Source: Clostridia bacterium (GTDB lineage: Bacteria > Bacillota > Clostridia > Christensenellales > Borkfalkiaceae). From it: a stretch of 46,912 nt of DNA. The DNA is taken from NCBI GenBank assembly GCA_021204585.1, contig JAJPZC010000096.1:4533-51444 (forward strand), in the 5' to 3' direction. Made by a program: the position numbers and the translations under genes. Every line of letters starts with the position of its first letter. Positions within the stretch are counted from its first letter, which is position 1. The notes below the pieces were generated by a model. It did no database searches, was not told the origin of the DNA, and saw only the letters and a program-made list of their open reading frames with translations. This document shows, one piece after another, positions 1 through 46,912 of the stretch.

Positions 1-101
1 CGTCAGGGGCCTGTACAGAGGCCTTGCATGAGGCCTGCCGCGGGCCCGTCAGGGGCCTGTACAGAGGCCTTGCATGAGGCCTGCCGCGGGCCCGTCAGGG
101 G
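1..101. repeat. Tandem repeat, 46-bp unit, two full copies plus a partial one, abutting the recJ stop codon
   Basis: cgtcaggggcctgtacagaggccttgcatgaggcctgccgcgggcc at 1-46 and 47-92, then cgtcagggg before the recJ stop (tta at 102-104). Confidence 0.95.
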
Positions 102-2456
102 TTAGTCGTACGGCTCCGGGGTAGGGCTCTTGAGCTCCGGACCGCCCTCTTCCTTCAGCTTGCAGATGCGGCGGTACAGGAAGGAGTTGTTGAGGTCTCC
201 CTTGGCACCGCGGACAACCTGCAGGTACTTGCCGTGGGCGAATTCCATGATGCCGATGTCGCAGAAGACTATGATGTCGAAGGCGCACTGGACGGGCTTT
301 ACGCTTATGATGTGGGAGGTGGCGTCGAAGGCGTTGTCCTCAGTCACCTTGTAGCACTCCTGCTTTATGAGCATGAAGTCACGAAGCATATAGTTGCGGT
401 CCGGGTTGATGTTCTTGAGGAATGTTGCAAGGCCGTCCTTGCATATAAGGACTTCACGGCCCTTGAGGCTGGGAAAGACTATGCCCTGGGGGTCATCCAG
501 GAAGATTACGTTCTTGTACTGGCTGAAATCCGTGTTATTCTGCGGGGAGACTAGGATTATGGTCTTGGAGCTCTTTTCCGTGGGGGCGAAGAGCTCTACG
601 GCAAATCTTGCCATGCAGAAGAAACGGCGGGCGGAGGCCATGTCCGAAGCTATGAAGACGGTGCCGAAGTCCTCCGTGGAGTCCGCTATGCTCATGAGCT
701 CATGCGCATCTATATAGCGTGTGCGGCACTTTACGGGCTCCAGGGTAAGGTTCATGAGCGAGTTGAAGGCTATGGTGTCATCTGCTATGGCCTGCTCACG
801 GCCGTTGTAAGACACGTCCCTCACGAGGCCGCTTATGGACTCGCGGCCACGGAAAGTGGAGACGTCATACTCAAAGTATATGTCCTTTATGGCCGGGCTC
901 TTGAAGAGCATCAGGAGCCTTCCGCCGCTGAAGTACTTGTAGTCCAGGGTGTCGGAGCTTAGGAAAAGATGGTCGGAGCCCTTCTTCATGGGTGCTATGC
1001 GCATGGCGCTAACGCGCCTGTGGAACATGGGGCTCTTGTTGCCCATCCCTACGGGCTCCAGGAGCTTGAGCTCATGCACGAACCGCTCCTCCTGCCTTGC
1101 GTCCACGCCCTCGCACACCTTCACCACGGAGGCAAAGTCCTCCTCCGTGTAGTTTGCAGAGAGGTATGCATCCAGCGCATTCTCCAGGGCCGAGAAGTTC
1201 TCCGCCCTTATGGTGACGCCCGCCGCCATTGAGTGCCCGCCGAACTCTTCAAAGAGGTCTGCGCATGCCTTCATGGCTTCAAAGATGTTCACGGAGCCTA
1301 CGGAGCGGGCGGAGCCGCGCATAAGGCTCCCTGAGCGGGTCATGAGTATTACCGGCCTTGAATACTCCTCCGCAATGCGTGCCGCCACCACGCCAACAAA
1401 GCCGGGGCTCCACTCGGAGCCGCACAAAAGGATGCACTTGCCTATGTGCTCCTTGCCTGCGAGGATCCCGGCGGCCTCTTTCTCCACCTTGTCCGTATAC
1501 GTCTTGCGGTCTTCGTTGTACTTCAAAACCAGCTTCGCAAGCTTTCTAACCTCGTCCGGATCCGTCTCGTTGAAGAGCCACAGTGCTTCCCTTGCGTGGC
1601 CCATGCGCCCTGCAGCATTGATTCTGGGCGCCAGATAGAATGATATGGTCTGGGAGGTTATCTCTGCGGAGGGGTCATTGAGAAGCAGCATGTAGCACTG
1701 CCTGGGCGTGCTGTTCATAAGTTTCAGCCCCTCTGCCACTATGTCCCTGTTCTCGCCCGTAAGCGGCACGGAGTCCGCAACGGTGGCAATCGCTGCAAAG
1801 TCCAGATACCTGTAGCCTGTCTCGTTGCCGTTCAGGGCACACCCTACCTTGAATGCGACTCCTGCGCCGCAGAGGTTGTCATAGGGGTAGTCATCCTCTA
1901 TCTTGGGGTTGATGCATATGCAGTCCGGAAGATACGCAGGGAGCTCATGATGGTCCGTGCAGATGACCAGGGCCCCGCACTCCTTGATGTATTCTATCTC
2001 CTCTTTCGCGGATATCCCGCAGTCTACGGTGATCACAAGCTCCGGGCAGTACTCATCGAAGATCTTGTCTATGTTGTCTATGGAAAGGCCGTACCCGTCT
2101 GCCCTCTCAGGGATGAAAAGGACGGGCAGTATGCCGAAGTCTGCAAGGTTTCTGGCCATGATGGTCGTGGCGTCTATGCCGTCTGCATCATAGTCTCCGT
2201 ATATGACCACGCACCACTCCTCGTCCCTGGCCTTAGTTATGAGCTCCACGGCCTCCTTCATGCCCTTCATTTTAAAGGGGTCCGCAAAATTGTCCCTTGA
2301 GGGGTTGAGGAACCTTCCCATCTGCTCCTCAGTTTGCACCCCGCGGCCGTACATGATCTTTACGGTCTCTGGAAGCAGCCCGAACTTGCCCGCAAGGTCA
2401 TTGACCCGGGTCAAGTCCTCTTCTGTGAAGTTGTACTCCGGAAGTATCTTTTTCAT
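102..2456 (-). CDS. recJ: Single-stranded-DNA-specific exonuclease RecJ
   Basis: DHH phosphoesterase motifs (VIYGDYDADGIDATT, ITVDCGIS, TDHHELP) and FGGHSMAAG (DHHA1); start placed at MKKILPEYNF. Confidence 0.93.
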   Translation of the reverse strand: MKKILPEYNFTEEDLTRVNDLAGKFGLLPETVKIMYGRGVQTEEQMGRFLNPSRDNFADPFKMKGMKEAVELITKARDEEWCVVIYGDYDADGIDATTIMARNLADFGILPVLFIPERADGYGLSIDNIDKIFDEYCPELVITVDCGISAKEEIEYIKECGALVICTDHHELPAYLPDCICINPKIEDDYPYDNLCGAGVAFKVGCALNGNETGYRYLDFAAIATVADSVPLTGENRDIVAEGLKLMNSTPRQCYMLLLNDPSAEITSQTISFYLAPRINAAGRMGHAREALWLFNETDPDEVRKLAKLVLKYNEDRKTYTDKVEKEAAGILAGKEHIGKCILLCGSEWSPGFVGVVAARIAEEYSRPVILMTRSGSLMRGSARSVGSVNIFEAMKACADLFEEFGGHSMAAGVTIRAENFSALENALDAYLSANYTEEDFASVVKVCEGVDARQEERFVHELKLLEPVGMGNKSPMFHRRVSAMRIAPMKKGSDHLFLSSDTLDYKYFSGGRLLMLFKSPAIKDIYFEYDVSTFRGRESISGLVRDVSYNGREQAIADDTIAFNSLMNLTLEPVKCRTRYIDAHELMSIADSTEDFGTVFIASDMASARRFFCMARFAVELFAPTEKSSKTIILVSPQNNTDFSQYKNVIFLDDPQGIVFPSLKGREVLICKDGLATFLKNINPDRNYMLRDFMLIKQECYKVTEDNAFDATSHIISVKPVQCAFDIIVFCDIGIMEFAHGKYLQVVRGAKGDLNNSFLYRRICKLKEEGGPELKSPTPEPYD

Positions 2457-2493
2457 GTGCTTAAGCGATGATATGCCGCACAATCGGCTGTGC

Positions 2494-2745
2494 AGCATGG
2501 CCTGGAGAACGGCCTGTGGCGGTGCGTGCAGAGGCCTGTCTAAGGCATACGCGGATATAGTCTGGCATGTATAACGGCCTTAGGGCGGCGCTTAGAAGCC
2601 TGCTGCAAGCCTGTACGGATATGCTGTCTGGCCCGTAGAATGGCCTATGGCGGGTCTTTAGAGCCCTGCAGCAAGGCTAGGCAGCATGGCCTGGAGAATG
2701 GCTTATGGCGGTGCGTGTGAGAGCCCTTTAGAGGCTAAGGAAAGA
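2494..2745. repeat. Degenerate tandem array, about 4 units of 61-65 bp, between secF and recJ
   Basis: Units begin near 2494, 2559, 2622 and 2683 with core ...ggcctggagaaYggcYtRtggcggtgcgt...; units 1 and 4 are most alike. Confidence 0.75.
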
Positions 2746-2792
2746 TGGATAAGTCCACAGAAGGACGGAAAGTGGCGTTATACGGTAACATT

Positions 2793-2818
2793 AAAGGGCG
2801 GCAACAAGTACCGCCCTT
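2793..2818 (-). terminator. Probable intrinsic terminator downstream of secF
   Basis: aaagggcggcaacaagtaccgcccttg; on the minus strand AAGGGCGG...CCGCCCTTT. Confidence 0.7.
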
Positions 2819-2830
2819 GTGGTTTATGGT

Positions 2831-3928
2831 TTAGCCGTTGGCTTTGTCTGCGGCCTTCTTTGAAGAGGGCTTCTTTTTGCGCTGGAATCTCAAGCCGATC
2901 TTTCTGAACCTGGGATATACGGAAGGCAGGAAGAAACAGGTTCCGTAGAAGCAGGATACGAACGCGACCAGTGCGCAGAGCACGGGCGATATGATTGCCA
3001 GCACGGACAGCGAACTTATCGACATAAGAACGAACATCACTACAACCGCAGCTGCGAGGGACGCCGTGATGCCAAGGTTTACTTTGAAGGACTCGCTTGC
3101 GCTTCTGTCCGTAAGCTCCGCAGGAGTGAGATCCGCAAGGGTCTCATCCTTGATGTTGCGCCTCATCTTGCCGTACATGAACAGCGTGCAGATCATGGTG
3201 ACGACCACTGTGAGGACTGCAAAGGCGAACATTGAGGTGCCCACGGGAATCCTGCAGAGGGCAACGAGGCAAATATAGAGCGCAAGGTTGTGGATGCATG
3301 CAAGGAATCCGCCCAAGGCCATGGATATCTTGTAGCGTATCATCACGTACAGGAGCTCAAACACAATCACGGTCGCAACGGCTATGCTTGCGTATATGAG
3401 CGCCTTGGAGGAGCCTGCATATGTCTCCGTCACGTGGGAATATACCTTTGTGAGATATACGTCCTGGTATGAGACAACGGCTTCGCCGTTTGCGTCCGTA
3501 ACCGTATTGCCGTCTTCATCCAGCTTATATTCCGGAGGGAACATTCCAGAGATGTCCGTGCGGATGGTGTCGCAGGCAGCCTCAAGGGCATCCGTGTCGG
3601 TGGAGTACGTGAAGGTGTATGTTATGTCTCCGCCGGAGCCGTCATCGGCAGTTCCGTAGGACACTGCGTAATAGGACACGCCCTCGTCCTCGAAGGCCTT
3701 CTCGCAGTACTCCATGAGGGTGGAATCCTTCTCATGGAAGCCGTCAACGTAGTACCAGGTGAGGGTGACTGTCTTGTCGGAGTTCCAGTCGGCGCCTGCG
3801 TTGAAGTATCCGTACCCTAAGCAGGAGCATACGACGCCAACCACTACGCTGGCCACGACTATGACGCAGGAGATTATTATGAACAGGGTCATCTTGCCGG
3901 AAAGCTTAAAATCAGTCTTCATTGTCAT
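2831..3928 (-). CDS. secF: Protein translocase subunit SecF
   Basis: SecD/SecF-like membrane protein downstream of and overlapping secD; multiple TM segments. Confidence 0.85.
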   Translation of the reverse strand: MTMKTDFKLSGKMTLFIIISCVIVVASVVVGVVCSCLGYGYFNAGADWNSDKTVTLTWYYVDGFHEKDSTLMEYCEKAFEDEGVSYYAVSYGTADDGSGGDITYTFTYSTDTDALEAACDTIRTDISGMFPPEYKLDEDGNTVTDANGEAVVSYQDVYLTKVYSHVTETYAGSSKALIYASIAVATVIVFELLYVMIRYKISMALGGFLACIHNLALYICLVALCRIPVGTSMFAFAVLTVVVTMICTLFMYGKMRRNIKDETLADLTPAELTDRSASESFKVNLGITASLAAAVVVMFVLMSISSLSVLAIISPVLCALVAFVSCFYGTCFFLPSVYPRFRKIGLRFQRKKKPSSKKAADKANG

Positions 3929-5501
3929 ACGCCTCCCTGCTGAATCCGCAGAAGCGGTATTTGTCTTTAGACGGCCCCATCATCACGAACCACATGACTC
4001 GCGTGAACCAGTACAGCCCGTAGGAGAAAATGGTCGCAAGGAACATTATGAAGCCGCAAGCGGCAACCTCGCCCACTCCCACAAGCGCTATTATCATTGT
4101 TACGATAAGGATCACGATGTGCAGATCCAGTATCGTTGAAATCGTTCTCTTGTATCCTTCCTTCACGGAAGCCGCTATCGTGCGCCCGGCATTGGACTCC
4201 TTCCGTATCTGCTCAAAGCAGTAGAAGTTCGAGAAGGTCAGAAGCGCCAGTCCAAGCACGGCCATGAACAGGCTGGCCATGGTCAGCTGTATGCCTATCA
4301 GCGAGAAGCAGAGGATTATCGCCTCCGCATAGATTGCCGTAATGATTATGTGCACAAGGCCAAGCTTCTTGTACTTTATGCCTGCCGCAAGGAATGTGGC
4401 CGCAATGGCAAGAATCACGAAGATGCCCATCCACATGGCTGCGTTCTGGCCGAACGCAGGGGTCATGGCCACAACCTCTGTGGAGTTCAGTTCGTCTGAG
4501 TTGTACTTGTTCTGAACCTCATTGCCCTCTATTATGGAGCTCATGAGAATGGACAGGTCTCTTGCCGTGTCTTCATCCGATGTGGAGAAGTACAGCGTCT
4601 TGCCCTCGAGTTCGCTGCCTATGGTGAAGGTTATGTTGGTGTTCGTCTCGCCGACGTACAGGTATGCATAGCTGGTCGTTGAGGTTGAGGAGTCATCGTC
4701 GTCGTCATCGTCACTTGTGTCCAGGCCGGTCAGCATGGTGTTGAGAGTGTCAAAGCCGTCGCTTGTGAGCTTGATCTTGACGGCGTACGTTCCGCCGCGG
4801 GAGTAGTAGCTTATTGATTTGAATAAAGAATTAATGTCTGTAGCGGCAGAAATGAGGGAATCGCCGCTCTGGTATGAGTCATTCTGCCTGAGGTAGAGCC
4901 CGTCATCCTGCGTGAGGTAGTCTATCGTCGAGGAGATGGCAGATAACTTTGAGGACCTCGATGTCTCATCATATCCCTTGTACTCGGCATATGTGAATCC
5001 CGTAGGCACGGTGACCTTGATGGTAAAGTCATCCTGTATGCTTACGGAATAACTGGAATAGTTGCGCTGGGAGTATCTGGCCTCAATGATCTTGGCGTCG
5101 CTTTCGATGCTGTCAAGGAACTCCTGCTCCTTCGTGCCTTCATCGGTTGCGGGCTTGTCATCTGCGAGTCCTATGACAGACCTGTCCACGTACACGCTTC
5201 CGCGCTGGACATAGGTATCCTCATACTCCGCTTTCTTATCCGCATCATACCCGCCGTCTTCATCGCTTGAGGTGTTGGGGTTTACCACGAGGTCATAGTC
5301 CGCTGCAGATATGACGCCTTCAGGATAGAGAATCGCATAGGCGTCGCCAGCGAACTCGCTGCCCATGCTTATCTCGGTCACGAAGGAGTTGAACCTCTTT
5401 ACACCGCCGCTGTATGAGTATGATATGACGCAGAAAAATGCCAGGACGACAACAGCTGCAACAAGAATTGAAGTTATTATCGCCGATCTAACCTTCTTCA
5501 T
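3912..5501 (-). CDS. secD: Protein translocase subunit SecD
   Basis: 529 aa, N-terminal TM, large extracytoplasmic region, C-terminal TM bundle, adjacent to secF. Confidence 0.85.
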   Translation of the reverse strand: MKKVRSAIITSILVAAVVVLAFFCVISYSYSGGVKRFNSFVTEISMGSEFAGDAYAILYPEGVISAADYDLVVNPNTSSDEDGGYDADKKAEYEDTYVQRGSVYVDRSVIGLADDKPATDEGTKEQEFLDSIESDAKIIEARYSQRNYSSYSVSIQDDFTIKVTVPTGFTYAEYKGYDETSRSSKLSAISSTIDYLTQDDGLYLRQNDSYQSGDSLISAATDINSLFKSISYYSRGGTYAVKIKLTSDGFDTLNTMLTGLDTSDDDDDDDSSTSTTSYAYLYVGETNTNITFTIGSELEGKTLYFSTSDEDTARDLSILMSSIIEGNEVQNKYNSDELNSTEVVAMTPAFGQNAAMWMGIFVILAIAATFLAAGIKYKKLGLVHIIITAIYAEAIILCFSLIGIQLTMASLFMAVLGLALLTFSNFYCFEQIRKESNAGRTIAASVKEGYKRTISTILDLHIVILIVTMIIALVGVGEVAACGFIMFLATIFSYGLYWFTRVMWFVMMGPSKDKYRFCGFSREAYDNED

Positions 5502-5835
5502 TCAAATCTCCGATATATCCCCGCCCTGATTCTCACGCGGGCGGGCAACAATATAATACAGCGTTTACAATTATACAGAAAATTTTTTTTACAGTCAATT
5601 AAATAATATCGCTCAACGGCATTTTTGAGCCGATTTTGGGCCGAAAATTGACCCACGGGCCGCCCCTCGCGCACATTATTTATAGTGCACCCCTTTATAA
5701 GGCCTGTTTTGCGCCCTCTTCCGCCCTCTTCCGGGGCCTCTCCATGGTCTCTCCAGGAGCCTTAGAATGCCCTCTGCTGGCCTGTCTTGCCGGCCATAAA
5801 TGCCGCACGGGAGGCAGATATGCCGCCGTACGGGA

Positions 5836-7167
5836 CTAGGACCGGCTCTCTTTGAGGGCCTTCTTCTCCGCGAAAACGTGCATGCCGCACTCTATGCGCT
5901 TTTTCATCATCTCACAGGTGATGGTGTACGGCGTGTTGATGTCCCCCATGAAATGATAGTTGTTGGCGGGGCATCCGCCGCTGCATATAAAGCGGGCAAA
6001 GCATCCCTCGCACCCTTTGCGGGTATAGAGGCAGGCCTCTGCAAACTGAGCCCGCAGGTCTTCGTTTATCTTGCCCTCATACACATTGCCCATGTAGAAG
6101 GGCTTCTCTCCTGCGAACTGGTGGCAGGGATACAGGTCTCCGTTGGGCACAACGGACAGGTACTCGTTGCCTGCGCCGCATGCGGAGATCTTCTTCTGGA
6201 GGCACACGCCGCCCTCTAAGTCCACGTTGAAATGGAAGAAGTTGAACCCGTTCCCTTCCTTGAAGCGCTTCAGGTATTCCCTGCAGAGAGTGTCATACTC
6301 ACCCTTGATCTCTTCGAGGTGCTCTTCCTTTATGGCGAGGTCATCTATATCCGTTACGACCGGCTCCATTGAGATGGAGTCAAAGCCCTGGTCTGCAAGG
6401 AACAGGACATCCTTTGAGAAGTCCAGGTTCTTGGCCGTGAAGGTGCCACGGACGTAATAGTTCTTAGTGCCGCGCATCTGCACGAACTTCTTAACGTGGT
6501 CTATGACCAGGTTGAATGAGCCCTTGCCGTTTATGGTCTTGCGGATGGCGTCATGCACCTCCGGCCTGCCGTCCAGAGAGAGCACAACGTTCTCCATCTC
6601 GCGGTTAAAGAAGTCTATGGCGTCATCATTGAGAAGCAGTGCGTTGGTGGTCGTGGTGAAGAGGAACTTCTTGCCGTATATCTTTTCCTGCTCCCTCGCA
6701 TACGCCACCACGTTCTTGATGGTCTGCAGGCACATCAAAGGCTCCCCGCCGAAAAAGTCCGCCTCAAGGATGCGCCTGTTGCCGGAGTTTGCAATGAGGA
6801 AGTCTATCGCCTTCTTTGCGGTCTCCTCGCTCATGAACTCACGCTCTGCATGGTATGCCCCCTCGTCTGCAAAGCAGTACCTGCACCTCAAATTGCAGTC
6901 ATGGCAGATATGAATGCACAGGGCCTTCAGGTCATGGGACTTGGGCGGATACACCTGCTCCTCAGGCTTTTCAAACAGCCCGGCATCCCTCAAGGCAGCA
7001 ACATCTGCCTCTATCTCGGCCGCCCTGGCGGGGTCCGTGTCCGGCTCTATGCCCAGCTCATACTTTGCCTTAACGTATGCCGCAGTCTCCAGGTCGCACT
7101 CATGCAGGGCCCCGGAGCCGGTGTCGTATATGTAGTTCTTGTCATCAAATGAGAATACGTGTACCAT
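5836..7167 (-). CDS. scfB: SCIFF-peptide thioether maturase, radical SAM/SPASM
   Basis: CIHICHDCNLRCRYCFADEG (CxxxCxxC), C-terminal SPASM cysteines (CxxC..CSGGCPANNYHF), adjacent to a SCIFF precursor. Confidence 0.95.
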   Translation of the reverse strand: MVHVFSFDDKNYIYDTGSGALHECDLETAAYVKAKYELGIEPDTDPARAAEIEADVAALRDAGLFEKPEEQVYPPKSHDLKALCIHICHDCNLRCRYCFADEGAYHAEREFMSEETAKKAIDFLIANSGNRRILEADFFGGEPLMCLQTIKNVVAYAREQEKIYGKKFLFTTTTNALLLNDDAIDFFNREMENVVLSLDGRPEVHDAIRKTINGKGSFNLVIDHVKKFVQMRGTKNYYVRGTFTAKNLDFSKDVLFLADQGFDSISMEPVVTDIDDLAIKEEHLEEIKGEYDTLCREYLKRFKEGNGFNFFHFNVDLEGGVCLQKKISACGAGNEYLSVVPNGDLYPCHQFAGEKPFYMGNVYEGKINEDLRAQFAEACLYTRKGCEGCFARFICSGGCPANNYHFMGDINTPYTITCEMMKKRIECGMHVFAEKKALKESRS

Positions 7168-7234
7168 CTGTTTTCAGTGCCGCCTATGAAAGGCTCCCTG
7201 GAATTGATCCCCTTTGGGCTTGTGTCAAACAAAA

Positions 7235-7265
7235 AGAGCAGAACCTTCCAAGAACCTTCTGCTCT
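7235..7265 (-). terminator. Intercistronic hairpin between scfA and scfB
   Basis: Minus strand AGAGCAGAAGGTTCTTGGAAGGTTCTGCTCTTTTTG: long stem plus U-tract. Confidence 0.8.
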
Positions 7266-7297
7266 CTAAAATCTCTTCGTCTTAAAAAGTGTGCTTG

Positions 7298-7456
7298 TTA
7301 TCTGCCCTGCTTCTCAGGATCCTGCTCTTTGTTGATGCGCTCACAGCTCTGGTTTCCTACTGTGCAGCTTGTCTTGCAGGCGGACTGGCATGTGCTTCTG
7401 CACTCTCCGCAGCCTGTTACTTTCTTCTCCTGAGGCTTAGCCACTGTCTTAATCAT
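7298..7456 (-). CDS. scfA: SCIFF (six cysteines in forty-five) RiPP precursor peptide
   Basis: MIKTVAKPQEKKVTGCGECRSTCQSACKTSCTVGNQSCERINKEQDPEKQGR, 52 aa, six Cys; directly upstream of scfB. Confidence 0.95.
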   Translation of the reverse strand: MIKTVAKPQEKKVTGCGECRSTCQSACKTSCTVGNQSCERINKEQDPEKQGR

Positions 7457-7794
7457 AGCTGTCTCGTCTCCTTTTCCAAAACTGATATCATTATACCTTG
7501 CGGCCATATAAAAATCAAGCGTTTTGCCATTAAAAATCACGCCCGCAAGCCGCCTGTGGCGCAATACTGCACTGCCTCTTTCCGCCAGGGATGTACACGG
7601 CACACATGAAGGTGCGCAGCAGAGCATCTTACGGAGCTCACAGAGAGGTGGCAGAATGTACATTGCCCCCGTACTATGGCCTGAGAATTGAGCAGATTAG
7701 AGTGTGGATTGGGACACGGAATTTGCGGTTGCCTATTGCATATCCTCAAACGAAGCGGTATAATGAGGGCAAGAGAGAATATGGAGGTGGCATT

Positions 7795-8274
7795 ATGAGA
7801 TGCGGCGAAAAGGTTCTCATGGACCTGTATGACTTCATAGCTCAGTATGATGTGGAAGAGTCCACTATATACTTCACGCAGGCCGGAAAGGGTACAGACG
7901 GCAAGGCCCGCTACACGTTCTATGCGGCGCCCAGGTACGTCAACGGGTACTATTCCAAGGACTACTTCAGCGTAACACTCACACCGGATATTTCCAAGGT
8001 TATGATCTGGGGCTCCGGAGAGGGCTTCGCGGGATACCAGGAAATACAGGACTTCTCTTTTGAGAGCCTTATAGAGCCTTCCGGCGTGGGAATAATAAAG
8101 GTTGCGGAGCGCCTCTACTTCTCCGACAGGAGCCGCGAGAAGAAGACGGACGTGTTCACCATAGACAGCATGTATGACTTCAGGGTAACCATAGCCAACT
8201 CGGACGTTGAGGTGGAGCGCATTCCCAAGAGGGAGTTCGATGCCATTAAGAACATGGCCAACGGCACAGACTAA
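7795..8274 (+). CDS. Hypothetical protein (159 aa)
   Basis: ATG at 7795 preceded by ggaggtgg; convergent with yajC, sharing a bidirectional terminator. Confidence 0.7.
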   Translation: MRCGEKVLMDLYDFIAQYDVEESTIYFTQAGKGTDGKARYTFYAAPRYVNGYYSKDYFSVTLTPDISKVMIWGSGEGFAGYQEIQDFSFESLIEPSGVGIIKVAERLYFSDRSREKKTDVFTIDSMYDFRVTIANSDVEVERIPKREFDAIKNMANGTD

Positions 8275-8351
8275 TGGCCTCCGGGCGCAGGCTTAATGAG
8301 CCTGCATGATGCTGCCGGCCTGGAGCCGGTACTGGCAACTTATGCTAACTT

Positions 8352-8386
8352 AAAGGGCCTTCCCTAATTGATTGGGAAAGCCCTTT
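8352..8386. terminator. Bidirectional intrinsic terminator
   Basis: aaagggccttccctaattgattgggaaagccctttt between convergent genes. Confidence 0.85.
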
Positions 8387-8407
8387 TCTGCTGCTTTGTT
8401 TGCGGGA

Positions 8408-8962
8408 TTACTTGTTCTCGCCATCTCCGGAGAAAGGATCTTCGGATGCTGCGGGAGCAGACTCTTCTGCAGGAGAACTCTCCAAAGGAGCCTCTACAGT
8501 ATCGGCTGCGGCATCGGAAGCTGCGGAAGCGGCCTCGCCGTCCTTCTTGCCCTTCTTCTTTTTATTGCCGTCATCTTCCTCGCCTTCGGGCTTCGGAGGA
8601 GCCACGGCGTCCGTCTGGTAGATGGCCTGGCGGTCGAACTTCATGTAGCACTTGCCGGAAATCTCGCTGCCTGTCTCAAGCACGAAGGTGTTCTCGTCCT
8701 CGTCAACCTCAACGACGATGCCGCATACGCCGCCTATCGTCTTGACCTTGTTGCCGGGCTTTACGTTGCCAAGAATGGCCTGAGCCTCCTTCTCCTGCTT
8801 CTTCTTCTTTCTGGAAGAGAACCACCAGAGCACGATTATAATCACAATGACGATAATCATTATGATAAGGATGCCGTATGAGCTCCAGAATGAGCTGCTG
8901 GAGTCATCATCGTCCAGCAGGGCTGTGATCATGGCCAGTAATGCGTTGATCATATGTAACAC
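8408..8962 (-). CDS. yajC: Preprotein translocase subunit YajC
   Basis: Single TM followed by RKKKKQEKEAQAILGNVKPGNKVKTIGGVCGIVVEVDED; neighbour of tgt and secDF. Confidence 0.9.
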   Translation of the reverse strand: MLHMINALLAMITALLDDDDSSSSFWSSYGILIIMIIVIVIIIVLWWFSSRKKKKQEKEAQAILGNVKPGNKVKTIGGVCGIVVEVDEDENTFVLETGSEISGKCYMKFDRQAIYQTDAVAPPKPEGEEDDGNKKKKGKKDGEAASAASDAAADTVEAPLESSPAEESAPAASEDPFSGDGENK

Positions 8963-9107
8963 TCCGTGACTGATTGCTGATTTACTTTCTAACTATAAAA
9001 TATCCGGCCCGTTTTTGCAAGCGATTTTGGACTGTATCACTTCTATACACTAAAATTTCACAGTTTAGAGTACAGATTGCACAATAGCGTCCGCAACCCG
9101 TTGCGCC

Positions 9108-10361
<1,254 letters not shown>

Positions 10362-10404
10362 TTACGGACGTTTCCTCGCGCCCGTGGAAAAGGTTTGGAC
10401 TGGT

Positions 10405-11430
10405 TTAATAGAAGAAGCAGGCGTCTCCGAAGGAGAAGAAGCGGTACCTCTCCTGCACCGCCACGTTGTACACGTGGAGTATCTCTTCACGGCCGGTGAG
10501 GGCCGCAACAAGCATTATGAGCGTGCTTTCCGGCAGGTGGAAGTTGGTGATGAGTGCGTCCACACACTTGAACTTGTAAGGGGGATAGATGAATATGGAC
10601 GTGTCCCCCTTGCATGCATGCATGCAGCCGTTCTCGTCTGCAACGCTCTCCAGGGTGCGGACGGATGTCGTGCCCACGGCGATGACGCGCCTGCCCTCCC
10701 GCTTGGCAGCGTTTATGGCCTCTGCGGCCTCTGCGGAGACTTCGTAGTACTCAGAGTGCATCTGGTGGTCCGTTATGATGTCTTCCTTCACGGGGCGAAA
10801 GGTTCCAAGGCCAACGTGCAGAAGCACTTCCACTATCTGCACGCCCATGGAGCGTATCTTGTCCAGAAGCTCCGGGGTGAAGTGCAGGCCGGCCGTAGGG
10901 GCGGCTGCGGAGCCGTCCACCTTTGCGTATACGGTCTGGTACCGGGACTGGTCCTCAAGCTTCTTTTTGATGTACGGCGGAAGCGGCATGGTGCCGAGGC
11001 GCTCCAATATCTCCTCGAAGACCCCTTCGTACTCAAAGCGCACCACTCTCTCCCCCGTGGGCGTAACGGCCTCAACGGTCAAGGAAAGGCCATCCGAGAC
11101 GACTAGATGTCTGCCGGGCTGGCATTTGCGGCCGGGCTTTACAAGAACCTCCCAGCGGTCCTTGTCCATGCGCTTTAAAAGGAGCACCTCGACGTCCCCG
11201 CCGTGCTCCGTCTTCGCATACAGGCGGGCGGGGAGCACCTTGGTGTTGTTTACAACAAGGACGTCCCCGGACTTCAAGTAGTCCGTTATGTCCCTGAAGA
11301 TCCTGTGCTCTATCTCCTTGGTCTGTATGTTGTATACTAAAAGCCGAGAGCTGTCCCTCGGCTCTGCCGGGGTCTGCGCAATGAGCTCCTCCGGCAGTTC
11401 GTAGTAAAAGTCACTCTTCTTGTACTGCAT
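10405..11430 (-). CDS. queA: S-adenosylmethionine:tRNA ribosyltransferase-isomerase
   Basis: [37 protein letters not shown]. Confidence 0.95.
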
Positions 11431-11552
11431 ATCTCAGTCCTTTTGCAGGATGGTTGTATCTTTGTCCGTTGTGCGTATATCGCGCATATCCGGGCCTCTA
11501 TGGCCCGTATGACGGCCTCTGGCGGCCTTCTGTGAGGGAGCCTGCAACTGTG

Positions 11553-12650
11553 TCAGTTGCTGCCGTTCTGGCCCTTCTTGAGGTCCCTGTCGAATATGGA
11601 CAGCTGCTCACGCTGCGCGTTGGTGGGGCGGTAGCCGAGGTGTTCGTATCCGCCGGAAAGGATCATGCGGCCGCGGGGCGTGCGGGCTATGAAGCCCAGC
11701 TGAAGAAGATAGGGCTCATAGACGTCCTCTATGGTGCCGGGATCTTCGTTTATGGTGGCGGCGAGGGTCTCGAGGCCCACGGGCTTGCCTCCGAACTTCT
11801 CTATCATTGCGCGGAGCAGCGCGCGGTCCACTTCGTCCAGGCCGAGTTCATCCACTTCCATCTTCTGCAGGGCGTACTTTGCGTCCTCTAAGGTTACGTG
11901 GTCATTGCCTGCAACCGTGGCGAAGTCACGGACACGCTTTAAAAGCCTGTTGGCGATACGGGGCGTGCCGCGTGAGCGGCGCGAGATCTCCTCTGCGGCG
12001 TCATCGTCTATGGCTATGTCCAGCTTCTGAGCGGAGCGCAGGACTATCTCCTTGAGTTCCGAGGGAAGGTACATCTCAAGGCGCAGTGTGATGCCGAAGC
12101 GGTCACGGAGCGGGTTGGATATCATGCCGGCCTTCGTTGTGGCGCCAATGAGAGTGAACTTCTTGAGCCTGAAGCGGAAGTTGCGCGCGGACGGGCCCTT
12201 GCCCACTATGAGGTCTATGGAGTAGTCCTCCATAGCTGAATAGAGGATCTCCTCCACCGTGCGGTTGAGCCTGTGGATTTCATCTATGAAAAGCACGTCG
12301 CCGTCGTTGAGGTTGGTGAGGATGGCGGCGAGGTCGCCGCTGCGCTCTATGGCAGGGGCTGAGGTCATCTTCAGCGTCCCGCCCATCTCGTTGCATATGA
12401 TGTGCGCAAGCGTGGTCTTGCCAAGGCCTGGGGCGCCGTACAAGAGCACGTGCTCCAAAGGCTCCTCCCTCTTTTTGGCGGCGTCCATGTACACCTTGAG
12501 GTTCTCTTTTATCTTGCTCTGGCCGACATACGCATCCAAAGTCTTGGGTCTGAGAATGTTTTCCTCCTCGTCCATGGACCCCTTGGTGCTCTTCACAAGC
12601 CTTTCGTCTTCGCCAAAGTTTTCTATCTGGTCATCATCGCCGAAAAACAT
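11553..12650 (-). CDS. ruvB: Holliday junction branch migration DNA helicase RuvB
   Basis: [42 protein letters not shown]. Confidence 0.97.
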
Positions 12651-12773
12651 AGCTTCTGTGTCCTCAGTTCATTCACGGCATCCCCTTGAAGGGTGCCTCA
12701 GTCATATGCATGCCCACGCAAAGGAGCATGGGGTGTGTTCTTGCGGATGCGGCAGGCCGCAGCAGGCGGACTG

Positions 12774-13361
12774 CTACATGGAGCGGAGGGCGAAGTAGAG
12801 GATGTCCTCCACGGACTTTGCGCCCTGGGCCTTGGCCTTGGAGATGGCCTTGGTGCACTCCGTGCGGGTGAAGCCGAGGGTCATGAGAGCCACGATGGCG
12901 TCTTCATCGCCGTCTGCGGGAGGCAGGATTACGGAGCCGTCCGGGGCCGGGATCTCGGCGGAGCCCATCTTCTCGCGAAGATCTACTATAATTCTTTCCG
13001 CGGTCTTCTTTCCCATGCCCTTGACAGAGGCAAGCTTCTTGATATCCGACGTGGCTATTGCCATGGCAACGTCTGCCACGGTGAGCGTGGAAAGGACTGC
13101 TATGCCAAGCTTGGGGCCCACGCCGGAGACGGACGTGAGCTGCAGGAACATGCGCTTTTCCTCAAGCGACGAGAACCCGTACAGGGTTACGCCGTCCTCG
13201 CGGACCTGCATGCTGGTATACAGGGCCCCCTCCTTCTTGCCCGCAAGCTGCGTCCTTGCGGTGCCGGAGATAAGCACCTCAAAGCCTATCCCGCTGTCCG
13301 TTACTATGAGTGCGGAGTCTGAATCCAGCTCCGCTATTTCCCCTTTCAAGTATCCTATCAT
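12774..13361 (-). CDS. ruvA: Holliday junction DNA helicase RuvA
   Basis: MIGYLKGEI..., SVSGVGPKLGIAVL, VKGMGKKTAERIIVDLR. Confidence 0.95.
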   Translation of the reverse strand: MIGYLKGEIAELDSDSALIVTDSGIGFEVLISGTARTQLAGKKEGALYTSMQVREDGVTLYGFSSLEEKRMFLQLTSVSGVGPKLGIAVLSTLTVADVAMAIATSDIKKLASVKGMGKKTAERIIVDLREKMGSAEIPAPDGSVILPPADGDEDAIVALMTLGFTRTECTKAISKAKAQGAKSVEDILYFALRSM

Positions 13362-13523
13362 CTGTGCTTCCTTCTATGCTTCCTTCTTTCATTGCGGCAT
13401 ATGTGCCGCCGTATGACCTTCAGAGGCCTATTATAAGCCCTTGTGCGGGCATGTATTCATATGGATGTATCTTTGCCCTGAGACGGCTTTTGGCCGCTGT
13501 GGCGCGCCAGGAGCCGCGTGAGG

Positions 13524-14021
13524 CTACTGGATGTTGAAGAGCCTGCCGAAGCGGGACGTGCTGGCGTGGCAGAGTGCGATTGCGAGAGCGTCTGCGGCGT
13601 CGTCCGGGCGGGGTATCTTGTCCAGGTGGAGCATGGTGGTGACGACGTGCATCATCTGCACCTTGTCCGCCTTGCCGTAGCCGGTCACGGCCTGCTTTAC
13701 CTGGTTGGGAGTGTACTCGTAGAGCTTCCCCGTGTATTTTATGCAAGTCAAGAGTATGACTCCCCTTGCATGAGCTACGGGGATGCCGGTAGTTATGTTC
13801 TTGGAGAAGAAGAGCTCTTCAACGGAGATCTCGTCCGGCTTGTATTTGTTGAGAAGCTGGTTGACGCCGTCCTCTAATTTGGCAAGGCGCACGGGAAGGG
13901 TCTCATCCTTCGGGGTGAGCACCACGCCGTAGTCTATGGCCACGCAGCTGTCGTCCCTGCGCTTTTCTATTACGCCGTATCCCATCGTGCCGAGGCCGGG
14001 GTCTATGCCGAGTATTATCAT
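13524..14021 (-). CDS. ruvC: Crossover junction endodeoxyribonuclease RuvC
   Basis: MIILGIDPGLGTMGYGVIE, EELFFSKN, DDAADALAIALCH. Confidence 0.95.
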   Translation of the reverse strand: MIILGIDPGLGTMGYGVIEKRRDDSCVAIDYGVVLTPKDETLPVRLAKLEDGVNQLLNKYKPDEISVEELFFSKNITTGIPVAHARGVILLTCIKYTGKLYEYTPNQVKQAVTGYGKADKVQMMHVVTTMLHLDKIPRPDDAADALAIALCHASTSRFGRLFNIQ

Positions 14022-14037
14022 GCCTTTTCCTTCGCAA

Positions 14038-14057
14038 AAAACTTGATAATTCAAGTT
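14038..14057. promoter_or_regulatory. Perfect inverted repeat in the ruvC-argH divergent intergenic region
   Basis: aaacttgataattcaagttt: 8-bp arms, 4-nt centre, upstream of the ruvC start. Confidence 0.5.
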
Positions 14058-14207
14058 TCTTACATTATAATGTCATTGTAATAAATTTTTGATCATAAGT
14101 CAACTTAATGCGGGAATTCGGCGCTCCTCCAAAGGGCTTTCCCTTGCGCCTGCAAGGACAGTCTGCACGGGTGCAAGGCCGCATTGAGAAGACCTTTCAG
14201 GTACCAC

Positions 14208-15599
14208 ATGAGCAGCGAGAACAAACTCTGGGCCGGGCGCTTTGCCGGCGGCACGGCAAAGAACGCAGACATCTTCAACGACTCCCTCCCCTTTGACCGG
14301 GCCCTCTGGAAGCAGGACATAACGGCCTCCATAGCCCACGCCCACATGCTTGGCCACCAGCAGATTATCTCTGAGGATGAGTGCAATTCAATTACAGCCG
14401 GCCTTGAGTCCATCTACAAGGACATAGAGTCCGGAGCCCTCATTATGCAGGGCGCAGAGGACATCCATTCCTTCGTGGAGAATGAGCTTGTGAAGCGCAT
14501 AGGAGATGCCGGAAAGAAGCTCCACACCGCCAGATCCCGCAATGACCAGGTTGCAACAGACTTCCGCCTCTATGTCCGGGACACCATGGATGCCACAACA
14601 GATGCCCTTGTGGGCCTAGTTAAAGCCCTCCTCGCTCTTGCAGAGAAAGGCACCAAGTACATCATGCCGGGCTATACGCACCTCAGAAAGGCGCAGCCCA
14701 TGTGCGCAGGGCACTTCTGGAACGCCTATGCAGAGATGTTCCTCCGCGATCTGGACCGCATGGCAGACTCCAGGATACGCATGAACATTATGCCGCTTGG
14801 AAGCGGTGCTTTGGCCGGGACGTCTTACACCATAAACCGCTTCATGGTGGCGGATGAGCTTGGCTTTGAACGCCCCTGCGACAACTCCCTGGACGGCGTC
14901 TCAGACCGCGACTACGTCTGCGAGTACCTCTTCGACGGCTCCCTCATAATGAGCCACTTGTCCCGTCTCTGCGAGGACATAATCTTGTACACCACAGAGG
15001 AGTTCGGCTACTTTGAGATAGCGGACGAATACTCCACCGGCTCCTCCATCATGCCCCAGAAGAAGAACCCGGACATACCGGAGCTCATGAGAGGCAAGAC
15101 GGGACGCGTGTACGGACACCTCATGGCAATGCTTACGACCCTGAAGGGCATTCCCCTTGCATATGACAAGGACCTGCAGGAAGACAAGGAAGGGTTTTTT
15201 GACGCCGAGAAGCAGGTCATATCCTGCGTCTCCATAATGGCAGAGATGCTTGGCGGCATCTCATACAAGCCGGAGCGCATGGCCAAGGCCGCTGAGGGCG
15301 AGTTCTGCTGCGCCACGGACGTTGCGGACTACCTTGCGAAGAAGGGCATGCCTTTCCGCAGCGCGCACGGCGTCGTAGGCGCCATTGTGCGGGACTGCAT
15401 ACAGAATGGGAAAACCCTCCAGACAATGTCCACGGCGGACTACAAAGCCTTCTCCGACCTCTTCGAGGACGACATCCTCGAGATTGTGAAGGGCAAGAAC
15501 TGCGCCTACGCCCGCTCTTCCTTCGGCGGCGCCTCACCCCTCTGCGTGCGTGAGAACATCCAGTCCATCAAAAAGCGCCTCAAGGCCTACGAAGACTGA
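14208..15599 (+). CDS. argH: Argininosuccinate lyase
   Basis: KLWAGRFAGGT, SRNDQVATDFRL, GSSIMPQKKNPD. Confidence 0.96.
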   Translation: MSSENKLWAGRFAGGTAKNADIFNDSLPFDRALWKQDITASIAHAHMLGHQQIISEDECNSITAGLESIYKDIESGALIMQGAEDIHSFVENELVKRIGDAGKKLHTARSRNDQVATDFRLYVRDTMDATTDALVGLVKALLALAEKGTKYIMPGYTHLRKAQPMCAGHFWNAYAEMFLRDLDRMADSRIRMNIMPLGSGALAGTSYTINRFMVADELGFERPCDNSLDGVSDRDYVCEYLFDGSLIMSHLSRLCEDIILYTTEEFGYFEIADEYSTGSSIMPQKKNPDIPELMRGKTGRVYGHLMAMLTTLKGIPLAYDKDLQEDKEGFFDAEKQVISCVSIMAEMLGGISYKPERMAKAAEGEFCCATDVADYLAKKGMPFRSAHGVVGAIVRDCIQNGKTLQTMSTADYKAFSDLFEDDILEIVKGKNCAYARSSFGGASPLCVRENIQSIKKRLKAYED

Positions 15600-15697
15600 A
15601 CCGCCTTCCAAACAACACATAAAAAACCCAGACATACGGCGCATTAGGTTAATGTATGAGACTGAACCGCCTTCCAAACAACACATAAAAAACCCAT
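15595..15697. repeat. Direct repeat of about 36 bp spanning the argH stop codon and 3' flank (65-bp offset)
   Basis: gactgaaccgccttccaaacaacacataaaaaaccca occurs twice, the first copy containing the argH stop. Confidence 0.9.
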
Positions 15698-15698
15698 T

Positions 15699-15725
15699 AA
15701 GATCCGCTATATCAGCGGGTCTTTT
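15699..15725 (+). terminator. Intrinsic terminator downstream of argH
   Basis: aagatccgctatatcagcgggtctttt. Confidence 0.8.
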
Positions 15726-15956
15726 GTTATCCGGGCTGCAAATCCAAAATGCCTCGCCCTTGGCGTCAGCCCTGCCTTAGGGAGGGTTCATTTTACCCTT
15801 ACACTTATTATTGTACCCACTTTTGGGCCGTTTTAAACATGAATCTGAAACTTTCTCAAGTTTTTCACCAGATTTTTTTCTATTGTACATAAAGTAACGT
15901 TATAATGCGGCCTGGAATCTCAAAAGAGGGGGACTTTTACGAATCTGCAAGATTTT

Positions 15957-16011
15957 TGTTTAAAATGCGCTGAAATCTGCCTCATCCGGCAAAAAAAACG
16001 CATTTCAAACA
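15957..16011. other. Putative structured RNA or hairpin element, copy 1
   Basis: Outer stem tgtttaaaatgcg/cgcatttcaaaca with inner hairpin tgcctcatccggca. Confidence 0.5.
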
Positions 16012-16110
16012 CATGACGTGTTTAAGATTGAATTTGAAGCGCAAGATATAAGGCCCTCTTCCGTTATGGTTGAGGGTCTTTTGATGATAATGAATCTTGT
16101 GCAGGATTTT

Positions 16111-16164
16111 TGTTCTAAGCGCTCTGGATCTGCCTCAGCCGGCAGAAAAAACGCATTTCGAACA
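16111..16164. other. Putative structured RNA or hairpin element, copy 2
   Basis: Outer stem tgttc.../...gaaca with inner ctgcctcagccggcag; homologous to copy 1. Confidence 0.5.
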
Positions 16165-16331
16165 GATTATGTGCTTAAGATTGAGTTTTGCTTCCTGTTG
16201 AAAGGCCCTAGTCCCTGAGGGGTGAGAGCCTTGGTTTTCGTATGAGATTGTTCCCGGCAGGATTGCAGCTTCTGCTCTGCCAAGGTTGTATAGCAGCGTG
16301 TAACTGCACCCCCATTATGAAGAGTACAATG

Positions 16332-16413
16332 AAAATTTTGCAGCCGCAGTGCAATTTTTTCATAGGGTACCAGACGAAACTCCTTGAAATTTTGCATAAG
16401 CAGTGCAAAATTT
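16332..16413. repeat. Paired hairpin repeat (aaaattttgca...gtgcaawttt)
   Basis: 16332-16360 aaaattttgcagccgcagtgcaatttttt; 16387-16413 aaattttgcataagcagtgcaaaattt (10-bp perfect arms). Confidence 0.8.
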
Positions 16414-16492
16414 ACGAAAATGGGCCAGTATAAAGGCCCTCTTCCGTTATGGATGAGAGCCTTGGTTTTCGTATGAGATTGTCCCCTGCGGG

Positions 16493-18937
16493 TTACTTCT
16501 GCTGCTCTGCCTGTGCGGCCTTGAGGGCAAGGGCCGTGGTGGCGACACGCTGGGCGGCGGTCTGGAGCTGGAGCATGGAGACGCGGCCGGCCTTGAGGCC
16601 CTTCAAGACTTTCTTGTAGTCGACTTTGCTGCCGGGCATGTAGATGTCCGTGGTGGTGAGAACGAGTGCCGGGTCAGGGAAGTCGTACAGGGAGCCTTTC
16701 TCGGGCTTGAGGCCCTTTATTACCCAGTCCGTCATGCAAAGGCCCGTGTAGTTCCACTCTCCCCTTAAGATGTCCGTGCAGAGGTCCATGTTCTCTGAGG
16801 TATGCTTGCCGTTGAGAAGGTTGTATGAGGACATTATGGCCTTGGGGCTGGCTTTCTGGATGCAGATGGCAAAGCCCTTGAGATAGATCTCGCGCATGGC
16901 GCGCTCCGAGACGTTGGAGCTGTTGAAGTAGCGGTTGGTCTCCTGGTTGTTGGCGGCAAAGTGCTTTATGGTTACGCCTCTCCCGGGATGGGCCTGCACG
17001 CCTTCCGTTACGGCGGCGGCCATGATGCCGGAGATTAAGGGGTCTTCGGAGTAGTACTCGTAGTTGCGGCCGCAGTAGGGCGTCCTGTGGATGTTGAGCG
17101 CAGGCGCAAGCCAGAAGTCTATGTGGAAAATTTCCATCTCTAGACCTACCATGTCTCCGCAAAGGCGGGCATAGTCCGGGTTCCAGGACTGTGCGAGGGC
17201 GGTGCCGATGGGGATTGCCGTGCAGTACTGCTCCTGCATCTCGGTGCCCTTCGGAAGCTTCGGCGGCTTGAAGAACATCTTGACTATCCCGGGCGTGAAC
17301 TCCAGTATGCTCTCCGGAAGAGCCATCTGATATGCGTGGGCGCCCTTCTTGTCCACGAAGTATTTCTCGCTTAAGCGTATTCCCGCAGGGCCGTCGGAGA
17401 GAACCATGCTGGGATAATTTGCAACCTTGTGGGTCTCGCCTGCGGCTCCCGCCACCGTTGCCGCGGATATGCCAACGGCTGCCGCTATGCCGCCGTGGGG
17501 GTCAAAGTAGCCCATCGTAAGGTGCGCCAGTTCATCCACGGACAGCTTCTGTATATCTTCGGAGATCTCATTGCGGATGTCGTAGTCCGCCGTCTCGGTT
17601 ATGAAGGAAGACGGGTCAACTTTGAGCTCCGGTACGTATGCATCCTCTGCGGCCTTCAAGAGGGCGCTGCGCTTTGCGGACGTGTCTGCAGACCAGTCTG
17701 CAAAACCGGGGTTGCCCAGAAGGTTCTTTACCTTCCGCACTATGATGTCCCTCTCAAGGGACAGCTTTGCCACAGGGAAGACGCTTGCGGAGTCCGTGCC
17801 GGCGAGGACAACGTACGTGCCCTTCTCCAGGACGTATGCTGCGGCCCGGGCGTCGTATGAGGCTAGAAGGCGCATGTCAAATGCGGCCGTGGCAAGCTCC
17901 GTCTCGCCGGGCTCCAAGGCCCTGGTCTTTTTGAAGCCGGCAAGGTCCTTCACGGGCTTGTCCAGCTTGCCTTCGGGGCAGGATACGTATATTTCAAGGA
18001 CTTCCTTGCCGGTGTATGAGCCGGTGTTGGTTATAGCGGTCGTTACGGACACCTTGGTGCCGTCCATGGTGATGCGCGAATCGCCGAGGGAGAATGTTGT
18101 GTAGCTCAAGCCATATCCGAAGGGATAAAGGGCGGGCTTGTCTGCCGCCTCCGTCCAGCGGTATCCGACGTATATGCCCTCTTTGTATGAGGTTGTGTCC
18201 CTCTCGCCGAAGGTGCCCACGGACGGATAGTTGTCTGCCGTGGCCCATGTGGTGGCAAGCTTGCCGGACGGGGTTGCGGTGCCGAGGATTATGTCTGCAA
18301 GGGCCGTGCCGGTGCCGACGCCCAGCTGCGAGAGGACAAGAATGTTCTTCACGTCCATGACGGGCGTAAGGTCTACGGGCCCGCCTACGTTTAAGACAAG
18401 CATGAACTTCTCATGCTTTTCATTGAGCGCCAGGATGTCCCTCTTCTCCGTCTCGCTTAAAAGAAGGTCTCCGGGCGTTGCGGTGCGGTCTGTGCCCTCG
18501 CCGGAGATGCGGGTCAAGACGTATATGCATGGATCTTCTGCAGGTGCGTCCAGCGGGAGCTCATATTCAGGCTGTGCCATTATGGCGCCGAGTGCTTCCA
18601 GCATGGCAAGGGTGTGGTGCTTCCTTGCAGATGCCTTCACGTCCTTTACGAACTGCTCATGAGCCTTCACCAGGACGTCCTCATACGCCTCCAGCCAGGC
18701 GGTTGTGGTAATCTCAAAGCCTGCGTCCTGCAAGCCCTGCTCCACGGACACGTGGAAGCGGGAGTTCACCTCGCCGGAGCCGGTGCCGCCCTTTATGGTG
18801 TGGCGTATGCCGCCGCCGTATGCGGCTATCCTGCAGGGCTTTCCAAGAGGAAAGCTTCCGTCTGTTTTAAGGAGCACGGTGCACTCCGCCCATCCGGGGT
18901 GCAGCATCTCTATATGCTCTTTCTCGTATTCGTTCAT
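16493..18937 (-). CDS. Glycoside hydrolase family 3 beta-glucosidase-type enzyme with permuted domain order
   Basis: GH3 C-domain and FnIII-like region first (YPFGYGLSYTTF, GKEVLEIYVS), then the TIM-barrel domain (SDGPAGIR, NIHRTPYCGRNYEYYSEDP, KHFAANNQETNR, LCMTDW). Confidence 0.9.
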   Translation of the reverse strand: MNEYEKEHIEMLHPGWAECTVLLKTDGSFPLGKPCRIAAYGGGIRHTIKGGTGSGEVNSRFHVSVEQGLQDAGFEITTTAWLEAYEDVLVKAHEQFVKDVKASARKHHTLAMLEALGAIMAQPEYELPLDAPAEDPCIYVLTRISGEGTDRTATPGDLLLSETEKRDILALNEKHEKFMLVLNVGGPVDLTPVMDVKNILVLSQLGVGTGTALADIILGTATPSGKLATTWATADNYPSVGTFGERDTTSYKEGIYVGYRWTEAADKPALYPFGYGLSYTTFSLGDSRITMDGTKVSVTTAITNTGSYTGKEVLEIYVSCPEGKLDKPVKDLAGFKKTRALEPGETELATAAFDMRLLASYDARAAAYVLEKGTYVVLAGTDSASVFPVAKLSLERDIIVRKVKNLLGNPGFADWSADTSAKRSALLKAAEDAYVPELKVDPSSFITETADYDIRNEISEDIQKLSVDELAHLTMGYFDPHGGIAAAVGISAATVAGAAGETHKVANYPSMVLSDGPAGIRLSEKYFVDKKGAHAYQMALPESILEFTPGIVKMFFKPPKLPKGTEMQEQYCTAIPIGTALAQSWNPDYARLCGDMVGLEMEIFHIDFWLAPALNIHRTPYCGRNYEYYSEDPLISGIMAAAVTEGVQAHPGRGVTIKHFAANNQETNRYFNSSNVSERAMREIYLKGFAICIQKASPKAIMSSYNLLNGKHTSENMDLCTDILRGEWNYTGLCMTDWVIKGLKPEKGSLYDFPDPALVLTTTDIYMPGSKVDYKKVLKGLKAGRVSMLQLQTAAQRVATTALALKAAQAEQQK

Positions 18938-19143
18938 ATAACCCGTATCCTCCCAATCATCTGGCGGCTGTATGGGGAGCCGGCCATAATCACAGACCCG
19001 CGTAATGCGGTGCGCTGTGAGGCTTTCTCTTCAGTATTGTGCCACCTCTTCTGGCAAATGTATATGCAGACGGCGCAAGTGTGCGGTATCTTTTCCTGCA
19101 TTACGCCGCAGTTTCCCGGCAGGGCCTTGGATTCGGCCCGGAA

Positions 19144-20328
19144 TCACTTCTTGTAGCTGTCTGCGAGAGCCTTGAAAGCGGGCATGGAGCGGCGTATGGT
19201 CTCCGGGGAGACACAGTATGAGACACGTACGTATCCCTTGGAGCCGAAGTCATCCCCGGGAACGATGAGGAGTTCATACTGCTTTGCGCGCTCTGCAAAG
19301 GCCTTGGAGTCCGGCTCCATTGCCTTTACGAACATGTAGAAGGCGCCGTCCGGATGGATGACCTCGTAGCCGTATGAGGTGAGGGCCTCGTACATCATGT
19401 CCCTGTTGGCCTTGTATATGGACATGTCCGAGGTCTTGTCATACACGCGTCCTACAAGCATCTGGAAGAGGCTGGGGGCACAGACGAAGCCAAGTGAACG
19501 GCCTGCGCCGCAGACGCCTGCGTACACGTCTGCAAACTCCGGCATTTTGTTGTCCACGGCAACGTACCCTATGCGCTCTCCCGGAAGAGAGAGGCTCTTG
19601 GAGTATGAGTAGCAGACTATGCTGCGGTCATAGTAGTTCATTATGTACGGAACCTTGATGGAGCTGTCATAGACCAGCTCACGGTAAGGCTCATCGGATA
19701 CGAAGTAGATGGGGCTGTCCGTGGAGCGGCACTTCAAAAGGCATGCAAGCCGCTTTATCTCGTCCTCCGTGTACACGACGCCGGACGGGTTGTTGGGGCT
19801 GTTGATAAGAACCGCCTTTGTCTTAGGGCTTAAGGCCTGCTCAAGGGCCGCAAAGTCTATGTGGTATGAGCCGGGAAGGCCCTGGAGGACAACCACCTTG
19901 CCGCCGGCCTTCTCAATAAACACCTTGTACTCCGGGAAATAGGGTGCGAAGACTATTACCTCGTCTCCGGGGTTCAATATGGCGTTGAAGGTTATCGTAA
20001 GGGATGCCGCAGCGCCGCAGGTCATGTAGAAGCAGTCTGCGTTGAGCTCCGTGCCGAAGCGTGCGTTGGTGTAGTCCGCAAGGGTCTTGCGCACGCCGTA
20101 GTCTCCCTGTGCGGAAGTGTATCCGTGCAGATCCACCTGGTTGCATGTGTTGAGGAGCTCTATAAGCGTCTCCCTCACTTCCTTCGGGGGCTCTATGCTG
20201 GGGTTGCCTATGGAGAAGTCAAATACGTTCTCCTCCCCTATCTCGGCCTTGCGCTTCTTGCCGTATTCGAAGAGCTCACGGATGGATGAGCGCACCTTGC
20301 CTAATGCCACGCTGCTTTCATTGAGCAT
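19144..20328 (-). CDS. Pyridoxal-phosphate-dependent aminotransferase, class I/II
   Basis: FSIGNPSIEPP, INSPNNPSGVVYT, SYSKSLSLPGERIGY. Confidence 0.92.
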   Translation of the reverse strand: MLNESSVALGKVRSSIRELFEYGKKRKAEIGEENVFDFSIGNPSIEPPKEVRETLIELLNTCNQVDLHGYTSAQGDYGVRKTLADYTNARFGTELNADCFYMTCGAAASLTITFNAILNPGDEVIVFAPYFPEYKVFIEKAGGKVVVLQGLPGSYHIDFAALEQALSPKTKAVLINSPNNPSGVVYTEDEIKRLACLLKCRSTDSPIYFVSDEPYRELVYDSSIKVPYIMNYYDRSIVCYSYSKSLSLPGERIGYVAVDNKMPEFADVYAGVCGAGRSLGFVCAPSLFQMLVGRVYDKTSDMSIYKANRDMMYEALTSYGYEVIHPDGAFYMFVKAMEPDSKAFAERAKQYELLIVPGDDFGSKGYVRVSYCVSPETIRRSMPAFKALADSYKK

Positions 20329-20807
20329 AATAGTCTACCTTCCGTATCCAGACGCAGCAAGAAGCACCTTTAGGTGCCCTGCCACGATATTTTTCCTTGT
20401 AAAGTATAGCACAGGAACTGAGGGTTTAGCAACTCAAATTTGAGACAAAAAGTACAGATATGTCTTGCTAAACGTCCCTCTCTGAACTGAACCTGCCCCT
20501 TTCCGGACTGCAGGGCGGGCGCCTGAGGCATGCGTGGTCATGCGGCCTTCCTGAGGACTTCCGCAGGCTCTTCGGACAGAATAAGAGACGGACCAGCTTT
20601 AGTCCGCCTCTTAGAGAGAATATGAAAAAAAGTTGAGTGTATATCGTAGTTGGAGTGAGGCGGCTTCATTGCAATTTCCGCTTCAGCGATTGCATTATAT
20701 ACAGCAAATGTGAAAACTGTGTGAAGTTTGTATTAGGATTTCATTATTTTCTCTGGATTTGTTGGACTTCTCAAGGTTTGTTACTGCCGGGCTTCTCAGT
20801 GTCCGGC

Positions 20808-20910
20808 GGGCTTGTTAGGGCCAGTCAGGGCCTGCCGGGCTTATTAGGCCAGTCAGGGCCTGCCGGGCTTATTAGGGCCTGTCAGGGCCTGCCGGGCTTA
20901 TTAAGGCCGG
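20808..20910. repeat. GC-rich tandem repeat, 28-29 bp unit, 3.6 copies, overlapping the downstream stop codon
   Basis: gggcttRttaggRccagtcagggcctgcc at 20808, 20837, 20865 and partial at 20894. Confidence 0.9.
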
Positions 20911-22436
20911 TCGAACTTCCTGAAGATCTTCTCGGCGGTGCCTATGCCGTCCGCTGCGGAGCTGGTTATGCCTCCGGAATAGCCGGAGCCCTCGCCGCAG
21001 GGGTACAGGCCGGCAACGGAGACGGACTCGCCGCTGTCCTTGCGCACTATGCGCACTGGTGATGAGAAGCGGCTCTCGACGCCCGTCAAGATGGCGTCCG
21101 GGCTTGCAAAGCCCTTTATGCGCTTGTCTATGTCGGGGATGGCAAGCTTTAAGGCGTTAGTTACGGACTCGGGAAGGTACTCCTCCAGGGGGGCGAAGAC
21201 GGTGCCTATGGCGTATGTGGGCTTCACTAAGCCGAAGTGGTCGGAGCATCTGCCGGCGAGGAAGTCGCCCACGCGCTGCACGGGAGCCTTGTAGGTGCGG
21301 CCGCCGGCGGCGTATGCCTTGCGCTCTATCGCGCGCTGGAACTCCATGCCTGCGAAGAGGCCTTCGCCGAAATCGGAGAGCTCCATCTGGACCATGAGGG
21401 CTGAGTTGGAGTTGCGCCCGTCACGGGCATGGTTGCTCATGCCGTTGGTGACAAGCCCGCCGTACTCGCTTGCCGCGGGTATGACAACGCCTCCGGGGCA
21501 CATGCAGAAGGTGAAGACGCTGCGCTCAGAGGCGTGCGAAACGGCCTTGTAATCCGCTGCGGGCAGGTACTTGGCCATGGGGCCGTACTGCGCCCTGGAT
21601 ATGTCTTCCTGCACATGCTCTATGCGCACTCCCACGGCAAAGGCTCTGGGCTCCATGTATACGCCCTTCCTGTTGAGCATCTCAAGGGTGTCCCTGGCGG
21701 AATGGCCTATTGCAAGGACAACTGCATCATAACGGTGCTCCGTAAGGAGGCCGGAGCGGACGTCTATGACCTGTATGGCCTGGAGCTTCCCGTCCTTGAC
21801 CTTTATGCCCGTAAGCCTTGTGTTGAACATGTAAGAGCCGCCGTTGTTGAGGATGTACTTGCGCATGTTCTTAAGGACGTTGTACAGGATGTCGCTACCC
21901 ACGTGGGGCTTGTTGGAATAGAGGACCTCGCGGGGCGCGCCGAAGTGCACGAATGTCTCAAGGACTTTCGTGTTGTAAGGATCCTTTGTGCCGGTGTTGA
22001 GCTTTCCGTCTGAAAAGGCGCCTGCCCCTCCTTCGCCGAACTGCACGTTGCAGTTGTCATCCAGGTTGCCGTTCATCATGAACTCGTTGACGGCTATCCT
22101 TCTGTCCTCCACGGGAGAGCCCCGCTCAATAATCACCGGCTTTACGCCGTGCGCAATGAGCTGCACGGCGCAGAGAAGCCCTGCGGGCCCGCAGCCTACT
22201 ATGGCCACGGAAGGAGGGTTGGAAAGCTTCTTCAGGGGCGTGGGCTCCGGCGGCACATCATCAGAGAATATGATGGAGTAGAGCCAGAAGATGTTCTTCT
22301 TGTCCCTCGCATCCAGTGACTTTTTAACTATCCTGAAGTATGCCGGCTCATGCCCCAGCTTCTTCACTGCCATGTCATGAAGCCTGCTCTCACTCTCATC
22401 CGGCTTCAGTTTGATGTTGTCCAGCCTGTATTCCAT
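20901..22436 (-). CDS. FAD-dependent dehydrogenase-like protein
   Basis: PSVAIVGCGPAGLLCAVQLIAHG, GEGGAGAFSDGKLNTG, GEGSGYSGGITSSAADG. Confidence 0.85.
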   Translation of the reverse strand: MEYRLDNIKLKPDESESRLHDMAVKKLGHEPAYFRIVKKSLDARDKKNIFWLYSIIFSDDVPPEPTPLKKLSNPPSVAIVGCGPAGLLCAVQLIAHGVKPVIIERGSPVEDRRIAVNEFMMNGNLDDNCNVQFGEGGAGAFSDGKLNTGTKDPYNTKVLETFVHFGAPREVLYSNKPHVGSDILYNVLKNMRKYILNNGGSYMFNTRLTGIKVKDGKLQAIQVIDVRSGLLTEHRYDAVVLAIGHSARDTLEMLNRKGVYMEPRAFAVGVRIEHVQEDISRAQYGPMAKYLPAADYKAVSHASERSVFTFCMCPGGVVIPAASEYGGLVTNGMSNHARDGRNSNSALMVQMELSDFGEGLFAGMEFQRAIERKAYAAGGRTYKAPVQRVGDFLAGRCSDHFGLVKPTYAIGTVFAPLEEYLPESVTNALKLAIPDIDKRIKGFASPDAILTGVESRFSSPVRIVRKDSGESVSVAGLYPCGEGSGYSGGITSSAADGIGTAEKIFRKFDRP

Positions 22437-22565
22437 AATAACACCTGTATCTTCTGCGGCCCCCTTAAAGGGAGCCATAGCATCCGCCCGCCGGGGCGGT
22501 GGCTTTGAATCATAATCCCATCATCAGCTTTCTGTTCGCCACAGGATATGCCGCAAACAAGCACA

Positions 22566-23765
22566 TTACAACTTGTTCAGAATGGCCTCCGCCACCCTCA
22601 TTCCGGAGCAGAACGCCCACTGCAGGTTGTACCCTCCGCAGTCTCCGTCCACATCCAGAATCTCGCCCGCCAAAAACATACCGGGCACTATCTTGCTCTC
22701 CAGCTCCTCCGTCACTTCATCCGTACGGATGCCGCCCTTCGTTACCTGCGCATAATCTGCGCCTGCGGTGCCGGTAACCTCTATAGGGAATGAGCCCACA
22801 AGCTGCGCTATCCTGTCCAGGTACGCAGCCCCGTCCCGGGACTGCGCCGCCTTGCGGATTATCATGCGGCATATTGTGTTGTGCAGCGTGCCGCACAGAA
22901 GATCCTCATCCCTGTACCCCTCATCCCAGCGCCTTTGAAGGAGCTCACGCACCTCTTGGCCGGAGAATTTAGGCAGGAAATCTATGTACAGGAACACGTG
23001 GCCCAGATGAATGAAGTTTGCTATCTTGGACGAGATGGCAAAGACAGCGCTGCCGGACACTCCGTAACTGGTGAAGATCACGTCCCCGCATGCGGTGCCG
23101 TACGTCTTCGAGTATCTTCCGGCAACCAATGAGGCTTCCACGCGTATCCCTCTGAGGGGCTTTATGTCCGCAATGTCCGTCTTGAGCTGCGTTATGGACG
23201 GGTATATGGCAGTACACCTGTGCCCCAGATCCGTTGCCAGGGCGTATGAGCTGCCGTCCGTGTGGAACTGCTTTGCAACAGAGCCTCCGGTGCAGAGCAC
23301 TATAAAGCGGCTCTCTATTAAGCCTTTGTCCGTCCGTATGCGGAAGCCCTCCGGCATCTTTTGGATCTCCATGGCCGTGGTCTCAAGCTTCAGCTCTGCG
23401 TCGCAGGTGGCTTCATGGGCCCATATGGTCTTTAGAAGTAGGTCCGTGAGGGATGAGGCCTGCTTGCCGGCGGGATAGATGCGGTGCCGCTCATCTGTTA
23501 CAAACAGACAGCCGAAAAGAGAACGCCAGTCATACCTTTCGGAGCAGACTATTTCCTCTGCCAGGGCCTTGTCTCCGTGATAAAAGACGGGGCGCAGGTC
23601 TTCGTTGGACACGTTGCCCTGTCCGTTGCCCGTCTGTGAGAGTTTTTTGCCGGCCCTGTCTCCGGCGTCCATGATAACAATGCTAAGCTTGCGTCCGGAA
23701 AGAGCCAGGCTGGCAGCGCATGCAAGCCCTGCCGCTCCTCCGCCTATTACAGCAACATCCGTCAT
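22566..23765 (-). CDS. NAD(P)/FAD-dependent oxidoreductase, HI0933/YhiN-like family
   Basis: MTDVAVIGGGAAGLACAASLA, GKKLSQTGNGQGNVSN, FLAGEILDVDGDCGGYNLQWAF. Confidence 0.9.
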   Translation of the reverse strand: MTDVAVIGGGAAGLACAASLALSGRKLSIVIMDAGDRAGKKLSQTGNGQGNVSNEDLRPVFYHGDKALAEEIVCSERYDWRSLFGCLFVTDERHRIYPAGKQASSLTDLLLKTIWAHEATCDAELKLETTAMEIQKMPEGFRIRTDKGLIESRFIVLCTGGSVAKQFHTDGSSYALATDLGHRCTAIYPSITQLKTDIADIKPLRGIRVEASLVAGRYSKTYGTACGDVIFTSYGVSGSAVFAISSKIANFIHLGHVFLYIDFLPKFSGQEVRELLQRRWDEGYRDEDLLCGTLHNTICRMIIRKAAQSRDGAAYLDRIAQLVGSFPIEVTGTAGADYAQVTKGGIRTDEVTEELESKIVPGMFLAGEILDVDGDCGGYNLQWAFCSGMRVAEAILNKL

Positions 23766-24090
23766 AATCACACAGTGCCCGCATGCTTGCGCGGGAAACC
23801 AAAGCGCCAGCTTCGGTGCCGGATGAGACACCTTGCCTCACCGCCAATTATTCTATACTTTTGCGATTACTGGTGTCAACAAGGCTTATTGCAGTTTGTG
23901 CAGAAATTTCGAAATCGTACAGTGTAATTTTCGCAAAAAAAGCGGCTTATGTGTACGAATTGCAATATATCGTGAGTATTGCAACCTCTGCGGATTTTAT
24001 AGTTTCCGCTTGGCTTAAGAGTGGAAAAAAGAGCAGCCGCTGTGGCTGCCCATGTGGGTTCTGTATGAGGCTTTAGGCCGCTATTTGGGG

Positions 24091-26907
24091 CTAGGAAAGC
24101 ATGTCCTTGAGGAACTGGCCGGTGAAGCTTTGAGGACACCTGGCAACGTCTTCAGGGGAGCCTGTGGTGACTATAGTGCCGCCGCGGTCTCCGCCCTCCG
24201 GCCCCAGATCTATTATCCAGTCCGCGCACTTGATGACGTCCAGGTTGTGCTCTATTACGACTACGGTGTTGCCGTTGCCGCGAAGGCGCAGGAGGATCTT
24301 TATGAGCTTGTCCACGTCATAGCTGTGGAGGCCGGTCGTGGGTTCGTCCAGGATATAGAAGGTCTTGCCCGTGGAGCGCTTGGATAGCTCCGTGGCAAGC
24401 TTCACGCGCTGCGCCTCGCCGCCGGAGAGGGTCGTGGCGCTCTGGCCAAGCTTTATGTATCCGAGACCTACGTCGCAGAGGGTCTGGAGCTTGTTGTATA
24501 TGGTGCCCACGGGGCGGAAGAAGTCCGCCGCCTCCTCGCATGTCATGTCCAGGACGTCGGCGATGGTTTTGCCCTTGTACTTTACGGACAGGGTCTCTCG
24601 GTTGTAGCGCTTGCCGCCGCACACTTCGCAGGGGACGTATATGTCCGGCAGGAAGTGCATCTCTATCTGTATGATGCCGTCTCCCTGGCAGTGCTCACAC
24701 CTGCCGCCTGCTACGTTGAATGAGAAGCGGCCGGACTTGTATCCCATGGCCTTTGCGTCCGGAGTGGCTGCGAAGAGCTCACGGATGGGCGTGAAGACGC
24801 CGGTATAGGTTGCAGGGTTGGAGCGGGGCGTGCGGCCTATGGGCTGCTGGTCTATGGCTATGACCTTGTCAAAGTTTTCAAGGCCCTCTATGGAGTCAAA
24901 ATTGCCCTGCGGCTGGCGGGCGCCGTTGAGGCTGTTTGCAAGGTACGGGTATATTATCTCGTTCACAAGCGAGGACTTGCCGGAGCCGGAAACGCCGGTC
25001 ACGGCCGTGATTAAACCTGCGGGAATCTGCACGTCTATGTTCTTGAGGTTGTTCTGGCGGGCGCCGTGCACCGTGAGCCACCTGCCGTCCGGAACGGAAC
25101 GCACGGAGGGCACCTCTATCTTTCTGCGGCCCGCAAGGAAATCGCCCGTTATGGACTTGGGCTCATTCATTATGTCTTCTGCCGTGCCGCATGCCACTAT
25201 CTCGCCGCCGTGGATGCCGGCGCCGGGGCCAATGTCCACTATGTAGTCCGCAGTGCGCATGGTCTCCTCGTCATGCTCCACCACAATTAGTGTGTTGCCG
25301 AGGTCCCTGAGGCCCTTGAGGGAGTCCAGAAGCTTCCTGTTGTCCCGCTGGTGCAGGCCTATGGAGGGTTCGTCCAGGATGTACAGGACGCCGGACAGGG
25401 CTGAGCCTATCTGTGTGGCGAGGCGTATGCGCTGGCTTTCGCCGCCGGAAAGCGTTGCTGCGGAGCGGGACAGAGTGAGGTATCCGAGGCCCACGTTCTT
25501 CAAGAACGATATGCGGGCGTTGATCTCCTTTATGATGCTGTCCGCTATCATGTGGTCCGTCTTGGTGAAGAATGAGAAGTCTGAAAAGTCCGCAAGGTCA
25601 TCCACGGACATGTCGCAGAGCTCCATTATGTTCTTTCCGCCAACGGTTACGGCCAGGGCCTCTTTTTTCAGCCTTCTGCCGCCACAGACGGGGCACACGG
25701 AGGTGCGCATGTACTTCTCTATGTCCATCTTGACGCCGTCTGAGGACGTGTTGTTGTAGCGGTGCTGCAGGCTGTTCACGAAGCCGTGCCACTCCGTGTC
25801 ATATGAGCCCTTGAAGTTGTACGCATTGTACTCCATGGAGACCTTCTCGCCGTCATTGCCGTACATAATGAGGTCATACACCCGCTTGGGAAGATCCTTC
25901 ACGGGCACGTCCATGGAGAAATGATAGTGCTTTGCGAGGGACGTGATGTACATAAGTGTCACGGACGGCGGGTCCATGTTCCACCCGGAGATGTGTATGG
26001 CTCCCTCTGCAAGCGTCTTTGTCCTGTCCGGGCATATGAGGTCTGCGTCCACAGTCTGCTTGAACCCCAGGCCGGAGCACTCCGGACATGCGCCCCAAGG
26101 CGTGTTGAACGAGAAAATCCTCGGTTCTATCTCGTCTATTGAGATGCCGCAGTCCGGGCAGGCGTACTTGGATGAATAGATCTCTTCCTTGTCATTGCAG
26201 TCTATAACGGCCAGCCCGTCCGCAAGCTTTAAGGCCTGCTCCAGAGAGTCCGTGAGGCGCTTTAAGACGCCGTCCTTTATGATGAGCCTGTCTACAACTA
26301 TGTTGATGTTGTGGCGTATGTTCTTCTCCAGTACTATGTTCTCCTGGAGGTCATACATGATGCCGTCTATCTTGACCCTTGCATAACCGCTCTTCTTATA
26401 GCCTGCAAGCTCCTTCACGAACTCGCCTTTCTTGCCTCTGAAGACGGGGGCCTCCACCATTATGCGGCTGCCCTCCGGCATGAGCATTACCCTGTCCGCG
26501 ATCTCGTCCACGGACTGCCTGCGTATCTCGCGGCCGCAGTTGGGGCAGTGCGGAATGCCTACACGGGCATACAGGAGACGGAAGTAATCATATATCTCCG
26601 TAACGGTGCCCACGGTTGAGCGGGGGTTGTGCGACGTGGTCTTCTGGTCTATCGAGATGGCGGGCGACAAGCCGTCTATGCTCTCCACATCCGGCTTCTC
26701 CATCTGCCCTAGGAACTGGCGCGCATATGATGAGAGGCTCTCTATGTACCTTCTCTGCCCCTCTGCGAAGATGGTGTCAAACGCCAGCGTTGTTTTTCCG
26801 CTGCCTGAAAGCCCGGTGAACACAGTCAAACTGTTCCTGGGTATGTGCACGTCTATATTCTTTAAGTTGTTCTCTTTCGCGCCCTTTACGTAAATCTCTT
26901 CTTTCAT
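24091..26907 (-). CDS. uvrA: Excinuclease ABC subunit A
   Basis: [39 protein letters not shown], zinc-finger cysteines, duplicated ABC signatures (LSGGE.QR). Confidence 0.98.
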
Positions 26908-27010
26908 GGTGTGATTCTGCTGTATGATTCTATGTATATGAACGGCCTCATATGGCCGTATAACTCGCTATGTGTGGGCTGATTTGCCCTGCGGGCAGCC
27001 CTGAGTGGGG

Positions 27011-28978
27011 CTACTTGCCGCCGTGCATCTTCATGCGCTTTTTGAGGTCGTTGATGGTGTCCCGGATCTCGATGGCCTTCTCGAAGTCCAGCTGGGCGGA
27101 GGCCACTTTCATGAGGCCCTTGAGCTTCTCTATCTCGGCGGGGATGTCCTTCATCTTGATGTCCTGAGAGTTGACCTTCTTGCCCGTGATGCCTATGGTG
27201 TTCTTGATTTCCTTGACTATGGTTCTGGGGATGATGTGGTGCTCTTCGTTGTACTTGGCCTGGATGACGCGGCGGCGGTTGGTCTCGTCTATCGCGCGCT
27301 GCATGGAGCCCGTTATGGTGTCTGCATACATTATGACCCTGCCTTCTGCGTTGCGGGCGGCACGGCCGATTGTCTGCACCAGTGCGGTCTCGCTTCTGAG
27401 GAAGCCCTCTTTGTCTGCGTCCAGGATGGCTACAAGCTTCACCTCGGGGAGATCCAGGCCCTCGCGGAGAAGGTTTATGCCGCAGAGGATGTCGAATTCG
27501 CCGGAACGGAGGCCGTTTACGATGTCTATGCGCTCCAGGGCGTCTATGTCGCTGTGCATGTAACGGACCTTGAGGCCGGACTCCTTGAGATAGTCCGTAA
27601 GGGACTCGGCAAGCTTCTTGGTCATTGTAGTCACAAGCACCCTGCCGCCTGTGGCTATTACTTTCTTAACTTCGCCCAGAAGGTCATCCACCTGTCCCTT
27701 TGTGGGACGCACCTCTACTTCCGGGTCCAGAAGGCCGGTAGGACGCAGGAGCTGCTCCACTATGTTTCCCGCCTGGCCAAGTTCATACTCCGCAGGAGTC
27801 GCGGAAACGCATATGAGCTGCGGAACGCGCTCATCGAACTCTTCAAATGTGAGGGGGCGGTTGTCATAGGCAGCCTTGAGGCGGAAGCCGTAGTTCACGA
27901 GGTTCTCTTTCCTGGAGCGATCCCCGTGGTACATGGCGCGTATTTGAGGGATAGTCATGTGGCTTTCGTCTATGAATACGAGGAAACGCCCCTTGGGAAA
28001 GTAGTCCAGAAGAGTGAATGAGGGCTCCCCTGGAACACGGCCGTCAAAGTAGCGGCTGTAGTTCTCTATGCCGCTGCAGTAGCCTATCTCGCGCATCATC
28101 TCCAGGTCATAGGTTGTGCGCTGCTCAAGCCTTTCTGCCTCCAGGGGCTTTCCGGCGTCCCTGAACGCCTGCACCTCGTCATGCATGTCCCTCTGGATCA
28201 TTGCAAGGGCGCACTGCATCCTGTCCGAACCCACTGCATACTGGCTGGCCGGGAATATGAGGACGTGCTTGAGTTCAGACACTATGTTCCCGGATATGGC
28301 CTCTATCTCGCTTATCCTGTCTATCTCGTCTCCGAAAAACTCCACACGGACGGCTATCTCTGAGTTGGATGCAGGGAATATCTCCACCACGTCCCCGCGG
28401 ACCCTGAACGAAGACCTCTGAAAGTCTATGTCCCTGCGGGCATACTGTATCTCCACAAGCCTGCGCATGAGCTCATCCCTCTCCATCTCGTCCCCTGGTC
28501 GGAGCGATATGGCAAGCCGGAAGTACTCCTCCGGGGCGCCCAGGCCGTATATGCAGCTGACTGAGGCCACCACAATGACGTCCTCACGCTCCCCAAGAGA
28601 GCTTGTGGCAGAGTTGCGGAGCTTGTCTATCTCGTCATTGAGGCTCATATCCTTCTCTATATAGGTATCCGTGGAAGGAATGTAGCTCTCCGGCTGGTAA
28701 TAATCATAGTATGAAACGAAGTACTCCACGCGGTTGTTGGGAAAGAACTCCTTGAACTCGTTGCAGAGCTGCGCCGCCAGAGTCTTGTTGTGGGCGATGA
28801 CCAAAACGGGCCTGTTCACGTTCTTGATGACGTTGGCCATCGTAAACGTCTTTCCGGACCCTGTAACTCCCACAAGAACCTGAGTGCGGATGCCGTCCAG
28901 CACTCCCTCCGTAAGGGACTCTATCGCCTCCGGCTGGTCTCCGGTAGGCTCAAACTTTGAATGCAGCTCAAACTTCAT
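27011..28978 (-). CDS. uvrB: Excinuclease ABC subunit B
   Basis: [44 protein letters not shown]-terminal UVR motif. Confidence 0.98.
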
Positions 28979-29470
28979 ATCCCCATCATTATATCCCATC
29001 CCGGAATCTTTATCAAGGAATTGAGCCTACTTCAAAACACCCGTACGCAAAAATCCACACTGGCCAAGGCACAATGCACCGCTCTGGCGTAACACACGTC
29101 AATTCCGAGACGCCATTCGGCAACAGCCCGCCGGAATAGCTGCCGGGATGTTTTGTAACTACACAGCATGACATGTCATAATAGCTTTACGGTTATTATT
29201 ATTATTATAAGCATACCACAAGTCATAAATGCTGCTTGGACATAATTGCCTGGCTGTTAGCTTGCAATACAGGGCTGTTGCCTAGCAGCAACGGACTTTT
29301 TTCTATATAGTTCTATACTGGTGTATGATCCGCTATCATTTGATGGCAGAAGAAAAGCCTGCCGCAAAGGACAGGCTTATGCATAATCCCTCATATCATC
29401 TGATACCATGGCAACGCTTGGAAAGCGCAGCGTCCGGGCAGAAGATCTTTAGGAGGCCTGTTGGACAGGC

Positions 29471-29508
29471 ATGCTAAGATGCGCTGACCAACTGAGTTAT
29501 AAAACGAG
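29471..29508 (-). pseudogene. Possible tRNA 5'-half remnant
   Basis: Reverse complement contains ...tataactcagttggtcagcgcatcttagc..., resembling a tRNA D-arm; no matching T-arm or acceptor found. Confidence 0.2.
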
Positions 29509-29572
29509 GACTGTTGATTCTGCAGAGGCAACAGATGTCACACACTGCATGCACTTAAGCCCAAGGTAGCCG

Positions 29573-29821
29573 CTACTGAAGCAATATAACTGGCTTCTTA
29601 GCGTACCACATCGCAGTTAATTCGGGTCCGTGATTAAGAACCCATTTTTTAACTTTGGATTCAGCTTTGGGTGACAAAGCCCCAAACAGGATTCTGCCAT
29701 CAAAACCTACCATTGCCTTACGCCCTTCACATTCAACATGAATATGGGGAGGGGCATACGGGTCCGCTTCAACGGAGTCCATGGTGACCACGATACTGTG
29801 GATGCCACGAAAACTCAACAT
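29573..29821 (-). CDS. DUF4160-family small protein
   Basis: MLSFRGIHSIVVTMDSVEADPYAPPHIHVECEGRKAMVGFDGRILFG (PPHIHVE signature); RBS gaggag. Confidence 0.75.
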   Translation of the reverse strand: MLSFRGIHSIVVTMDSVEADPYAPPHIHVECEGRKAMVGFDGRILFGALSPKAESKVKKWVLNHGPELTAMWYAKKPVILLQ

Positions 29822-30183
29822 AGCTTTTCTCCTCGCCACATAAATTAATGTGACAAAGATTGGTGAAACGCCTTGCAATTATACCTACGATATGTTATGA
29901 TTCACTTGCGAGTTGTTTTCATAACATACCGCAAGCCATAACCGCTTAAGCATAATTACCAGTCCGCCACATTGGTGGCTACACTTTGTTATATAAACAC
30001 TTTTGAGCGTTTTTAAAACCAAGTTTTAAAATTTCCTGGCTTTTTTCGAAAAAAATTTTGTGATCACACATCAAACAGCTAGGAAATGTGTTATGCGGGT
30101 TGTGTTATGGGCTTGCAGTAACAATGAAGAATGATAAAACAGGGTCTGATGTATGAGGTAACGGGCCCTGTTTTTTCACTGTT

Positions 30184-30755
30184 GCGAAAAATTTTAGAAA
30201 GAGACGAACTTTTGATTTTGCACAAACATTCGTTTGTACGCTTTAGCTCTTTAACGTACTAAAGTACTCTACTCTAATGCAGCTGGCAAACGATGTCCGG
30301 CTGAACCGGATGCTGTATAACAGCCCCGTCTTCGTTATCTTTTTGTCATTTCTTCTATAAAAGTGACAATAAGAAAATCTCCTCCAACTCTGTCCCTGTG
30401 GGGAACCGGACTGAGGCTTGTACACATATTTCTGACTTTGGATTCAGCTCTGTGCGGTGCAGGCCTTAAAAAACTGCCGTACAGAGCTGTCCGTTTATGT
30501 ACTCTTTGCATCAAATGGCAAGGTAAAATTGGACACATCTGTACGAAATTTTAGTAACAGTTCATACTTTTGGTTTTGTATGAACATTCGTTTGTACGCT
30601 TTATCTCTTTAGCGTACTAAAGTGCTCTAATGATCTGTCTGCGGGCCGCTGAACCGGATGCTGTACGTGGTTCTGCTTGCCTTATCTTTTTGTCATTTTT
30701 TTAATAGAAGTGGCAATAAAATAATATGTCCCGCTCTGTGCCTGTGGGCGTCTGA
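30184..30755. repeat. Two direct copies of a roughly 200-bp noncoding repeat (about 30184-30410 and 30547-30755)
   Basis: Shared blocks: acattcgtttgtacgctttRkctctttaRcgtactaaagtRctct, ggctgaaccggatgctgta, ttatctttttgtcattt, ataRaagtgRcaata, tctgtscctgtggg. Confidence 0.85.
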
Positions 30756-30807
30756 ATCGTGCTTTTTGATATTCATAGCCGTTTGCTGGCTGGGATTTCT
30801 TTATTTT

Positions 30808-30876
30808 GAGCCATTTTTTGGCCGAAAATAAGTATAATTTGAGCCACTTTTTGGCTGAAATCATGCTGACTGGCTC
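30808..30876. repeat. Short tandem repeat ttgagccaYtttttggcYgaaat with inverted ggctcaa at the end
   Basis: Read directly: ttgagccattttttggccgaaaataagtataatttgagccactttttggctgaaatcatgctgactggctcaa. Confidence 0.8.
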
Positions 30877-30941
30877 AATCTGTATACTGTTCCCCGTGTA
30901 TTGTGACAAAGAGCCCCGCCGTATGGCAGAGCTCCTGCATG

Positions 30942-32273
30942 TTATTCTGTATTCCCGGGTATCTTCATTTTGCTGTTCAGGCACCAGGCCGCATAAAGAG
31001 GCACTGCCCTTATGCCGTTCGCAAAGCCGAAGTTCTTTGCGGTTATCCGGATTGAATAAGGCGGATGGTATTTCGGGATATAGACATCCATGAGACTTTT
31101 TGCTTTGTTGTGGATACTGGTTTTGCATTCAACCGGAATCACGCTTTCATCCGTCTGAATGACAAGGTCCACTTCTGCCGTATTTTCAGAAGTCCAGTAG
31201 AAGATTTCAAAACCATTGGCCACAAGCTGCTGTGCCACATAATTCTCGGTCAGCCCGCCTTCGACTGTGTCATCTATGCCGGTACCCGTCAGCAGATTGT
31301 TGACAGGTATGTTGAGCTGTGTTGACAGCAGTCCCACATCTGACAAATATGCCTTGAAACTGAACAAATCTCTGGTTCCCTTGCATCCGTTGAGCCCACT
31401 GGTCACACGATAGCAGCGGAGCAGCAGGCCTGCTTTCATAAGCCATCTAACGCTTTTCTCATACTCCCTGCTTCTGGCACCCGGAGCTATTAAACTGTAT
31501 TGGAACTTTTTGTTCTCTCTGCTCAGCTGAGCTGATATGGACTGGTACGTATCCTCGTTCCTGATCGCCTCTGCCGGGGAGGCATATTTGCCCATATCGG
31601 ATCCGTAGTCGCTGAACAGACGCCTGTGGACAGAACGCACCTTATCAAAATTTCCGGTACTTAAGTATGTCTCAACAGCTGCAGGCATGCCGCCCGTAAC
31701 CAGGTACTTTCTGTACCATTCCAAAGCAGCTGTATGTGCCGTTTCCGACATGGGAATGATCTTCTCAAAGCACTCCTGTATCATGTCCTTGAGGGGCTTT
31801 GCGCCGACGGCAGACAAAAATTCCCCGAAGTCCATGGGGTACATAGTCAATTCATCGACTTTGCCCACAGGGAAAGAAATGCTTTTTCTCAGTGTTGCAA
31901 CTCCAACAAGACTTCCTGCTGCAATGATATAATACTCCGGTGCCATTTCCCGGAAGTACTTGAGTGATGTGACGGCCTCTGGGCACTGCTGTATCTCGTC
32001 AAAAAATATCAGGGTCTGATTCCTGATGATGCTTGTGCTTGAAAGAACGGAAAGCTCTCTGATTATTCTCTCCGGATTAAGGTCCTGTTTAAAAATACTG
32101 CACAGCTGAGGATTGTGTTCAAAAGTAAATGTGACGCAGTTGCTGAAATACTTTGAGGCAAACTCTTCAATCAGCCAGGTCTTTCCGGCCTGCCTCACCC
32201 CCGTTACAACAAGAGGTTGTCTGGAAGGATTTCTCATCCATTCAATTAATGATTTTTCAGCCTTCCTTTCCAT
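30942..32273 (-). CDS. AAA_14/DUF4143-type ATP-binding protein
   Basis: RQPLVVTGVRQAGKTWLIEEFA, LIFFDEIQQCPEAVTSLKYFRE, C-terminal EVDLVIQTDESVIPVECKTS nuclease-like segment. Confidence 0.92.
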   Translation of the reverse strand: MERKAEKSLIEWMRNPSRQPLVVTGVRQAGKTWLIEEFASKYFSNCVTFTFEHNPQLCSIFKQDLNPERIIRELSVLSSTSIIRNQTLIFFDEIQQCPEAVTSLKYFREMAPEYYIIAAGSLVGVATLRKSISFPVGKVDELTMYPMDFGEFLSAVGAKPLKDMIQECFEKIIPMSETAHTAALEWYRKYLVTGGMPAAVETYLSTGNFDKVRSVHRRLFSDYGSDMGKYASPAEAIRNEDTYQSISAQLSRENKKFQYSLIAPGARSREYEKSVRWLMKAGLLLRCYRVTSGLNGCKGTRDLFSFKAYLSDVGLLSTQLNIPVNNLLTGTGIDDTVEGGLTENYVAQQLVANGFEIFYWTSENTAEVDLVIQTDESVIPVECKTSIHNKAKSLMDVYIPKYHPPYSIRITAKNFGFANGIRAVPLYAAWCLNSKMKIPGNTE

Positions 32274-32308
32274 ATATACCGCCGACAATGAAAATGATTT
32301 CTGTCAGT

Positions 32309-32337
32309 ATCTTATCATAAAATAAGCTGAATGTCAA
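32309..32337 (-). promoter_or_regulatory. Sigma-A-like promoter of the AAA_14/DUF4143 gene
   Basis: Minus strand TTGACA-17 bp-TAAGAT about 35 bp upstream of the start codon. Confidence 0.65.
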
Positions 32338-32340
32338 CGA

Positions 32341-32428
32341 TTACACATTTTTCATATGAAAAATGTGTAAGGTAAACACATTTTCCATAGATAAGCCGCT
32401 TTTTGTTGTGCCGATTACACAAATAGCA
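32341..32428. repeat. Copy A of an 88-bp direct repeat containing a 26-bp perfect palindrome
   Basis: acacatttttcatatgaaaaatgtgt at 32343-32368 plus ...acacattttccatagataagccgctttttgttgtgc. Confidence 0.95.
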
Positions 32429-32563
32429 GTTATTCAATTCCAACACAGACTTTGACACTTCCCCGGGCCGCAACAGAAGACCCCCATGTGGCAGAGCTCA
32501 GTTGCGCTGCATGCTGCTACTGTATGCCTGTCCGGGGCAGCCTGGGCGGCACAGTGGCGTTCA

Positions 32564-32650
32564 TTACACATTTTTCATATGAAAAATGTGTATAATTTAC
32601 ACATTTTCCATAGATAAGCCGCTTTTTGTTGTGCAGAATGCACAAACAGC
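32564..32650. repeat. Copy B of the 88-bp palindrome-bearing direct repeat
   Basis: Same 26-bp palindrome at 32566-32591 and the same 3' block acacattttccatagataagccgctttttgttgtgc. Confidence 0.95.
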
Positions 32651-32676
32651 GGCCTCGCGCGGAGCCGCTGTCCGGA

Positions 32677-33810
32677 TTACAGATTGTGCTTCAGCAGGAA
32701 CTTGTTGCTGATGCACTTGAAGCTTGTTGTGTTGTCGTGGTCACGGATCACCACTCCCTCGCGGAGCGTGTCGAAGACAACGGACTTGCCGTCGGCGAAG
32801 GAAAGCATCTCGTCCACGGTGGGCAGAAGGATGAAGTTCTCGTCAAGGATGGGAACCCAGGTCATGCCGTAGGCGGCCATGATATCCTTTGCCACGCAGG
32901 AGTCTGTCTTTTCTCCGTCTATGATGAGGTTGAAGCAGAAGATGTCATACTCTGTGAACCTGTACTTGTTGTCCTGGATGCCGGGCCCTACGGTCTCTCC
33001 CTGCAGAATGACTGTGGCGGCGTTGTTCTTCTTCGCAATATCTGTGAGGATGTCCTGGATCTTGTACTTGAACGCAATAACCCAGTAGAAGTTGTCATCG
33101 TAGAAACACTTCTGGTTCATGTCCTCCTGCCGTACGTTCCTTGAACAGACCACGAACTCATACTTCCTGCGCTTTATGCGGCGCAGGCCGTACGTGGAAG
33201 ACGTGCCGTCTATCTTCTCAGTCACAACCATGGGCTTGCCCTTGTACTCTTCAAGCACCTCGGGCATGTTCTGCAGGCGGATCTCGTCTGTCTTGGAGAT
33301 CCAGTCCGGGAACTTGCCGGAAGACTTCTTGGGAAGCAGAAACCGGAAGGCTACCTTGCGGAACCACTTGAACTTCATGAACCACTTGAAGACCCTGTTC
33401 TTCGCAAGCTTCCTGTGCCGCTGCTTGAGGCGCATCATGTCGTCCGCCGGCTTCGGCTTGGGGATGACGTCCTCTATCTCCGTGATCTTCAGGGCCCCGG
33501 TCACGTCCTCGCCTATGGCGTGCTTCTTTGTGTCATGCAGGATGGCCACAGGGAACACAATGCCCTGGGAGAGAACACCCTTCATCTTGATGGTCTTGAT
33601 CTTGTACTTGCGCTTCTCCAGGAATGCGAAGTCCGGGTTGTCCTTGTCCACAACGCTGTCTATCTCTATGTAGACGCACAGGTCCCCGGGATTGAACTCG
33701 TCCTTGTTGGCAATGCACTGCCATCCGAGAACGCCTACAAGCTCTATCCTGTCCGCGCCCTCTATGGGACGCTTCCACTCTATCTTTTCTATATGAGCAA
33801 GCTTTCTCAT
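32677..33810 (-). CDS. ATP-dependent RNA ligase, DRB0094/Rnl5-like
   Basis: N-terminal OB-like domain, nucleotidyltransferase motif I VVTEKIDGTSSTYG, VILQGETVGPG, motif V SFKCISNKFL; RBS ggaggg before MRKLAHIEKIEW. Confidence 0.85.
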   Translation of the reverse strand: MRKLAHIEKIEWKRPIEGADRIELVGVLGWQCIANKDEFNPGDLCVYIEIDSVVDKDNPDFAFLEKRKYKIKTIKMKGVLSQGIVFPVAILHDTKKHAIGEDVTGALKITEIEDVIPKPKPADDMMRLKQRHRKLAKNRVFKWFMKFKWFRKVAFRFLLPKKSSGKFPDWISKTDEIRLQNMPEVLEEYKGKPMVVTEKIDGTSSTYGLRRIKRRKYEFVVCSRNVRQEDMNQKCFYDDNFYWVIAFKYKIQDILTDIAKKNNAATVILQGETVGPGIQDNKYRFTEYDIFCFNLIIDGEKTDSCVAKDIMAAYGMTWVPILDENFILLPTVDEMLSFADGKSVVFDTLREGVVIRDHDNTTSFKCISNKFLLKHNL

Positions 33811-34216
33811 AATTCCCTCCGTTTGTACATATGTACATCTCATGCATAAGCGGCCCGCCCGGGCCATATGCCGGCATCGCGCGCTGCCGGTCTTGTGTCT
33901 GCAGAGCAAGCCTGGTGCCAACGGGGCAGGCACTGTGCCTCATCTGCCACGCCGCAACCCATAGCGGCGCCCGCTTAAGAGCCTGCATATTAACATCTGC
34001 AAGAAGGGCTGTCAATCAAAAATCCCGCCGGATATCCTATAAGCTAGGAGACATGAAAAATAATTACGGCTTTTATGCAAAAGGTCTACATTTGCACATA
34101 TGCAGTCTGTTTCCACATGTGGCCGTGCTGCATGCTTTTCTGCATAACTGCATACAAAGAGAGCCCTGCCGGTGCGGCGGAGCTCTTTGTGTCTGTATGC
34201 TGCTGTCTGCGTGAGA

Positions 34217-34609
34217 TTAAAGCTGGATGGTCCTCGGAGGGGCTGTAAAGGATGAGATAACGGCTGTAGCGTCCTTGAAGTAGAACACTACGTTGTTGCC
34301 GTCTCCGGGCTGGTACATGGCCTTAAGCTCCGGATAGTTGTCCAGAAGGGCGGCCTGCGCCTCTATGCGGTCATCCTCCACAAGGGTGCCGGAAAGACGG
34401 AGCCACTCATTGCCGTTGAAGGCGCACAGCTCCACTTTGGGATTGGCGGCTATCTGCTTTGCTACATCCTTTACCTTTCCTGTCTGGATATAGAGCTTGC
34501 CCTCGTATTCGTTAATGGTGCCAAAGGCACGCACTCTGGGCTGGTCTCCGTCCACGGTTGCGAGATAATACACCCCGCACTTGCGTATGAAATCACAAAC
34601 CTCGTTCAT
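34217..34609 (-). CDS. Pyridoxamine 5'-phosphate oxidase-like FMN-binding protein
   Basis: YYLATVDGDQPRVRAFGTINEYEGKLYIQTGKVKDVAKQIAANPKVELCAF. Confidence 0.88.
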   Translation of the reverse strand: MNEVCDFIRKCGVYYLATVDGDQPRVRAFGTINEYEGKLYIQTGKVKDVAKQIAANPKVELCAFNGNEWLRLSGTLVEDDRIEAQAALLDNYPELKAMYQPGDGNNVVFYFKDATAVISSFTAPPRTIQL

Positions 34610-34743
34610 CTCAATATCTCCTGCATATATCGCCGCACAAGGCTTTGAGAGCCCTGCGGTATCTTTCCTGGAATAATTGTACAGCCGCAAAAGAAGGCTG
34701 TCAAGAACCCGTAGAGACCCATATATGGCCAATGCACGCACTT

Positions 34744-35739
34744 TTACGTGGCAGTCTTTCCAAGGCTGTCCATAGCGTTAGCGCACCAGTCCGGGTCTAC
34801 CTCCATAAGCACGCTTCTCCTTCCCAGCCTGGACGCTGCAACGCCTGCAGATCCGGACCCTGCAAAGCAGTCCAGGATTATGTCCCCGGGGTTGGTTGTG
34901 GCTTGTATGGCGTGCTCCAAGAGGTCTACAGGCTTCTCTGCTGGGTGCTTGCCCTTGTGCGGGCGCACGTTTGGGAAGTTCCAGACGTCCGTGAACTCTT
35001 CATCTTTGCCCACGTGGAAAGGCCGTATTATGTCCTCATACTCCGGTATGCCTGCAACGCCTTTGCCTTCCAGAGCGGCTTTAAGCCTTACATACTGCTC
35101 TTTGCTGGGAATGCTCCTGCCGGCCTCCCAGTTGGATATGGCTCCGCCGTGGTTCTCCAGGCCGTATGCGCCTGCAGCGGCTGCCAGCTGTCTTGTGCTC
35201 ATGCCTGCTTCTTTGCGCCACAGGGCAAGCTGCGTGCCAAAGCAACTGCTCTCCGGATTGCCTTCCAAGGCGTACTCCATGAACAGGATGCGTTCAGAGT
35301 ACGGGTACCACTGCCTCAGAGCCTCCTTGCGGGTCTTCTGCTTCCAGCCGTCATAGCCAGGGGCGTTGGGCTTCGTCCAGACAATCTCAGACAGCATGCG
35401 GAAGTACCCGGAGAACATGACCTGCAGCTGCGCAGACATTGCTGCAGAGCAGAAACAGAAGATGCTGCCGCTGTACTTTAATACCCTCTTCCACTGTACG
35501 GCATACTGCCTCATCCACCGCACATAATCTTCATCCCTTGCAAAGCTGGTGTCCCCCAGGATGTTCTTTTTCCTGGTGGTATGGTACGGAGGATCTGTGA
35601 GGATCAAAGAGATGCTGTGGTCTGGGAGCTTTTTAATGAGCTCCAGAGAGTCTCCCTGCAGAATGAGAGAATCCTCCGTAGAGCAGAATGCGCCGTCATA
35701 TGCGCTGCGTATGTCTTCAAAGACTGTCCTGCTGTCCAT
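34744..35739 (-). CDS. Site-specific DNA methyltransferase (N6-A/N4-C class) with an internal XRE-like HTH
   Basis: ILTDPPYHTT (motif IV), DCFAGSGSAGVAA (motif I), KHPAEKPVDLLEHAI; internal LALWRKEAGMSTRQLAAAAGAYGLENHGGAISNWEAGRSIPS. Confidence 0.9.
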   Translation of the reverse strand: MDSRTVFEDIRSAYDGAFCSTEDSLILQGDSLELIKKLPDHSISLILTDPPYHTTRKKNILGDTSFARDEDYVRWMRQYAVQWKRVLKYSGSIFCFCSAAMSAQLQVMFSGYFRMLSEIVWTKPNAPGYDGWKQKTRKEALRQWYPYSERILFMEYALEGNPESSCFGTQLALWRKEAGMSTRQLAAAAGAYGLENHGGAISNWEAGRSIPSKEQYVRLKAALEGKGVAGIPEYEDIIRPFHVGKDEEFTDVWNFPNVRPHKGKHPAEKPVDLLEHAIQATTNPGDIILDCFAGSGSAGVAASRLGRRSVLMEVDPDWCANAMDSLGKTAT

Positions 35740-36090
35740 CCGGCTTCTTCCTCCCTTCATTCATTGTGCATATGATACCATACAAGCCCGCAGGATTGCA
35801 ATTTCTGCAAGGCCGTTTTGGCGTCTCTCAAGGCTCTTAATATACGCCACATGAGTCCCTGCAGCGGTGCCGGATGGAACTCTGGACACTTTGGTGGAAA
35901 GTGTATAACATCAGTGGATATGCCTCAAACAACGCAATTTTGGTTGGAGCTGGAGCGGGGTGTGTAATATACTTGTCTGTGTATAGACAGTTATCACATG
36001 ATAATAATTATCCACGGACAGGAGGCATGCTGCATGGGGCATTGGGAGACCGGTTCGTAAGGATATGAAGATACGTTATACGGAGAAAGC

Positions 36091-36867
36091 ATGCGCAGGC
36101 GCAGAAAAGATGCCTTGGCATCTGAAACAACTGATATAGAGACCCGCATGAATGAAAACATGACGGGCGGAGCTTTGCAGACCATAATAGAGGCAGACAA
36201 CGAGTACCGCAGGAGGCTGTTTGCCGTGCATGAGGTAGACGGCACCAAGCGGCTCATGATATACGGCGTGGAGTTCGTATACCTGTACATAATAGGCATC
36301 TGCATGGCCTTCCTGGGCTGGGCAGTGGAAAATATTGCCCGGATGATATCATACGGCATCATAGACTCCAGGTACCATATACTCCCATTCATATCGCCGT
36401 ACGGAATAATTGTGTTCGCCTTCCATATCGTTGTGGGAGACATAGATGACTTCACCTTCTTCGGCCACAAGGTCTTCAAAAGCAGGACCGTAAAGAGCAT
36501 AATCCTTTCCAACGTCATAACGCTTGCCCTGTTCTGCGGGCTCACATTCTTAGGGGAGCTGGCCGTAGGAAATATGTGGGACAAGTGCTTCGGAGTGCAG
36601 CTCTGGGACTACTCCAGCCAGCCAATGCACGTAACACAGTACGCAGGGCTCATACCCTCACTTGGCTTCGGCATCGGGTGCTACCTTCTGTTCCGGCTCA
36701 TATACACGCCCGTGCTGGGACTTGTACGGCGCAGGATGAAGTACAAGGTGGCAAGGTGGATATGCCTCACGCTAGGCATTGCAATAGTGCTGGACACACT
36801 GCGGATGATGGTGTGCATCATGGCCTTCGGCGAGGCGCCTATGATATGGAGCGTATGCTTCAGATAG
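36091..36867 (+). CDS. Putative ABC-transporter type IV / CmpB-like integral membrane protein
   Basis: Multiple TM segments; CMAFLGWAVENIARMISYG and YGIIVF resemble that family. Confidence 0.6.
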   Translation: MRRRRKDALASETTDIETRMNENMTGGALQTIIEADNEYRRRLFAVHEVDGTKRLMIYGVEFVYLYIIGICMAFLGWAVENIARMISYGIIDSRYHILPFISPYGIIVFAFHIVVGDIDDFTFFGHKVFKSRTVKSIILSNVITLALFCGLTFLGELAVGNMWDKCFGVQLWDYSSQPMHVTQYAGLIPSLGFGIGCYLLFRLIYTPVLGLVRRRMKYKVARWICLTLGIAIVLDTLRMMVCIMAFGEAPMIWSVCFR

Positions 36868-37085
36868 AGATGAACACGGGGATGGAAAGAAAGGAGTCCG
36901 GGCCGTCTGGCGCCGGGCTTTTGTTGTGCCTGCAGAGACTCTGTGTGCACTGGCATTGAGGACTTTGTACGGGCCTTTCGGAGGCCTCCGGGTGAGGTTA
37001 TGGCGTGGGGTAGGACGGGTTCAGGAGAGCTCTGGAAGAGCCATGGAGTGCGTATGAGTGGCTTGTTTTGAAAGTTTTGGGACGT

Positions 37086-37118
37086 AAAAAGGAGCCCTGC
37101 CGGCGTGGCGGGACTCCA
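37086..37118 (-). terminator. Intrinsic terminator downstream of pnp
   Basis: Minus strand GGAGTCCCGCCACGCCGGCAGGGCTCCTTTTT. Confidence 0.8.
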
Positions 37119-37143
37119 TATGTATCTGGGGTTAAGTTCGCGG

Positions 37144-39252
37144 TTAGGAGAGCTTCTCGAGGAGCTTGAGGTCGATGCCCTTCTCGCCGATCTTGATGAT
37201 CTCAACCTTGACGGTGTCGCCGATCTTGAGGACGTCTTCGACGCGGTCAATGCGCTTTCTAGAGTTGCCCGTGGAGAGGTTGGAGATGTGGATCATGCCG
37301 TCCTTGCCGGGGGCGAACTCGACGAAGGCGCCGAAGGAAAGGATGCGGACAACCGTGCCGACGAACATGTCGCCTACTTCGGGGTCGTGGGCTATGGAAA
37401 GGACTATGGACTTTGCGCGCATTGCATCCTCGATGGGTCCCATTGTGGAGATGTAGCCGTTGCCGGAGTCATCGTCGTTGAACTCGATGTCCGTGCCGGT
37501 CTCCTCCATGATCTTCTTGATGACGGAGCCCTTGGAGCCGATGACGTCGCCGATCTTGTCGGGGTCAATGAAGAAGGATACGATCTTGGGAGCGTATTCG
37601 GAGAGGGCGGGAGCGACTTCGGGAACGCATTCAAGCATCTTCTTGAGGATGAAGGTGCGGCCTTCGTTGGCCTGCTCTATGGCTGCCTTCATTATCTCAC
37701 GGGTTATGCCCTTGATCTTTATGTCCATCTGGATGGCCGTGATGCCGGATTCGGTGCCGGCCACCTTGAAGTCCATGTCGCCGAGGAAATCCTCAAGGCC
37801 CTGGATATCCGTAAGGACGCGGAACTCGCCGGACTCCTGGTCTTTTATAAGGCCCATTGCAACGCCCGCAACCGGCGCCTTGATGGGTACGCCTGCATCC
37901 ATGAGAGCCATTGTGGAGCCGCATACGGATGCCATTGAGGAGGAGCCGTTGGAGGACATTATGTCGTTTACCACACGGATTGCGTACGGGAAGGACTGCT
38001 CATCCGGAAGAACGGGTATGAGGGCGCGCTCTGCAAGGGCGCCGTGGCCTATCTCACGCCTGCCGGGGGAACGCAGGGCTTTTGCCTCGCCGGTGCAGTA
38101 TCCGGGGAAGTTGTACTGGTGCATGTAGCGCTTTTCGGTCTCTTCGTCCAGGCCTTCAAGCTTCTGCGCCTCGCCAAGCATTGCGAGGGTGCATGTGGTG
38201 AGGGTCTGCGTCTGGCCCCTCGTGAAGACTGCGGAGCCGTGAACTCTGGGCAGGACTCCCCTCTCGCACCATATGGGGCGGACGTCCTTCAAACCTCTGC
38301 CGTCCGGGCGGATGCCGAGGTCGAAGACCTTGGCGCGCACCTTCTCCTTGGTGAGGTAGTACATGGAATCCTTGATGTCGCGGGCGCCGTCCGGGTAGAT
38401 GTCTGCAAAGTGTGCGAGGACTTCGTCCTCCACCTGCTGCTGCCTTGCCTCGCGCTCTGCGCGGTCATATGTCTCTATTGCCCAGTCCACCTTCTCTGCG
38501 GCGTAGGCGCGTACTGCTGCGTCTATCTCCTCGTTGGGATGATAGAGCTCTATCTCCTTCTTGGGCTTGCCCACGGCGGGAACTATTTCGTCTTCGATGA
38601 AGTGGCAGATCTTTTCTATTTCTTCCTGGCCGAATATGATGGCGTTGACCATCTCATCGTTGGTGACCTCGTCTGCGCCTGCCTCTATCATGAGGATGGC
38701 GTCCTTCGTGCCGGCGAGGTTGAGGTGTATGCGGCTCTTTGCGCGCTGGTCGGCATCCGGGTTGATGACGTACTGTCCGTCAACGAGGCCAACCACAACG
38801 GAGCCTGTGGGGCCTGCCCAGGGGATGTCGGATATCGCGAGGGCCACTGAGGAGCCTATCATTGCGAGGGGCTCAGGGGATACGTCCGGCTCAACGGAGA
38901 GAGCCTGTGCTATGACAACTACGTCGTTGTAGAAGCCCTTCGGGAACAAGGGCCTTAAGGGGCGGTCTATGAGGCGGGCTGTAAGTATGGCCTTGTCGGA
39001 TGCCCTTCCTTCGCGCTTTTTGAAGCCTCCGGGAATCTTGCCAACGGAGTACATCTTCTCCTCGTAGTCCACCTGGAGAGGGAAGAAGTCTATGCCCTCG
39101 CGCGGAGCGTCGGACATGCAGACGGTGACAAGAACCGCCGTGTCCCCGCAGCGCACCAGGGCGGCGCCGTTGGCCTGTTCGGCATACTTTCCGGTCTCAA
39201 CTATGAGCTCCTTGCCGCCAACAGTCGTGCTGAACTGTTTGAAATTAACCAT
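37144..39252 (-). CDS. pnp: Polyribonucleotide nucleotidyltransferase
   Basis: ALVRCGDTAVLVTVCMS, GRREIGHGALAERAL, KH (VIGSKGSVIKKIMEETG) and S1 domains. Confidence 0.98.
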   Translation of the reverse strand: MVNFKQFSTTVGGKELIVETGKYAEQANGAALVRCGDTAVLVTVCMSDAPREGIDFFPLQVDYEEKMYSVGKIPGGFKKREGRASDKAILTARLIDRPLRPLFPKGFYNDVVVIAQALSVEPDVSPEPLAMIGSSVALAISDIPWAGPTGSVVVGLVDGQYVINPDADQRAKSRIHLNLAGTKDAILMIEAGADEVTNDEMVNAIIFGQEEIEKICHFIEDEIVPAVGKPKKEIELYHPNEEIDAAVRAYAAEKVDWAIETYDRAEREARQQQVEDEVLAHFADIYPDGARDIKDSMYYLTKEKVRAKVFDLGIRPDGRGLKDVRPIWCERGVLPRVHGSAVFTRGQTQTLTTCTLAMLGEAQKLEGLDEETEKRYMHQYNFPGYCTGEAKALRSPGRREIGHGALAERALIPVLPDEQSFPYAIRVVNDIMSSNGSSSMASVCGSTMALMDAGVPIKAPVAGVAMGLIKDQESGEFRVLTDIQGLEDFLGDMDFKVAGTESGITAIQMDIKIKGITREIMKAAIEQANEGRTFILKKMLECVPEVAPALSEYAPKIVSFFIDPDKIGDVIGSKGSVIKKIMEETGTDIEFNDDDSGNGYISTMGPIEDAMRAKSIVLSIAHDPEVGDMFVGTVVRILSFGAFVEFAPGKDGMIHISNLSTGNSRKRIDRVEDVLKIGDTVKVEIIKIGEKGIDLKLLEKLS

Positions 39253-39391
39253 AATGCAAACTCCTGTGTTCTTGTGCCTGCGGCACCCGCCGCAGACTGT
39301 ATATGAATGATTTTTTGACGGATTGAGTGTCTTGAACGGGAAATTTTAATGTAAAAGAGAGCGAGGCCTTTGCTTCCCGCTCCCTTTTCCG

Positions 39392-39646
39392 TTACTTTCT
39401 TAAGTTCAGTGCAGCTATAATGGCACGGTATCTCTCAATGTCCTTGCTCTTGAGATAGTCAAGGAGACCGCGTCTCTGGCCTACCATCTTCAGAAGGCCG
39501 CGGCGGCTGTGGTTGTCATGGATGTGCACCTTGAGGTGCTCATTGAGATGGTTGATGCGCTCAGTTAAGAGTGCTATCTGCACTTCCGGGGAACCCGTAT
39601 CCCCTTCCTTCCTGCCGTACTTGGCAATAATTTCGGCTTTGTCCAT
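39392..39646 (-). CDS. rpsO: 30S ribosomal protein S15
   Basis: [50 protein letters not shown]. Confidence 0.98.
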
Positions 39647-39866
39647 TTCAGTTTATCCTCCAGCTATGGATCTGTATTCACGAGTAACAAAGACGGGCAT
39701 CGAGTGCTTGCACCTCTTTGAAACCGTAGCCTACACATAATACCATACCCTCCCGCAAATGGCAAATGAAATTTGCACACTTGCAGAAAATTTTGTTCAC
39801 AAGGCGCCTATACCATTATAATAATGGCCCGCCCCGCGGCCGGCTTGCCTGCATAATCCGGCACAA

Positions 39867-39929
39867 GCCGCTCTGGAGCCGCTCTGGAGCCGCTCTGGTG
39901 CCGCTTTGGAGCCGCTTTGGAGCCGGTTT
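39867..39929. repeat. 11-bp tandem repeat, about 5.7 units
   Basis: gccgctctgga x2, gccgctctggt, gccgctttgga x2, gccggttt. Confidence 0.95.
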
Positions 39930-39967
39930 AAAGGCTTCATACGGGCTCCATACAGCCCCGTCTGCAT

Positions 39968-39997
39968 TTGACAACCTCCCCCTCCAAGTGCTATATT
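39968..39997 (+). promoter_or_regulatory. Promoter upstream of kinase-like gene copy 1
   Basis: TTGACA-18-TATATT, conserved with the copy 2 leader. Confidence 0.7.
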
Positions 39998-40049
39998 AAC
40001 GGCATCCTTTTGAGGGGGCCGGGACTTAAGTTCCGGTGCGGATTGAGAC

Positions 40050-40919
40050 ATGTTCATTGCTTTAAACGGGCAGCTAGCCAGCGGAAAGAGCACCATATGC
40101 AGGATACTGGAGAGAAGATACGGCTTCTCCACATTCTCCACGGGCCAGATACAGAGGGCCCTCGCAAACGAGATGGGCATTACCACGCTGGAGCTCAATG
40201 AGCTTGGCATGAAGGACTACTCATATGATTACATCATAGACGGCAGGCTTTCACAGTACGCAAAAGAGCACACGGATGAAGACATAATCTTTGACTCCCG
40301 CATGGCCTGGCACTTCGTGGAGGGCGCATACAAGATACACCTCCTCGTGTCCCCCGCCATTGCTGCAGAGCGCGTATACGGCAAGCGCGAAACAAAGGAA
40401 GAGACGTACAAGAGCCTGCAGGAGGCCATGGAGGACCTCATTAAGCGCCGCCAGGTTGAGGCCGAGAGGTACAAGATAGTCTACAACGCCAACATGATGG
40501 ACTTCAGAAACTATGACCTCATCATAGACACCAGCACCCTAACCCCTGAGGGCATCTGCGACATCATCCACAGGCACATCTCAGGCCTTGTCCAGGACGC
40601 CTGCCCTTCCATATACCTCTCCCCTCAGAACATCTACCCCTCAGGGATGGCAGAGCCTGCAGGCGACCCCGTGGACACAGTGCAGGTTCTTAAGGTTGAG
40701 GATTCCATGTACCTGTACAGAGGCGCTGCAAAGGTCATTGCCGCCAACAGAATCCAGGTGCCGGTTTTAAGGGCCGTTATGCTTGCGCAGGATGATGAAA
40801 TAATCCCCGGATCCAACATATCTGCCGGGAAATACGTGAAGGCCACAAAGGCAGACATTGCTGTGTGGGAAAAGGAAAACGGCTTCACGTACGGCTATCT
40901 CCCGGACAGGATACGCTAG
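40050..40919 (+). CDS. Cytidylate kinase-like P-loop protein with ParB-like C-terminal region, copy 1
   Basis: MFIALNGQLASGKSTICRILERRYGFSTFSTGQIQRALANEMG; C-terminal IYLSPQNIYPSG...VQVLKVEDSMYLYRGAAKVIAANRIQVPVLRAVML. Confidence 0.75.
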   Translation: MFIALNGQLASGKSTICRILERRYGFSTFSTGQIQRALANEMGITTLELNELGMKDYSYDYIIDGRLSQYAKEHTDEDIIFDSRMAWHFVEGAYKIHLLVSPAIAAERVYGKRETKEETYKSLQEAMEDLIKRRQVEAERYKIVYNANMMDFRNYDLIIDTSTLTPEGICDIIHRHISGLVQDACPSIYLSPQNIYPSGMAEPAGDPVDTVQVLKVEDSMYLYRGAAKVIAANRIQVPVLRAVMLAQDDEIIPGSNISAGKYVKATKADIAVWEKENGFTYGYLPDRIR

Positions 40920-40949
40920 CCTGCGGCGTATAGATTCATATGATACCAA

Positions 40950-40985
40950 TATTAAAACTCCCTTCGGATGTCCGTTGGGAGCTTT
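40950..40985 (+). terminator. Possible intrinsic terminator of kinase-like copy 1
   Basis: aaaactcccttcggatgtccgttgggagcttt. Confidence 0.6.
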
Positions 40986-41049
40986 GCTGCTGTTGTTTGG
41001 GCGGCCGTGCGGCCGCTGTATGAGGCCGTATGAGCCCTCCGGAGGGGAG

Positions 41050-42774
41050 TCAGGCTTCGGTAGAATAGGCGGTGTCTTCCTGCCAGTCTGCGGAATAGGT
41101 GCCGTCAGGAAGAAGCGTGTAGTACGTTATGACGCCTGTGGAGGCGCTGTATATGCCAATGTCGGAGCTGGAGGCGAACTCAATGACGTATGAGCTGTCA
41201 TCCTGGGCAAGGCAGCCGTAGTCCGCATCATCGGAGGACAGGGGCGAGATGAAGGCATCCATGGAGTCTTTGTAGCCCAAGGATACGTCGAAGTCTGCCA
41301 TGCGGCAGTCGAACAGGAAAGCTGCGTAGCCTGGGTCCACGGACACGAACGTCGTGGACTGGTAGCCGGAGACGTACACGCCGGGATTGAAGAACAGGAT
41401 GAGCTCTGCAGGGATTGTAGAGTCTATGTCCGTGAGGCCAAGCTCTTCAAGGTGCTCTAACTTGCCGGAGACGGAGTACGTGGGGTTCTTCGGGTGGCCC
41501 TTGTAGTAGTAGACGTAATCGTCGCCGTAGTAGGCCATTACGGCCTTCACGTAGTCATCGAAGTTGTATTCGTTGATGTCCCAGGTGCCAAGGATTACCA
41601 TGATCTTCTTGCCGGACTCGGCGGCCTCAGTGAACATCTCGTCGCTGAAATTGTACAGGGTCTTCAGGTTGGCTTGCTGTGTTTCGTTGAGGGCGGACAG
41701 GAGGGTGTTGAGGTCCTTTACGAAGATGCTTGTGTCCACAAGAGACTCAACCTCAGCGTACATCTCGTCATTGTCCGTGGCCAGGGTGCCGCTTATGCGG
41801 GTGAGCCACCATGTGACGTTGGGCTCTTCCTTGGCCATGACATATGCGTACTCGCGGAGGTCATTGGCGTCTATGACGTATTTGGACTTCCTGGTGTATG
41901 AGCCTCCCTCGGCCACCTGGCTTTTAAGGGTCTCATACTCCCCCTTCATCCTTTCATACTCTGCGGAATTTACGGACTGGTCCTCGTTGTTGAAGTGCTG
42001 GTTGAAATACTCAAAGCTTGCCGTGCCGTCGGATAAGAGCGTCACATCATAGTTCTCAGCCGGGATGCCAAGGGCTATGGTTGCATCCATCCAGCCGTAG
42101 GCGAAATAGTCGCAGTAATAGAGATGGAAATATGAGTCCGGGTTTATCTCGTACAGCTCACGGATCCATTCGGACGTCCTGCTGTATATTGTCTTCTCGT
42201 CCGTCTCCGTGGTAAGCTCCGTGGCGGAGGCTACTGGCATGGTGTAAACGTTGTCCGGCAGGACCTTGTAATTCCATGCGCCGGGCCTTTTGAACCACAC
42301 GAAGGTTGGTATCGTGTACTCCTCCGTAATGTTCTCCAGCTCCAGGGAAAAGAGTGTCACAGGCATTGTGGAGGTCAAGGGGGCTATGACGTACTCCGAG
42401 GCGGAAAGCTCCACCGTCATTGTCTCAGATGCGGTATATATGCCCCTCTTTGTGGTTACCTTCACAGTCTGGCGCCCGTAAAAGGCGTCCAGCACATACT
42501 CTCCTTTGCGTATCTGGTTCATGTTGGACAAGGTCACGGACTGCACATCATCCCCGTCATGAGAAACCTCTATGACAACCTTGTTCACCTGTTTGGACGT
42601 ATCCCACCCGACCGTTATGGTCTGGGCGTCCTCCTCCGTCTGCTCCGCCGTAATGGTCAGGCTGACTTTCCAGATGGTGAAGTACAGCGATACGAACACC
42701 GCCAAGCAAGCAAGCAATAGAAAAGCCAGCACGCAGATGAGAAGGATCCTCGTCCTGCGCGTCATTTTCTTCAT
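41050..42774 (-). CDS. Membrane-anchored GT80-sialyltransferase-like protein
   Basis: N-terminal TM (RILLICVLAFLLLACLAVFVSLYF); NYDVTLLSDGTASFEYF, VMVILGTWD, YYYKGHPKNPTY, IPAELILFF, VSGYQSTTFVSV align with recalled GT80 motifs (DDG, KGHP, SS). Confidence 0.65.
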   Translation of the reverse strand: MKKMTRRTRILLICVLAFLLLACLAVFVSLYFTIWKVSLTITAEQTEEDAQTITVGWDTSKQVNKVVIEVSHDGDDVQSVTLSNMNQIRKGEYVLDAFYGRQTVKVTTKRGIYTASETMTVELSASEYVIAPLTSTMPVTLFSLELENITEEYTIPTFVWFKRPGAWNYKVLPDNVYTMPVASATELTTETDEKTIYSRTSEWIRELYEINPDSYFHLYYCDYFAYGWMDATIALGIPAENYDVTLLSDGTASFEYFNQHFNNEDQSVNSAEYERMKGEYETLKSQVAEGGSYTRKSKYVIDANDLREYAYVMAKEEPNVTWWLTRISGTLATDNDEMYAEVESLVDTSIFVKDLNTLLSALNETQQANLKTLYNFSDEMFTEAAESGKKIMVILGTWDINEYNFDDYVKAVMAYYGDDYVYYYKGHPKNPTYSVSGKLEHLEELGLTDIDSTIPAELILFFNPGVYVSGYQSTTFVSVDPGYAAFLFDCRMADFDVSLGYKDSMDAFISPLSSDDADYGCLAQDDSSYVIEFASSSDIGIYSASTGVITYYTLLPDGTYSADWQEDTAYSTEA

Positions 42775-43038
42775 ATTCGGTAAATCTCTCCTTAACAATG
42801 GCGGCTCCCGGGTGCCGCCGGCCCCATCACATGGAGAGCCCTAAGGCTTCCATGCAATGAGTATACAATATCTCATGACACAAAAGCAAAGGTTTTGACT
42901 CATAAAGTCTGTGAAAAGCACACTGCCGGACTTTATTTGCGCTCATTTTGCTTAGGAAGCCGCATGCTTTGGCCCCAGCCATACAGCAAGGGGGAATTCT
43001 GGGCAAAACAAAAGCCCGGACTGTTCATCCGGACTTCC

Positions 43039-43114
43039 TGGTGCACCTTCACGGACTCGAACCGTGGGCCCACTGATTAAGAGTCAGTTGCTCTACCAAC
43101 TGAGCTAAAGGTGC
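43039..43114 (-). tRNA. tRNA-Lys(CTT)
   Basis: Cloverleaf read on the minus strand; anticodon loop CTCTTAA; CCA encoded. Confidence 0.95.
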
Positions 43115-43152
43115 ATGGCGTATATATTGAAATAACTTCCGTTAATGTTGAC

Positions 43153-43228
43153 TGGTGATCCATCCGAGACTCGAACCCGGGGCCCTTTGATTAAAAGTCA
43201 AATGCTCTGCCAACTGAGCTAATGGATC
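43153..43228 (-). tRNA. tRNA-Lys(TTT)
   Basis: Anticodon loop CTTTTAA; CCA encoded. Confidence 0.95.
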
Positions 43229-43232
43229 AAAA

Positions 43233-43307
43233 TGGCTGGGGTGGCAGGACTTGAACCTACGATACTGGAATCAAAATCCAGGGCCTTAACCACTTGGCGA
43301 CACCCCA
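43233..43307 (-). tRNA. tRNA-Gln(TTG)
   Basis: Anticodon loop TTTTGAT; CCA encoded. Confidence 0.95.
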
Positions 43308-43337
43308 ATGTTTCAGGGCGGAGCCCTAAAAAAAGGT

Positions 43338-43414
43338 TGGGGCGGGCGACAAGGTTCGAACTTGCTGCCTCCAGAGCCACAATCTGGCGCTCTACCAATT
43401 GAGCTACGCCCGCC
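43338..43414 (-). tRNA. tRNA-His(GTG)
   Basis: Anticodon loop TTGTGGC; G-1 opposite C73; CCA encoded. Confidence 0.95.
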
Positions 43415-43421
43415 ATCCTTT

Positions 43422-43498
43422 TGGTGCGCCCGGAGAGACTCGAACCCCCGACACACGGCTTAGAAGGCCGTTGCTCTATCCTGCTGAGCTACGGGCGC
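43422..43498 (-). tRNA. tRNA-Arg(TCT)
   Basis: Anticodon loop CTTCTAA; CCA encoded. Confidence 0.95.
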
Positions 43499-43531
43499 AT
43501 TAGACTCAAGCATCCGTGCTTTTCAAGTTTA

Positions 43532-43605
43532 TGGAGCGGGTGATGGGAATCGGACCCACGCGTCCAGCTTGGAAGGCTAGCGTTCTACCATTGAACTACA
43601 CCCGC
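43532..43605 (-). tRNA. tRNA-Gly(TCC)
   Basis: Anticodon loop CTTCCAA; CCA encoded. Confidence 0.95.
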
Positions 43606-43952
43606 ATACGCACGCTTGTCTCTTCAATTCAATGCTAGACCATTTTAGCAAATCATAAAATAGCTGTCAACTCATTTTCAACTTTAAGATTGCTGTAACG
43701 GCAAAAAAGTTCAAATAAAATGCGCGCGAAGCCGGATTCATAATGCAGACGGCATGGTGATACTGTTCATAGTATGGTGAATAGGGGTAGTTTATCTATT
43801 CTATTGCTATCTTGTTTCGTTGATTTAATTTGCTTTTAAATATCAAAAAATTGCTTGCAATTGCTTGATTTTGCATAAAATTGCTTGCAAAATATATTTT
43901 GTATGCTATAATAAAATACGGTTATGGAGATATTTAAGCAAGGAGGGTTGAT

Positions 43953-44255
43953 ATGAGTAACAGTTCAGTTGTATATGCGAGAATTGACAGTTCGCTTAAG
44001 GAGGAGGCCGAGGCTATTATGTCAGATCTCGGAGTAACTCCTACAGCTTTAATTCAGATGGTATATAGGCAGATAGTGCTTACCAAGGGAATTCCTTTTG
44101 AAGTCCGTTTACCGGGAAATCCTGTATGCGTTGGAGATCTCTCCGATGAGCAACTCATGGATTTGCTGGCTGAGCGTGTTGAGGCCAGCAAGGTGAGAAA
44201 AACTTACTCAAAGGAGGAATTCAAAAAGAAATTAGAGGATGAATTCTGTAGGTGA
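43953..44255 (+). CDS. RelB/DinJ-family antitoxin
   Basis: YARIDSSLKEEAEAIMSDLGVTPTALIQMVYRQIVLTKGIPFEVRLP. Confidence 0.92.
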   Translation: MSNSSVVYARIDSSLKEEAEAIMSDLGVTPTALIQMVYRQIVLTKGIPFEVRLPGNPVCVGDLSDEQLMDLLAERVEASKVRKTYSKEEFKKKLEDEFCR

Positions 44256-44604
44256 CGGACGTTATAATATCGTCTATACGGAGAATCTCTTTGAGGACTT
44301 AAGGGAGCTGTATTTAAATGTAGCTTTCATTTCCATGTCTGAGGAGACCGCTTATGCATTTATCAATCGGATTTGGGAGAGGATTGAAGTATTATCCTAT
44401 TTTCCCAATGCCTATCCCGAAGTGGAGTGGAATTCCAACAAGGGAAACGGCGGCACCGTACGTAAGCTGGTTATTGAGAGGAAATATATTGCGTATTTCT
44501 ATGTTGATAATGAAATGAATGTGGTTGTCATCGGCTTATTTTATGGTGGTATGAGCATGGATGCCGTTATTGAAAGAATCCGGAGATATCTTTTTGGAGT
44601 TTAG
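44239..44604 (+). CDS. RelE/ParE-family toxin
   Basis: Overlaps the antitoxin; FINRIWERIEVLSYFPNAYPEVEWNS...VRKLVIERKYIAYFYVDNEMNVVVIGLFYGGM. Confidence 0.9.
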   Translation: MNSVGDGRYNIVYTENLFEDLRELYLNVAFISMSEETAYAFINRIWERIEVLSYFPNAYPEVEWNSNKGNGGTVRKLVIERKYIAYFYVDNEMNVVVIGLFYGGMSMDAVIERIRRYLFGV

Positions 44605-44668
44605 TATAGAAGCTGGCATTGCGTCCAAGTCATTTATGTGTAATGCTTAGGTGACTATTTGAAAACAA

Positions 44669-44700
44669 GCTCCCTGCGGCAAATGCTGCAGGGAGCTTCT
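44669..44700. terminator. Intrinsic terminator between convergent toxin and kinase-like copy 2
   Basis: agctccctgcggcaaatgctgcagggagct. Confidence 0.8.
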
Positions 44701-44732
44701 CAATACTTTGCTATTATTAGGATTAATTCGGC

Positions 44733-45602
44733 TCAATGTATCCTTTCCGGCATATAACCGTATTCAAAGCCGTTCTCTTTCTCCCACGCTGCGATGTCTG
44801 CTTTTGAGGTCTTCACGAAGTCTTTGGCTGAGATGGATGTGCCGGGGATTATCTCATCATCCTGCGCAAGCATCACGGCATGCAGGACGGGGAGGTCCAG
44901 CTTGTTGGATGCTATGACCTTGCGCGCTCCTTTGTACAGGTACATTGAATCTTCTACCTTCAGGACCTGCACGATGTCCGCAGGCCCGTCTGTCGGCTCT
45001 GCCTGTCCGGAAGGATATATATTCTTGGGAGAGAGGTAAATAGCGGGAGAGGCCTCTTCCGCAAGGCCTGAGATATGCCTGTGGATGATGTCGCAGATGC
45101 CTTCGGGGTCCAGGGTGCTGGTATCTATGATGAGGTCATAATTTCTGAAGTCCATCATATTGGCGTGGTATATGACCTTGTACCTTTCCGCTTCAACCTG
45201 GCGCCTTTTGATAAGGTCCTCCATGGCTTCCTGGACGCTGTGGTACGTCTCTTCCTTTGTCTCTCTCTTTCCGTACACGCGCTCCGCTGCAATGATGGGG
45301 GAGACGAGGAGATGGATCTTGTACGCGCCCTCCACGAAGTGCCAGGCCATGCGGGAGTCAAAAATGATGTCCTTGTCCGTGTTTTCCTTGGCGTAATCTG
45401 AGAGCCTGCCGTCTATGATGTAATCATAATGGTAGTCCTTCATGCCCAGCTCATTGAGCTGCAGCGTGGTTATTCCCATCTCGTTCGCAAGGGCCCTCTG
45501 TATCTGCCCCGTGGAGAAGGTGGAAAATCCGTATCTTCTTTCCAGTATCCTGCATATAGTGCTCTTTCCGCTGGCAAGCTGCCCGTTTAAAGCAATGAAC
45601 AT
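44733..45602 (-). CDS. Cytidylate kinase-like P-loop protein with ParB-like C-terminal region, copy 2 (inverted paralog)
   Basis: Same length (289 aa) and near-identical to 40050-40919, opposite strand. Confidence 0.75.
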   Translation of the reverse strand: MFIALNGQLASGKSTICRILERRYGFSTFSTGQIQRALANEMGITTLQLNELGMKDYHYDYIIDGRLSDYAKENTDKDIIFDSRMAWHFVEGAYKIHLLVSPIIAAERVYGKRETKEETYHSVQEAMEDLIKRRQVEAERYKVIYHANMMDFRNYDLIIDTSTLDPEGICDIIHRHISGLAEEASPAIYLSPKNIYPSGQAEPTDGPADIVQVLKVEDSMYLYKGARKVIASNKLDLPVLHAVMLAQDDEIIPGTSISAKDFVKTSKADIAAWEKENGFEYGYMPERIH

Positions 45603-45656
45603 GTCTCACTTCCACACCGGAGAATCCGTCTCCGGCAACCTCAAAAGGATGCCGTT

Positions 45657-45685
45657 AATATAGCACTTAGGGGAAAGGATGTCAA
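45657..45685 (-). promoter_or_regulatory. Promoter upstream of kinase-like gene copy 2
   Basis: Minus strand TTGACA-17-TATATT. Confidence 0.7.
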
Positions 45686-45924
45686 ATGATGCGCAGGCCG
45701 CTCGAAAAGCCCATGGATGCCGTCATATGCGCTCTGTAATGCTATTCCTTGCCATGCCGGAAAGAAGTTAGGAGGCGTGATAAAGTCTCTCCATGAGCCT
45801 TTATTTCCGCAATATGTTCCGCCGTACAGAAATTTCTACTTGCAACTTTTGCGGCCACGCAGCGCAACCCGGGCCGGATGATTTACTTTCCTCTTAGTGG
45901 CATGGTATCATTGGAGCAGAGGGT

Positions 45925-46521
45925 ATGATTATGAAAAAGAACGATGTGAAAAGAGAGAGATTTGAGCATGCGATCCTGCTGTATTTCATTTGCTGCAAGG
46001 TGTGCGCAAGAATAGAGGAAGAAGGGCTTGAAGACAAGGAGGCACTTGCGAGCTTGTACAATTCGCAGATGAGGGCCGCCCTGGAGCAGGAAAGCACAAA
46101 CCTATGGAAGCTTGACCCGAAGGATCTGTACGACATGTACCGCGAGGAGCAGGAGACAGGGGGCATTAATCTGGAGAAAGCCTTAAATAAGGCCGCTCTT
46201 GTGGAGGATACGTTTGAGGATAAATTGCAGCGGATGGACGTTGATCACGATGACTGCTTATATTACAGAAAGGAAGACGAGCCCCGTGTGAACGATGAAG
46301 CGGATTATGCGATTCTTGCCATAGAACTATACTGCAATTACAGGAATCTGACGGGGAAAGCGGTCATGGACCTCTTCTATTCGAACGGAATGCTGGAATA
46401 CCTTCTTGTAATTGCGGACGCCCTGCTTCTCGTTGGCCTGGATTTTGCCATGAAACAGATAGATAAGCTTCTTGAGGAGAAGGGCGTGAAGTTTGAAAAG
46501 CCTGGCAGGCCTTTTCACTGA
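45925..46521 (+). CDS. Hypothetical protein with DUF3791-like C-terminus
   Basis: DEADYAILAIELYCNYRNLTGKAVMDLFYSNGMLEYLLVIADALLLVG resembles DUF3791. Confidence 0.55.
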   Translation: MIMKKNDVKRERFEHAILLYFICCKVCARIEEEGLEDKEALASLYNSQMRAALEQESTNLWKLDPKDLYDMYREEQETGGINLEKALNKAALVEDTFEDKLQRMDVDHDDCLYYRKEDEPRVNDEADYAILAIELYCNYRNLTGKAVMDLFYSNGMLEYLLVIADALLLVGLDFAMKQIDKLLEEKGVKFEKPGRPFH

Positions 46522-46589
46522 AATCTTCATCGCATTTGTGGCTATATATCTCAAATGGGTTGATGACCCCTGAGGCTATGCCCCGGGGT

Positions 46590-46912
46590 CTATTTACAAC
46601 TTTTGAGTTGACGGACCCCGGAACCGGGGCTATTTCCAATTTCTGAGTTGACGGCTACCGGAACGCGGGGCTATTTCCAACTTCTGAGTTGACGGCCACC
46701 GAAGACCGGCGCTATTTATAACTTTTGACTTGATAGATTCCGTCATTCCTGGAGATTCTCCAGTCAGCAAGAACGGTGGCTATTTACAACTTTTGAGTTG
46801 ATGAATTCCGTCATCCCGGGAGATCCTCCGGCCAGCCAAAAACCGAAGATATTTACAACTTTTGAGTTGATGAACCCCATAGCCCAGAGGGAGCCTCCGG
46901 CCGGCTAAGAAC
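46590..46912. repeat. Interspersed hairpin repeat array, at least 6 units, running off the window end
   Basis: ctatttacaacttttgagttga-like units start at about 46590, 46630, 46671, 46712, 46780 and 46849. Confidence 0.9.

Follow-up and report, generated by a model that had tools for sequence, protein, structure and literature searches.

The window analysed here, a 46,912-nt stretch of DNA from a Clostridia genome, ends in a tandem array of short repeats. The array occupies its last 325 bases (46588-46912), where a 22-nt motif occurs six times in the same orientation, and is preceded by a degenerate further unit and a 198-aa gene. The features at this end of the window are as follows:

45925-46521, + strand: neighbouring gene, 198 aa, with a sub-threshold DUF3791 match at residues 127-186
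46540-46587, + strand: U0, degenerate first unit, GGCTATATATCTCAAATGGGTTGATGACCCC... (nhmmer 12.4 bits, E 0.02; pattern search)
46588-46627, + strand: U1, 40 bp, conserved core at 46589-46614 (31.1 bits)
46628-46668, + strand: U2, 41 bp (29.9 bits)
46669-46709, + strand: U3, 41 bp, the unit closest to the family model (37.3 bits)
46710-46777, + strand: U4, long unit of 68 bp (motif match, spacing, TRF)
46778-46846, + strand: U5, long unit of 69 bp (motif match, spacing, unit profile, TRF)
46847-46912, + strand: U6, long unit cut by the contig end (motif match, spacing, unit profile)

The motif copies start at 46591, 46631, 46672, 46713, 46781 and 46850 with 0-3 mismatches each, while no copy is expected in shuffled sequence. 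Their start-to-start offsets are 40, 41, 41, 68 and 69 bp, and TRF likewise divides the region into an array of 41-bp period (46583-46733) and one of 68-bp period (46711-46874). This confirms the six copies, the offsets and the two unit lengths that an earlier note had reported from the sequence. A seventh unit, weak and degenerate, was found upstream at 46540-46575 by nhmmer with a unit profile drawn from both species that carry the repeat (see below), and was also picked up by pattern search. At its other end the array is cut off, because the end of the window is the end of contig C77 (51,444 bp) in a 199-contig MAG. The earlier note had the array start just after a DUF3791-like gene. Its position was right, with about 19 nt between the stop codon of the 198-aa gene and the array, but the DUF3791 match (21.2 bits) falls below the Pfam cut-off of 25. 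The gene is a neighbour of the array and not a conserved partner.

Elsewhere in the window there is a 46-bp tandem repeat at 1-101 (2.2 copies, 100% identical), which recurs in a further stretch of the contig some 100 bp upstream and is otherwise absent from the four genomes searched, and a 29-bp tandem repeat at 20807-20912 (3.7 copies). Two similar 289-aa cytidylate kinase-like genes lie in opposite orientation at 40050-40919 and 44733-45602, and between them are a cluster of six tRNAs and a RelB-type antitoxin gene with a 121-aa partner.

A motif scan of species genomes led to one relevant contig, L014, from a Clostridia MAG (genome G061); two other matches, L015 and L016, contain no such array in the repeat listing. 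PNPase of the window's genome is 95% identical to that of G061 and 82-86% identical to that of other congeners, and G061 is the nearest relative of the window's genome among those compared. The same 95% identity rules out misbinning of the window contig. A sequence-only family model (R1) was built from 36 units, with hits counted at E <= 0.01. In G061 it gives 58 hits on 12 contigs, bearing out the repeat family that the earlier note had offered as one option. These units form tandem arrays of 2-13 units each, between unrelated genes, in at least a dozen intergenic gaps. The note had taken a motif scattered singly across the genome, like a REP element, as grounds for giving up its array; the units are indeed scattered in the sister species, but as tandem arrays and not as single REPs.

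In the window's own genome the model gives six hits, five in the array and one marginal hit on another contig, and the 22-nt motif is found nowhere outside the array at up to three mismatches. Only one array was therefore seen in this 199-contig MAG, from which others may have been lost. The model finds nothing in 36 congeners or in two other genomes of the order, and under stricter filters 297 sampled genomes of the order, the window's own apart, gave no family match. An early pattern written across the junction between units (GTTGAYGG...GGSCTATWT) found only the window copies among 41 genomes, and blastn of the window array and one sister array against phages and plasmids returned no match. 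Among the genomes compared, only two close species carry the family.

From the aligned units, it is evident that the constant part of the family is a gap-free, bipartite core of 26 bp, GCTATWT-NNAANNNNN-GAGTTGAYGG, which is near-invariant and includes at least seven invariant positions. It is followed on its 3' side by a GC-rich tail of 13-17 nt that varies in length and sequence. Despite this variation the spacing is narrow. Of 43 spacings up to 52 bp, 41 fall within 39-48 bp, with peaks at 42 (19 cases, exactly), 41 (10) and 40 (5). A second class of 68-72 bp (8 cases) is present in both species, and short words such as CTCCGGCC recur at corresponding places in the tails of its units, each match being weak when taken alone. 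The units are not palindromic, and all units of an array point the same way. As in CRISPR, conserved and variable segments alternate; unlike in CRISPR, the variable segments are short, at about 13-17 nt in the short units, and mutually related, and there are many arrays per genome. The earlier note was thus correct in describing the inter-repeat segments as related and in setting the array apart from CRISPR.

The arrays occupy intergenic gaps next to hpt, the EF-Tu gene, glpK, rplI, aspS and others, names that come mostly from reading translations, with a profile check only for the phosphoribosyltransferase domain of hpt. The conserved neighbouring gene that the earlier note would have counted in its favour is not found among them. 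Several arrays begin a short way downstream of a same-strand stop codon or terminator-like hairpin. Others lie upstream of genes, so a strict link to 3' ends does not hold. Like the window's contig, four contigs of G061 (C13, C74, C180 and C212) stop no more than about 15 bp from a unit, as expected where repeats break an assembly. Similarity between units is higher inside an array than across arrays; none of 2000 permutations was as extreme, and this is a mark of local tandem duplication. A search of the window's genome with the flanking sequences of nine G061 arrays gave twelve matches, and no unit is present at any of these loci. For three sites (hpt, glpK and L051) the two flanks were recovered on a single contig without an intervening array; for the others the short flanks used gave one flank or none. 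The orthologous sites recovered in the window's genome are without arrays, and therefore arrays come and go.

Other repeats are found in the two genomes. A tandem family around CGGTAAGCAGTTTTTACAT, with a period of about 23 bp (48 as a double), lies close to main-family arrays of the sister genome (L050 1711-1774 and 2304-2415; L089 3347-3426). A 15-bp tandem repeat with palindromic ends, CTGAAGAAAAATTCA, lies beside three sister-genome arrays and occurs once in the window's genome (L050 1900-1944, L051 1935-1978, L085 2205-2246, L129 1007-1088). Runs of AAAGCTCATTT and TTTAAACCGCCA occur in both genomes (L113 15298-15592, L127 66-215) and recall multi-repeat insertion-sequence ends. Two tandem repeats lie at contig ends in the window's genome, one of 46 bp (L133 1-214, at the start) and one of 42 bp (L135 5749-5887, at the end), the latter open in all six frames and possibly coding. 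A TRF survey covered samples of G061 (352 kb), of the window's genome (207 kb) and of three congeners (400 kb). In the window's genome it revealed other tandem repeats, of 29-46 bp and unrelated to the family; as the samples were chosen by contig and are unmatched for coding content, this is descriptive only.

Taken together, the window array is best explained as one array of a lineage-specific, interspersed intergenic minisatellite. We give this reading a probability of roughly 0.78. The features by which an interspersed minisatellite is known were both found: tandem arrays at many sites, in the sister genome, and presence or absence between species at orthologous sites. In such a family the GC-rich linker would connect the 26-bp cores so that they recur about every 42 bp, equal to four helical turns, or about every 70 bp. 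Judging from the similarity within arrays, these would grow, shrink and homogenise locally through replication slippage or unequal recombination, while a copying route of some kind would occasionally have seeded arrays at many intergenic sites. The core may persist since it is recognised by a DNA-binding protein, or by the copying route itself. Neither a binding protein nor a copying machinery was identified. Protein binding, which was among the options of the earlier note, is now the best guess for the function of the array; the more specific claim that protein recognition keeps the core constant, which draws on the gap-free and conserved core, is less likely than not when taken alone. Against the minisatellite reading count the long class, since 70 bp does not make up a whole number of helical turns, and the single array seen in the window's own genome. 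A stronger version, in which a putative lineage-specific protein would be aligned on the phased 42-bp core every four turns and would organise the nucleoid or insulate genes, is improbable. If true, it would explain why such bacterial tandem repeats keep a constant size rather than a constant sequence.

To a similarly low degree, the arrays could be clusters of transposase-binding sites, as MITE-like, non-autonomous ends of a hitherto undiscovered transposon whose transposase would bind the bipartite core. That the core is gap-free, that units keep one orientation and that arrays are present or absent at orthologous sites would all suit such ends. However, no transposase was noticed beside the arrays read, the flanks are mostly housekeeping genes, and up to 13 units occur in an array, which is more than usual for transposon ends.

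A REP/BIME-type element mobilised by a REP-associated tyrosine transposase (RAYT) is harder to accept. The family is, like these elements, short, repetitive, extragenic, interspersed and clustered, and the sister genome has a Y1_Tnp gene, with a short weak match in the window's genome and none in four congeners. REPs in BIMEs, however, alternate in orientation, and every RAYT gene is described as lying between inverted REPs (PMC2817692). The units are instead non-palindromic and of a single orientation within an array, and no RAYT flanked by units was found: the only full Y1_Tnp gene in these two incomplete genomes adjoins a tnpB-like ORF, as in IS200/IS605, in a 2.3-kb stretch without family units.

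Slightly less credible again is a reading that the earlier note had among its options, a structured small-RNA or guide-like array whose units would be transcribed and processed as hairpin RNAs. It has the regular spacing in its favour, along with the possible GC hairpins in some tails and the CAACT-TTTG-AGTTG stem into which some window copies can indeed fold. This stem does not hold for the family as a whole. It forms wherever the variable box is by chance complementary to the constant AGTTG and is just a local version of that box; across the family, only 54% of its pair cells are standard pairs, and it scores lower in covariation than the same stem shifted by one or two columns. For the tail hairpin, shuffled columns give results that are at least as good. 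RNAalifold gives no consensus structure for the units, most of which fold no better than shuffles (z-scores -1.2 to +0.9), and no Rfam family matched in the arrays. With the variable segments also related between units, neither the hairpin units nor the guide array of the earlier note is upheld.

The least likely reading is that of tandem promoters, with TTGAC of one unit as the -35 and TATAT of the next as the -10: these two most conserved words resemble the hexamers and lie 16-21 bp apart in nearly all short units, but the spacing is loose, peaking at 19 rather than 17 and reaching about 46 in long units, the constant spacing is the one within the unit, a consensus scanner found no promoter in the arrays, and many arrays lie downstream of genes.

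The closest description found for the minisatellite is that of the constant-size tandem repeats of Bacillus and other Firmicutes (Subirana and Messeguer 2021; PMC8161180). These come in sizes of 52 or 20-21 nt only, in arrays mostly of 4-10 units, with short conserved words in otherwise variable units and a species-specific sequence common only to close relatives; they differ between strains, and both protein binding and RNA have been proposed as their function (PMC8161180). The present family shares with them its short arrays, near-constant unit length and near-invariant core words, its confinement to two close species and the differing presence of arrays between relatives. It differs in that its units of 42 and 68-72 nt belong to neither reported size class and in that arrays at different sites share one gap-free 26-bp core. 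In organisation, it also resembles the Mycobacterial interspersed repetitive units (MIRU-VNTR), with tandem arrays of related units at many sites, a likeness that spans unrelated lineages and was drawn without comparing sequences.

The family is new and of the constant-size tandem-repeat kind. For metagenomics it carries a warning, since contigs break at such arrays, which can also be mistaken for guide or CRISPR-like ones. With it, the little-understood size-constant tandem repeats of bacteria gain a hitherto undescribed family from an uncultured Clostridia lineage. Its 42-bp period falls between the 21 and 52 bp of Bacillus, all of them near whole helical turns, and its defined 26-bp core makes the idea of protein binding testable.
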